Shown piece after piece: positions 1 to 64,000 of a stretch of DNA of 64,000 nucleotides. The stretch lies in the NCBI GenBank assembly GCA_015143295.1, contig CM026557.1, positions 25,639,760 to 25,703,759 of the forward strand, read 5' to 3'. The position numbers and the translations under genes are program-made. The notes beneath the pieces are model-generated. The model was not told the DNA's origin. It saw only the letters and a list, made by a program, of their open reading frames with translations, and did no database searches. The DNA comes from Tetracentron sinense (lineage: Eukaryota > Streptophyta > Magnoliopsida > Trochodendrales > Trochodendraceae). Position 1 is the first letter of the stretch. Each line of letters opens with the position of its first letter.

Positions 1-173
1 CCGCTTTGTACATCAAGGAAGTGGTGAGGTTGCACGGAGTGCCCGTTAATATTGTGTCAGATCGGGATCCAAGATTCACATCACGATTCTGGAAAAGCTT
101 CCAGGAGGCTATGGGTTCCTGACTTGATTTCAGCACCGCTTTTCATCCACAGACGGATGGACAAACTGATAGA

Positions 174-914
174 GTGAACCAAGTCATTGAAGACATGCTT
201 CAGGCTTGTATGTTGGATTTCAGAGGCAGTTGGGAAGAGCACTTGCCTTTGGTTGAATTCGCCTACAATAACAGCTATCAGGCAAGTATCCAAATGGCAC
301 CATTTGAGGCCTTGTATGAGCGAAGTTGTAGGTCTTCTCTCTATTGGGATGAGGTAGGAGAAATGAAATTACTTGGTCCAGAATTGATTGAGCAAACTGC
401 AAACACAGTTAAGATCATTCGGGATCGATTAAAAGCCGCTCAAGATCGCCAGAAAAGTTATGCGGACACGCGCCGTAGGGACTTGGAATTTCAAGTAGGG
501 GATCAAGTTTTTGTGAAAGTATCTCCTAGCAAAGGGATCATGAGATTAGGAAGGCGAGGCAAGCTCAGTCCTCGGTATGTCGGGCCTTTTGAGATTATCA
601 CACGAATTGGTGAGGTTGCTTACAGGGTAGCTCTCCCACCTCACATGGCCGCAGTTCACAACGTCTTCCATGTGTCTATGCTTCGGAAATACATTGCGGA
701 TCCTTCGCATGTCATAGACTTGGAACCGTTGGAGATTCGAGAGGACCTCACCTTGATTGAAAAGCCGGTTCCGATTTTGGATTGGAGAGATCAGGTGCTT
801 CGCAACAAAACAATCCCTTTGGTTCTGGGGCAATGGCAACACCATGCTCGGGAAGAAGCTACATGGGAGCGTGAAGCTGAAGTCAAAGCAAATTACCCAG
901 AATTAATTGTATGA
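174..914 (+). CDS. Gypsy integrase C-terminal part and chromodomain remnant (3' end of pol)
   Basis: The frame starts inside the integrase core (QVIEDMLQACMLDF, then [20 protein letters not shown]) and runs through the GPY/F-type module ([23 protein letters not shown], shown here only in outline) into a C-terminal stretch ending in [18 protein letters not shown]. That tail has the form of the second half of a chromodomain, which marks plant chromoviruses and is thought to guide integration into heterochromatin. The upstream integrase sequence, from position 1, is also present. The product would be part of a Gag-Pol polyprotein cleaved by the element's own protease. The stop at 914 lies about 90 bases before the purine tract, the usual arrangement. 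Confidence 0.88.
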   Translation: MNQVIEDMLQACMLDFRGSWEEHLPLVEFAYNNSYQASIQMAPFEALYERSCRSSLYWDEVGEMKLLGPELIEQTANTVKIIRDRLKAAQDRQKSYADTRRRDLEFQVGDQVFVKVSPSKGIMRLGRRGKLSPRYVGPFEIITRIGEVAYRVALPPHMAAVHNVFHVSMLRKYIADPSHVIDLEPLEIREDLTLIEKPVPILDWRDQVLRNKTIPLVLGQWQHHAREEATWEREAEVKANYPELIV

Positions 915-1003
915 GTTTTGTATAGGTTTTGTATATGTGGCTTGTATTTTTTTTTTGATTCTGTAATGCATGTCCCGTCCAAATTTCGAGGATGAAATTT
1001 TTG

Positions 1004-1017
1004 TAAGGGGGGGAGGA
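1004..1017 (+). other. Polypurine tract next to 3' LTR
   Basis: A G-rich run (TAAGGGGGGGAGGA) lies directly before the LTR start TGTAGAGCCCC. The preceding AAATTTCGAGGATGAAAT is also seen before the LTR of element H at 43.7 kb. In this family the tract primes plus-strand DNA synthesis. Confidence 0.85.
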
Positions 1018-1233
1018 TGTAGAGCCCCAGACTTTTTCATGCTTAATACATGGCACTTTCGTTGCCATTTTGCCTTTAAAGAGGTATAATTAATAAATAA
1101 GGAAGAAATTGGAAATTCTGAAACGTCAGAAATTTTCCTTTTTGAAGTACGAACCCAGCGCAAGTTGAATCGTCAAAATCGGACGAACGAGTCAAAAGAT
1201 ATGGCCAAAACAGTCTGGGCCTGCAGGCAATCG

Positions 1234-1422
1234 GTAGCTCGGAAGGCGCTAAGGACGTAGCTCGGAAGGCGCTAAGGATGTAGCTCGGTTATGCGCTAAG
1301 GACGTAGCTCGGTTATGCGCTAAGGATGTAGCTCGGTTATGCGCTAAGGACGTAGCTCGGTTATGCGCTAAGGACGTAGCTCGGTTATGCGCTAAGGACG
1401 TAGCTCAGAAGGCGCTAAGGTC
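1234..1422 (+). repeat. Tandem repeat, about 8 copies of 23-24 bp
   Basis: The unit is GTAGCTCGGTTATGCGCTAA followed by GGAC or GGAT. Outer copies carry GAAGGCG in place of TTATGCG. The copies are nearly identical in the middle of the array, so expansion was recent or is kept homogeneous. The array sits in U3 at the place where other LTRs here carry palindrome arrays. Confidence 0.92.
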
Positions 1423-1620
1423 GTGCTCTGATAAGGCACAGACAACACATAGACAACGTACTCTGAGAACGTAGCTCGAGCTTTGATAACGTATACGTTG
1501 TGCATCCGTTGTGCAACAACAACAATGGGTACATTGTACAGCTACAACGGGTACGTTGTACAGCTACAACGGGTACGTTGTGCAGCACGTCGGGCACATT
1601 GTACATAAGACAACGGACAA

Positions 1621-1910
1621 TGTGTTCAGCACTATTCACAGCACAACGTGTTCGGCACTATTCACAGCACAACGTGTTCGGCACTGTTCACAGCACAACG
1701 TGTTCGGCACTGTTCACAGCACAACGTGTTCGGCACTGTTCACGGCACAACGTGTTCGGCACTGTTCACAGCACAACATGTTCGGCACTGTTCACAGCAC
1801 AACGTATTCGGCACTGTTCACAGCACAACGTGTTCGGCACTGTTCATAGCACAACGTGTTCAGCACTGTTCACAGCACAACGTGTTCGGCACTGTTCACA
1901 GCACAACGTG
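1621..1910 (+). repeat. Tandem repeat, about 11 copies of 26 bp
   Basis: The unit is CGTGTTCGGCACTGTTCACA plus GCACAA. Because 26 is not a multiple of three and the unit lacks stops in every plus frame, long open frames appear in three phases. They are artefacts. A shorter imperfect repeat (ACAACGGGTACGTTGTACAG) precedes it at about 1545-1600. Confidence 0.93.
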
Positions 1911-2829
1911 TTGGGTGTTCGTGTGTTTGCAGAAACTTCAGTAAGGGTGTTATGGTCTTTTGGTCGGTTCACTCTTACCTTAAGAGTTTAAGCCGAGCCT
2001 TTAGGGCTTCATTTCGACACTTAGAGAGATTGGGAGATAAGAAGAGAAGAAAGGGCGATTCCTAAACCTAGGGTTTCCATTTTGGAGAGAAATCAAAGGG
2101 TTTTGAGACCCTAGATCACTTCCAGTCCGGGTTTTCTCCAAGATCTCGGCTCAAGCACTCGTGGAGAGCGTTCTCCAAGCTAGGGCAGAAGCTACACAGT
2201 CGTTTTGGAAAGGGGATTTCTTCCTCACTTGATCAAGGTCGGTACTTCTTACTACCCTCCTAGTTATAGTTCCTCTTTCCCCTTTATTTCTCTTTATTTT
2301 CCTTTATTACACGTGTTATGAGATGGATGGTTGTGAATGGCGAATGGAGATGGAATGGGCGACTGGATGCCAATGGTTGTGTTGTGATGATTATAATGGG
2401 GAGGGCATTGTTCCAATAATGAACATACATGTATGATTTGAGAAAAACCCATCTAGAAAAGCATGTTGTAGGGTAAATCGATAATGAACATACCATGTTT
2501 GATGAAATGCCAAGGTGAATAAAGTGAGTTGTAATTTAGGAAATGCATGCCTAATAAATTCTGAATATTGCTAGGGCCTATGATAGTGTGTTTTCTTGCT
2601 TTTCCTAAATGATATGAATATTACATTGCTCAATCATTGATGTTATATGTATTGTGAAATTACCCAAATGTCATATTTAAATTTAAATGCAATTATGTAC
2701 ACGGTTCCCACGAGCACGGCATGCATGACATGATTTATCGAGGTTTTCAAGAACATGGTTAGAGGTGGGACATATCCTATGATATGTTTTACCTCGCTTT
2801 TCACAAGAAGACAAGAACCAACATTACAC

Positions 2830-2975
2830 GAGGGGTCTCCCCTCACTCACAAGTGCATATCATGAAGAAGGGCCTCCCTTCCCTCGCAAGTACATACATA
2901 TCATGAAGAAGGGTCTCCCTTCCCTCGCAAGTGCATTGCATAAAGAAGGGTCTCCCTTCCCTCTCAAGGCATCTC
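2830..2975 (+). repeat. Four tandem hairpin units, 37-41 bp
   Basis: Each unit holds a 6-bp stem with a 3-base loop: GAGGGG-TCT-CCCCTC in the first, GAAGGG-CCT-CCCTTC in the second and GAAGGG-TCT-CCCTTC in the third and fourth. The first unit differs from the others on both arms so that pairing is kept. Confidence 0.8.
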
Positions 2976-3332
2976 TCAAGCGAATCTCACAAGGATAGCT
3001 CACAAGTGTATCTCACAAGTCACATGATCACAAGCAAGCACGCATGACATGCATGACATGACACGTACAACACAAGCAAGATAGACAAGACAAGCTTTCA
3101 AGTACGAAAAGACATTTCAAGCCAAGTCAAGTGCACGATGTTTTCAAGAGGTTTTATCGGTTTTCTACGAAATACAAGCATGATTATAAATTGCTTTACT
3201 TCCTTGTATGATATGAATTGCTTCTGTCTGACATATATGAATTGCTCCTGATTATGTATTGCCATTGTTATGCTATAATTGTTGGTTAGTATTTAGTACC
3301 CGCTGAGTATTCAATGCTCAGCCGTACTTCTT

Positions 3333-3452
3333 ATGTCGGCAGGTTATGAGGGAGCTGCTCCTCCATTTGATGTTTGTGCTCCTAGTCCATGGGTGGAGGA
3401 GGAGTACGTCGAGGAACCTTTGGAGGAACCTCCAGTAGAGGGTTACCATTAG
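3333..3452 (+). CDS. LTR-internal acidic micro-ORF with PWVEEEY motif (LTR-1 copy)
   Basis: A 39-residue frame starts MSAGYEGAAPPFDVC and continues through SPWVEEEYVEEPLEEPPVEG. It begins at the ATG overlapping the CGGCAG/GT site that follows the conserved hairpin. Recognisable versions occur in LTRs A, B, C, D, J and K of this window, always in the same phase relative to that site. Function is unknown: it may be a small independent peptide, the 3' exon of a spliced LTR transcript, or a chance frame over a conserved RNA element. Conservation of amino acids through differing codons argues mildly for coding. Confidence 0.4.
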   Translation: MSAGYEGAAPPFDVCAPSPWVEEEYVEEPLEEPPVEGYH

Positions 3453-3749
3453 GTGGTTGTAGATTCTGAGTGAATAGCTGTGGGTGAGATGAGAGATATA
3501 CCTTCATGTATTTTGGCGGGTCTGTCCGCACGTTCTTTTGGATTCCTTTTGTGTAAACTTGGATTCTTATATACATAGAGGTTGTTGAGACTTCCGCTGT
3601 GCTATGTTGGAGTATGTTTCCGCTGTTTATATCCTCTATTGTATATGCTCTGTGGGTTTTTGCAGGTTGTTTGTCAAGCAAGTCATGTAAGCCATGATTA
3701 GTCGTCCAAAGTTCACTCTAACTCCTAGGGTGGGTTTTGGGTCGCGACA

Positions 3750-5287
3750 TAATCAGGAAGCTACATTGGATGTAGATGCATCTCAATGGAATGAAGCCAT
3801 GAATGTTGAAATAGATTCCATGCATGACAATGGTGTCTGGACTTTAGTAGATCCACCAGATGGTATAAGACCAATTGGATGCAAATGGATTTACAAAAGG
3901 AAGAAGGGTGCCTATGGTAACGTGGAGACCTATGAAGCTAGACTTGTTGCAAAAGGTTATACTCAAATTCAAGGAGTTGATTATGAGGATACCTTTTTCA
4001 CTTGTAGCTATGCTTAAATCCATCAGGATATTACTAGCTATAGTTGCACACCATGACTATAAGATATGGCAAATGGATGTCAAAACTGCTTTCCTTAATG
4101 GAATGTTAGATGAAGACATCTATATGAAGCAACCAGAGAGCTTCATTGCTCCTAACCAGGAGAATATGGTATGCAAGCTCAACAAGTCGATATATGTTTT
4201 GAAACAAGCTTCAAGAAGCTGGAACCAAAGATTTGATCTTTCGATCAAAGAATTTGGATTCCAAAAGAATTTGGAAGAATCTTGTATATATAAGGACAGT
4301 GGGAGAGTGGTAGTATACCTAATTTTTAATGTAGATGACATCCTACTAATTGGGAATGATATAGGGATGTTGTCATCAGTCAAGATATGGCTTTCTCAGC
4401 ATTTCTCAATGAAAGACTTGGGAGAGGCATCATATATTCTCGAAATAAAGATTCTGAGAGATAGAAAATGCCGAATGTTGGGATTGAGCCAAACTTCCTA
4501 CATGGACAAGATATTGTCTAGGTACAGTATGAGTGATTGTAAGACAACACTCATTCCTTTTGGACATGGTGTCACATTGTCTAAAAAGATGGCCCCTACA
4601 TCAGCTGATGAGATCGAGCAGATGAAGAGGTGCCCTTATGCTTTGGCAGTTGGGAGCCTCATGTATGTCATGTTATGTACAAGACCGGATATCTTTCATG
4701 CAGTGGGAGTTGTTAGTCTGTTCCAAAGCATTCCAAGCGTTAATCATTGGACTGTAGTGAAGCACATTATGAAGTATTTGAAAAGGACTAGGGATTATTT
4801 GCTTACCTTTCAATCAGAAGATTTAGTTGGACTGGGTTATACTGATTCCGATTTCCAATCTGATCCGGACAATAGAGCTTCCACATCTGGGTATGTGTTT
4901 ATACTGGGTGGTGCTGCTATCAGTTGGCGCAGCATAAAGCAGAAGAGTATTGCTGACTCCACCACAGAAGCAGAATATATTGCAGCTTCAGAAGTAGCAA
5001 TAGAAGCAGTCTGGTTCATAAGATTTTTGTAAGAGCTAGGAAATGTTCCTTCAGCACTCAGACCTATCACTCTCTTCTGTGATAGTAACGATGCAATAGC
5101 CCATAGCAAAGAACCTAGGAACCACAAAAGGATGAAACATGTGGAGCGGAAATATCATCTCATTCGTGAGATCATTGATAGGCAAGATGTAGTGGTTATA
5201 AAGATTAGGTCTCAACTTAATGTTGCTGACCCGATGACCAAGGCTTTATCAGATAAAGTTTTTGTAACACACTTAGACAGTATGTGA
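3750..5287 (+). pseudogene. Copia reverse transcriptase and RNase H region
   Basis: Reverse transcriptase features are GCKWIYKRKK, AKGYTQIQGVDYEDTF, IWQMDVKTAFLNG and a VDD catalytic box (LIFNVDDILLIGND, about 4320-4360). The RNase H part has LGYTDSDFQSDPDNRASTSG near 4835 and ADSTTEAEYIAA near 4960, and the end resembles RKYHLIREIIDRQDVVV and ADPMTKAL. In the family these domains copy the RNA genome into DNA inside cytoplasmic particles. I cannot assign the Copia lineage with confidence. Confidence 0.88.
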
Positions 5288-5329
5288 TTGAAATCTATGG
5301 CATAGTGACTTTTAGGGAAAGTGGGAGAT

Positions 5330-7540
5330 TGTTGGACATGATGCCCAGAAAAGTCATTTAGATTGTTAGAACCTTATTAATTTGATTAATAAATGCTTTT
5401 TCTTAATCTATTGTGTATTCATTATGGGTAATTGACCATGATCATGAGATGATCTATACGATATGAGATATCGATAAAGGTCCATAGGATATATTGTAGG
5501 AAAGTTATGTGATTAGATTATCACAAGTAGATATAACTTTTCGGTTCCTTATACCTTATATAGTCACAGCTATGGATGAAGCTGGGCACTTCACTTATAT
5601 GGCTGCCAGAATGCTAAGATATTCTCAATAGTTGAGATGTAGTTCTATCTCGAACTATTGTAGTGAAGACTACACATCAGCATATGGGTGCTTAAATGTA
5701 CACTGACTGATTGCATTCAATGAGAGACCTCTTGCATAAACATACTATCAGATAGTTGGTCTCTCATTCACATTGAACGGTTTCGATGATCCTTAAATCT
5801 GATGAGTTCATCTATGACTGGGCAGTGATCTGACTGTTTTGATTCCACCAAGGTATTTTCTAACTTAGGGAATACAATACAGTGATAGTTGGATAGTCAG
5901 AAAGTTGTTCGAGTCATGATGAATTTCAAGCAAGAAATCCATGCTCATTAATTTGAGAGATTATCCAAGTTCCGGGTAAGACAGTTGATTAAGTTCAAAT
6001 CCTGCGCAGGTGATTTTGAAAACAAAATAAGCTTTGAAATATACTTTTATTAAAATGTATTATACTTATAAAAGGTTTTTTTCAAAAATTTTTTCATGAG
6101 AAATTGTTTTTCATGGCTTAATAATAAGTCTTGGAAACCCGGATGATTTACAATGGGCTATGGGCTAGATAGTATGTCAATCTCGAAGGCCTATTAGGGA
6201 TAATGTATTTGGAAGGATAAATCGAATTTAAAAGTTCATGTGGCGGGATCCGTAATGGTTAATGTTCATACACTGGGATTCAATTGCAACATGGAGATCT
6301 CATGTCACTTGCAATTCCGATGTAATTCCCATTTAGGGTTAATGGGATAACATTGGATAAGCCAGAGTAAGAATGTCCCAGAGTAATATGTGGAGGTGCT
6401 CACATAAGAAATACAAGCTCAATAATTGATTAAAAGTTAATCAATTATTTTATGTGATTAAAACTTAATCATTTAATTAAATAGATTAATAGTTAATTTA
6501 TTGTTTAAATTAATTGTTAATTTAAACTAAGAGATTATTTTAGTAATTATTTGATTAACATAATTAATGGGGAAATGAGTTTGACCCATATCCATAAACC
6601 CATTAAAATGGACCTTTAATATGGGCCAAAGCCCATGGGTTTAAACCTTAGAGTGGGGCGCCCACTTGAGGAATCCTAATTGGATTAGGATTTGTTTAAT
6701 TGAATATTTATTGAAATATAATTCCTTTGATTATGGAATTAAAATCCAAGTGTTGATTGTAATTAGGATTAAGATGTTATTGTAATTAGATTACAATAAG
6801 GAGTTTTAACTCCTCAAATCCCACGCCCCATAGAAGCTCACGCCCCCCCTTGTGGATTCCTAGTTTGACTAGGTTTCCTACTTTGGTGTAGGATGTTGAC
6901 TTGTCTCTTTTAATTAAGGAATCCTCTTATAATAGAGACTCTTTAATTAATAGGATTACTCTAACTAAAGTAGTTATAGATTAAGTAGGAGTTTATTTAA
7001 TTAATAATAAGAGCTATTGTTAATTAATAAATCCTACTAGATAAGATCAAGTTGGAGTAGGATTAGGATAAGATCCTAGTCTATAAATACCCCATCACCC
7101 TAGACCATTATGTAGAATTCTCCAAAAAAATTTCTCCCCTCTCTCTCCAAACCGTGAGCCCTAGGGGAGACCCCTAGGGATTTTCGTGAGCTATATTGGT
7201 GGTCCTAGTTGGGTTTTGCAAATCTAGGGTTTTGAACCTTAGTATTATTGGTGATAGAAGGTCTACACCTTTGATCCATCTTCTTCCTCTTGCTTCTATA
7301 ATTCCAAAGGAGATTCTAAAGCTTTGTGGGGATAGCGAAGAACAAAGATCGAGCTTCTAGTATTTTTTCAGAGAAATCTCTGCAAAGAGTTCTGACGGTT
7401 TGAGTGGATTAAGCTTCACCGGTGAAAAACATTCACCGAGGTGATATGACTAAAACTCTTAGATAATTTTGATGCTTTTTATGGTGTTAAGATTTAGGGG
7501 ATCCAGTTCCCGCATAAATTTTTATCCGGATCCTCCTTCA
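5330..7540 (+). repeat. Copia LTR (F1), about 2.2 kb
   Basis: It starts TGTTGGACATGATGCCC right after the purine tract. The end at 7540 (GGATCCTCCTTCA) is my best guess from the CA dinucleotide and from the end of the related LTR E. A TATA-like CTATAAATACCCC lies at 7081-7093, followed by a CT-rich leader. A second, partial copy is at 28252-30096, and a more distant relative (E) is at 22422-24588. Confidence 0.75.
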
Positions 7541-8654
7541 TTCCAAGCAGTAGTAATTTAAGATTACAAATCCAATGAAGAACATGATTAGTTAGTCCGA
7601 CTGAGGATACACATCTAACCTAAATCTCACGGAATGCTAAATTATAGCCAATTCACTTAGACACATTTAGTGAATAGTTCAAAAGTGAAGCATTGTGTGT
7701 AGTGGTGGTCTGACAAGATACTAGATCAAGGTTTCTTTCCCTTTCCAAGGATATGACATTAACCACTAAGGGGACTCCTGGAGATATACATCATAAAATT
7801 CAAACCTAGTTAGATCCAGAAATGATGATTTTTTACATTTTATTGATCCTTTATCCATTTTATTTGACGCAATATTTTTTTTAATTTTTGGTCAAATACC
7901 TCCAGTTTGTAAGATTTCTTTTGATGATCTTTATCTGATCATATCTTTTCATGCAATGATGACTTTCACACTATCTAGGCAGGTAGTCCTAGCTATTAGC
8001 AGTAGAGGTTTTCATTCTAGTGACCCAGATAGATACCTACTGTCTGCCTAGGTAGCCATTTCATACTGTTTGTATCTAATAGTGACTTTCACACTATCCC
8101 AGTAGGTAGCCCTTTTTATTGCAATAATTTTAGCTTATGGAGGATGCACAAAATGAGGATGACTAACAAATATGGTCATTCTAGATTGGTCATCCAAGGT
8201 CACGCTTAAGAGATAAGTCAAACACCTACAGATTGGAAAATAGACCTCTCAACAGAATCAGTCAGAGTGCATGTGAAATTTGTGAAACATACACACATGA
8301 ATAAGTCTCTAACTATTCAACCCGGTCTAATTTTCAGCCTAACCAAGAGACTATGCAGGTGATATATCCTCAATCAGTAACAAACTCATGTTCAACCCTG
8401 GACTAGTATAGAAATAAAGATCGCACAAGGAATGCAAATCATGCAAGTCAAACAAGGGCAACATGAAAAAAATCTTTTTGGATTTTATGGTTTTTCAATG
8501 TTTTTGGATTTTTCAAAATAAAGAAAACAGAACAACATACCAAAGTAAATAAACACTAGTAAAAAGTAAGACTACTAGAACACAGATAGCATAGCACTTG
8601 GACAAGATATATCACTAACAGCACACCCTAGGCTATGACAGGCATGGGCTAAGT
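7541..8654. other. No gene seen; possible 3' non-coding part of a SIRE-like Copia element
   Basis: I find no coding sequence here. Imperfect related motifs occur at 7970-8110 (CTATCTAGGCAGGTAG, CTGCCTAGGTAGCC, CCCAGTAGGTAGCCC). On the minus strand, a TTTTGAAAAATCCAAAAACA stretch near 8500 is of a kind I associate with the internal region downstream of pol in SIRE-like elements. If so, the minus-strand Copia remnant to the right lost its pol. Confidence 0.35.
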
Positions 8655-11068
8655 GAATCCCTTCAGGTCTTCCTTTCTCACCCAAACGGTTTTAAAAGTT
8701 TGATTGACCCTTTGGTGGTCTAACCGTTTCAGTTGAGGTAGGTATCACCTTTTGCCTCTTCCTTCTATTCCTCCTTTTCCAGGATTGAGTCCTAGAATTA
8801 TGGCGGGTATTATGGTTCTCCCTGTTACCTCCTCTATATCTAGCATGAGGAGTGTCATGACCATGCCATTGTCTAGAGTTGTGAGCAATCTTTATCACAT
8901 CTTCACACAAACTCCTAGACTTCCCACTAGGACTTCAACTCTCCTTTGAAGATTCCCATTAAAGTTGTGTTGGTTCCTTGAACCATGATTTGACATTCTT
9001 CGAAGTTTAGGACATCGAGGCTTAATATGACCCTTCACTCCACATTTATTTCATGTAATAATAAATTTCTAAGTAGAAGGGTCTTTCCCTTTAGCAGGAG
9101 GGCACCTTTTAGCACCAGGCTCAGTGTTCGATGTGGATGGAGTTCCCTTCACATCTCCACACCTCTGGTTTTGCTCAAGTTCAGCTAACTTGATTTCAAG
9201 ACTTGTCTTTTCATCAAGACAAACATGTAAATCAGTTTCAATTAGCTGAGTCTTGGCAAGGAGGGTAGCCTTCTCTTCCTCAAGCTGTGACACAAGAGCT
9301 CTCAACCCTGAAGCCACTTGGTCTAAGGCATCTTTTCCTATTTCATTAGATTTGATCTTTTTGGACATGGAAAACTGAACATTTTTCAGCTTTAAGCATT
9401 CCTGAAAAAGTTCATCATAGGCTGCCTCAAGGTCTCCCTCAGTATTAGAGTCATTCTGACTTTCATCATCCTCTTCATCATCACTACAGTGTTGGTTAGG
9501 GCTGTCAACGGATCGGATTCGGACCGGATCTGCCTAGATCTGAATCCGATCCGATTAAGAATCCAACTGATCCGAATCCAATCCGAGATCCGTCGGATCA
9601 TGAAGTAACTGATCCGAATTCGATCAGATTATATATTGTCTGATCCGATCCAATCCGAGTAAGGTTATTTAAAAAAAAAAAAATCTATTTTAATAATATA
9701 AAATCTAATAATGCCTTAATTAATACTAATTAATGTTAATTATTTTTAAAATTAATATTTTATACATAGAAAATCTAAGTAATATATTTAAAATAATTAA
9801 AAATTATTATTATTATCGGATCAGATTTTAATCGGATCGGATCACCCTATATCCAGATCCGATCCGATTATAATCGGATTCCACCGATCCGATCCGAATC
9901 CGATCTGGCGGATCACATATAGGGTCCAAAGTCCGGCTAATCGGATCGGATCCGGATCATGATCCGATCCATTGACAGCCCTAGTGTTGGTTACTCACAA
10001 CCTTTGAAAAAGATTCCTCAATCCCAGATAAGGATGCAGTGAAGGCCACATAACCCCTAGTCTCCTCACAAGAAGAACTATCTGATTCCTCAGATTCAGA
10101 TTCACTGTCATCTCGTGCCTTGCCCTTAAATCTTTTCTTATTATAGCACTCAGTGGCAATATGGCCTTAGCCTTGGCATTCATAGCATTGAACACATTGA
10201 GATTTCTTGTCCACACTTTTAAGATGTTTCTTGTTTCAAAGTGCTTGGACTTAGGCTTCTCATAAGATTTTTGTCCTTTCGGATTAAATCTCTTATTAAG
10301 TTTAAAATTTTTTCTGAATTTCTTAGCATATAAAGCCAACTCTTCTTCTTCATCCTTAGAGTCACTATCTGAATCATCTATGGATCCCTTGATGGATTTC
10401 AAGGCAATAGATTTTGGTTTCTTAGATGGGTTCAGATGTAACTCATAGGTTTGGAGAGAACCAACCAACTCTTTAAGTTTGAGAGCATCAACATTTTTGC
10501 TCTCCTCGATGGCGGTAACCTTCGATCGAAATCTCTCAGGTAAAGATCTCAAGATTTTCCTAACAATTTTGGACTCTAGAATTCTTTCCACTATATTGAA
10601 ACTAAAATTGGCAATGTCACTCAGATTAGCATAAAAACTATCAAAAGTTTCATTATCATCCATCATCAACTTTTTAAACTTAGAGGTCAGCAATTGAAGT
10701 TTGGAGATCTTGACAGTTGTAGTCCCTTCATGAGTAATTTGAAGAATATCCCATGCCTCATTCAAAGCGTCACATTTAGAAATACGTCGAAATTCTTCGA
10801 GTGTGACAGCGGTGAAGATTGCATTTAGACCCTTATTATTCCATCTATAACTTTCAAGTTCTCCATTGGTCCATTCCGAAGAAGGTTTAGGGATGGTCTG
10901 ATCATCTATGGTCTTTGTTGCATGGGTCCAACCTTGTTCAATGGAGAACCATACTCTCTCGTCGAATGATTTTAGAAACACTCTCATTCGAGCTTTCCAA
11001 TAGGCATAATTATTCCCATCAAATAATGAGGGACAAGAGATGGATCCTCCCTCTCTTTGGAGATTCAT
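8655..11068 (-). pseudogene. Copia gag with coiled coil and zinc knuckle
   Basis: Gag begins near 11068 (minus), with [20 protein letters not shown] and later [20 protein letters not shown], matching the gag start at 58723. It continues through a basic region and a coiled-coil segment (9368-9069, LVSQLEEEKATLLAKTQLIE) to a CX2C-type zinc knuckle near 9040 (CGVKGHIKPRCPK) and ends near TVWVRKEDLKGF at about 8655. In this family Gag forms the cytoplasmic particle and binds the RNA through the knuckle. A MITE (9497-9983) separates two parts of it. Confidence 0.8.
9497..9983. mobile_element. hAT-type MITE, copy 1 (487 bp, 8-bp TSD)
   Basis: The terminal inverted repeats start TAGGGCTGTCAACGGATCGG at the left and TAGGGCTGTCAATGGATCGG at the right (minus strand). 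They are flanked by the perfect 8-bp duplication GTGTTGGT (9489-9496 and 9984-9991). An 8-bp duplication is the mark of hAT transposases. There is no coding capacity. The arms are dense in GATCCGATCCGAATCCGATC variants around an AT-rich centre, so the whole element can fold on itself. It lies in the gag of the minus-strand Copia remnant. Confidence 0.93.
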
Positions 11069-11118
11069 ATTCACCGAAAAAAAATAAGACAAGATCACAC
11101 TAAAAAGTTAGTGAACCA

Positions 11119-11131
11119 GCTCTGATACCAA
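11119..11131 (-). other. Primer-binding site (initiator tRNA-Met type)
   Basis: On the minus strand TTGGTATCAGAGC follows the LTR end TTTTTCA after one base. It is complementary to the 3' end of plant initiator methionine tRNA, the usual primer of plant Copia and Gypsy elements. Confidence 0.88.
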
Positions 11132-11132
11132 T

Positions 11133-12606
11133 TGAAAAATAAAAATTCGGTGAATCCCAAATCAAGGTTTGAGTTGAGAACTCACAAAGTCAAATGGATG
11201 GTTCGGTTTCCCTAAAAGTCTATCTACCCTTTAGTGATTTTAACAATTAAGTAAGAGATGATAAAATTTAAGTGCGAAATAAGGAAAACCAAGCAAACCA
11301 CAACACAAGGATTTTTAAGTGGAAACCCATCCGGAAAAAATCACGGGACCTAGTCCAGCAATGAGAATCCACTAAGACAAAGTAAACAAGAACTTACAAG
11401 ACTCGAACTTGACTCCTTCGGACTCGACACCACGATCCTTTAGTTCTTAGTCCTCCACACCTTGAAAAGTCACCACGTACTCTCAAGTCCCGTGATCAAC
11501 CGCAGCCACTCGTAATTGTCTTTGTGTCTCTAAAACAGTCCACGATCTTCCGATCGATCTCCGTCAATGACGGCTTCGGATTCCACCGACCAAATCACTC
11601 TACCACGATCCTTCTCGGATTGATCTCCTTTGCAAAGGCTCTGGAATACTCTGGCCAAGGTTTTCTATCTAGAACGGGTCGATGGTTTGATAGAAATCAA
11701 TGCCTAGATGGATTCCTTCAATGCACAAGTCCAAACAAGCAAAATTGGAGATTTAGACTTGCAAACTCTAAGTTGAAGGAAGCTAACCAAGGGGAGGAGA
11801 AAAATAATATTCCAGAGCTTTTATGAATTCTAGAAGGAGTTAAAAACCCTCTCTATACTCTCCTGAAGTTGTACCCCACGAGCTAGGTGGGTTCCCAATA
11901 TATAGAGGATCAAAAACCATGTTTTGGAAGTTGCTAAAGTTGATTAAAAACCCAAAATAGGCAAAATATCGACTAAGGAAAGATTTTTAGAAAAACTCCA
12001 TATCAGGGTCGACCCTGGGGGATAGTTGGGTCGACCAAAGTGTACATTTTAGTCGACTGAACCATCCTCCAGGGTCGACCCTCACTTTTCCAACCTTCTG
12101 TTAAAAAACCCCATACAAAATCCCTTATACCCAGGGTCGACCCTTAATGGTCAGGGTCGACCCTGAGGTGAAAATCTGACATTAAAACTTCATTTTTGGG
12201 TCTTACACCCTGCATAAAAGTTGTAGCTCTTTTCGACATGGTCATTTTGACATATTATGGAGCAAAATCCGAGCTATGGTTTAGGAGATATGCTCAAAAC
12301 AAGCAACCTTGGGTTTTTGAAAAATTTCAGAATTTTTAAGTTGTTTTGCACTATTTATCTCATCACTTAGGGCCCGTATGATTAGTCTAGGTTACTCACC
12401 CCCTAAGGTATGATATTGGGATTATTCTAGGTCAATTCCCACCTATGGTACTATGGTATCTAGGTCACTTACCATCCTATGAAGGAAATGATCAACCGAG
12501 ACTTCAACGGGTGTTCTTCGATCTTTAACTTCACTTGTCGTGGATGCTTGAAGGCAATGACACAAGATACACACCTAGACACCTAGACTCACTTGTTTTG
12601 ATACCA
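11133..12606 (-). repeat. SIRE-like Copia 5' LTR, 1474 bp
   Basis: On the minus strand it starts TGGTATCAAAACAAGTGAG and ends TTTATTTTTCA next to the primer-binding site. A TATA-like CTCTATATATTGGG is at 11910-11897. Upstream of it is the palindrome array at 12168-12005. The outer boundary is inferred from TG...CA; the neighbour is MULE sequence, and the matching duplication on the other side is not in view. Confidence 0.7.
12005..12168. promoter_or_regulatory. Array of AGGGTCGACCCT palindromes in Copia LTR U3
   Basis: Four copies of the perfect palindrome AGGGTCGACCCT plus two weaker GTCGAC sites lie within 170 bases, about 100 bases upstream of the TATA box of this minus-strand LTR. Between them is the spacer TTTTGTATGGGG (12120-12109, minus), also present in the palindrome arrays of other LTRs here. 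A regulatory role is inferred from position only. Confidence 0.55.
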
Positions 12607-12610
12607 GAAT

Positions 12611-14449
12611 ATGCCAATAAAAAAACATGGACTTTACAATAAGGATACAACAAATAATCCTATTGAGAAGACACAGTATGAGGATATGCCGATGCACAAT
12701 GAAGGCTCGGATGTTGAATGTATGTTGCAAGATGAGACAGTAGTCAAACTTGGTCAATATTTTAAAGACAAGAAGTTACTACAGAGGTGTATTCATAAGT
12801 GTACGATGCGCAAGAACTTTCAATTCAAGGTAATACGTTCGGATACACAATAATACACATTGAAGTGTCATGCTCAAAATTGCAAATGGCGACTACATGC
12901 ATCAAGAGTTAATGGTTCTGGCCAATTCAAGATAAAGAGCTACACTGCGATACACCCGTGTCAGGCACCGATTGAGGAAGATAATGTGCAAGCAAGAAGC
13001 TGGGTGTTGAGTGAGTATGTTCTATCATATATTGAGGGGCATGATGTGTATAAGCCAAAGCAGATTGTAAATGATATATGTCGCGAGTTCGGGGTCAAAC
13101 CCAGTTACAAGAAAGCGTGGAAATCTCAAGAAATTGCAATACAGAAACTTCGAGGATCATTCGACACATCATATACGGATCTCCCTGCTTATTTCCACGA
13201 GCTTGAGAAGCGTAACCCGGGTACAGTAACTGTAGTGCATTCAGATCCAGTGACTGAGATGTTTAGTTCTGCTTTTTGGGCTATCGGTGTGGTACTTACT
13301 ACTTTTTGAACTTGTTGCCGAAAAGTGTTAACCCTCGACACCACACATTTGAAAGAAAAGCATAAGGTGATATTCTTTGTCGCAGTGGCTCTTGATGGGA
13401 ACAATAACCTCATACCTGTCGCATTTGGACTGGATGAGAAGGAAAGCCATGAGGTATGTGAATGGTTTTTAATTTATCTCAAACAAGCACTGGGGCCACT
13501 GGAGGATTTAGTGATTATCTCGGATAGACACCCATCATTGTTAAGCAAAGTTCCTCAAGTATTCCCTAATGCATTTCATGCCTACTGTGCGTATCACATT
13601 TCAATAAACATGCATAAGCTTTGTAAGGATGAGAGTGTCAGACCTTTCTTTTGGCTAGCAGCAAAGACTTTTAGACGGTCTAAGTTTTGCGAGATCATGA
13701 CCATTATTTCTCAGACGAATCAACAAGCACATGAATTTTTAAATGAGATTTTGAGGCAAAAATAGGCAAATGCTTACTTTCCGCTCAAGAGATATGAGAT
13801 TGTGACGTCTAATATAGCGGAGAGTGTTAATAGCTTATTCAAAGAGGCAAGGGAATACCCGGTTACAACATTAGTAGAAGCCACACGTGATATAACTCAA
13901 AAGTTTTATTTTACTCGACGAAAGGAATGGTTAGAGTGGCCCTCAAGGTTGACTAAAAATGTCGAAGATAAAATGGAGAAGGATTTTCACAAAGGATAAG
14001 GTAGACGTGTTGACGGTATCAATGATCATGAATTCCGAGTCCATGGAGAAGAACATAGGGAGTTGGTCAATCTACTTTAGAGGTCGTGTATTTGTGGTAA
14101 ATTCAACGTGACGGGGTGGCCGTGCGAGCATGCTCTTGCTGCATGTTCAAAATATCACATTGGTAAATATGAATATGTTGATCGATATTACACAATGGAA
14201 TGTGCACGAATGGCTTATGAGGGGTCGATTTACCTGGTACCGGGCAAATGCGATTGAGAGACACAGGACGCACTGCTTCTGGTATGTGAGAAGATGAAGC
14301 CACCAAGTTACGATTGGAGTGGTGGAAGACCTAAGAAGAAGAGACTTCTTTCACGAGGAGAAGAACGTCGAACTGTGAAATGTGGTAGATGTAAACAAAC
14401 AGGGCACAATAGACAGAGTTGTACTCGACCAATTGGGCAACAAGAGTAG
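12611..14449 (+). pseudogene. mudrA-like: MuDR-type MULE transposase, decayed by stops only
   Basis: All parts lie in one frame of 613 codons. In order: the N-terminal Mutator DNA-binding-type region (VKLGQYFKDKKLLQRCIHKC near 12744, CHAQNCKWRLHASR near 12866), the DDE core with LDTTHLKEKHK (13328) and VIISDRHPSLLSK (13513), CAYHISINMHK (13586), SNIAESVNSLF (13805), a SWIM zinc finger CICGKFNVTGWPCEHALAAC (14088), and a C-terminal zinc knuckle CGRCKQTGHNRQSC (14382). Six in-frame stops (12851, 13307, 13763, 13997, 14078, 14255) but no frameshift interrupt it, a pattern that suggests point decay. The N-terminus is probably shortened by the neighbouring Copia LTR. The protein would bind the element ends and cut them in the nucleus. 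Confidence 0.92.
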
Positions 14450-14655
14450 AGTAATTGTAAATTTGGACAAAGAAGTTGTAATTTTGGACAAAAAAGATAT
14501 AATTTTGAAAGAAAAAGTTATCATTTTGTACAAAAAAGTTGTACATTTGGACAAAAAAGATGTAACTTTGAAAGAAAAAGTTATAATTTTGGAAGAAAAA
14601 GTCATCATTTTCGGGAAAAAATTGAAATTTTGGACAAAAAATTATGTATCGACTC
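14450..14655 (+). repeat. AT-rich degenerate repeat behind the transposase
   Basis: Variants of AATTTTGGACAAAAAAG, TTTTGAAAGAAAAAGTTAT and CATTTTGTACAAAAAAGTTG are repeated about nine times. The open frames here come from repeat composition and do not look like genes. Confidence 0.75.
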
Positions 14656-14659
14656 TGTC

Positions 14660-15260
14660 ATTTTGAGAGTATCGACCTAGTGCAATGAATGTAGTGACCT
14701 GCATCGACCGCATAAGTTAGCCATTGCCAGTTGGAACCTGTATCGACCTTGTTCCCTAAAGTGTATCGACCTAGTGCAATGAATGTAGCGACCTGCATTG
14801 ATCGCATAAGTTAGCCACTGCCAGTTGGAACCTGTATCGATCCTGTTCCCTAATGTGTATCGACCTAGTGCAATGAATGTAGCGACCTGCATCGACCACA
14901 TAAGTTAGCCACTGCTAGTTGGAACCTGTATTGACCCTATTCCCTAAAGTGTATCGACCCTGCATAATTTGCATCGACCGCATAAGTTAGCCACTGCCAG
15001 TTGGAACCTGTATCGACCCTGTTCCCTAAAGTGTATCGACCCTGCATAATTTGCATCGACCGCATAAGTTAGCCATTGCTAGTTGGAACCTGTATCGACC
15101 CTGTTCCCTAAAGTGTATCGACCCTGCATAATTTGCATCGACCTGCATCGACTGCATAAGTTAGCCACTGCCAGTTGGAACCTGTATCGACCCTGTTCCC
15201 TAAAGTGTATTGACCCTGTATAAAAGTGTATCGACCTTATGTAATTGTGTATCGACCCTG
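14660..15260 (+). repeat. Minisatellite of 80-95-bp units with GTATCGACC motif
   Basis: Six to seven units share GCATCGACCGCATAAGTTAG, CCACTGCCAGTTGGAACCTG and TATCGACCCTGTTCCCTAA. The first three units are about 95 bp and contain GACCTAGTGCAATGAATGTA; later ones are about 82 bp with GCATAATTTGCATC instead. The two unit types are arranged in blocks, as expected from stepwise duplication. The array lies between the converging transposase and DUF1985/Ulp1 genes. Confidence 0.9.
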
Positions 15261-15548
15261 AATTTCTTTACAGGTTGCGCAACCATGTGACTTATGTGTG
15301 TCAACCTGTTTTCAGCCTGTTTTGAACACATCATAAATACAGAAAATTATATCAACATGTGAACTCCATGGAACCTCAACAATTTCATAGTTAAAAATTC
15401 AATAGAACATAACATTTCAACAGTTTTTACATGACACTTTATACAAAGAATCTCAACAGTTCACATTACACAAAAAGGAACATGTCCACTCCTTCACAAC
15501 ATAAATTCACCTGGACAACATACATACAAGCTCCCTCCCTCCTTCTCC
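15261..15548. other. Spacer, nothing recognised
   Basis: This AT-rich spacer lies between the minisatellite and the end of the Ulp1-like gene. It would be the 3' untranslated side of that minus-strand gene. I see no reading frame or repeat worth naming. Confidence 0.6.
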
Positions 15549-15715
15549 TACATAGAAGCCTTACCCTTCATAAGATCATAAGCAGTACAATACCGACACA
15601 TTGGAATATCCCTCTGATGGAATGTAGGATGTAAATCAGCACATAGGAAGTCGATGTATTTCACAACAAATATCCTTCAGTCATGAGCATTTTCTTGCAT
15701 AGGAATAGTGTCAGG
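15549..15715 (-). pseudogene. C-terminal tail of Ulp1-like C48 peptidase
   Basis: Read on minus, IPMQENAHD is followed by IFVVKYIDFLCADLHPTFHQ and then RDIPMCRYCTAYDLMKGKAS before a stop at 15551-15549. In C48 peptidases (SUMO proteases) the corresponding stretch reads DCG followed by a hydrophobic strand and KY(I/M)D. Here the codon for the catalytic cysteine is TGA and the next codes arginine, so the peptidase is dead. The rest of the domain, including the expected His and Asp, is deleted. A 26-base direct repeat containing ATGACTGAAGGATATTTG (15665-15690 and 15722-15747) brackets the deletion scar. Confidence 0.75.
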
Positions 15716-15747
15716 ATCCATCAAATATCCTTCAGTCATGAGCATTT

Positions 15748-17049
15748 TCTAACCTCCATATGGAGAGTGTTTACCGTCGCCTGAAGGCGGTCTTCGCTCA
15801 CACGAATAGCCTCATCAATGTGAAGCTTTAGCTGGTCCAAAAGGCTAGTATCAAAAGTACTATCCCTTCGTGCCTTTTTCCTCTTCCTGGTAAGAGGGGA
15901 AGCTATTACATCTACCTCTTCCTCTGCTTCCTCTTCCTCCTCGTCCTCGTCCTCTTCCTCATCCTCCTCCTCATCACTATTTTTCTTCTCCTTGTCTTTT
16001 TTCTCCTCCCCCTTCTCTTTAGGAAGAAAGACCCGCTCTTTGTAGACTGGCGAGTCCAACCCTCCAAGTTGGGTGAGTACATCAGCTACTGCCGGCTCTT
16101 CCATCTCCCTTTGAGTGGGCACGAGGGGTGGTAGAACCTCAATCTACAAGAATAAGTAAAAAACTTGGTTATATCAGTAATGTAAGAAACACTAATATTT
16201 AATGTAGTAACTAATGAAATAAACACTTACATCATCTGAAGTCATTAATACCCTTCGGGCATCCTCATATTTGATGTAGGTCATGATCTTCCAGTGTAGG
16301 AACCGAGGAAATGTATCGGGCCTCACTGGGATGGGATCCGAAGGGGACTTGATACCCTGCCCCCATCTCGCGAATGCGGGAATACGTTCCAGTACCCAAA
16401 ACTGCTACAATAAAGTAATTAAGTCATAAACTATAAAAAAAAAATTAAGTATAAAAACTATAATGATAAACTATAATTTTATTACCTGGAATGCAAAGGA
16501 GCAGCTGTAAATGTTGTATCTGTAGTTGCCAATGGAGAGTGCAGACTCACAAGATGCCTTCAACTTTTTGTATCCAAATACTCCCCATGGATAACTATTG
16601 AAGGCTGGAAGGTCTTCTACTAAAGCCCACCATCTCTCATCTGCACAGTCGGTGGAGACCTTTGCATCCAAAAAACTCTCAACAAAAAGTACCAAGCCTA
16701 GCTGCACGGCTTCCATATTATACTTCTCCCCAAGGCCTTCAATCTTCTTCAACAAATCTTTCTTATTGATTTCCCTGGGTTTTCTTTTGGGGAACATCCT
16801 TTTCCTAAGTTTCTGCTCCCCCACTTCAATATCACGGGGGGTAGCAGGAGTGGATCTAAGGCCCATGGCTAGGGCAAAATCCAACTCTCTAAATTTCATC
16901 AAGACTCCCCCAATCTCGAACTCCATATCTCCTACATGGTGTTGGAGAAATAAGTGAGCCACCATACCACAAAAAGTGAGTGTCTGTTGCTTCGTCAGAA
17001 CCCCAAAAACTTGCTCCTTCCATAAAGTCATTCTATTTGGCACATTCAT
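15748..17049 (-). pseudogene. DUF1985-type MULE-carried gene with three exons
   Basis: Exon 1 (17049 to about 16487) encodes the DUF1985 region: LWKEQVFGVLTKQQTLTFCG, FRELDFALAMGLR, ALVEDLPAFNSYPWGVFGYK and YNIYSCSFAFQ, then a GTAATA donor. Exon 2 (about 16408-16231) reads QFWVLERIPAFARWGQG to ARRVLMTSDD with donor GTAAGT. Exon 3 (from about 16142) starts IEVLPPLVPTQREMEEPAV and contains a run of about 30 acidic residues, a basic KRKKARR stretch and a helical tail. Both splice junctions are phase 0 with proper AG acceptors. The upstream start is uncertain because LTR A begins at 17053. After exon 3 the gene is joined by deletion to the Ulp1 tail. DUF1985 with Ulp1 is typical of transposon-carried plant genes. 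Confidence 0.8.
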
Positions 17050-17052
17050 TGC

Positions 17053-17678
17053 TTTTGTGTGATTGTTATTGCTATTATTAGCTAGTAGCTTGTACTCGCT
17101 GAGTATTCTATACTCAGTCGTAGGGCTGTCAACGGATCGGATTCGGACCGGATCTGCCTAGATCCGAATCCGATCCGATTAAGAATCCAACTGATCCGAA
17201 TCCGATCCGAGATCTGTTGGATCATGAAGTAACCGATCCGAATCTGATCCGATTATATATTGTCCGATCCGAATCCGATCCGATCCGATCCGAGTAAGGT
17301 TATTTTTTTTAAAAAAAACCTATTTTAATAATATAAAATCTAATAACACCTTAATTAATACTAATTAATGTTAATTTTTTTAAAAATTAATATTTTATAC
17401 ATAGAAAATCTAAATAATATATTTAAAATAATTAAAAATTATTATTATTATCGGATCGGATTTTAATCAGATCGGATCACCCTATATCCAGATCCGATCC
17501 GATCCGATTATAATCGGATTCCACCAATCCGATCCAAATCCGATCCGACGGATCACATATAGGGTCCAAAGTCCGGCTAATCGGATCGGATTCGGATCGG
17601 ATCCGGATCATGCTCCGGTCCATTGACAGGCCTACTCAGTCGTACTTTTATGTCGGCAGGTACCGAGGAAGCCCTCAA
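17053..17678 (+). repeat. Gypsy LTR A, left piece
   Basis: TTAGCTAGTAGCTTGTACTC, the hairpin (17099-17117) and ATGTCGGCAGGTACCGAGG mark the distal part of an H-type Gypsy LTR. The piece holds a MITE (17121-17634) and is cut at 17678 by insertion of LTR B. It resumes at 26380. Together, the two pieces cover only the last third of an LTR; the rest was lost at the junction with the MULE. Confidence 0.85.
17121..17634. mobile_element. hAT-type MITE, copy 2 (514 bp, 8-bp TSD)
   Basis: It has the same ends as copy 1 (TAGGGCTGTCAACGGATCGG; the right end reads TAGGCCTGTCAATGGACC on minus). It is flanked by the perfect 8-bp duplication CTCAGTCG (17113-17120 and 17635-17642). The two copies look over 90% identical by eye, the main differences being extra GATCC units. 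Insertion was into LTR A, exactly within the descending arm of its conserved hairpin region. Confidence 0.93.
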
Positions 17679-17908
17679 TGTAGCACCCCAGACTTTTCCG
17701 TACTTAATAAATAGCACTCTTGTAACCAATTAGCCTTTTACGTAGTCTAATTAATAAACAAGGGAGAAATTAGAAATTCTAAAATGTCAGAAATGTTCAT
17801 TTTCAAAAGACGAATCCAATGCAAGTTGAGTTGTCAAAATCCGATGAACGAGTCAAAAGTTATCGCTGAAATACAAAAACGAGAAATCTTGAAAATTTCT
17901 GCAGGAGT

Positions 17909-18097
17909 TACGATCGATTGTACAGACCCTACGAACGATCGTAGGTGAGATACGATTGATTGTAGAAATTACGATCGATCGTAGAATCCCAAGAAATTGT
18001 ACAAATTCTCTGTAACGGTTACGATCGATAGTAGAAACTTACGACCGATCGTAGAAGAATTTACGATCGATCATAGATAACCTACGACCGATCGGGT
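17909..18097. promoter_or_regulatory. Array of TACGATCGATCGTA-type palindromes in LTR B
   Basis: About eight variants of TACGATCGATCGTA (for example TACGACCGATCGTA and TACGATCGATCATA) lie in 190 bases, ending about 55 bases upstream of the TATA box at 18151. Inference from position: part of the LTR promoter. Confidence 0.55.
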
Positions 18098-18150
18098 AGG
18101 TCACGAACCCAGAATTTTATTACGGGATTTTTAGGGTTTCTACCCTTGGC

Positions 18151-18162
18151 CTATAAATAGGG
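18151..18162 (+). promoter_or_regulatory. TATA box of LTR B
   Basis: CTATAAATAGGG lies downstream of the palindrome array and is followed by a purine-rich leader. The same motif occurs in LTR C (about 19897-19908) and LTR G (about 31026-31037). Confidence 0.7.
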
Positions 18163-19713
18163 GGCCTCTTAGGGGGTTATGGTTTACCCAAAAACCTAAA
18201 GGAGACCTAAGAGAGATTGAGAAAGAAGAAGAAGAGAAGGAGAGACTTGGAGTTTTGCTAAGAGGGATTTTGGAGCAAGATCAAAGGGAGATCAAGGGAG
18301 CTCAAAAGCTTGAAGACTTCAAGCAAGGGCCATCCTCCATCAAGCTAGAGATCCCTACCCAAGAACTCACAATCAAGGGGTTTTCTTCAAGATTTAGGGA
18401 AAATCCTTAAGGTTAGTACACCCTTACTAACTAACTTAGTAGTAACCTAGGTTTGCTTTTGAATGCTTTAGGGTTGATAATGTGTGTTCTATTGTTGCCT
18501 TAATATCCTGAATTCTTTAAATAATGCAAGATAAACTAAGTAGGGTGGATGATGTGTGATGAAAATGTTGGAAGGGATTAGTACACATAATGAACACACC
18601 ATGTGTTTGATGAAATGTTTGAATGAGAAAATATAAAAAAAATAAGCATAAAATATGATGAACACCACTTGTTTGATAAATTGCATGAATAACAATACCA
18701 AGAAATTAAATGGAGATTTTTAAATATGATTTATGTAGTTTCTCCTCAAATGATGACTTTGGTTAAATGCCTTATATATTACCTAAAATTCTCACATGTT
18801 CACAATATGAATTGAAATGTCACATGCTAGCATTGAGTGTACATGTCATCATGATCATCACTATTGCTACACACAAGCACGCATGCATGCCTAAATCGGG
18901 TTTTCTTAAAAGCATAAGTATTTGAAAGAAAAGACAAGAAAACAAGAACATGTCAAGGAGGTTGGTAGCCCAAGTGACGGGTGCTAGTCTCTGGCTCACA
19001 AGAAAAGGAAACAAGTACATGTCAAGGAGGTTGGTAGCCCAAGTGAAGGGTGCTAGCCTCTAGCTCACAAGTAAATGAAACAGGTACATGTAAGGAGGTT
19101 GGTTTTAGAGCCCCGGGATTTAGGTTCACTGTTCATGTGAATAGTGCTGTGAATGGTGTGTGAATAGTGCCTTCAAGGCCTAAAGCCTTAATGAAATTGT
19201 GGGTTCATGTTTTATAATGAAAGGAGGTATTAAATGAATCAAAATATGTATGGAAAGTGTTGTGGGGGTTTGGGATAAATGAAAAATGAGAGTATGGTAT
19301 ACTCTAAGTGTCAAAGAAAGGAATGCATAAACATACCCTCAAATTTGACGAGCTCTAGAATTCTCACCACTGATCAGAATTGAGTGATTTTTAAATTTTT
19401 GGAAAGGTATTGAAACCATATTTGAGGTTCATGTTTATCACATTTTCAGATTTTGAGTCGAGGATAGGTCAAACATCAGATTTCCGAAAACGAGTCTGCT
19501 GAAAATCTCGGCTGCTGAATTCTATTTTCAGACCAGTCAGCTTTATAGGCGATTTGGTCTATGAAGATGGAAGAATTAGAAAATTTGTAAAACATAAAAT
19601 TTGTAACGTTTTGAAAGAAAAATCCAACGCAAGTTGAATCGTTAAAATCGGATAAACGAGTCAAAATTTATGCTCAAAATACCAAAGCGGGAAAACCGAG
19701 GGCCCTGTCATGC

Positions 19714-19796
19714 AATTTCGGCGACGAATTGCTGAAGCGGGGGACCAAAATTCGTCGACGAAGTGACCCGGGGGCCAAATTTCGTCGACGAATTCA
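19714..19796. promoter_or_regulatory. Palindromes of the AATTCGTCGACGAATT type in LTR C
   Basis: Three sites, AATTTCGGCGACGAATT, AAATTCGTCGACGAAGT and AATTTCGTCGACGAATTC, lie in 83 bases, about 100 bases upstream of the TATA box. The motif differs from that of other LTRs, but its location and palindromic form agree. Confidence 0.5.
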
Positions 19797-21133
19797 ACCC
19801 AGACGATGGTGAAAACATCCAGAACTTTTCCACCGACCTTGGGAGATATTTTAGGATATTTTTTGAGATCTTTTGGGATATTTTGCCAACCTTTAGGCTA
19901 TAAATAGGATCCTAAATTCGTGTCTTAGGGTTTACAAACCCTAAGCTTGGATTTTTGAGAGATTGAAAGACAAGAAGAAGAAGGAAGCTAAGGTAGTTCT
20001 TGGGTGTTCTTGAGTTTGTGTTTTCCATCAAAGGAAGAGTCTTTCTTGCTTCCTTTGTGTTTTAAAGTTTGGATTTCATCCCCAAAGTGATTCTTAAGCT
20101 TAGAAGTTTCCAAGGAAAATTTTGTTAGTGTCTTCGAAAACGGGATTTCAGATTTTCCAGCTTTCTCAAAGCTTCAACCAAGCTTGATTCTTGTTCCACA
20201 GAAGTGTAAAAACTTCCATTTCAGGTAGGCACACTCTACTATCTACCCTTGACTATTCTTTAAATAAAATCATGTTTTAAAGTGTGTTCTTGGATGAATT
20301 GGATGATGAATTCTAAGTGTTTGTAAGCTATCACTATTATTGAAATTCTATGATTATGAATCCATGTTTTTAAGCTTTCTAAGTATAGTATGATGTTCAG
20401 ATGCACTCTATGGTTTTCAAATTACTCTAAGGCTCATAAGTCTTGCATGTCTCCATGATTTCTCTTAAGTGTGGTTTATCGAAGCATTCATAAGAATCTC
20501 TAATAACTCATAAGCTACTAAGCTCATAAGCATTGATAAATCCAAACATCGGGTTGGTCAAGGGTAGGGTATATCCAAGGATATATCAAGCCTGGCTCTA
20601 AGAAATCTCATAAGAAATCAAGGATTTTGGTAGCCCACTTCTATGTATTCGATGAAGGGTATTTACATGCCCGGCTCTAAGACTTTTCACGGGTGCTAAG
20701 GTCTAGCTCTAAGTTAATGCTCATAAGAAATCTCACAAGAATCAAGGAGGTTAGTAGCCCAGGGTTGTGCGGGTACTAACCTCTGGCTCACAAGAAATCA
20801 TAAGGACCTCATAAGCTCATAAGATCTCATAAGTCTCACAAGTGAACGCTCACAAGCTCATAAGTGCTCAAAGATCTCACGGCTCACAAGAACTCATAAG
20901 AACTTTAAGGATCTCATAAGAACTCTAAGGAATTCAAAGAACTCATAAGACTTGATTCTCATATACTCATAAGTCTCATATGGTTTTGGACTTCATAAGA
21001 ACTCATAAGGAAACGGTTTTGGAATTGGTACGGGTTTTGACGGATTTCTATGCTCCATGGCTTTATGTCTTGCATGCTCCATGTTATTGTTATCTCACTG
21101 TTAGCCATTAGTTTGTATATCACTGAGTATTCC

Positions 21134-21295
21134 ATGCTCAGCCGACTATTGACTTCGGCAGGTGCACGTGTTCCATTTGACGTTTGTGGTACGAAGCCTT
21201 GGATAGAGGAAGAATACTATGATTCGGAGCCCTCTATAGACCACTACCAGGATGATGGATCGATGGATAAGTGGCTCGATTTTGAATTCTGTTGA
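21134..21295 (+). CDS. LTR-internal acidic micro-ORF (LTR C copy)
   Basis: The conserved part reads SAGARVPFDVCGTKPWIEEE, then an acidic tail ending WLDFEFC. The frame is open for 81 codons from 21050, with an internal ATG at 21134 inside the hairpin. It keeps the same phase relative to the GCAG/GT site (21160) as the other copies. The C-terminal half differs from LTR-1 but resembles LTR D. Function unknown. Confidence 0.4.
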   Translation: MLSRLLTSAGARVPFDVCGTKPWIEEEYYDSEPSIDHYQDDGSMDKWLDFEFC

Positions 21296-21956
21296 GAGAG
21301 GGAGGGAGATCATACTAAAATTTTGAGTATATTGAGAGTAGGACTTGTCCACTCCATATATTTGGATATGTTCTGTTGGTCCAGACTTGGACTGAATTAT
21401 AGGAGTATATTATTATAAATCATTTCCGCTATGTTTTACAACTTGTGTACTTTGACAGGATGGTAAGTATATGTGCCTTATGTGTCATACAGGAGAGTAT
21501 GATACGGCGGTCCGAGCTAAAGTATCCCTAATTCCTAGAGGGTATTTTGGGTCGCGACATTGGTAGCCCAGGGATGTACGGGTGCTAGCCTCTGGCTCAT
21601 AAGAAAAGGCTCACAAGAAAATGATATGTCAAGGAGGTTGGTAGCCCAGGGATGTGCAAATGCTAACCTCTGGCTCACAAGTATACAAGAAAATTTGTAA
21701 AACGAGAAAAGCTATTTTTAAGAACAAGTCCAGGTTTCCAAACATGAGTTTTACTGGGGTTTTCGCATTCATGCACGCATGTCAATATTTTCATGTTGCT
21801 TTACTTTCAATGCTATAAATGTCTTATGTTGATATTACTGTTTCAATTAATGTGATGAATTATATCCTATTGCTTTGTTGTGAGTGTTATTGTTGTTGTT
21901 AGCTAGTAGCTTGTACTCGCTGAGTATTCCATGCTCAGCCATACTTTTATGCCGAC

Positions 21957-22088
21957 AGGTACCGTAAATGTCCTCGTCCTGAGCATTGGGTCGAGGAAGA
22001 GTACGTAGAGGAGAAGAAGCCACCTATCCCACTGCAGTCTCAGGAGGATAGGGATTTGGACATGTGGCCATACCTCGACTACTGTTGA
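21957..22088 (+). CDS. LTR-internal acidic micro-ORF (LTR B copy)
   Basis: The conserved part reads PEHWVEEEYVEEKKPPIPLQ, and the end is MWPYLDYC before TGA at 22086-22088. The WPYLDYC ending is shared with LTR A (26475-26491) and with H. An ATG in the CGGCAG region of other copies is not evident in the same frame here, so a spliced 3' exon is as likely as a free-standing peptide. Function unknown. Confidence 0.3.
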   Translation, partial: RYRKCPRPEHWVEEEYVEEKKPPIPLQSQEDRDLDMWPYLDYC

Positions 22089-22421
22089 GAGGAGAGTGTG
22101 AGAGAGTTCCTTTTTGTATTTTGATAGGTGGGCATGTCCACCTTTACCTTGATCGTGTGTAGAACCCTGAATCCGTATCTCACTAAGTGTGAATAGTGCC
22201 CAATTGTGGTTTTGTTCACTAAGGGGCCTTATGTTAATATACGAGTTTAGATTTATGGCGTGCATGTTCTATTAGGTCTACATATCCTTAAGGAGTGTGT
22301 TAAAAGAATAAAAGAGTGTTGGAATGGGATTGGAGAAGATCCAAGTAGTGAAAACAAGGTTTTACAGCAAAACAGGGGATCACCGATCGGTCGATGCTAT
22401 CCTCCGATCGATCGGTACTCT

Positions 22422-24588
22422 TGTTGGACATATATGCCCTCGAAAGCCAATGAGAGACTTTTCTATGTTGATTAGATAAGCATCATATTCACACAACAAA
22501 CTATAAAGGGTATTTATATTAATTACTGTATTATATGATAAAGACATAAAGTTCCATAGGTAACATTGTAGGAAAATCATGCAAAGGTTGCGAGGAGATA
22601 TGATTTTCCGGTTCCTTGTAAACCTAATATTGTTCGAAGCCTCTAGAGTACTGGTTGGGCGCCGTACTTCATCATGGCTTGCACATGTGTAGTTCTATGA
22701 GATAGTGTGATGAATCTCATTCACAGAGAGTGGTGACTCTTGACTAACATGTGATATATGTAGCAAGTACATAATACTAAACGGGGTCACTAGTGGATAC
22801 CCTATGGAATATACTGTTAGATTGTATTAGGGTTATCCATTTGAAAAATTGTCCTTAGACCTGAGAGGTTAACATCTTCTCAGACATTTGTCTATATGGC
22901 TTTGATGTGCCAATCGGCAATGTCCAATACAATGGACTAACTCCGGGTACGTTGGGTCATGTACACAATGTTTGGAGAAGTGTGTAAACACTCAATAAGG
23001 AATCCACAACTCCTTAATTGGAGATAATGATATCAAGGTGATACTTGTTGAACTGAACTGCTAAATCCAGTACTGGTGCTTTTCGGTAAAATGGTCTTTA
23101 TCGAAGTTGATATTTTCAATATGGAAAAGTATATATAAATATATATGTGTCAGTTCTTTTCTAATGTTTCTTCAAAAGTGTTTTGGAGGTTCAGTTCAAT
23201 GAAAAAGTAATCATGAGAAAGGGTTCTATTCATAAGCTAGGGACTAGACAGTGGAGTTGTTTCAATCCCGTAAGCTTACAAGTGATATCGGAATGTGGAA
23301 GGATTTATTTTAAATATATTGTGAGATAGTACTTACAAACAATTCTCTAATTTCTGGAGGTTAATCACATTGTGTTAATGGACATTAATTGTGATTGGTG
23401 GAAGTCCAGGGATATAGATAAAATTCTATAATCCTAATGGAGTGTAGGAAAGTTGTTTCCTAGTAACAATGCTTTAACCAAAAAGGTTTAGTACTTGGTC
23501 CCACAACCGGAAATAGGAGATCCCTTTAGATCCCACACTCAAGGACTTTCTTAAAGTATTTAATTTAATTTATAGTTAAATTAATTAATTTCTCTAAGTA
23601 ATCACTATATGGTATACTAAAGCTCTAAAAGGTGGAATCACATTGGATGTGAGAAACCAAATGGGTAGGACCCATTGGGAATTATTATACAAGAATAATT
23701 CAAGTGACCAAGAGGGTTTTGGAAACCCTTTGGGCGTGTGGGGTGGGGCCCACCTAGGGTGGGACGCCCACTTCATGGAGGTATTAATAATAATAATTGT
23801 TATTATTATTTAATTAGTATCTAATAGCTAATAGCCTTATTGGATAAGGTTAATTAGTTAGTTAGAGTTAGTTACTAATTAAAGATTCCGTGTTGGACAA
23901 AGAGTCTATTAGTTTCTTGCTAATCAAGGAACACTAATGGATGGGATTAGTTTCTATTTTGATTATTCCTAATTAATTATGGAGAAACCAAATAGGAAAC
24001 TAATTGAGGAATCCTTATTGGATAAGGATTAGGAAACTTTGGTTGTAAGCAACTAATAAAGCCTATAAAGAGGGTTGGACGTCCAAGGCTTTGGGCATTC
24101 TTTAATTTTCTAGAATTTCCAGATTTGGAAACCTTTCCCCTCTTCTCAAATGTCACGCCCAGCCCCTCTCTCTAGTGGTGTACAGTCACCCCTCTCCCCT
24201 TTCTACTCTTGTGTGTTCTAAGTTTTGAATAATCAAGAAGAAGAAGATCAAGGATCTTGATCATCAAGAAAGGTTCTTTATAATCAAAGATTGGATATTT
24301 TATTCAAGATTCCTAGAGCTGAAAATTTGGAAGGGCCATTAGCTTCTATTAGAGAAAGCTTTAAAGGAAAAAGAAGGTTCGTGTGAATCGACAGGAGACT
24401 TGACACTTGTGAAGTTTTGCGAGTACTGTTCTTATGTGGATTTGACTTAACAATTTCAAAGTCGCAAAGGTGATTGTGATTTCTAACCTTCATTGAATAA
24501 AATCAATTAGAATCTTAGTCTGATCTTGGGATTCGATGTATGCCCCCCAAGAACTGTGTTTCTAAAACTAAAAAGAGACATACTTTCA
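22422..24588 (+). mobile_element. Solo Copia LTR E (about 2.2 kb)
   Basis: It starts TGTTGGACATATATGCCC, like LTR F1 at 5330, and most likely ends ATACTTTCA at 24588. The flanks are ACTCT (left) and CCTCT (right), agreeing at four of five bases, so the boundary is probable but not certain. It shares the start and scattered blocks with F1/F2 (such as ATTTTCCGGTTCCTT), so it is a related family. It lies within the palindrome array of LTR D. Confidence 0.78.
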
Positions 24589-24594
24589 CCTCTA

Positions 24595-24716
24595 CCGATC
24601 GATCGGTGTATGGGAAAAAAATTCTAGAGAGGGTGTTCTCAACCGATCGATCGGTGGAAGCCACCGATCGACCGGTAAGCCACCGATCGCTCGGTCTGTA
24701 CCACCGATCGATCGGT
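24595..24716. promoter_or_regulatory. Array of ACCGATCGATCGGT palindromes in LTR D
   Basis: Five copies of ACCGATCGATCGGT or close variants lie here, and two more lie left of LTR E (22380-22416), so E split the array. A spacer GTATGGGAAAAAAATTCTAG (24608) is similar to the spacer in H and Copia arrays. The TATA box follows at 24771. Confidence 0.55.
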
Positions 24717-25539
24717 TATACGCAGATTTTCTTCATTAAGGGTGTTTAAGACTTTAGCCATCATCACTTGCCTATATAAAGGCTTGTTTGTGCCTTAGGG
24801 TTTCAGAAACCCTTAGTGCATTGCTTTTGAAGGATCTTGAGAGGAGAAGAAGGAGAGGAGCTAGGGGGTTGTTCAAGCTTGGAGGAAGATCAAGTTCTTC
24901 CATCCTTTTAGTGTTTCTCAACCAAGAACTCAAGATTCTTGCTTGTTCAAGCCTTTGGGAATCAAAGTCTTTTGATTTCACCAAGGTAGATACACTCTAC
25001 TACCAATCTTGCAATACTACTAAGATACTAGATATTGTTCTTCTTAATCTATGCTATGTAGGTATCTTGATTTGTATGGTGTGAAAGGATATTGTTTTAT
25101 ACTTGGATGTAAGATATCATTATGATGCACTCTAAGTATTTGATGAAGTGTCTCTAAGAGTTTTTGGGGTGTCAAAATATGCTAGTACTCTTGTGTGCTC
25201 ATATGCTCGCATGTCTCGCATGAACCATAGTTTTTCCATGAATTTATCAAAGTTACAAAAGAGTTTTTCAACAAATGACTTATAAGGAATGATTCTAAGC
25301 AACTCTATAATTTGTCTAAGATCGGTTCACAAGCTCTAAGGATCATGATACACACTCACAAGAACTCCATGATATCTCTAAGATCGTCTCACAAGCTCTA
25401 AGGATCGCAAATGAAATGCTCTAAAATCTCTATGGTATTAGCTCTATGGTTTTGCTCTATGCTCTATGTCTCTACGGATCATAATTGACTCTAAGTAACT
25501 CTATGAACTCACAAGAACTCACAAGGCTATGATTATCAC

Positions 25540-25854
25540 ATGACTCACACGGAAATTTATTTTGGTTTCGGATTTCGGATTTCATCACCTATACTATACA
25601 TGGTTTCTACGCTTTGCTATGCTTTAAGGATTTCAATCTCCATGCTTCGTATGCTCTATGCCATATTGCTTTATTATTATTGGTTTGTATACACTGAGCA
25701 TTCCACGCTCAGCCGATATTTGTTATCATCGGCAGGTGCTCGGGCTCCGTTTGATCTATGTGGCACGGAACCATGGGTAGAGGAAGAGTACTTGGACCCA
25801 GAGCCTTCCATGGACCCCTACCAGGACGATGGTTCAGTCTTTGAATTTTGTTGA
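25540..25854 (+). CDS. LTR-internal acidic micro-ORF (LTR D copy)
   Basis: The frame is open for 104 codons. Only the part from the GCAG/GT site (about 25732) onward is conserved: SAGARAPFDLCGTEPWVEEE followed by an acidic tail ending FEFC. The upstream residues come from hairpin and non-conserved LTR DNA. Similarity to LTR C is clear in both halves. Function unknown. Confidence 0.38.
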   Translation: MTHTEIYFGFGFRISSPILYMVSTLCYALRISISMLRMLYAILLYYYWFVYTEHSTLSRYLLSSAGARAPFDLCGTEPWVEEEYLDPEPSMDPYQDDGSVFEFC

Positions 25855-26379
25855 ACTACTTAGATTGGCATTATGTTTCGTGATGTGAGAGTGGGACTTG
25901 TCCACTCCACCATTTGGATTCTCACAGATGTGTATTTTGGTTGGTTCCTACTTGGGCCAAGTTATAGGAGTATTTGCTCTACTTCTGCTATGTTTAGTGC
26001 TTTCATTTCCGTTGTGCATTGTATATCGTTTCCGCTATGTATGTTAAGGTACTCTGACAGGTTTCCATGTATGCCTTATGTATCATATCAGAGGTATGGT
26101 ACGACGGTCACGAGTCAAAGTATCCCTAACTTCTAGGGGATATTTTGGGTCGCGACATCGTGTTTTGTACATGAACTTGGAATACTATTTTGGGGTTATA
26201 GAAGGAAAGAAAAAGTTAGTTCACGCTTCCACATTCATGATATAGCTTCCGTGCTCTGATTATTATTGTATTATATAATGTTTAGCCTTGTTCATTATAG
26301 GATGGTTTGGTAGGTACGCATAGTCTCCTCTAAAGTATCCCTTAAACTCGTAGGGGGTATTTTGGGACGTGACACTCAA

Positions 26380-26774
26380 CCTTGAGCCTTGGGTTGAGGA
26401 AGAGTATGTTGAGGAGAGAGAGCCTCCTATCCTGATACAGTCACAGGAGGATAGGGACCGCGACGTGTGGCCCTATTTAGATTACTGTTAGTAAAGAGAG
26501 TTGTGAGGGTTCTCATTTTGTATTTTGATAGGTGGGCATGTCCACCTTTATCCTTATAATTATGTTTTGTATATGTTAACTTGGAATACTAGTTTGAGTT
26601 ATAGAAGAAAAGAAAATTTTGGTTTACGCTTTCGTACTCATGTTAGCTTCCGTACTCTGATTATTGTTATCATTATATCATGTTAGCCTTGTTTATTACA
26701 GGATGGTTTGAAAGGTATGAATAGTCATTTCTAAAGTATCCCTTAACTCGTAGGGGGTGTTTTGAGGCGCGACA
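26380..26774 (+). repeat. Gypsy LTR A, right piece
   Basis: It continues LTR A after the CTCAA duplication: LEPWVEEEYVEEREPP, a DVWPYLDYC ending (26491), GATAGGTGGGCATGTCCACC, and the terminal TTTTGAGGCGCGACA. Agreement with LTR B and H supports the reading that A was one LTR before B inserted. Confidence 0.88.
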
Positions 26775-27169
26775 ACACATGGGGTTCAAATCCCAGGTAG
26801 ACAGGCCTTCACTAGGCCTGTCACCAACCTTGACCTGATAGGTCCCTTGGTTTCCAACTACCTGGGCTAAAGCACGTCGCATCTCCGTCCGTCTACCCTA
26901 TCAGATGACATGTGCCTCGTCCACCCAATCAAATAAAAAATATATATATATATATATATTGCATCATTTTTATGCATTCCATCTGCATACACAGTGCACT
27001 CATAGAGTCTGTATATTGTCCAGGTAGATGGTAGGTCCTTCAAGGATTGTTCAGTCAATGGATAGACTATCACGGCCCGTGCATCTAACTTCTCAGGAGG
27101 CATGTGATGATAATCTCCAGAAAGCAATTGGGGCCTTTACCTCGGGTTAGCGTCTCGCTTGTACTCAGT
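26775..27169. other. Unassigned DNA with an AT microsatellite
   Basis: I recognise nothing here apart from an (AT)n run at 26940-26960. It may be upstream sequence of the DUF7745-like remnant that follows. Confidence 0.5.
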
Positions 27170-28243
27170 ATTACAAGACTGGGCCTATCCTAGACCTATC
27201 TGTGGTTAACCCGGACCCGCGCCTCATGAACATTGCTATCTAGTATTGGAGCTCATCCCACATGGTCTTCCGTTTTGGTAAGAGCGAGCTTTACCCAACA
27301 CTGGTAGAGATTCAGCGCATTCTGGTTAAACATGGACGGTGAAGCCATAGTACCGTGCTACAAGACAACATACCAGGCAGACCTATCCAGGTTCTTGCAT
27401 ATCAAGCCCGCCTGCTTGCAGCCCGGCCCTAGCGGCTCTTTTGATTGGATACCCATGTCTTTTCTTCAAAAGAAGTACAAACGCAAGTCGAACCCTGACT
27501 CCATTACAGCGGAACTTCCCGGTCTCAACGCCCTTGCACTATTAGCCATGTCTCAGTTGGTATTCCCGAGGTGTCATACACTTATCGAATCAATTCTGGT
27601 CAGGATTATAGAGGACATGCACACCTCCTGCTTAGTTGTACCAGTCATCCTAGTCAAGCTTCTCAGGGCTCTCAACCAGTCGGCAGACCGCAGAAAGGGC
27701 ATCTTCTATACCAGTACACCTTTCCTACACCTTTGGTTGGTAGGACACCTGCCTACAATCATATAAGTACCACACGGATTTCGTGAAGCCTACAGTCTAC
27801 CTTAGAAGATTTCTCATAATTAGGTCCGGTAACAACTACAAACTTTGGAGAGCTCTACCAGCTTTTCCAATCCTTTTCAGAGGAAGAGATCACATGGCAA
27901 TGCGAGTGGCTTGTACTGAATAGGCTACCCCACGTTGTCATCATCGGCAGTCGATGTATGATTCTTGTTGGTCTAACAGGCTCCGCAGTCTATACACCAC
28001 TCCGAGTCCTACGACAGTTTAGACTCCCTCAGTATATCCCAGTGATAGACCGACAAGAAAATGATTGGATCACTTTCACAGTGCACTCCTACAACCTCAC
28101 CCGACATTTCCAGTCAGCTTGGCGTAGCTCCAGACGAGACTAGTGGTCGAACTTCATGGTTACATCAGGACCACTGACCAACTCAGCAAACCGAAGTGGG
28201 TGAATAATCTGGACATTCTAACCGGCATAGTGAACCAAATTTC
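27170..28243 (+). pseudogene. Decayed DUF7745-like plant gene
   Basis: Pieces in several frames show MVFRFGKSELYPTLVEIQRI (about 27260), then an open stretch from 27332 with TYQADLSRFLHIKP and LVVPVILVKLLRALNQSADR and LHLWLVGHLPTII (to 27766), then EEEITWQCEWLVLNR (about 27880) and YTPLRVLRQFRLPQYIPVID (about 27990-28050). The order FGKSEL-PTL, PVIL-RAL, LQLW-EHL, WKCRW and LRQFG-RQ-IP is that of an abundant uncharacterised plant family that I remember as DUF7745, often found next to transposons. Several frame changes and stops interrupt it. The name rests on memory and needs a profile search. No function is known to me. Confidence 0.6.
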
Positions 28244-28251
28244 TAGGGTAT

Positions 28252-30096
28252 TATGGGTAAATAACCATGAACATGAGATGATCTATACGATATGAGATAT
28301 CGATAAAGGTCCATAGGATATATTGTAGGAAAGCTATGTGATGAGACTATCACAGGCAGATATAACTTTCCAGTTCCTTATACCTTATATAGTCACAGCT
28401 ATGGGTGAAGCTGGACACTTCACTTATATGGCTACCACAATGCTAAGATGTTCTCAATGGTTGAGATGTAGTTTTATCTCAAACTATTGTAGTGGAGACT
28501 ACACATCAGCATATGGGTGCTTAAATGTACATTAACTAATTGCATTCAATGAGAGACCTCTTGCATAAACATACTATCAAATAGTTGGTCTCTCATTCAC
28601 ATTGAATAGTTTCAGTGATCCTTAAATCTGATGAGTTCATTTATAATTGAGTAGTAATCTGACTATTTTGATTCCACCAAAGTACTCTCTACCTTAGGAA
28701 ATATGATACAGTGACAGTTGAATAGTTAGAAAGTTGATCGAGTCATGATGAATTTCAAACAAGAAATCCATACTCATTAATTTGAGAGATTATCCAAGTT
28801 CTGGGTAAGACAGTCGATTAAGCTTAAATCCTACGCAGGTGATTTTGAAACAAAATAAGTTTGAAATATATTTTTTTTTAAATATATTATACTTATAAAA
28901 TGTTTTTATCAAAATGTTTTACAAGAGAAAATGTTTCTCATGGCTTAATTAGAAGTCTTGGAAACCCGGATGATGTGCAATGGGCTATGAGTTAGATAGT
29001 ATAAATAATCTCGAAGGCCCATTAGGGATAATATAATTTGAAGGATAAATTAAATTAAAAAGTTCATGTGGCGGGATCTGTATTGGTTAATGTTCTTACA
29101 CTAGGATTCAATTGCAACATGGATATCTCATGTCACTTGTAATTTTGATGTAATTTCTGTTTAGGGTCAATGGGATAACATTGGGTAAGCTAGGGTTTGA
29201 ATGTCCCAAACCAATCTGTGGAGATGCACATATAAGAAATGCAAGCTCATAAATTGATTAAGTGTTAATCAATTATTTAAATGATTAAATGTTAATCATT
29301 TATTAAATAGATTAAAAGTTAATCTATGGTTTAAATTAATTGTTAATTTAAATTAGAGGATTATACTAGTAATTATTTAATTAACCTAATGAAAGGGGAA
29401 ATGGGTTTGGCCCATATCCATAACCCATAAAACATGGACCTTAATAGTGGGCCAAAGTCCATGGATTTAAAACCCTAGGGTGGGGCGCCCACATTAGCTT
29501 TCCTAATTGGATTAGGATTAGGTTAATTGAATTATTATTGAATAATAACTCTTTTAATTATGGAATTAAATTCCAATATTTGGATTGAAAGATTAATGGA
29601 GATGAGTTGTAATTGGATTACAACTAGAAGTCTAAGACTCCCCTATAGCTCATGCCCCCCTATGGTTCACACCCCCCCTTTGGATACTTTCTTAATTGGA
29701 TTAGGATTCCAATTTTTTTTGTTGGTTAATCCTTTTAACTAAGGAATCCATTTTTTAAAAGGACTTCTAAATTAGTAGGATTAATATAACTAAAGTAGTT
29801 ATACATAAACTAGTTTTTTATTTAATTAATAATAAAAGTATTATTAATAAATAATTACTAAGGGATAACTTCTAAATTGGATTAGGATTTGGATTTGATC
29901 CAATCCTATAAATTACCCTATACCCCAAAATGTGTGGGGTGATTATTACTCTCATTCCAATTGAATTCTCTCTCTCTCAATTCTCTCTCCAAACTGCCAG
30001 CCCCAAGGGGAATACCCCTTGGATTTTCGTGAACTTTATAGGGTTCAACAAGTTGGGATTTGAATCCTTAGAGTTTTGGGTGATAGAAAGTCTACA
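28252..30096 (+). repeat. Partial Copia LTR (F2), same family as 5330-7540
   Basis: From ATTATGGGTAAATAACCATG to GTGATAGAAAGTCTACACC it follows LTR F1 nearly base for base (I judge 85-90% identity). It lacks about the first 85 bases and the last 260-270 bases. No coding sequence of the element is attached. At 30097 it is cut off by LTR G. Confidence 0.85.
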
Positions 30097-30865
30097 CCAA
30101 CAAGCGAATAGTGTCAGTGAGTAGTGCTGAGGGCACTAGTATTGGAAGGGCCAAAGGCCTTTATTATAAGTTGGGTTTGGTTAATGAGAGTGAGGGTTTC
30201 CTCATGGCCTAAGTGTGATATGAGTTTAGTGTATGAATCAAGAAGTGTAAGGTGTTTTGGGAAAAACATGCAAAGAGTTTAAAAACATACTAAAAGCGTT
30301 AAGTGAATAGTGCTGTGAACAATGTCAATTCAAGGGATTTCGTAGCGGCTGGGGCCTCCCATGCATATGGGTTGTGCCCAATGGGTTACCTTAGTTTGGT
30401 TTAAGAACCTAGGGTCATGAGTTAAGAGAATGGATTAGGGGTTGGATTCAAGGTAGATGTTGTATGAAAATGCCCTAAGTGTCAAGAGGAACGTCTTAAC
30501 ATTTCCTCAACTTGAGAGAAGTCTTGTTTTGTCACCTCTTATTGGAATCAAGTGATTCTTGAGCCATTAGAACCATATTGGAACCCTCTTCGAGGTTCAT
30601 GTTTAATATTTTTCCATATTTTGAGTCTAATATAAGTCAAATGTGAGTTTTCCATAATTTTTCTGCTAAAATTCCTGACCCAGTCACATTTATGGCCACG
30701 TTGAACCATGAATGATGAAGAAGTAGGAGTTGTGTAAAACATTAAAGTTGTTCCCCTTTCAAAGACGAGTCTAACGCAAGTTGAATCGTTAAAATCCGAT
30801 GAGCGAGTCAAAAGTTATGATCGAAATACCAAACAACAAAAATTCAGACAGCTCTCAGGGACTTG

Positions 30866-30970
30866 GACGATCGATCGTCCCAAGATGACGATCGATCGTC
30901 AGGAGCCCAAAAAGCTGGATAGCTTACGGGAACGTGGATGATCTATCATCCTGACTGATGATCGATTGTC
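30866..30970. promoter_or_regulatory. GACGATCGATCGTC palindromes in LTR G
   Basis: Two perfect copies (30866-30879 and about 30886-30899) and two variants (GATGATCTATCATC and GATGATCGATTGTC) end about 55 bases before the TATA box at 31026. Confidence 0.55.
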
Positions 30971-32344
30971 AGAGCACGATTTCATTTTTTTAAAGCCCTG
31001 GAAATGAGGGTTTTTAACCCCTTTACCTATAAATAGGGGGGCTCAAGTGGGGGTTTTGCTTACCCTAAACCTAGAAAGGAAAAAGAGAGAGAAAGTAAGG
31101 AGAATGGAGAAATGCAAAGGAGGGTTTTGGATCAAGACCAAGAGGAGATCAAGATCAACGATCTTCCCCAAGTCAAGCAAGGATCTTCATCCTCAAGTGT
31201 GGTGTCTTCTTCCTTAAGCTTGGAGCATTCTCTATAAGTGAGATCACCCTCTATCAAGTTGGGGGTTCTCCAAATCATGGGGTTTTCTTCAAGATCAAGC
31301 TTTGATCTTCAAGGTTAGTATACTCTTACTAACTAACTTAGTATTAACCTAGGTTTCTTCTTGAAATGGATTATGATTTGACAATATGTACCCCTATTCT
31401 CCTTTAAGATCAATGATTCCTAAAATTTATGCAAGATAACCTAAGGATGGATAGGTGGATGGAATGTATGGGTGGTATTGGGTATTGAGGCGATTGGATG
31501 CCAAGTATTGTGATGAAAATGGTGGAAGGGCAATGTATCAATAATACACGCACTCAATGTGTTGATGGAATGCTTGAACCATAAGAACATGAACAAAAGA
31601 CTATAAAGAAATATTGAATGCCACTTGTTTGATAAAATGCATGAATGAGAATGCTATGAATTAAATGAAGAGTTATGAAAGCATGATTTATGTAGTTTTT
31701 CCTAAATGGTGATTATGTTCAAATACTCTATATGCTTGTTAAATTCTCACACGACTATAATAAGAATTGAAATGCTATATGTGATTTTAAACGTTGATAA
31801 AATGCATGAATGAGTTGTGAATCTAAGAATAGGAAAACATGAATGAAGGTTAGAAAAATGTTGCATGAAAGGTGTTTGATAAAATGCTTGAACATATGAA
31901 CATGAATAAAACACTATGAAGATCTTGAAAGCCTTGTCCTCGATGAAATGCATGTATGGAAATGAAAACCCAAGCTTATGAACCATGACTTAGGGATTTT
32001 CCCAATTTAGTAGTTTTAAACAAATGAAATGTATGTTCCTTCAAATCTCATATGTTTATTGATAGATTAGTAAATTGCATAAATTGTTCTACATGCTTTC
32101 CTTAAAATCCCCCATGTCTATGAAAATGGAAGAAATACTATATAATGCTTTATTGATGCAAGCCACCATGATATCACCAATTGTTGTGCACACACACGCA
32201 TGAACCGATCTTTTTAAAAATATAAGGATACACACAAGAACATGACAAGAACAAGACACTTGATTTACGAACCGAATGATAAAGGCATATCCCCCAGATA
32301 TGTCATACCTGGCTCACAAGAAAACAACACAAGCAAGCAAGATA

Positions 32345-32675
32345 AGAACCTAGTATGTCCATCTATTTCATAGTTCGGGTACTAGTTAAACAAGACAAGA
32401 ACCTAGTATGTCCGTCCATTTCATAGTTCGTGTACTAGTCAAGACAAGACAAGATGCTAATGTGTTCCATTCCATTATAGTCTGGGCATTAGTAAAGCAA
32501 GACAAGAACCTAGTATGTCTACCCATTTCATAGTTCGGGTACTAGTTAAATAAGACAAGAACCTAGTATGTCCATCCATTTCATAGTTCAGGTACTAGGC
32601 AAACAAGACAAGAAAGAATGACAAGATCCTAGTACGTCCGTCCATTTCATAGTTCGGGTACTAGCAAAATAAGAC
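32345..32675 (+). repeat. Six-unit hairpin array in LTR G
   Basis: Units run from CCTAGTATGTCC to GGGTACTAG with ATTTCATAGTTC between. Five units have arms CTAGTA/TACTAG. One (about 32458-32492) has CTAATG/CATTAG. Both arms change together, so pairing is kept. Confidence 0.8.
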
Positions 32676-33052
32676 AAGTGAAATGAAAATTTTGATATGA
32701 TATGTACGGTAACCACAAGATGCATAAGACGTATAAGGAACCCACGAGGAAATTGAAACAAGATTGGTTAAAGCATGAACATAAGGCATGATTTACTAGA
32801 TGATATTCAAGATTTTACCTTCGTTGTTTTGTCTTAGCTTCCGCACTCTGATTAGGTTGATATGATGATGAATTGTACCACGCATGACTTATTATTGTTA
32901 TTACTATTTTTAGCTAGTAGCTTGTTGTAGCACCCCCGACTTTTTCCGTACTTAATGAATAGCGCTTTCGTAGTCAATTGGCCTTTCACGTAGTCTAATT
33001 TATAAATAAGGGAGAAATTGAAAATTCTGAAATAGTGGGGACCTGCAGAGCA

Positions 33053-33277
33053 CCGATCGCTCCGTCTAATACAGCGATCGATCGGTTCACAACCGATCGC
33101 TAGGTTATTTTAGTGATCGATCGGTCCAAAACCGATCGATCGGTAGCTAGCGACTGGTTAACTTTTTTGTATGGGGAATTTTTCTAGATAGCATGTTTTT
33201 AACCGATCGCTCGGCCAAGAACACCGGTCGCTCGGTAGGCGACCGATCGATCGGTCATAACCACCGATCGCTCGGTC
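33053..33277. promoter_or_regulatory. Array of ACCGATCG(A/C)TCGGT palindromes in H 5' LTR
   Basis: About nine copies include perfect ACCGATCGATCGGT at about 33131 and 33242. The array is divided by a spacer with TTTTTTGTATGGGGAATTTT (33163). The 3' LTR has the same array (43931-44139) with one unit fewer. It starts about 125 bases into the LTR. Confidence 0.6.
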
Positions 33278-34265
33278 TATCGTGTTTTGCAGAAATTTCA
33301 TTAAGGGCTTTTACGTCTTTTAGACGCTAAACCCTTACACATAAGGGCTTGCTCAACCAGTTTGGGTCCCTATTCACTACGCTTAGAACATTTAGAGAGA
33401 AAGGGGGAGAGAAGAAGGGGGCTTTTCTCCTAGGGCATCCTTGGTGAAGAAATCAAGGGTATAAACACCCAAGATCATTTCAAGAGGCTTGGATTTATCA
33501 AATCCAACCTCAAGCTCGTGTGGTGTTCACTTTTCAAGCTAGGGCAGCGATCCTATGGTATTTTGCAAGGGCTTTCTTTCCCAAATCAAGCCTTCTTCCA
33601 GCCACAGTTCTTCCCTACCATTTGGGTTCTATTTCAAGGTTTCTTCAAGGTCAAGCCTTGATTCAAGGTTAGTACACCCTACTATCTCCCATTAGCAATA
33701 ACCTAGGTTTTCTATCGTAAATGGTGACTCTTGATATTATGTATTTCTTCCTTTGGAAATGTGCTATTTCTAGAAAATTTAAACACGATAATAAGGAATG
33801 TGGTGATGTATGGATGGATGAGGGGTTGAGGCGATTGGATGCTGTATGGATGTGGTGTGATGTATGAAATGGAAAATGGTGGAAGGACACTCTATAAATA
33901 AGGAACTTACCTTGATGATTCGATGGAAAATATGCACTAAAAAGAGTAAGATGAACTACGAAGGAAATGTTGTATGCTATGTGTTTGACAAAATGCCTAA
34001 ACTAAGAGTAAATGAATTAAACGAGGAAAATGGAAATAGGAACTGTGCAAATCTTCTAATGAATGATAAATTGCTCAAATGTGCTATATGTTGCCTAAAT
34101 TGTCATACAATTAAGTTAGAAATTGAAATGCCATGTTCATGTGATCCGTCTATCCAAGCATGTCATCATGATTGTCACTATTGGCACGCACAAGAGCACG
34201 CATGTTGCATGAACCGAGTTTTCAAGAGCATATGCATATACTAAATCAACAAGAAAACATTGCAT

Positions 34266-34632
34266 GTCAAGGAGGTTGGTAGCCCAGGGATGTTCGGGTA
34301 CTAGCCTCTGGCTTATAAGAAAACCAAAAATCACTACATGTTAAGGAGGTTGGTAGCCCAGGTCAAGGAGGTTGGTAGCCCAGGGATGTTCGGGTACTAG
34401 CCTCTGGCTCACAAGAAAACAAAAAATCACTACAAGTCAAGGAAGTTGGTAGCCCAGGGATGTTCAGGTACTAGCCTCTGGCTCACAAGAAAAACAAACA
34501 AGTAACTAAAACCAACATTACATGTCAAGGAGGTTGGTAGCCCAGGGATGTTCGGGTACTAGCCTCTGGCTCACAAGAAAACAACATGTGAAGGAGGTTG
34601 GCAGCCCAAGGAGGTTTGGGTGGTAGCCTCTG
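34266..34632 (+). repeat. Hairpin-unit array in H 5' LTR, 6-7 units
   Basis: Each unit reads AAGGAGGTTGGTAGCCCAGG then GATGTTCGGGTACTAGCCTC and TGGCTCACAAGAAAAC. GGTTGGTAGCCC and GGGTACTAGCC are imperfect inverted repeats. The same unit occurs in LTR B (18955-19103 and 21565-21680), C (about 20745) and, reversed, I (38955-39018). Hence it is shared by several LTR families. Confidence 0.85.
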
Positions 34633-35338
34633 GCTCACATGCTTAGAAGACAAGACAAGACACGCATGCATGATTTTCACAAGCAATACCGAGACATGAA
34701 ACGGGTTTCCAAGCATGATTTTTATCAGAGTTTTCGCATTCACGCATGCACGTCAAGACAATTATATTGCTTCATGTTTAATACTGTTTATTCTTATGAT
34801 GCTCCTATTGCTTTGAATTGCTATGTCATATTGTGTTCACTGTTGTCATGCTTGTATTATTGCTATGGTTAGCTAGTAGCTTGTACTCGTTGTGTATTCC
34901 TTGCTCAACTGTACCTTTATGTCGGTAGGTACCGAGGAAGCCCTCGACCCTGAGCCTTGGGTCGAGGAAGAATACGTAGAGGAGAGAGAGCCGTCTATCC
35001 CATTATAGTCTCAGGCGGATTGAGACCTCGACGTGTGGCCGTACCTCGACTACTGTTGAGGGGAGAGTACGAGAGGGTTCCTTGTCTATTTTGATATTTT
35101 GATAGGTGGGCCTGTCCACCTTAGACTTGATCATGTTTTCTGTATATATGTTCACTTGGAATACTATTTTGGAATTGTAGAAGAAAAAAAAGGTTAGTAT
35201 GTTCAGCTTCCGTGCTCTGATTATTATCCTTACTGAATTATGTTAGCCCTGTTTACTTCAGGATGGTTTGGCAGGTACGTATAGTCTCACCTAAAGTATC
35301 CCTTAACTCTTAGGGGGTACTTTGGGGCGCGATAGAAG

Positions 35339-35350
35339 TGGTATCAGAGC
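35339..35350 (+). other. Primer-binding site of H
   Basis: TGGTATCAGAGC, four bases after the LTR end, matches the complement of the initiator methionine tRNA 3' end. Confidence 0.92.
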
Positions 35351-35834
35351 TCTAGGCATTAGTGTCCTAGGCTCACTTAGTACTCGATACCAAAATTGAA
35401 CAAGGCATTAGGTGTTAGGAAAGAGTTGTATTCCAAGTATAGACTAACAAGTTAGTCTTAGTCAAATGGGTTGAACTTCAACCAAGCTTAGAGCCCTACG
35501 CTAGGAACACAGATTGTATGCTATTCTATTGTGTTGTATACCATGTGTGCATTATCTTGTGCTTAGTAAATATGCTTTAAATGAATGGTGAAATTGTTAC
35601 TAAATGCGTATCCAAGTTAGACTCATGTTGTATTGTCATTCTCAGGAGAAATCATGAGATGCAATACCCTGGGTCACGGATACAACACAAGGGGCAATGG
35701 AAATGATGCTCCATCGGGTACTGATCAACCCGATTTGCCCAAGCTTTTACCTCAATAGCCAAGACTTTGGCTATGCTAGCGGAAAGGCAGCCGGCTTCTC
35801 CGTCTAATGCGGCACTTATACCCGCTCCTCCTAA

Positions 35835-36886
35835 TTGAGCTCAAGCTGTATAGAGGCTTTTCGGAGGATAAGGCCTCCAACTTTTTATGGAAGCATTGAT
35901 CCACTTATTGCCAAAGGATGGGTTCGACAATTAGAGAAGATATTCTCAGTGTTGACATCGACTGAGGCTGAAAGGGTCACTTGGGCTGCCTTTATGCTTA
36001 AAGGCGAGGCCGACCATTGGTGGAGGTCCGCACTTAGGACCCCAGATTTGACTCGGCAAGGTCAAGAGTGGACATGGGCCGAGTTCTTGGAAGTCTTTTA
36101 CAAGAAATACTTCCCGGTTGGGATGAAGAAAAGAAAGAAGTTGAATTCATTACCTCGGAGCAAGGTAATATGTCCGTAGTGGCTTATGAAGCCAAGTTCT
36201 CGGAGCTATCTCAGTTTGCTCCACACATGATCTCTATTGAGGCTATGAAAGTCCAAAAATTTGAGAGGGGGTTGAAGGCCTACCTCAAAGATCGAGTCTC
36301 AATGTTTAGACATGACACATATTCAGAAGTTGTGGATAAGGCAATTTTGGCCTAGTCGAATTCTGAGGAGTTCTTCAAAAGAAGAGGAATGGAGAAAGGA
36401 TAGTCGAGTAGTTCAGGGGAAAAAAGAGCAAGGACTAGCTTGTATCAGTCCACAGGGTTGGCTCAGTCACAGAGGATGTATTTGGCACCACAGGCTCCCC
36501 GCCCTTTTGCTCCACCGGCTTTTCGCCCGCCCTTCACTCAGGCTCCTCGCCCCTCAGTGATTCAGGCTACGGGATATGCTCCTCCCACTTATTCGCATGA
36601 TATCTGTACCCTTTGTGGAAGGACCCATCCAGCGGGAGAGTGCCAGAGGGCCACCAGAAGTTGCTTCCATTGTGGTGATCAAGGCCACATGGTTAGAGAT
36701 TATCCCCGACGTCACTTGCCAGCTCAATCTCAAGGGAGCAGGCCTCCGATTAGACAGACATCTCAGCCTAGCTCTTCTCAGGCTTCGAGAGCCTCACCAC
36801 TTATCTGGCCATCTCATCAAGCAACTCAAGGACGAGTCTTTGCCTTATCAGAGAGAGACGCACGTGCATCCGACAATGTCATGTAA
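35835..36886 (+). pseudogene. Gypsy gag of element H
   Basis: The Retrotrans_gag core is recognised from AFRRIRPPTFYGSIDPLIAK, FMLKGEADHWWRSALR and FLEVFYKKYFPVG, followed by EAKFSELSQFAPHMI and a CCHC knuckle CFHCGDQGHMVRD near 36660. Proline-rich stretches flank the knuckle. In the family, Gag builds the particle and packages RNA. It is the same gag family as 54914-56145 on minus. Confidence 0.88.
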
Positions 36887-38192
36887 GGTACGCAAGAATT
36901 CTAGAGTTTAAGTTGTGAATAATTTTTATGATTACCTATGTAAGATGCTTGTTATTGTTTGAAATCTATTGATATTAGTTACTTAATCGCACATGCGCTT
37001 TATTAGTGAACGAGTGTCTCGCCCGAGTGTTAATCGACACAGGATCCACTCACTCCTTTGTCTCACCCAGTTTTGCAAAGGCCTTTTTGATCGAGGCTAC
37101 TCTGTTAGAGCGGGAGTTGACCATTGTAACTCTGCTTGGCAAGTAAGTTGATACGGATAAAATATTTAGAGATTGTGTGGTTCAAGTGGGGGAGAATGAA
37201 CTACTAGCCGATCTCATCATCCTAGATTTCTAAGACTTGGATTTCGATGTCATCCTAGGGATGGATTGTTTGTCAAACCACCACGGGCATGTTGCATGCT
37301 TTGAAAAGATGGTGAACTTCAAACCGGAAGGGGCTAAGCCTTTTCACTTCCGAGGATTAAGAGAAAGGGACGTTGCTTGCATTGCAGTTTTGAGCTTAGC
37401 AAACCCAGAAGCACAAAACTCCTCGGTCATTCCGGTCGTGAGTGAGTTCTTGGATGTGTTTCCAGAGGAAATTCCTGGGTTGCCTCCTGATAGAGAGATC
37501 GTGTTCGCTATTGTAACGCCCCAAAATACCCCCTAGGAGTTAGGATACTTTGGCGACGTAACTTAACCTTAAATTAAACCTGCAAAGAGTGTACAAGGCA
37601 TGCAAAATAGTAAACTAAAAATTTCTTTAATCACTTAACTGTATTCCAAGCATAATTGTTTACAATAACTGAATAGAAAATAAAACATGTACATGACTTC
37701 TTAACTTGAGTCCCAACTCAAGTGATACAATTTTCCCCAGACATAAGAACCCCAAAATACATGTCTCTCACCCTTTACCCAACCGTAGGGTCACAGGCCA
37801 ACCCTAATATCCGACTGACACTCCAAGCAACCTCCTACTCTCCATGTACTGCCTGGATAGCATCTGGTGTACCTGCTGACATCAAAGTACAGCTGAGCAT
37901 GGAATACTCAGCGAGTACAAGCTACTAGCTAGCAATAGTAATAACATTAAGATATCATACATGATACAGTTCATCAAAGGGTACAAAATCAGAGTGCGCA
38001 AGCTAAAAGGAAATAATAATATAGAGTAAATCATGAACAACATATTTTAACTCATGCATTGTAAACTAGTATTCAAAAGTCATGACTTGTTCTTGAGAAT
38101 ACTTCTTGTGATTTTCTGAAACTCGTTTGCCGTATTTACAACTTATTCTTGTATCGTGGGAATCACACATGCTTTGTTTCGTTCTTGTTTAG

Positions 38193-38873
38193 CTAGTACC
38201 CGAACTATGAAATGGACGGACATACTAGGTTCTTGTCATTCTTGCGTGTCATGTTTAACTAGTACCCGAACTATGAACTGGACGGACATACTAGGTTCTT
38301 GCTTTCCTTTGCTAATGCCCGGACTATAATGGAACGGAACACATTAGCACCATGCTTACTAATGCCCGGACTATGATTGAACGGAACACATTAGTATCCT
38401 TATCTTGACTTGACTAGTGCCCGGACTATGGTTGAACGGAACACACTAGTTATCCTTGTTTACTAATGCCCGGACTATAATTGAACGGAACACATTAGTA
38501 CCATGCTTACTAATGCCCGGACTATGATTGAACGGAACACATTAGTATCTTTCCTGTTTTACTTTGCTAATGTCCGGACTATAATGGAACGGAACACATT
38601 AGCAACTTGCGTACTAATGCCCGGACTATGATGGAACGGAACACATTAGTATCTTTCTTGTTTTACTTTGCTAATGCCCGGACTATAATGGAACGGAACA
38701 CATTAGCCTCATGCTTGACTTGACTAGTGCCCGGACTATGGTGGAACGGAACACACTAGTTATTCTTGCTTACTAATGCCCGGACTATGATTGAACGGAA
38801 CACATTAGTAACTTCACTTGTTTCACTTGCTTAGCTAATGCCCGGACTATGATGGAACGGAACACATTAGCAT
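38193..38873 (-). repeat. 13-unit hairpin array in LTR I with co-varying arms
   Basis: Units of about 38 bases (spaced 45-60) read, on plus, CTAATGCCCGGACTATGATG then GAACGGAACACATTAG. The 7-base outer arms come in four matched sets: GCTAATG/CATTAGC (four units), ACTAATG/CATTAGT (five), ACTAGTG/CACTAGT (two) and CTAGTA/TACTAG (two). Whenever one arm changes, so does the other. Loops of about 25 bases are far better conserved than the spacers between units. Confidence 0.9.
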
Positions 38874-39951
38874 CTTCATTTCCTTGATTATCGTGTTTTC
38901 TTGTGAGCCAGGTATGACATATCCTAGGGATATGCCCTACCCCTGACATTCATGTTAATTTAACTTGTGAGCCAGAGGCTAGCACCCGCACATCCCTGGG
39001 CTACCAACCTCCTTGTCATATGCTTATTTCTTGTTATTTCATATGCTTATATTCAAAAAGTTTGGTTCATGCATGTGTGACAATCGTACTATCATAGATG
39101 AATCAAGGGACACATATTGCATTTCGATTCTCTTTTTCATAATTATGTTAACATGAAACCGTAAAGCATAATATGGCATTTCTTGTAATTGCATAGGCAT
39201 GGGGAATTTAATGAAAACATATAAAGCATTTGTTTTAAAATCACCCTTTTAAGAAAAACTACACAAGTCATATTTCCCAATTCCTTCATTTTATTCTTGG
39301 CATTCTCATTCATCCATTTTGTCAAACACCTAATGAGTAACACATTCAAACCACATTATTTCAAGTTCTTAAATGTTCATATGTTTCATCATACACAAGG
39401 CGTGCGTTCATTATTCGTACAATGCCCATCCACCATTTTTCATCACACACCTCACACAATACGGCATCCAATCGCCTCCATGTCCAACAATCCACATCCC
39501 ATTCACCAATTAATTATCTTGTTTATAATTAGGGAAAATAATGCATTTCAAGGAAAGGAAAGAACACAAGATCCAAAAATCATCATTTTCAAGAAAGGAA
39601 TCTAGGTTATTGCTAAAGAAGTTAGTAGGGTGTACTAACCTTGAAGAAGAGAAGAAAACCCTTGAAAAATGCCATGGAGAATGCTGCCCTAGCTTGGAAT
39701 GGGACTCCACACGTGCTTGAGGTTGGATTTGAGAGATCCAAGCTTTTGAGATGGTCGTGGGTTCCAAAACCCCTTGATTTTCTCAAGTTGATGCTCTAGG
39801 GTGAAAACCCCTTCTCTCATCTCTCACTCCCTCTCAAAATATGTCTAAGGGTGTTTATGAACACCCTTGGCTCGAGCCAACCCTTAAAAATAAGGGTGGA
39901 GTGGCCAAAAGACCAAAAAACCCCAAAACAAATTTCTGAAAATCGTGTAGG

Positions 39952-40048
39952 ACCGATAGACGACTGATAGATGACCGATCTACCGGTAGTGGACCGATCG
40001 ATCGGTGCTTATGACCGATCTTTCGGTAGTGGACCGAGCTCTCGGTAT
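39952..40048. promoter_or_regulatory. Palindromes of the ACCGATCGATCGGT type in LTR I
   Basis: ACCGATCTACCGGT, ACCGATCGATCGGT, ACCGATCTTTCGGT and ACCGAGCTCTCGGT occur within 100 bases of U3 on the minus-strand LTR. Most are near-perfect palindromes, with differences placed symmetrically in the last one (GAGCTC core). Confidence 0.5.
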
Positions 40049-43000
40049 TGACTGGTGCTGCAAAACGCACTTCAGTATTTTAGCCATAACTTTTGACTCG
40101 GTGCTCCGATTTTGAAGATTCAACTTGCGTTGGATTCCTCTTTCGAAGGGGAACAACTTTTATGTTTTAAAAAATTTTTAATTCTTCTGTATTCATGGAC
40201 AAAAATTCCCCTAAATCGGACTGGTCTGCAATGAGTTGCGACAGCCCAAATTTGCAGCCGACCCGATTTTGGAAATCCCACTTTTGACACAACCCCGACT
40301 CAAAATCAGGGAAAGTGATCAATATGAACCTTGAAGAGTATTGTAATATCTTTCCCAAAATTTAATAATCACTTGATTCTGAGCAACGATGACTAAACTA
40401 GAGCCCTTTAAAGTTGAGGTAAATGCCAAAACATACCTTTTTGACACCTAGAATACCTCGAGGGTTTTCACACTCTTTTCCCTTGTGTCCAACACCCTAT
40501 TCACACCTCATAAACCATTAAATTCACACCGACATGCATGAGAGACTCCGGCCTCTCAATGCCTCATGCACTATCACTATGCACCAACAACCCATTGAAA
40601 CACTTAGGGTATGTGTACCCTTGATTTTCCCCACTTAGAGTATCTTTACACTCTCTTTTTAAGACTCAAACCATGTACCTAAAACCCTCACTTGACTAAT
40701 CATAATATCAAGAACACAATGGGAGGCCTTAGGCCTTCACACATACCATACAAGGGCACCTTTCACTGGCACTATTCATGGTATAGTGAACTTGAATTTC
40801 CGGGGTTCTACAGCTATAGAGCTTGCTCCAGGCACTGCTCCGATTTCAAGGGCACCGTATAGAATGGCCCCAATAGAGTTTGAAGATTTGAAGAAGCAGA
40901 TTGAGGAGTTACAACAACTTGGTTTCATCCAACCAAGTGTCTCGCCATGGGGAGCTCCGGTCCTCTTTGTGAAGATGAAGGACGGGTCGATGAGAATGTG
41001 CATCGACTACAGATAATTAAATAAGGTCACAATCAAGAACCGTTATCCCTTGCCACGGATAGATGACCTATTTGATCAACTGAAAGGAGCGAGATTCTTC
41101 TCCAAGATTGATCTGAGATCGGGGTATCATCAGCTAAAGATCAAGGCATAAGATGTTCTGAAGATGACTTTCAGGACTCGGTATGGGCACTACGAGTTCC
41201 TTGTTATGCCTTTTGGGCTGACGAATGCACCGGCGGTGTTCATGAATTTGATGAACCGGGTGTTCCGATCGTATTTGGATCGATGTGTGATTGTATTCAT
41301 TGATGACATCTTGGTATATTCCCAGACACGGGAAGATCACACACGAGACCTTCGCCTTGCTCTAGAGATGTTGAGAGAGCATAGACTATACGCCAAGTTA
41401 AGCAAGTGTGAATTTTGGTTGGAGAAGGTGGCATTCCTAGGCCACGTGGTGTCGGCCGAGGGCATTTCTGTTAACTCGGCAAAAATAGAGGCAGTTATGA
41501 GTTGGGAGAGGCCCAAGAGCGTCACAGAGATACGTAGTTTCCTCGGGTTGGCAGGCTATTATCGGAGATTTATGGAGGGATTCTCCAGTTTGACCGCAGC
41601 TCTCACTTATTTGACGAGAAAAAATGCAAAGTTCAGTTGGAGCGACCGATGCGAAGTGAGCTTCCAGGAGTTGAAGAAACGCCTTACGACGGCCCCTGTC
41701 CTTACAGTACCATCCGGACGTGGTGGTTATGAGGTGTATAGCGATGCTTCACACATCGGACTTGGGTGTGTCCTCATACAGCATAAGAAAGTCATTTCTT
41801 ATGCATCAAGGCAACTAAAGGAGCATGAAAAGAATTACCCCACTCACGACTTGGAGCTCACTGCGGTCGTGTTTGCACTCAAGATTTGGTGACACTACCT
41901 TTACGAGATAGAATTCTATGTGTTCACAAACCACAAGAGCCTCAAGTATCTCTTTTCCCAAAAAGAGCTAAACTTACGACAATGGCGTTGGATGAAATTT
42001 TTAAAAGACTACGAGTGCACCATCCAATATCACCGGGAAAAGCGAAAGAGTGGCTGACGCCTTGAGTAGAAGACCTCCGGGTCTCTTGGCTCACATGTTG
42101 GTGCAGGAATGGAAACTATTGGAAGATTTAACAAATCTGGACATCAGTCTGAATGATTTTGTCCGCAGTCCTGTCTTGGCCAATGTCACAGTTCGGGCGT
42201 ACATTATAGATTTGATCCAAGAGTATCAAGCCACGGATGCGGACTTGTTGGCTTTCCGGGACAAGGAAGTTGCTAAGGGTAGTGAAGACTTCTCTCTCAC
42301 TAGTTGGGGTGCTATTACATTAAACAGAAGACTTTGTGTCCCAGCCAATGCAGACCTTCGGAGAGAGATTATGAATGAAGCTCACCGGTTCAAGTATACG
42401 GTGCATCCCGAGGGTACAAAGATGTATCGGAACCTCAAGAGTCACTTTTGGTGGCAAAACATGAAGAGGGATGTTGCGGAGTACATGACAAGGTGTTTGG
42501 TGTGCCAATAAGTCAAAGCCGAACACAGGAGACCGGCATGACTTTTACAGTCTCTCCCTATTCCCGAGTGGAAATGGGAGCACATCTCTATGGACTTCAT
42601 TGTGGGGTTGCCAAAGATGGCTAGAAACTGTGAAGCTATATGGGTTGTGGTCGACAGACTGATGAAGTCTGCCCATTTCTTACCGTACCGGACTACATTA
42701 AAATCAAATCAGTTAGCGGCGCTGTACATCAAGGAAATAGTTCAGTTGCACAGAGTACTAGTGAGCATTGTGTCAGATAGATATCTTCGATTCACTTCCA
42801 GGTTTTGGAAGAGCTTTTAGAGTGCCATGGGTTCCCGGTTGGACTTTAGCACGACCTTCCACCCACAGACGGATGGAAAAACCGAGCGAGTGAATCAGGT
42901 TATTGAAGATATGCTCAGAGCTTGTATGCTAGACTTCAAGGGAAGTTGAGAAGATCACCTACCTTTGGTGGAATTCGCTTACAATAACAGTTATCAGGCA

Positions 43001-43707
43001 AGCATACAGATGGCACCTTTTGAGGCTTTATATGGGAGAAGTTTTAGATCCCTGTTGTATTGGGATGAAGTTGGGGAAAGAAAGGTGTTGAACCCAAATT
43101 GATTGAATAAAGCGTGGAGAGGGTCAAGCTTATCCGAGAGAGGTTGAAGACCGCACAGGATAGACAGAAGAGCTACGCCGACAACCGAAGGAGAGACCTT
43201 GAGTTTCGAGTTGGTGATTTTGTATTTGTTCGGGTTTCACCAACCAAGGGTGTTATGAGATTGGGGAAAAGAGGCAAGCTTAGCCCGAGATATGTGGGCC
43301 CGTTCGAGATCATTACTAGAGTCGGTGAGGTGGCCTACTGTGTTGCTTTGCCCACTTATATGGCGGCGGTCCACAATGTGTTTCACATCTCCATGCTTTG
43401 GAAGTACATCCCGGACCCTTCTCATGTCATCGAGCTTGATCCGGTGGAAATCCGGGAAGATCTCACACTAGTTGAGCAACCAGTTCAGATCTTGGGTAGG
43501 CGAGATCAAGTCCTGCGCAACAAGACCATTCCCTTGGTTGTGGTAAGATGATAACACCATTCAATGGAGGAAGATACATGGGAACGAGAGGCCGAAGTAT
43601 GAGAAAAGTATCCTTAATTATTTGTTTAGGACCTTGGCATTCCCTTCTATTTTGTTGTGAATTTGTGCATGTATATATCGTCCAAATTTCGAGGATGAAA
43701 TTTTTGT

Positions 43708-43719
43708 AAGGGGGGAGAA
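43708..43719 (+). other. Polypurine tract of H
   Basis: AAGGGGGGAGAA lies directly before the 3' LTR (TGTAGCACCCCGGAC). Confidence 0.85.
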
Positions 43720-45219
43720 TGTAGCACCCCGGACTTTTTCTATACTTAATGAATAACACTTTCGTAGTCAATTGACCTTCCACGTAGTCTAATTTATAAA
43801 TAAGGGAGAAATTGAAAATTATAAAATGTTAGATATGTTCCTTTTCGAAAGATGAATCCAATGCAAGTTGAATCGTTAAAATCCGATGAACGAGTCAAAA
43901 GATATGGCCAAAACAATGGGGACCTGCAGAGCACCGATCGCTACGTCCAATACAGCGATCGATCGGTTCACAACCGATCGCTCGGTTATTTTAGCGATCG
44001 ATCGGTAGCTAGTGATTGGTTAACTTTTTTGTATGGGGAATTTTTCCAGAGAGCATGTTTTTGACCGATCGCTCGGCCAAGAACACCGGTCGCTCGGTAG
44101 GCGACCGATCGATCGGTCATAACCACCGATCGCTCGGTCTATCGTGTTTTACAGAAATTTCATTAAGGGCTTTTACATCTTTTGGACGTTAAACCCTTAC
44201 CCATAAGGGCTTGCTCAACCATTTTGGGTCCCTATTCACTACACTTAGAACATTTAGAGAGAAAGGGGGAGAGAAGAAGGGGGTTTTTCTCCTAGGGCAT
44301 CCTTGGTGAAGAAATCAAGGGTTTAAACACCCAAGATCATTTCAAGAAGCTTGGATTTATCAAATCCAACCTCAAGCTCGTGGGGTGTTCCCTTTTCAAG
44401 CTAAGGCAGCGATCCTACGACATTTTGCAAGGGCTTTCTTCCCCAAATCAAGCCTTCTTCAAGCCACGGTTCTTTCCTACCATTTGGGGTTCTATTTCAA
44501 GGTTTCTTCAAGGTCAAGCCTTGATTCAAGGTTAGTACACCCTACTATCTCCCATGAGCAAAAACCTACGTTTTCTATCGTAAATGGTGACTCTTGATAT
44601 TATGTTTTTCTTCCTTTTGAAATGTGCTATTTCTAGAAAATATAAAGAAGATAATAAGAAATGTGGTGATGTGTGGATGGATGAGGGGTTGAAGCGATTG
44701 GATGCCGTATGGTTGTGGTGTGATGTATGAAACGGAAAATGGTGGAAGGGCACTCTATAAATAAGGAACTTACCTTGATGATTTGATGAAAAATATGCAC
44801 TAAAAAGAGTAAGATGAACTATGAAGGAAATGTTGTATGCTATGTGTTCGACAAAATGCCTAAGCTAAGAGTAAATGAATTAAACGAGGAAAATGGAAAT
44901 AGGAATTGTGTAAATCTTCTTACGAATGATAAATTGCTCAAATGTGCTATATGTTGCCTAAATTGCCATACAATTAAGTTAGAAATTGAAATGTCATATT
45001 CATGTGATCCGCCCATCCAAGCATGTCATCATGATTGTCACTATTGGCACGCACAAGAGCATGCATGTTGCATGAACCGAGTTTTCAAGAGCATATGCAT
45101 ATAATAAATCAATAAGAAAACATTGCATTTCAAGGAGGTTGGAGCCTAGGGATGTTCAGGTACTAGCCTCTGGCTCCCAAGAAAACCAAAAATCACTACA
45201 TGTCAAGGAGGTTGGTAAC
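43720..45219 (+). repeat. 3' LTR of Gypsy H, first 1.5 kb
   Basis: It follows the 5' LTR from the start through the palindrome array (43931-44139), leader and first hairpin unit. At CAAGGAGGTTGGTA it breaks off and LINE sequence begins. The rest of the LTR is not found elsewhere in the window. Confidence 0.9.
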
Positions 45220-45321
45220 CACAACTAATTGTTGAGTTTGGGCTCTGGATGTGCATGTTAGCATCTTATTACTTTTAGGTGCAAGTTAGCATAGATTTCA
45301 TGGATCCCTAGCTAGGGTTTC

Positions 45322-46671
45322 ATGGCAGCCGTCACGTTAGGAGGAAGATCACCACCTAGACCACCGGATTTGCAGAAGTTTTCGTATGCTGAGGTAGTTG
45401 GGAATGCGAGAAGATCGGTAATCGGTCATCAGTTTAGCTTTGAATCTATTACTGATGTCAAAAAATCTGCAACTTACCAAGGAGAGCCAGCCCTATTTTA
45501 CTCAGATGAGGAACTAAAAATCTCAGCGGCTATCATTCATCAAGCTCTTATTGCGAAATTTTCTTTTGGGAGATCATCAATCGAAGTGCTGAAGAACTAT
45601 ATCAAAGGAACTTTCCACACAAAGTTATCAATCTCGATAGGTATACTGGATGAAAAACACATGCTTATCCGATTTGAATCTGAAGAGGATTTCATATCTG
45701 TTTGGCTCAAGGAGTTTTGCCATGTAGAGGGACAACTGGTAAGGTTTTTTAAATGGACACCATTTTTCCAGGTAGGGGTGGAACCTTCGGTTGTTCCTAT
45801 ATGGATCACATTGCTGGGTTTACCTATAAATCTATTCAATCTAAGAGATCTAAAATCAATCGGCAGTATTGTTGGGAGGGTTTTAAAAGTCGATGGACCA
45901 ACACAAACTTTATCCAGACCTAGTGTGGCAAGAGTGTGTGTTGAGATTGATGTTAAAAAAGTTAAAGTGGAGCGGTTTTGGCTGGGGTTAATCACCTCGG
46001 GGAGATGGCAGCAAATCAAATATGAAAAAGAACCTGCGTTATGTGCTAAATGCCATAAGGTGGGTCATAGGGAAGACAATTGCAGAAAAGGAGAAAGAAG
46101 AATCGTGAATGGGACTGATCTGAAGAATTCAAAAACATATGGGAAGCAAGGTCCAAATAAGTATAAACGGAGAGGAGATATGAATACAGCCCCAAAGGAA
46201 AAGGAATCAATGGCCCGATGGGTCGAGAAAACTTTTGGAAAAAGCTCCAAGAAAGATTCAGTTGAACAACTTAATCGGCATGCTGATGCAGATGAGAAAA
46301 GAGAGGAAGGACTAACGAACTCAGAAGGCCACAATAATCACTGTAATTCGAAGGAGGAAAGATTGGTTTCAGATTCAATACATGAAGAAAGTCTGATAGT
46401 TCTAGAAGAGCGGGAGTGTGGTCTTCAAGAAGGTGATAAGGCAGCATTAGAGAATAATGCTCTTGATATTGTACTTAAGGAAAATAACTCAGAAGAGAAA
46501 GCTGATCCCGAGTCTGAAGAGAATACATCCGAGAAATATCTTGTTGAAGATGAAGAACTTTATAATCTCAAGATCGAGGAGTTGGGAAAGAAGAAAGGAT
46601 TCGGGCTCCACCAAGGTTGTTGTTATGAGATTGAGGATGATGTTCATCATGAATTATTGGCTGCTCTTTAG
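45322..46671 (+). CDS. LINE ORF1: DUF4283 domain and zinc knuckle
   Basis: The 449-residue frame starts MAAVTLGGRSPPRPPDLQKF. Residues 20-230 have the DUF4283 pattern (SYAEVVG near the start, FSFGRSSIEVLKNYI, WTPFFQVGVEPSVVPIWITL, LPINLFNLRDLKSIGSIVGR). A CCHC knuckle CAKCHKVGHREDNC follows at about residues 240-253. The remainder is charged and likely disordered. ORF1 proteins of plant L1 elements bind the LINE RNA. The same frame continues after the stop at 46669 through RVTRSKSRAVSQ to 46983 with one further stop, so the present end is probably premature by about 100 codons. Confidence 0.88.
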   Translation: MAAVTLGGRSPPRPPDLQKFSYAEVVGNARRSVIGHQFSFESITDVKKSATYQGEPALFYSDEELKISAAIIHQALIAKFSFGRSSIEVLKNYIKGTFHTKLSISIGILDEKHMLIRFESEEDFISVWLKEFCHVEGQLVRFFKWTPFFQVGVEPSVVPIWITLLGLPINLFNLRDLKSIGSIVGRVLKVDGPTQTLSRPSVARVCVEIDVKKVKVERFWLGLITSGRWQQIKYEKEPALCAKCHKVGHREDNCRKGERRIVNGTDLKNSKTYGKQGPNKYKRRGDMNTAPKEKESMARWVEKTFGKSSKKDSVEQLNRHADADEKREEGLTNSEGHNNHCNSKEERLVSDSIHEESLIVLEERECGLQEGDKAALENNALDIVLKENNSEEKADPESEENTSEKYLVEDEELYNLKIEELGKKKGFGLHQGCCYEIEDDVHHELLAAL

Positions 46672-46975
46672 TTAGCTAAACCAAAAATTAACTCTCCTTG
46701 GACCGCAAACAAAAATCCAAAGGTTAATTATTTATTGGGTGAAGGGAGGTATTCGGAAAGCAAGGTGGAGAGGAAAAAAAATTCTATGAACAAGGAGGAG
46801 TTCATCCACAGCTGTAAATCTTTCTCTAATAGGATTGTGGGGTCGATTTAGCTCAAAAATTATACAGTACAACAGATGGGTTTAAACCAAGAAAATAGCT
46901 CTCTGAATACAGCTTGTAGAGTGACAAGATCAAAGTCTAGAGCAGTCAGTCAAGGGGCAATCCAAAACTATCCTA

Positions 46976-49900
46976 ATGATTAAGTCTATTATTTGGAATA
47001 TTAGAGGGGCAGGAAACTCAAATTCCCGTAGGAGGCTGCACTCAGTGATCATGGAAAGTAAAGTATCTATTGTGGCGTTACTGGATCCAAAGAAAAATTT
47101 GAAATTCTTAGAAAAATGTGGTCGAGAATGGGGTTTTAAAAATTATGCAGTTAGAAATGGGGATGATAGTCGTATATGGGTATTTTGGAGGGATAATATT
47201 GTGATGCAGTCTGTTCAGAGATCTTCGCAATGTATGTCTCTTTTGCTGAATATCCAGGGGGAGACAACAGTCTGGCTGTCTTTTATTTATGCTTACTGCG
47301 GCAAAGTTGATAGAAGAGAACTTTGGGATGAACTAAGAGTGATGAGTTCTGATGTAGATATTCCCTGGTTGATAGGGGGGACTTCAATGTTATTAGGCGT
47401 GCTGATGAGAAAAAAGGTGGGCGGCCTCCAGACTTAAATGCTATTGAGGAATTCAACAACATGATTTCTCATTGTGGTCTTATAGATGGGGACTTTCTTG
47501 GTAATCGATTTACTTGGTGCAATGATAGGTTAAGAGCTCACTGCATATGGGCTCGGCTGGATAGGGTATTATATAACTCGGCTTGGCTTGCGAAGTACTC
47601 CTAGACTACCATCACTCATCTTCCCAGAAGCCCGTCTGATCATGCTCCTCTTCTTTTATCGGTTGGTGACAGATTGAGAGATAGTCCTTCCTCTTTCAAG
47701 TTTCAGAACATGTGGATCAAAGATGAAAGTTTCTATGACATGGTAAAGGAGGCATGGACTACTGATAAACCAGGTAATCCTATTATATCTTTCTTTTTGA
47801 AGCTTAAACATCTTAAATATGTGTTATCTACTTGGAACAAAAAATAGATTTGGCAATATCTTTGCGCAACTGAGAGCATGTGAATGCCAAGTGGAAGAGT
47901 TAAAAAATCAAATTCAGTTGAACTGGTCCGAAGAGGGTGAGCAAGACATAAAAAAAGCCAAGATTGAGCTTAAGAAGTTTCTTGACTACGAGGAGATTTT
48001 CTGGAAACAAAAATCAAGAGAACATTGGCTCAAAGAGGGGGATAAAAATACCAAATTTTTTCATGCGGTTTACCAAAATAATCGCAGAAGAAATTTGATT
48101 CATGCTATTCAAGATGACGAAGGAAATGTATTGACTCAACAGAATGAGATGGGTGCTGAAGCCATTAAATATTTTCAAAGAATAGTGCAAGCTGATCCAA
48201 TGGATATCGGTAATATCATAGAGGAGAACATCCTTATTCTAGTTTCGGAAGATGACAATCTGAGCATCTGTAAGAGCCCAGAGGAATCTGAAATACATAA
48301 AGTGGTTTTTGAAATGTCAGCGTATGGAGCTCCAGGACCTGATGGGTTTTCAGGATTGTTTTTTCAGTATTGTTGGGAGATTATTAAAGTTGACTTGGTT
48401 AATGCAGTCCAGTTTTTCTTCGAGCATGGAATCATCCCAAGAGCTATTAATGCTACATTGATTTGCCTAACTGCTAAGGTTGAGGATCCGAAGACATTTG
48501 CTGATTTCGACCAATCAATTTATGTAATGTCTTCTACAAAATCATTACAAAATTGTTGGCTTCTCGTCTCGGTTTACTTCTTCCAAAGTTAATTGCTGAA
48601 GAACAGTCTGCGTTCGTCAAAGGAAGGAATATCATTGATAATATTTCTATGGCGCAAGACTTAGTGGAGAATTTAAACAGGAAAGTAAGAGGTGGAAATG
48701 TAATATTCAAATTGGATATGGCCAAAGCATACGATAGAGTTGAATGGAACTTTCTTATTCGGGTTCTTCAGAATTTTGGGTTCAATGATAAAGTGTTAAA
48801 GCTCATAAAAGGGTGTATTGGCTCCCCTTTTTTCTCGGTTATACTCAATGGTAGATTGCATGGATTCTTTCAGGCTTCTCGTGGGCTGAGACAGGGCAAT
48901 CCTTTATCTCTAGCTTTATTTATTTTGGCCGAAGAGGTTTTGAGCAGAGGGCTGAAGAAAAGTTTCCAAGATAACAAAGTTGGATACTTTAGATCGTCGA
49001 GACATGCTACCCCTATATCCCACTTGTTGTTTGCTGATGATACGCTTATTTTTTGTAATGGACAGAAGACATCTATTCTTCTGTTATTCAAGTTTATATC
49101 AGCCTATGAAGCCGCCTCGGGACAAAAAGTCAATAAACATAAGAGTGTTGTGTATGTTGGAGATCTGATAGAGATCGAAATCGCTGGTTTCTAGAAGTGG
49201 GATCTCCATTGGTTCCATTCCGTTTCAATATTTGGGGATTCCTATATTCAATGGGTGCATGAAGAACATATTCTTTGACTATATCATCACCAAAATCAGA
49301 AATAAACTGGAGGGGTGGAGAGGCAAAATGCTATCTAATGGGGGTAAACTTATTATGCTAAAACATGTTCTTTCTTCCATGCCAATTCATACTTTAATGG
49401 GATCAAATATTTTGAAAAGGGTGATAAGGCGGATCGAAGGTATTTTTGCTTCCTTCTTCTGGAATGATTCCGAGGGCAATAATAGATACCATTGGGTATC
49501 TTGGAAGAAAATTTCTAAACCTCTTGGTGAAGGAGGTTTGGGAATAAGGAAACTGGAGGATGTTGCTAATGCATTCAGAATGAAGATGGCTTGGAAGCTC
49601 ATAACTGAAAAGAGTCTATGGTCCTCATATTTCAGAAGTAAATATTTGAGAAACAATCACCCATGGATAATTGAAAGCTTCTTGAAAGGCCCAAAAAACT
49701 GGCTAGACATTGGGAGATGGATTACAAAAACTATGCTTAATTGCAAATGGCTTGTTGGTAATGGGGAAAATACAAATTTTTTGCTTGATATATGGTTAGA
49801 TGACATGCCGTTGATAGAGGTGGCTACTGAGTGTCCTATAAATTTTCCAAATATCAAAGATTGTTAGGAACAAGGATCCTTGAGAGGGGAAGAGCTATCT

Positions 49901-50054
49901 TATCTTCCTAATGACATGCTCTAGAAATTTTCCAATCAGCCCATGGTTTTATCTAACCATGAAGACCGTATAGTCTGGAAGAAAGACAGCTCAGGGAGAT
50001 TTTCAACCAAGACTGGTTGGGATTGTGTTCGTGACATATCTCCCAAAGTTATTT
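46976..50054 (+). pseudogene. LINE ORF2: endonuclease, reverse transcriptase, zf-RVT (broken)
   Basis: ORF2 starts MIKSIIWNIRGAGNSNSRRR, the APE-type endonuclease N-terminus. A frame change occurs in a G run near 47380, where WLIGG should continue DFNVI; PSDHAPLLL follows at about 47634. Reverse transcriptase runs from about 48060 (REHWLKEGDKNTKFFHAVYQ) through a second frame change near 48508, AEEQSAFVKGRNIIDN (48594), FKLDMAKAYDRVEWNF (48706) and the catalytic FADDTLIFCNG (49029). GIPIFNGCMKNIFF (49235) and WVSWKKISKPLGEGGLG begin the thumb and zf-RVT side, with WKKDSSGRFSTKTGWD at the cut end. In the family the protein nicks DNA and primes cDNA at the nick. Confidence 0.9.
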
Positions 50055-50335
50055 TGTCGTGACCCAAAACCCACCCTAGGAGTTAGAGTGAATCTTGGAC
50101 GACTAATCATGACTTGCACGGCTTGCTTGACGAAATAACCTGCAAAATACATGGAGTATATACAATAGAGGACCAAAACAGCGGAAACATACTCTAACAT
50201 GACACAACGGAAGTCTTCAAAACCTCTATGTATATACATGATCCTAGTTTGATACAAAAGAAAACTTAAACAAAGAAAGTGCGGACAGGCTTGCCAAAAT
50301 ACATGAATAAAACTCTCAAGCTCACCCACAGTCTC

Positions 50336-50473
50336 TCACTTAGAATCTACCACCCAATAGTGACCGTCTACGGGAGGTTCCTCCAGAGGTTCCTCGACAT
50401 ACTCCTCTTCCACCCAAGGGCCAGGAGCACAGACATCAAAAGGAGCAGCTGCCCCACTATCACCTGCCGACAT
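50336..50473 (-). CDS. LTR-internal acidic micro-ORF (LTR J copy)
   Basis: A 45-residue frame begins MSAGDSGAAAPFDVCAPGPW and continues VEEEYVEEPLEEPPVDG. It aligns with the LTR-1 copy over its whole length, with substitutions at scattered positions and one residue length difference, both keeping the frame. The ATG overlaps the CGGCAG/GT site next to the hairpin. Function unknown. Confidence 0.42.
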   Translation of the reverse strand: MSAGDSGAAAPFDVCAPGPWVEEEYVEEPLEEPPVDGHYWVVDSK

Positions 50474-50734
50474 AAGAAGTACGGCTGAGCATGGATTACT
50501 CAGCGGGTACCAAAAACTAACCAACAGCCATAGCATAGCAAATACAATACAAGACAGGAAACAATTTATATCATAACAGGAAAGAAAATAGTTTATAATT
50601 CATGCTTGCATAACATAAAAACCAATATATCTCTTGAAAACATCGTGCACTTGACTTGACTTAAAATCCTCGTTTCGTGCTTTAAAACTCGTCTTGTCAT
50701 GTGTCTTGTTTTGTTGTATCGTGTCATGAACCGC

Positions 50735-50870
50735 CGTTCACTCCGCCGCTATAGGATTCCCCGACAAGATAATCGTCGACGGTTGATTGCACCGCCGTTA
50801 TATCCTATGACAATGGGTTTTTGTAGTATAACGGCGGTTTTTAACCGCTGTTTAAAAAAATGATTTTTTT
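50735..50870. other. Possible CACTA-type terminal fragment
   Basis: Repeated ACCGCCGTT / AACGGCGGT motifs in both orientations flank TACTACAAAAACCCATTG (minus, about 50830-50813), which is close to the CACTACAA ends of CACTA transposons with their short subterminal repeats. No duplication or second end is identified, so this is tentative. Confidence 0.3.
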
Positions 50871-51444
50871 AGTTGCAAAATTCGCAATCCTTTTAAACTA
50901 TATTTCAAGCATCAATAATAACATTTGTGATTCACAGTAATTCTAAATTTCCAAATTATAATATGTAAGACAAAATATAAAGCAATAATATCATTAAAAA
51001 GCATAACCGCATAGGCCTTAACTTACAAATTCACAACAAGTTTCATTCACATAATGACCCATGGTCGCTCAGGGCTATTTCAAATTAATAGACCCAAATG
51101 TCCCCAAAGTTGACTGATCCGCAATTCCATTAGACCAAGCATCGGAAAACTCACTATTGACTTATCTTAGACTAAAAATATGGAAAAACATTAAACATGA
51201 ACCTCGAAGAGGGTTCCAACACTTTTCTAATGGTTTAAGAATAACTCAATTCCAATAAACGGTGCCAAAACTAGAGCTTCCAAAAGTTCAGGGTGTCTTA
51301 TAACATCCCTCCGTTACCAGTTTGATTAAGCCTAGTTTACACCACACCAAATAAATATATGTATACACACACCTTAGCACATCATAAAGACTAAATACCC
51401 TTAATGCAATGCATTAAAAACATGAAAAGTTCTGGGTCTCTACA

Positions 51445-51457
51445 TCCTCCCCCCTTG
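51445..51457 (-). other. Polypurine tract of J
   Basis: On minus, TTTCAAGGGGGGAGGA leads directly into TGTAGAGACCC, the start of the 3' LTR. Confidence 0.82.
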
Positions 51458-51485
51458 AAAGAATTCGTCCTCGAAATTACGTACC

Positions 51486-54400
51486 TTAGGTGAATAAGTA
51501 CGGGTACTTTTCGCGGACTTCGGCTTCTCTCTCCCAAGTAGCCTCTTCTCTAGAGTGATGCTCCCATTGCAAGAGTACAAGAGCAATGAACTTAGAACGC
51601 AAAACTTGCTCTTTTCGGTCCAAAATTTGAGCTGGTTGCTCTACTAGAGTTAAATCTTCCCGAATTTCCAACGGATCCAAATGAATGACATGTGAAGGAT
51701 CGGAAATATACTTCCTCAACATAGAGATGTGAAAGACATTATATACACCTTCCATGTGAGGTGGTAAGATAACCCGGTAAGCAACTTCCCCGACTCGGGT
51801 GATGATCTCAAAAGGACCCACATATCTCAGACTAAGCTTACCCCGCTTGCCGAACCTCATCACCCCCTTCGTAGGTGAGATCTTCACAAACACAAAATCT
51901 CCAACTTGGAACTCAAGATCTCTCCTGCAAGTATCGGTATAGCTCTTCTGCCTACTCTGAGCTGCTTTCAACCTCTCTATGATCAACTTGACTCTATTCA
52001 CCGTCTGACCAACGAGCTCAGGACCCAAAAGTTTCCTCTCGCCAACTTTGTTCCAACACAAAGGTGAACGACAACTCCTCCCATAAAGTGCCTCAAACGG
52101 AGCCATCTGAATGCTAGCTTGATAGCTATTGTTGTAGGCAAATTCAACCAAAGGTAGGTGATCATCCCAACTACCTTCAAAGTCCAACATGCAAGCTCGT
52201 AGCATGTCCTCTATGATCTGGTTCACCCTCTCAGTTTGCCCATCTGTCTGCGGATGAAAAACCGTACTAAAATCCAAATGGGAATCCATAGCCTGCTGAA
52301 AACTCTTCCAGAACTTGGAAGTAAATCTCGGGTCTCGATCGGAAACAATACTAACTGGCACTCTATGCAAATGGACTATCTCTTTGATATAGAGGTTAAC
52401 CAATTGATTGGAGTTGAAAGTGGTCCGATATGGAAGAAAATGAGCTGACTTAGTCAATCGGTCAACCACAACCCAAATGGCATCAAAGTTCTTGGCCGTC
52501 TTTGGCAAACCAACAACGAAATCCATGGAGATATTTTCCCACTTCCACTCGGGAATAGGAAGAGTCTGAAGAAGTCCTGCTGGTCTCCTATGTTCGGCCT
52601 TCACTTGTTGACACACCAAACACTTGGATACAAATGTAGCCACATCTTTCTTCATACCTTTCCACCAAAAATACTTCTTGAGGTTCTGGTACATCTTAGT
52701 ACCTCCCGGATGAACAGTGTACTTGGACTTGTGTGCTTCATCCAAAATCTCTCTTCTTAAATCCTCATCATCCGGAACACAAAGTTTACCCTTGAAACAA
52801 ACTCCACCATCTCTCCAAGAGAAATCCTCAAACCCGCTGCTCAGTGACTTATTCATGGCAGCGTGCAGTTCTCCATCATTCCACTGCAGATCTTTAATCC
52901 TGTCCAATAAGGTTGGCCTGACCATAATGTTAGCCAACAAAGCTCCAGAAGCTCCTACACTGAAACCTGCATCAAGGCTAGACACCTCTTCAAATAGCTT
53001 CCATTCTTGGACCATCAAGTGTGCCAAGAATCCAGTAGGTCTCCAACTTAGCGCATCTGCCACTACATTCGCTTTCCCCGGGTGGTATTGGATAGAGCAA
53101 TCATAATCCTTGAGAAACTCCACCCAACGACGCTGCCTCAAATTCAGCTCTTTCTGCGAGAATAAATACTTTAGACTTTTGTGGTCGGTGAAAACTTCAA
53201 ACTGCGCACCGTACAAGTAGTGTCTCCAGATCTTAAGAGCAAAAACCAAGGCTGCCAACTCTAAATCATGGGTAGGATAGTTCTTCTCGTGGTCTTTCAA
53301 CTGCCGAGAAGCATAGGCAATCACTTTCCCAAGTTGCATGAGAACACAACCTAACCCAATGAGTGAGGCATCACTGTATACCACCAAAACCTTCACTACC
53401 GGATGGAACAGTCAAGATCGGAGCGGTGGTGAGACGCTTCTTCAACTCAAGAAAACTCTTCTCAGATTTCTCATTCCACTCGAATCTGGCGTTCCTTCGA
53501 GTTAGGTGAGTAAGTGGAGCTGTCAAACTGGAGAAACCTTCCACAAATCTTCTGTAATAACTAGCTAGGCCCAAAAAGCTTCGAACCTCTGTAACACTCT
53601 TTGGCCTTTCCCATCCTTCCACTGCTTCTATCTTGGAAGGGTCAACTAAAATCCCTTCTTCAGACACCACATGGCCTAGAAATGCTACCTTTTCTAGCCA
53701 AAACTCGCACTTGCTAAGCTTAACATATAACTTATGCTCACGAAGTGTCTTCAGAGTGATCCGGAGATGCATCTCATGCTCCTTCTATGTCCTGGAGTAC
53801 ACTAAAATGTCATCCACAAACACGATCACAAAGCGGTCCAGAGTCAGCTTGAAGATCCTGTTCATGAGATCCATGAATGCTGCCGGGGCATTTATCAAAC
53901 CGAACGGCATGACTAGGAATTCAAAATGCCCATATCTGGTCCTGAAAGCAGATTTAGGCACGTCTTCTGCCTTTATCTTCAACTGATGGTAGCCTGACCT
54001 CAAATCAATCTTGGAGAAATACTTAGCTCCTTGCAACTGATCAAACAAGTCATCGATCCTAGGCAAAGGATATTTGTTCTTGATAGTGACCTTGTTCAGT
54101 TACCGATAGTCGATGCACATCCTCATCGAACCATCCTTCTTCTTCACAAACAACACTAGAGCTCCCCAAGGTGATACACTTGGGCGGATAAAACCAAGAC
54201 CAAGCAATTTGTCAATCTACTCCTTAAGCTCTTTCAACTCTGTTGGAGCCATCCTATACAGAGCTATAGAGATAGGGGCTGTACCCGAAGCTAACTCAAT
54301 TGTAAACTCTACTTCTCTATCCGGCGGCAAGCCCAGTAAGTCTTTAGGAAAGACATCCATGAATTCCTCTACAACAGGGATACTTGAGGAATCTGGTGCT

Positions 54401-54804
54401 TCCGATGTAGTAAGACTCAATGCCGCAAAATGAGATAAATCCTTCTTCTTCAACCCTTGGAAACGAAAAGAGGGCTCACGGATTGGTCTAAAGTTGACTA
54501 CCTTCCCAAAACAGTCAACATGCCCATGGTATTTGGAAAGCCAATCCATGCCTAGTATGACGTCCAAGTCTTGGAACTCAAGGACAATCAGATCAGCTGG
54601 CATTTCTCTCTGACCTACTCGAATATCACAAGCTCGGTAGACCTTATCAGTGATAACTGAACTACCAACAGGAGTAGCAATAGACAATTCATGGTCTAAC
54701 AGACTTGGCTCCATTGGAAACTCTCGTGCAAAACTAGGTGTGACGAAGGAGTGAGTAGAACCAGTATCGATCCAAAACATGACGAGGAAATCATTTATCA
54801 ACAA
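51486..54804 (-). pseudogene. Gypsy pol of J (protease to chromodomain remnant)
   Basis: On minus: aspartic protease (FWIDTGSTHSFVTPSFA near 54765; DVILGMDWLSKYHGHVDC near 54560), reverse transcriptase ([20 protein letters not shown] near 54060; FVDDILVYS near 53800), RNase H ([20 protein letters not shown] near 53380), integrase with HHCC finger ([20 protein letters not shown] near 52710; [15 protein letters not shown]), core ([20 protein letters not shown] near 52525; [20 protein letters not shown]), GPF module and a chromodomain-like end [19 protein letters not shown]. The RNase H-to-end portion is one continuous frame (53396-51486). Confidence 0.92.
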
Positions 54805-54913
54805 TGAGCCTGAATTAATACACAGCTAATTTTTCAAATCATGAATACATACATGCATCGTACATCATACTACATAATATTTAATATTACACACATAGCA
54901 TCATAACAATATT

Positions 54914-56145
54914 TTAATTGACTAAAACACAAATAGACGTACCCTGCACAACGTCGTCGGATGCCTGTGCATCCCGCTCCGAGGTAGCAAACACTCGACC
55001 CTGAGTTGGCTGGCGAGGCTGCGAGGGCCTCTGACCCTGAGATGGCCTCTGCTGTACAAGCTGCCGAAATGGGGGCCCGACTCCCTGTGGCTGGGCCGGC
55101 TGAAGCCCCTGCTGAAAGCTGAGTGGGCAGTCTCGGACTCGGTGTGAGACATCTCCACAATGAAAGCAACCTCCCGTAACTGCCCTACACTCTCCTGCTC
55201 CATGCCTCTTCCCGCACTGGTGGCATAGATCATACAACTGGGTTCTGGCAGTAGGCGGAGCCACCTGAGATACTCGCGGGGCTACCTGAGTAGGCCTCTG
55301 ATACGGGGTAGGCCTAGCAATCGGCATATGACCTGACATCCTCGGCCTCTTGTCTTGGGGACCAAACCTACTTACTTGCATCTTCTCCCTCTTCTTCAAA
55401 AATTATTCTGAATTCTTCTCAACGATCAAAGCACGCTGATACACCTCCCTACATGTTTCGAGCTGAAGTATCGAAACCTTCTCCTGAATAAAATCCTTCA
55501 AGCCTCGCTCAAACCTCTTTGCCTTCATTCTCTTTGTGGCAATCAAGTGAGGAGCGAACCTAGAAAGCTCTACAAACTTGGCCTCATACTAGGCCACTGA
55601 CATCCTCCCTTGCTCCAAGGTAGAGAATTCAATCTCCTTCTGATCTCTCACAAACACCGAGAAGTATCTCTCGTAGAAAATGTCGAGAAACCCTCCCAAG
55701 TCCACTCCTGTCCAGCTCGCACCTCATTCCTTTATCTAGATGCAGCCCTCCACCAATGTTCAGCTTTGCCTTCTATGACGAAGGAGGCCCATTTCACTCT
55801 CTATTCATCGGTGGCCTCAAGCACGGTGAAAATCTTCTCTAGTTGCATGATCCACAACTCGGCAACTGAGGGATCCGTACTACCATAGAAGGCTGGAGGA
55901 TTCATTCTCCTAAAAGCTTCCACTCCGTTATGCCGGGGTGGGTGAACATCAACCTGCCTCTCTTGCCTAGCTTGACCAGCAGCTAGCAATGTAGGTTGCT
56001 GAGCCATAATTTCAGCCTGCCTCTCCATGGCTGCAGCAATAGCTTCCATAGCCCGACTCACATTAGCTTGGGAAGTATCATCTGGGGAATCCCCATCAGT
56101 CACACTTCCACCTCCATTCTTATGGTTTCTTCCACCTCTTCTCAT
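54914..56145 (-). pseudogene. Gypsy gag of J
   Basis: On minus, it begins near 56145 (MRRGGRNHKNGGGSVTDGDS), with the gag core AFRRMNPPAFYGSTDPSVAE near 55915, FERGLKDFIQE-type sequence near 55500, and a CCHC knuckle CFHCGDVSHRVRDC at about 55170, followed by a Gln/Pro-rich tail ending near 54914. Role as for the gag of H. The core is recognisable in more than one frame. Confidence 0.85.
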
Positions 56146-56430
56146 GCTTACAGTCCTGAGAAGAAGAAAACAACTTATTTAGGAACACACTCACATAAAA
56201 TTCCTGAGTCTACACTTAAACAAAATTCAATCCTGAACAATTCTAAAGTCCTGAACTTGATGTTGCTTCCCTAAGGTTGACATCTTCCTACATCCTGTAC
56301 TTAATACCTTAGCCCTAAGGACTCTAATGCCTTGAGCTCTGATTGATGTCCTTTGGTATCAGACCCGGAGTGACATAAACAGAACTCCTACTGAGAGGAC
56401 AACTTAGCCCAAGGGAACCTAATGCCTTGA

Positions 56431-56442
56431 GCTCTGATACCA
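56431..56442 (-). other. Primer-binding site of J
   Basis: On minus, TGGTATCAGAGC follows the end of LTR K (GAGTCGTTACA) after four bases. A partial duplicate of the flanking AATGCCTTGAGCTCTGAT lies at 56321-56343. Confidence 0.88.
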
Positions 56443-56446
56443 CCTC

Positions 56447-57320
56447 TGTAACGACTCCAAAATCCCACAAGGCTAAAATAGGACTTTGGAATTACCACAT
56501 TACTTAAACCTGCTTACAAACCATGCATACAAGGCTTACTACACGAGTCTCCAAAAATGAGAGTAATAAAATTTCGATATATAAACTGCAACCAAAATAG
56601 CACAAGTCTACGGTCAACATGTACAACTCACAATAAACCAACAGAGTCTGATACACAACTATAAAAGCCTACTAAGCAACATCAACTCAAAGTCTAATAC
56701 AACACTCTCTCTCTCAACTAAACAAACATAAACTAAGAGGCGTAGCCACCCAAGTCTCCGGCTCCCTCCTCGGAAGGCTCACCTTCTCCTCCTTCCTCGA
56801 CGTATGTTTCCTCAACCCACGGCTCCGCCGTGTACTCCTGCTCTAAACCTGCCAAGACAAAGTCCGGCTGAGTACAAAGGTACTCAGTGTATATAAAATC
56901 CAACCAACAATAGTAATATACCTGCACTTAGTTAGAAACATATCCAATAGCATAATAACAAAATCAGAGTACGGAAGAACGTGTGTGCATATATAGCATA
57001 TCATCACCTTGACTCGTGTACTTGTGAGAATCTTAAACTTAGAAAACCATACACTTATGAGCTGCTTATGCTTATGAGACCACGTGCTTGTGAGATGCTT
57101 ATGCTTATGCAATTAATCAGATCACACAGTAATGAGACATGCCGTTATTGGTGGATACGGACCATGCCTTAGAAATCATATGGTTGACATGCCGTTCTTG
57201 GCGGATATGGACCATGTGATGCTTATGCTTATTCAGAATGTCATATATATGCCATGCTTATGCTTGTGGTCCACATGTGTGACTTGTGAGACTCTTAACT
57301 TAACATACATGTGCATAGTG
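56447..57320 (-). repeat. 5' LTR of J (LTR K), distal part
   Basis: On minus it ends TTTTGGAGTCGTTACA at 56447. Recognisable parts are the PWVEETYVEE frame (56890-56733), an 8-bp hairpin CTGAGTACAAAGGTACTCAG (56868-56887, plus) and two units with ACATGCCGTTCTTGGCGGAT (57130-57215). The proximal start is not found; similarity to LTR features fades at about 57320. Confidence 0.65.
56733..56890 (-). CDS. LTR-internal acidic micro-ORF (LTR K copy)
   Basis: After GGCAG/GT the frame reads GLEQEYTAEPWVEETYVEEG, then a Glu/Gly-rich tail ending GGYAS. PW is followed by the same VEE-x-Y-VEE spacing as in LTR-1, and the phase relative to the GGCAG/GT site is the same, although nearly all surrounding DNA differs. 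This is the most divergent copy. Function unknown. Confidence 0.38.
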
Positions 57321-57600
57321 CTTAAGTGTCGAAATTAATATTCGAGTTGGTAATTGCTTAGGTTCCGATCTCCCACCATGGAAACTCCACTATATGTCCC
57401 ATACCAAATAGTTAGAGAATTCCCGGTGTAAATCCCTAAATAGGTGTTGGAAAATTCCGTGATCATTAGATAGGTCATGTGAGTCGAGTCGTCGAGTCAT
57501 GTTCAACTTGTCAGAAGAGAAGAGCTAAAGCTTAAAGAAGATTGAAGAAAGAGAAGAAAAAGCTCCTACTCTGGATCTAGACAGGTAATGGACTTAGAGA
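57321..57600. other. Unassigned DNA between LTR K and the Copia 5' LTR
   Basis: It contains TGTCGAAATTAATATTCGAG (57328) and a purine-rich run GAAGATTGAAGAAAGAGAAG (57536) like an LTR leader in plus orientation. It may be a scrap of another LTR. No coding sequence is seen. Confidence 0.4.
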
Positions 57601-57738
57601 CCCCTACCTAGGTTGGATTTGGCTTAGATAACTCTAAACATACCTAGGAGGATAGTTTTAAACCTAACAAAGTTGTTTGATCTCATTTGAATCAAATAAA
57701 AATGAAATGAATCATGGTTTGAAAACAATTCTGTCTCA

Positions 57739-57923
57739 ACCGATCGCTCGGTATTGAGACCGATCGATCGGTGGCCTACCGAGCGATCGGTGGCTATCGA
57801 CTGGACAAAAAGTTTGTATGGGGTATTTTTCCAGAGAGATGATTTATAACCGAGCGATTGGTCATTTGGACCGAGCGATCCGTTTTGGACCGAGCAATCG
57901 GTAGTGAGCATCGATCGATCGGT
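57739..57923. promoter_or_regulatory. ACCGATCGATCGGT palindrome array in Copia LTR
   Basis: About seven copies of ACCGATCG(A/C)TCGGT or ACCGAGCGATCGGT-type sites are divided by a spacer with TTTGTATGGGGTATTTTTCC (57813). The array ends about 50 bases before the TATA box. The same motif and spacer occur in Gypsy LTR H. Confidence 0.6.
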
Positions 57924-57971
57924 CCCCGTAAAAAAAAAGGAATTTTTCTTTTTCTGGATTCTTTTTTTAAA

Positions 57972-57983
57972 CCCTATATAAAC
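57972..57983 (+). promoter_or_regulatory. TATA box of Copia LTR
   Basis: CCCTATATAAAC lies about 690 bases before the LTR end, consistent with a plant TATA promoter in U3. Confidence 0.7.
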
Positions 57984-58663
57984 AAATTTTTAGAGACCTA
58001 ATTCGTGTCTTTGATATTTTTGAAAGAGTAGAGGTCTGAGAAACTCTTCTAGGGTTTTTCTTATTGCTTTTATTAGATCTTTGTTGATCCCTCCTCTTTC
58101 TTTGATCCTAGAGAATGCAAGTATAGATCTAAACCTTTGATCTTGCATTGTATGATCTCAGATCTGTATGAGATCCCTCTAGGGTTTGAAATTTCCTAAA
58201 TTGATTCACAACCCTACACCTTGTGTGTGTGTGTCCGGTGTTTGATCCGGAGCCTTCGTGGAAGGAGATTGATCGTGTGTGATCGTGGTTTTGAAGTAGC
58301 TTGAAAAGATTTGGTCGGTGTGGAACCGAAGCTGCTACGGCGGAGATCGAACCTGCTGGTTCGTGGAAATCAAGAGTAAGAGTCTATACCTAGGAACGTC
58401 GTTTCTGTTTTGGTAAGGTCTTGTCTTGTACTTGATATCTTTTCATAGTGAAGTTTATTGCTGGACAAGGTCCCGTGATTTTTTCCCGTTAGGGTTTTCC
58501 ACATAAAAATCTTCTGTGTTTGATTTGTGTGGATTGTCTGATTGAATTGTTCATTGATTTCTAAACATATTAATTGAAAAATTAAAATTGGATAGAAATT
58601 ATTAGATAGACCTATTCACCCCCCTCTAGGTCTTAGAGATCATTGATCTGGATAAATTTCACC

Positions 58664-58675
58664 CGGTATCAGAGC
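58664..58675 (+). other. Primer-binding site of the SIRE-like Copia element
   Basis: CGGTATCAGAGC lies two bases after the LTR end and matches the complement of the initiator methionine tRNA 3' end except for the first base. Confidence 0.85.
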
Positions 58676-58722
58676 AAGTTCACTGATAAGGCTAATCCCT
58701 TAAGTGTGATCCTGTATTATCC

Positions 58723-59680
58723 GTGATCATGAGTACTCTAAGAGAAGGTGGATCCGTCTCTCGTCCCCCACTTTTTGATGGGAATAATTATGCTTATTGG
58801 AAAGCTAGAATGAGAGCTTTTCTCAAATCTATTGACGAGAGAATTTGGATGTCTATACAGAATGGGTGGACTACGCCCATAAAAATTGTAGGAGATTTGA
58901 TTGTGGTCAAATATTCTGATGAATGGACCAGAGAAGAGCTTGAGTCAAGTAGATGGAACACTAAAGGTCTCAATGCTATCTTTACTGCAGTCACTGCTGA
59001 GGAATTCAGACGAATTTCTTCATGTGAAACAGCAAAGGAGGCTTGGGACATTCTTGAAATTACCCATGAGGGTACTACCACTGTTAAAATCTCAAAACTC
59101 CAAATGTTAACCACCAAATTTGAACATTTAAACATGGAAGACAATGACACTTTTGATGAATTCTATGCAAAACTTAGTGACATTGTCAACGCTAGTTTCA
59201 ATTTAGGTGAAAAAATATCTGAGTCTAAAATAGTTAGAAAAGTCCTTAGATCTCTCCCAGAGAGATTTCAACCCAAAGTCACTGCAATCGAAGAGAGTAA
59301 AAATGTTGACTCTCTGAAGATTGAGGAATTGGTTGGTTCACTCCAAACCTATGAACTCAATCTCCGTCCATCCAAGAAGAACAAATCTTTAGCCTTGAAA
59401 TCCATCAAGGAAACTTTGGATGAGGATGACAGTGATGGAGATATGAATGAGGAAGAAATGGCTCTCTTCGTTAAAAAATTTTGAAAATTTTTTAGAACAA
59501 AAAAGAGGTTCAATCCCAAACAGGGAGGAAAATCTTTTGAGAAGTCAAAGTCTAAGCCCTGGGAAAACAAGAAAAATTCCAAGAGTGGCGACAAGAAATC
59601 CCAAGGTATTCAATGCTATGAATGTCATGGCTTCGGTCATATTTCACCTAACTGTCCTAACAAGAAGAAGAGTAAGGGCA
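58723..59680 (+). CDS. Copia gag
   Basis: It starts at [20 protein letters not shown] (the second [11 protein letters not shown], is equally possible). The capsid-type region of about 200 residues includes [53 protein letters not shown] and [21 protein letters not shown] basic stretch and a CCHC knuckle [14 protein letters not shown] follow at about 59605-59650. In the family, Gag makes the cytoplasmic particle and the knuckle binds RNA. Confidence 0.88.
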
Positions 59681-59682
59681 AG

Positions 59683-62600
59683 GTGGTGAATGCCTGTTGG
59701 GATGACAGTGATTCCGAGAATGAAGAATCGGACAGTTCCTCTTCAAGTGAAGATACTAGAAATCATACGGCTTTCACTGTTTCCCTTTCTGGGATTCTTG
59801 AGACTACCTCTGCGGTTGATGAAAAGGATAGAAGTGATGAGAGTATTCATACTGAGTCTAGTGATGACTTACAGAAGAGTCAAACTGACTCTGAAAGTGA
59901 TGAAGATTTGAAAACAACTTATGATAAGTTGTATGCTGAAAGTTTGAAAGTGACTAAAACAAAAATCTCTTTGAGCAAAAAACTCAAACTCATTCAAAAT
60001 GAAAGAGATATTTGTAAACTAGTAGCAGAAGAGAAGAAGAGTGCACTAGTTAGTCAGTTGGAAAATGAAAAAGAAGCATTTGTTATAAAAGTTCAATGTC
60101 TTTTGGAAGAGAATGTCTCATTGACTAATGTGGTCAGAAAATTAGAAGTTGAAAGAGACACTTCCATGAAAGAAATTGAAGAGTTAAGAACTCTGCAAAT
60201 GGAGTTGGAATCTTTTAAAGACTCTCTTATTGATAAGGTGAAATTTCTTGAAAAAGAACATCAAATTACCCTTAAAGACAAGACTAACTTGATTCAGAAG
60301 GTCTATACTCTTGAAAAAGAAGTAAGAATGTTTGGTAACACTAGCTGCCTAGATGAATTAGTTAGAAAATATGGATCAAATTCGAGTAGATCTGGGATAG
60401 GACATGCTGACACACCAGCTGGTCCTTTAGCTGTTGGTACAATGGCTAGTGCAGTGTTTGAGCCAATACATTCTGATCCTAAAGAGAATTTACCTTCAAC
60501 ATCAAGTACTGAGGCTTATACAAATTTTGTAAAGCCTAGAAATACAGCTCCTAAAGTGAATGCTTTGAGGAATCAAATTCCTATTAGAAGAAATCCTCCA
60601 CCTCTTCCAAGATTCATACCCACATGTCACTTTTGTGGTGTGAGAGGTCACATTCGACCTTATTGTAATGCTTTTAGGAGAGCTCCCCGAAATGGTTCAT
60701 GGAACCAAAATCAAAGTCAAGGGACTCTTCAAAGGCAGATTCAGGTTCTGGCTGAAAAGTCTAGAATGTTGAGCGATGATGTTAATAGAATTGCTCAAAT
60801 CTCTAGGACAAGAACTGGTCAATTTATTCCAAATGATTATTCAAGAGGAAACAATTTGACTTATCAAAAAGCTAGAACTGAACAAAACAGAAAAAGGTCA
60901 AGGAGGACAAAAAGGAAAAAGGTCTCTACTACACAGATTAATGATCAAAGATCTAAACAAAGTTTAAAGACTGTGTATGTAAGAAAGGATGACCTTAAGT
61001 GCTTTGTCATTCATACTGCCTTGAAAGCCCAAAACACAGAAATGTGGTACTTCGACAGTGAGTGTTCTCGGCATATGACAGGTAACAAGTCCTTATTTAT
61101 TCAATTTGAGGACTGTCTAGATGGGACTGTTACTTTTGGTGATGGAAGCAAGTCTTTAGTAAAGGGGAAGGGTATCATCGATTCACCAGGCATACCAAAA
61201 TTGAAAGATGCCTTGTTTGTTGAAGGACTGAAAGCTAATTTAATTAGCATAAGTCAACTATGTGATGATAACCATGCTGTACACTTTACCCAAAATAAAT
61301 GCTTAGTCATTAATGGTAAAGGTAAGTGTGTTCTAGAAGGATTGAGAACCACTGACAATTGCTACGGCTTAACTCCCAGTCCTAATCCTTCAAATGTCTG
61401 TTATAAGACTAAAATTGAGGAAGTTGATTTATGGCACCGAAGACTAGGTCACATGAACTTCAAAGACCTAAGCAAAATCTCTAAGCAAGAGCTTGTGAGA
61501 GGTGTTCCCAAACTAGGAAAGCCTTCTACTGCTGTGTGTGGGCCATGCCAAATTGGTAAACAAATTAGAACCCCACATAAGAAGACTTCAAGTATTGCTA
61601 CTTCATATCCACTGGAATTAATTCATATGGATCTTATGGGTCCTACAAGAACTGAAAGTCTAGGTGGAAAGCGATACATCCTAGTCATGGTTGATGATTT
61701 CTCAAGAATGTCATGGGTGGCATTTATAAGAGAGAAATCCGATGCTTTTGACAATTTCAAAAGTATTTGCTTGAAAATTCAAAATGAGAAAAGATGCCCA
61801 ATCACTCGAATTCGAAGTGATCATGGAAAGGAGTTTGAAAACTCTAAGTACAACGACTTTTGTGATGAGTCGGGTATCAAACATGAATTTTCTGCACCTA
61901 TTACACCTCAACAGAATGGTGTAGTAGAGAGGAAGAACAGGGTTCTCCAAGAGATGGCTAGAGTTATGCTTCATAGCAACAATCTAGCTTCTCATTTCTG
62001 GGCTGAGGCAGTTAACACTGCTTGCTATATAGTTAATAGAGTTTTTGTAAGACCTGGAACAAGTAAAACCCCATATGAGTTGTGGAATAACAAGAAACCT
62101 AGTGTCAAGTACTTTCGAGAATTCGGAAGTAAATGCTATATCCTTAAGGATAAAGAGCAATTGGGCAAATTTGAATCCCGGAGTGATGAATGGATATTTC
62201 TTGGATATTCCACCAACAGTAGAGCTTATCGAGTGTATAACTTGAGAACCTCTACAATTATGGAGTCCATAAATGTAGTTGTGGATGACTCCGGTGTTGA
62301 AAATGTGCAACTTGAGGATGATGAAAGTGCTGAAAATGAAAATGTTGAAACTGTTTCAACTCCACTTATTGATAAGCAAACATCTCCATCAAAACCTACA
62401 CATCCTAGGGTCATGAGTCCTCACACCCCCACTGATATAATTGGTGATGTTGAAAGTGGAGTGAGAACGAGGAAACAAATTGAAAATGAAGTTAGCTACA
62501 TTTGCTATACTTCATCTTTTGAACCCAAGAATGTAGCTGAAGCTCTTGCAGATGATAATTGGATAAATGCAATGCAAGAAGAGTTACTTCAGTTTACTAG

Positions 62601-64000
62601 GAATGATGTTTGGTATTTAGTACCTAGGCCTAACAATACAAATGTGATAGGTACCAAATGGATTTTCAAGAACAAATCTGATGAAAAAGGTACTATCATA
62701 AGAAATAAGGCTAGGTTAGTTGCACAAGGATACACCCAAATTGAAGGTATTGACTTCGATGAAACTTTTGCTCCTGTAGCCAGGCTAGAATCAATAAGAA
62801 TTCTTCTAGCTGTGGCTTGCCATATGAAATTCAAACTTTTTCAAATGGATGTTAAGAGTGTCTTTCTGAATGACATTCTACATGAGGAAGTCTATGTGGA
62901 ACAACCAAAAGGGTTTGAAGATCCACATCACCTTGATCAAGTCTATCGGCTAAAAAGGGCCCTCTATGGTTTAAAGCAAGCTCCAAGAGCTTGGTATGAG
63001 AGGCTGACTACTTATCTCTTGGAAAACGGATTTTCGAGAGGGGGAGTAGATAGAACCCTTTTCATAAAGAATGTGAAAGGTGATATTGTCATCGCCCAGA
63101 TATATGTTGATGACATTGTGTTTGGTTCCACATTAGACTTACATGCTCGTTCATTTGCTGAACAAATGAAAAATGAATTTGAAATGAGCATGGTTGGTGA
63201 GCTAAGTTTCTTCCTTGGTCTTCAGATCAAGCAATTGGATTCTGGGATCTCAGTATCTCAAATCAAATATGCTAAAAATTTAGTGAAGAAATTTGGCATG
63301 AGCTCTGCTAAGCATGTAAGAACTCCTATGAGTTCTACTACAAAACTTAGTAAAGATGCTACAGGCAAAGATGTTGATCAAACTTCTTATAGAAGCATGA
63401 TTGGTAGTTTACTCTACCTAACTGCTACTAGACCTGACATAGCCTTTAGTGTTGGTGCATGTGCCCGCTATCAAGCAAGCCCAAAAGAGTCTCACTTACT
63501 TGCAGTTAAGCGTATCATTTGATATGTGAGTGGAACTCTATCATTTGGCCTCTTGTTTTCTTTTGATACAAATGCCACGATAGTTGGAAATTCCGATGCC
63601 GATTGGGCCGGAAATGCTGATGATAGGAAAAGCACCTCTGGAGGATGTTTCTATATTGGAAACTGCTTAGTTGCTTGGCTTAGCAAAAAGCAGAATTCAA
63701 TTTCATTGTCCACTGCAGAAGCTGAGTACATAGCAGCTGGCAGTTGTTGCACTCAACTTCTGTGGATGAAGCAGATGTTGAATGATTACGGGATTGAACA
63801 GAGCACTATGACTGTGTATTGTGATAATTCTAGTGCTATCAATATTTCCAAAAATCCCATTCAACATTCTCGCACAAAACACATAGACATAAGACATCAC
63901 TTCATCCGTGATCTTGTTGAGCAAAAGATTGTGTCTATAGAGTATATCCAAACAGAGAATCAATTTGCAGACATTCTTACAAAACCCTTAGATTCCCTTA
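59683..64000 (+). CDS. Copia pol with N-terminal coiled coil, to the window edge
   Basis: In order: an acidic Ser-rich start, a coiled coil (about 59920-60340; [20 protein letters not shown]), a second knuckle [14 protein letters not shown] (about 60628), aspartic-protease region ([13 protein letters not shown], 61044), pre-integrase HHCC region ([19 protein letters not shown], 61428), integrase core ([20 protein letters not shown], 61624; [35 protein letters not shown]), reverse transcriptase ([14 protein letters not shown], 62650; [23 protein letters not shown], 63101) and RNase H ([18 protein letters not shown], 63590; [30 protein letters not shown]), ending [15 protein letters not shown]. 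Integrase before reverse transcriptase defines Copia. The coiled coil joined to pol is typical of SIRE-like elements. Confidence 0.9.

Follow-up and report, generated by a model that had tools for sequence, protein, structure and literature searches.

Thirteen hairpin units stand in a row in a solo LTR of the window (the whole 64,000-nucleotide stretch of Tetracentron sinense DNA analysed here, from a 1.16-Gb genome), and they belong to a family that occurs genome-wide. Each unit is 38 nt long and consists of a 7-nt arm, a 24-nt core and a second 7-nt arm. The sense strand can be read from related elements, the arms are complementary in the old unit types, and the units are conserved between LTR subfamilies whose array flanks cannot be aligned. 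We infer that the array may be transcribed, bound by protein and functional, that pairing rather than arm sequence may be what was kept, and that RNA rather than DNA may act. Our preferred reading, held tentatively and short of an even chance, is that the units are sense-RNA stem-loops that dock a protein, in a Ty3/gypsy-like LTR element. It is preferred because the old pairing, the fixed length, the conserved core and the sense-only wobble pairs of a second hairpin (delta) fit together.

Under the docking reading, the sense transcript of the element would contain the array as a series of short RNA stem-loops. In each unit, a stem of 6-8 bp would lead through a short bulge to a CCG/CGG inner helix, capped by a conserved loop; the spacers between units vary in length. 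A unit repeated in this way, of fixed length and with a conserved loop, could serve to dock one RNA-binding protein at many sites. The protein might be encoded by the host or be the element's own Gag, and it would act on the element RNA.

The array and its host element

The solo LTR has TG...CA ends (TGTAACGCC...TTCTACA) and a 5-bp target site duplication, GCTAT, on each side (Table 1). Together with this duplication it interrupts a Ty3/gypsy-like RT reading frame. Its orientation comes from two sampled relatives, L027 and L035, whose LTRs adjoin PBS-like sequences (TGGTATCAGAGC and TGGTATCAGAAC, respectively). In both, the LTR end ...GCG(T/..)... is followed by GAAG and then by the TGGTATCAGA PBS (GAAG-TGGTATC(A)GA.C), on the strand opposite to the hairpin units. 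L027 also has a G-rich, PPT-like tract before its other LTR end, ahead of TGTAGAGCCCC; its two LTRs are 93.8% identical (2,861 aligned bases). The PBS of both loci and the G-rich tract of L027 therefore make the plus orientation of the units antisense and the window's minus strand the sense RNA. The suggestion of the first-pass annotation to fold the minus-strand transcript was apt for this reason.

The host lineage is presumably Tekay/Del-like. L035 has an open ORF of 140 aa that we take to resemble plant gypsy gag; a Pfam search of this ORF returned 0 families. A splice-donor-like sequence, CAAGGTTAGT, lies at sense 1166-1180 of the solo LTR (window about 39633-39647) and a splice-acceptor-like one, GTCAGCAGGTAC, at sense 2928-2942 (about 37871-37885), and the two flank the array. 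The donor-like motif recurs with at most two mismatches in L009, L024, L036 and L037, and the acceptor-like motif in L009, L022, L024 and L037. A scan of six B-type loci found neither motif, even though five of these loci can be aligned over the block 2850-2950. Elsewhere, window 21541-26774 has four more sense-plus LTR-end-like sequences (ends 21559, 26157, 26374 and 26774), which suggests nested or tandem LTR pieces.

Table 1. Hairpin units, related hairpins and LTR features (window coordinates unless a locus is named)
Feature	Position	Strand	Remarks
Solo LTR, 3301 bp, TG..CA	37512..40812	-	sense strand = minus, sense 5' end at 40812
Target site duplication GCTAT, left	37507..37511	.
Target site duplication GCTAT, right	40813..40817	.
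Array, 13 hairpin units (7+24+7 nt)	38192..38871	-	sense LTR positions 1942-2621
Unit 1, alpha (CTAGTA/TACTAG)	38192..38229	-
Unit 2, alpha	38258..38295	-
Unit 3, beta (CTAATG/CATTAG), outer G/C	38311..38348	-
Unit 4, beta, outer A/T	38358..38395	-
Unit 5, gamma (CTAGTG/CACTAG), outer A/T	38413..38450	-
Unit 6, beta, outer A/T	38462..38499	-
Unit 7, beta, outer A/T	38509..38546	-
Unit 8, beta, outer G/C	38566..38603	-
Unit 9, beta, outer A/T	38613..38650	-
Unit 10, beta, outer G/C	38670..38707	-
Unit 11, gamma, outer A/T	38723..38760	-
Unit 12, beta, outer A/T	38772..38809	-
Unit 13, beta, outer G/C	38834..38871	-
Second array, same unit family, 6 units	32349..32665	+	units on the minus strand, which would make plus the sense
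Delta hairpin, neighbour of array	38975..39011	-	sense orientation
Tandem delta hairpins	34272..34630	+	sense orientation; upstream of LTR end 35334, then PBS 35339 on plus
Further delta hairpins	18958-19060	+
Further delta copy	20747-20783	+
Further delta hairpins, locus L028	63-444	-

The core is 24 nt long in all 13 units of the array. The arms occur as GCTAATG/CATTAGC (four units), ACTAATG/CATTAGT (five), ACTAGTG/CACTAGT (two) and CTAGTA/TACTAG (two), giving nine beta, two gamma and two alpha units. Arm positions 2-7 are complementary in 13/13, which bears out the initial description of units bounded by inverted repeats, and position 1 is paired in 11/13, the outer bases of the alpha units being the unpaired G/G and A/G. 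When the 3' arms were permuted, 19 of 100,000 permutations matched in 13/13, a figure that is not a probability since the units are mutual duplicates. Both sides had also been said to change together at three arm positions. This is correct for the array (positions 1, 5 and 7), but it does not extend to position 1 in the family of 643 sampled units.

Arm pairing in the unit family

The core pattern CCCGGACTAT-N3..7-GAACGGAACA has 2,346 exact matches genome-wide (1,190 forward and 1,156 reverse), counts of this kind skipping decayed copies, and the reversed control has no matches genome-wide. The window and 58 loci, 59 sources in all, yielded a sample of 643 units, with 4 to 38 units per source and strand; the count for L027 joins its two LTRs. 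Loci L009-L038 were taken from the top of the match lists for contigs C1 and C2. L039-L066 were picked from lists of rare combinations, with L059-L066 mixing both lists and nearby places, and the sample frequencies are accordingly not those of a random sample. The core is 24 nt long in 637/643 units, spacers range from 3 to 58 nt (mostly 9-17), and the six inner pairs are all Watson-Crick in 461/643. On the plus strand, position 5 is AT in 307 units, GC in 260, AC in 42 and GT in 20, and position 7 is GC in 497, AT in 102, AC in 19 and GT in 18, the rest being other combinations. Position 1 is AC, and thus unpaired, in 277, AT in 214, GC in 71 and GT in 3. With AC in 277/643, the outermost base was rejected as a third co-varying position of the family; its co-variation is a property of the window array instead. 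Two loci, L011 and L012, are near-identical in arrays and flanks, in opposite orientation and about 85 kb apart; position 2 of one unit is C/A in one of them and T-A in the other.

Pairing is nearly complete among recurrent unit types. Clustering without the arms, with each cluster in at least three loci, gave 48 clusters (other thresholds, with 52 and 40 clusters, agree). Position 5 is AT in 25 of these, GC in 19, AC in two and GT in two, and position 7 is GC in 38, AT in nine and AC in one, with mismatched states in 5/96. Of the unit haplotypes, 60 occur in two or more sources; among these, position 5 is paired in 55, positions 3 and 7 in 59 each and positions 2, 4 and 6 in all 60. A set of 44 distinct real units, one per cluster, has its six inner pairs 99.6% paired and its outer helix 98.6% paired. 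The CCG/CGG inner helix is 84.8% paired; its variation is confined to one side, and any one of its pairs is disrupted in 3 to 10 of the 44 sequences. Two pairs vary on both sides in the same set. The covariation score of the six inner pairs in these units is 0.282, versus 0.147 +/- 0.016 when shuffled (reached in 0/500) and at most 0.085 when slid.

Tree-based nulls treat the positions differently. Position 5 scored 176 in a first run, above the largest of 100 nulls (155; rank 9/741 column pairs), and 423 in a larger set whose tree was built without the arms, above the largest of 60 nulls (362; rank 25/1891). Position 7 fell under the largest null in both runs (143 vs 164 and 304 vs 320), and position 1 matched or slightly exceeded expectation. 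Loop pairs outside the arms, which are unable to pair in the model, score above the arms and above the null. This means that the null fails to absorb the linkage between unit types. Position 5 exceeds this null in both runs and position 7 in neither, and with non-arm loop pairs exceeding it as well, covariation above unit phylogeny is no more than a possibility at position 5.

What of recent change? Among close relatives (at most three non-arm differences), position 5 has 100 single and two double changes, neither double being AT-to-GC and both still mismatched, and position 7 has 69 single versus one double. Recent arm change is uncompensated decay, and the compensation is old, amounting to about two events (at positions 5 and 7) and three arm types. 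Wider relatives (at most seven differences) have 145 double and 682 single changes at position 5, where 54 double would be expected (rank 144/1891 column pairs). The first-pass annotation had seen strong evidence of maintained pairing in the co-changing arms. This survives in that positions 2-7 are nearly always paired in 48 unit types, but not in that about two ancestral double changes lie behind it and recent changes at position 5 are nearly all single. The counter-explanation it had named, a few ancestral unit types mixed by exchange, largely applies, with three types and not two. Wider sampling of the family thus reduces what looked like striking covariation in a single tandem array to about two events.

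The distribution of arms over cores was also followed genome-wide. A-T at position 7 occurs only in unit types with the core start CCCGA, and with G at core place 5 it has three exact matches genome-wide. Repeated compensatory switching at position 7 was rejected on these three matches in non-alpha cores. Gamma arms in beta cores have 132 exact matches. At position 5 the gamma core is G-C in 810 matches, A/C in 29, G/T in 13 (counted by hand from 28 listed) and A-T in 47. These 47 beta arms in a gamma core compare with 0.5 expected if the 29 + 13 single changes were independent among 810, but a reading as many compensations was rejected. Most of the sampled cases have beta-type flanks, so a single core change explains them, and L046 is the clearest exception. 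This locus has the longest sampled array (38 units), in which G-C, A/C and A-T at position 5 all occur in one loop and 3' flank, with core starts at 998, 1254 and 1506, respectively.

Could descent and homogenisation alone account for the matched arms? Alpha, beta and gamma would then have arisen long ago with arms already matched and been shuffled by unequal exchange or transposition, with no present function and with pairing unselected. We regard this as rather unlikely. The tie of the position 7 change to one core background fits it, as do loop columns that are linked to this change and score as high as arm pairs, the predominance of single over double recent changes at both positions, and the symmetric decay at position 7 (A/C 20 and G/T 19 in the gamma core genome-wide). 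However, two independent double changes that each hit the complementary partner would be improbable without pairing, and mismatched states are few in recurrent clusters. Furthermore, double changes at position 5 exceed expectation among wider relatives, L046 has three pairing states in one loop and 3' flank, and units are conserved where flanks are not (see below).

A mutational origin of the symmetry is very improbable in our judgement. Quasi-palindrome correction by template switching is a mechanism from bacterial work; during reverse transcription or replication, template switching in the hairpin would copy one arm onto the other without selection. Matched arms would then be explained without function. 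However, such correction would act on sense-wobble and sense-mismatch pairs alike, and close relatives should show double changes, yet 2/102 changed pairs at position 5 are double and both are still mismatched. Nor does it explain the conserved core.

Conservation, strand and the delta hairpin

Eight LTRs of subfamily A were compared with eight of subfamily B (64 comparisons a side, 300-bp array flanks). Matched to its best counterpart in the other subfamily, a unit shows 88% identity (90% in the arms and 87% in the core). The array flanks reach 0.628 and 0.638 between subfamilies, about the level of shuffled flanks (0.624 and 0.617). In comparisons within A, identity is 97% for units and 88% and 86% for the two flanks. 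All-against-all, unit identity between A and B is 80%, and spacers reach 79% (best) and 71% (all-against-all); best-of-many matching favours units and the spacers are short and of simple composition, so the contrast of units with flanks is partly one of method. The LTR parts that can be aligned between subfamilies are sense 360-741, 2850-2950 and 3038-3301. Conservation of units across subfamilies with unalignable flanks would be a better indication of function than covariation, judging from these alignments. Either selection or exchange of arrays between subfamilies could produce the contrast.

Do the units act as RNA? Inside the array the strand evidence is weak. For 48 units the mean MFE is -10.8 in sense, -9.1 in antisense and -5.4 when shuffled. 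Sense RNA has an extra U.G pair within the arm in 46/48 medoid units, and position 1 of the medoids is GU in 22, AU in 16, GC in six and other in four (pairable in 44/48). Folding of whole arrays has no sense bias (z of -2.1 in sense and -3.0 in antisense), and single units range from -1.5 to -1.9 in sense, with one at -3.1 in antisense. Exact matches genome-wide have A/C at position 5 in 154 cases and G/T in 28. This excess is largely one inherited type, a mispaired type with plus A/C (sense G.U) that recurs in 19 loci; in the gamma loop it is 29 vs 13 (p 0.02), and at position 7 the decay to sense-wobble and sense-mismatch is even. Over positions 2-7 the sample has 99 sense-wobble versus 69 sense-mismatch pairs, or 86 vs 69 (p 0.20) minus 13 units of the inherited type. 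Genome-wide strand asymmetry was rejected as RNA evidence, being mostly this one type.

The delta hairpin differs in its sequence (GAGGTTGGTAGCCC..GGGT(A/G)CTAGCCTC); it is often tandem and its pattern has 26,258 exact matches genome-wide. The copy near the array folds with its surroundings at -23.8 kcal/mol (3/200 shuffles as good), and 22 copies from seven sources average -17.7 in sense versus -9.2 in antisense. Delta stands in sense orientation in both LTRs with a readable strand, and its wobble pairs form in sense RNA only. The first 100 of the 26,258 matches all come from contig C1, and some stand in tandem. Their three variable places retain a sense pair in 99, 100 and 98 cases; all other stem positions are set by the pattern, so these are the only places measured. 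Of the variable pairs, one is U.G in 50 of these 100 matches, U-A in 28, C-G in 20, C/A in one and U/C in one. For position 1 and delta alike, three of the four base combinations are also expected from one ancestral wobble state and single mutations.

It is also conceivable, though unlikely, that the array is a palindromic cis-regulatory element in DNA. Each unit would be a dyad for a dimeric nuclear factor and the whole a multi-copy enhancer of the sort proposed for Sirevirus motifs and established for Tnt1 boxes. There is a precedent in plant LTRs, where palindromic repeats occur in clusters and stay conserved while their flanks diverge (PMC2829016). The half-sites here are about 30 bp apart with fixed spacing, and the strand asymmetry inside the array is weak, both of which suit a DNA element. 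However, the 24-nt core is asymmetric and conserved as much as the arms, and tolerance of arm letters would lead to mixed half-sites, yet mismatched recurrent types are few. The neighbouring delta pairs in sense only. In addition, the sense LTR has a sole TATAWA, a candidate TATA box at 1286, which is upstream of the array rather than downstream; one AATAAA stands at 1518.

On the RNA side, the docking reading can be taken a step further. The LTRs of this genome's plant Ty3/gypsy elements would carry sense-oriented RNA hairpins in tandem, in two or more unrelated shapes (38-nt unit, delta). These would form a docking platform on genomic RNA, for example for CTE-like export or for packaging, and the array, flanked in several A/C-type LTRs by splice-like signals, would be a means of marking unspliced RNA. 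We consider this extension distinctly improbable.

Known systems

Repeated or clustered stem-loops in retroelement RNA, such as the retroviral export and packaging stem-loops CTE and RRE, are protein docking sites, with Cer1 reportedly another case. We know of none from plant elements, and unlike CTE and RRE, an export or packaging role of the present array is putative. Retrozymes carry hammerhead ribozymes in LTRs. The array is like them in placing structured RNA, here predicted, inside plant LTRs, but unlike them an Rfam scan of 37400-41000 found no ribozyme and nothing at cut-off; two matches lay far under the cut-offs, neither of them on the array. To our knowledge, packaging and export signals of plant retrotransposons are poorly known. 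If the hairpins act in RNA, one genome would offer thousands of naturally mutated copies in which to study how a plant retrotransposon RNA contacts a protein.

Precedents also exist among DNA elements. Tnt1 BII boxes and other tandem U3 repeats are likewise tandem LTR repeats with proposed or known factor binding; the Tnt1 boxes are promoter elements and have no hairpin arms in the parts of the reports examined (PMC3316501, PMC3601003). Bousios and colleagues describe a palindromic motif that is clustered in the LTRs of 13 Sireviruses, in eight or more copies each (PMC2829016). The motif also clusters before env where env is present, and regulatory roles were proposed (PMC2829016). The statement that such structures had not been described for plant LTRs was therefore too strong, given the clustered palindromic repeats of Sirevirus LTRs (PMC2829016). 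A literature search for hairpin arrays in plant LTRs, with subscription journals largely outside it, yielded nothing closer than the systems compared here.

The window also contains clusters of ACCGA-N4-TCGGT palindromes in several LTR stretches (24594-24716, 33131-33276, 39993-40046, 43973-44138 and 57739-57902), which resemble the Sirevirus repeated motifs with their CCG/CGG core. Covariation in these palindromes was not clear; the 63 in the window and loci have outer pairs T/A in 28, G/A in 23, T/C in eight and G/C in two.

How close is the array itself to the Sirevirus repeated motif (RM) boxes? Both have many dyad-symmetric copies clustered in plant LTRs and kept while flanks diverge, a CCG/CGG element within the symmetry, and arms whose letters differ together between elements (PMC2829016). 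In the Ty1/copia Sireviruses, the RM is described as a compact palindrome about 10-20 nt long that sits upstream of the TATA box, and as absent from the classic elements compared (PMC2829016). The array consists of clustered dyad-symmetric LTR repeats too, but in place of a compact palindrome with a CGG-CCG core it has CTAATG/CATTAG arms around an asymmetric 24-nt core with CCG and CGG inside, in a Ty3/gypsy-like LTR and with three arm types in one array. If the hairpins act in DNA, they would extend Sirevirus-type palindromic arrays to a gypsy-like LTR. The nearest kind is the Sirevirus RM box, from which the window case differs in its presumed host element type, in unit design and in its coexisting arm types.
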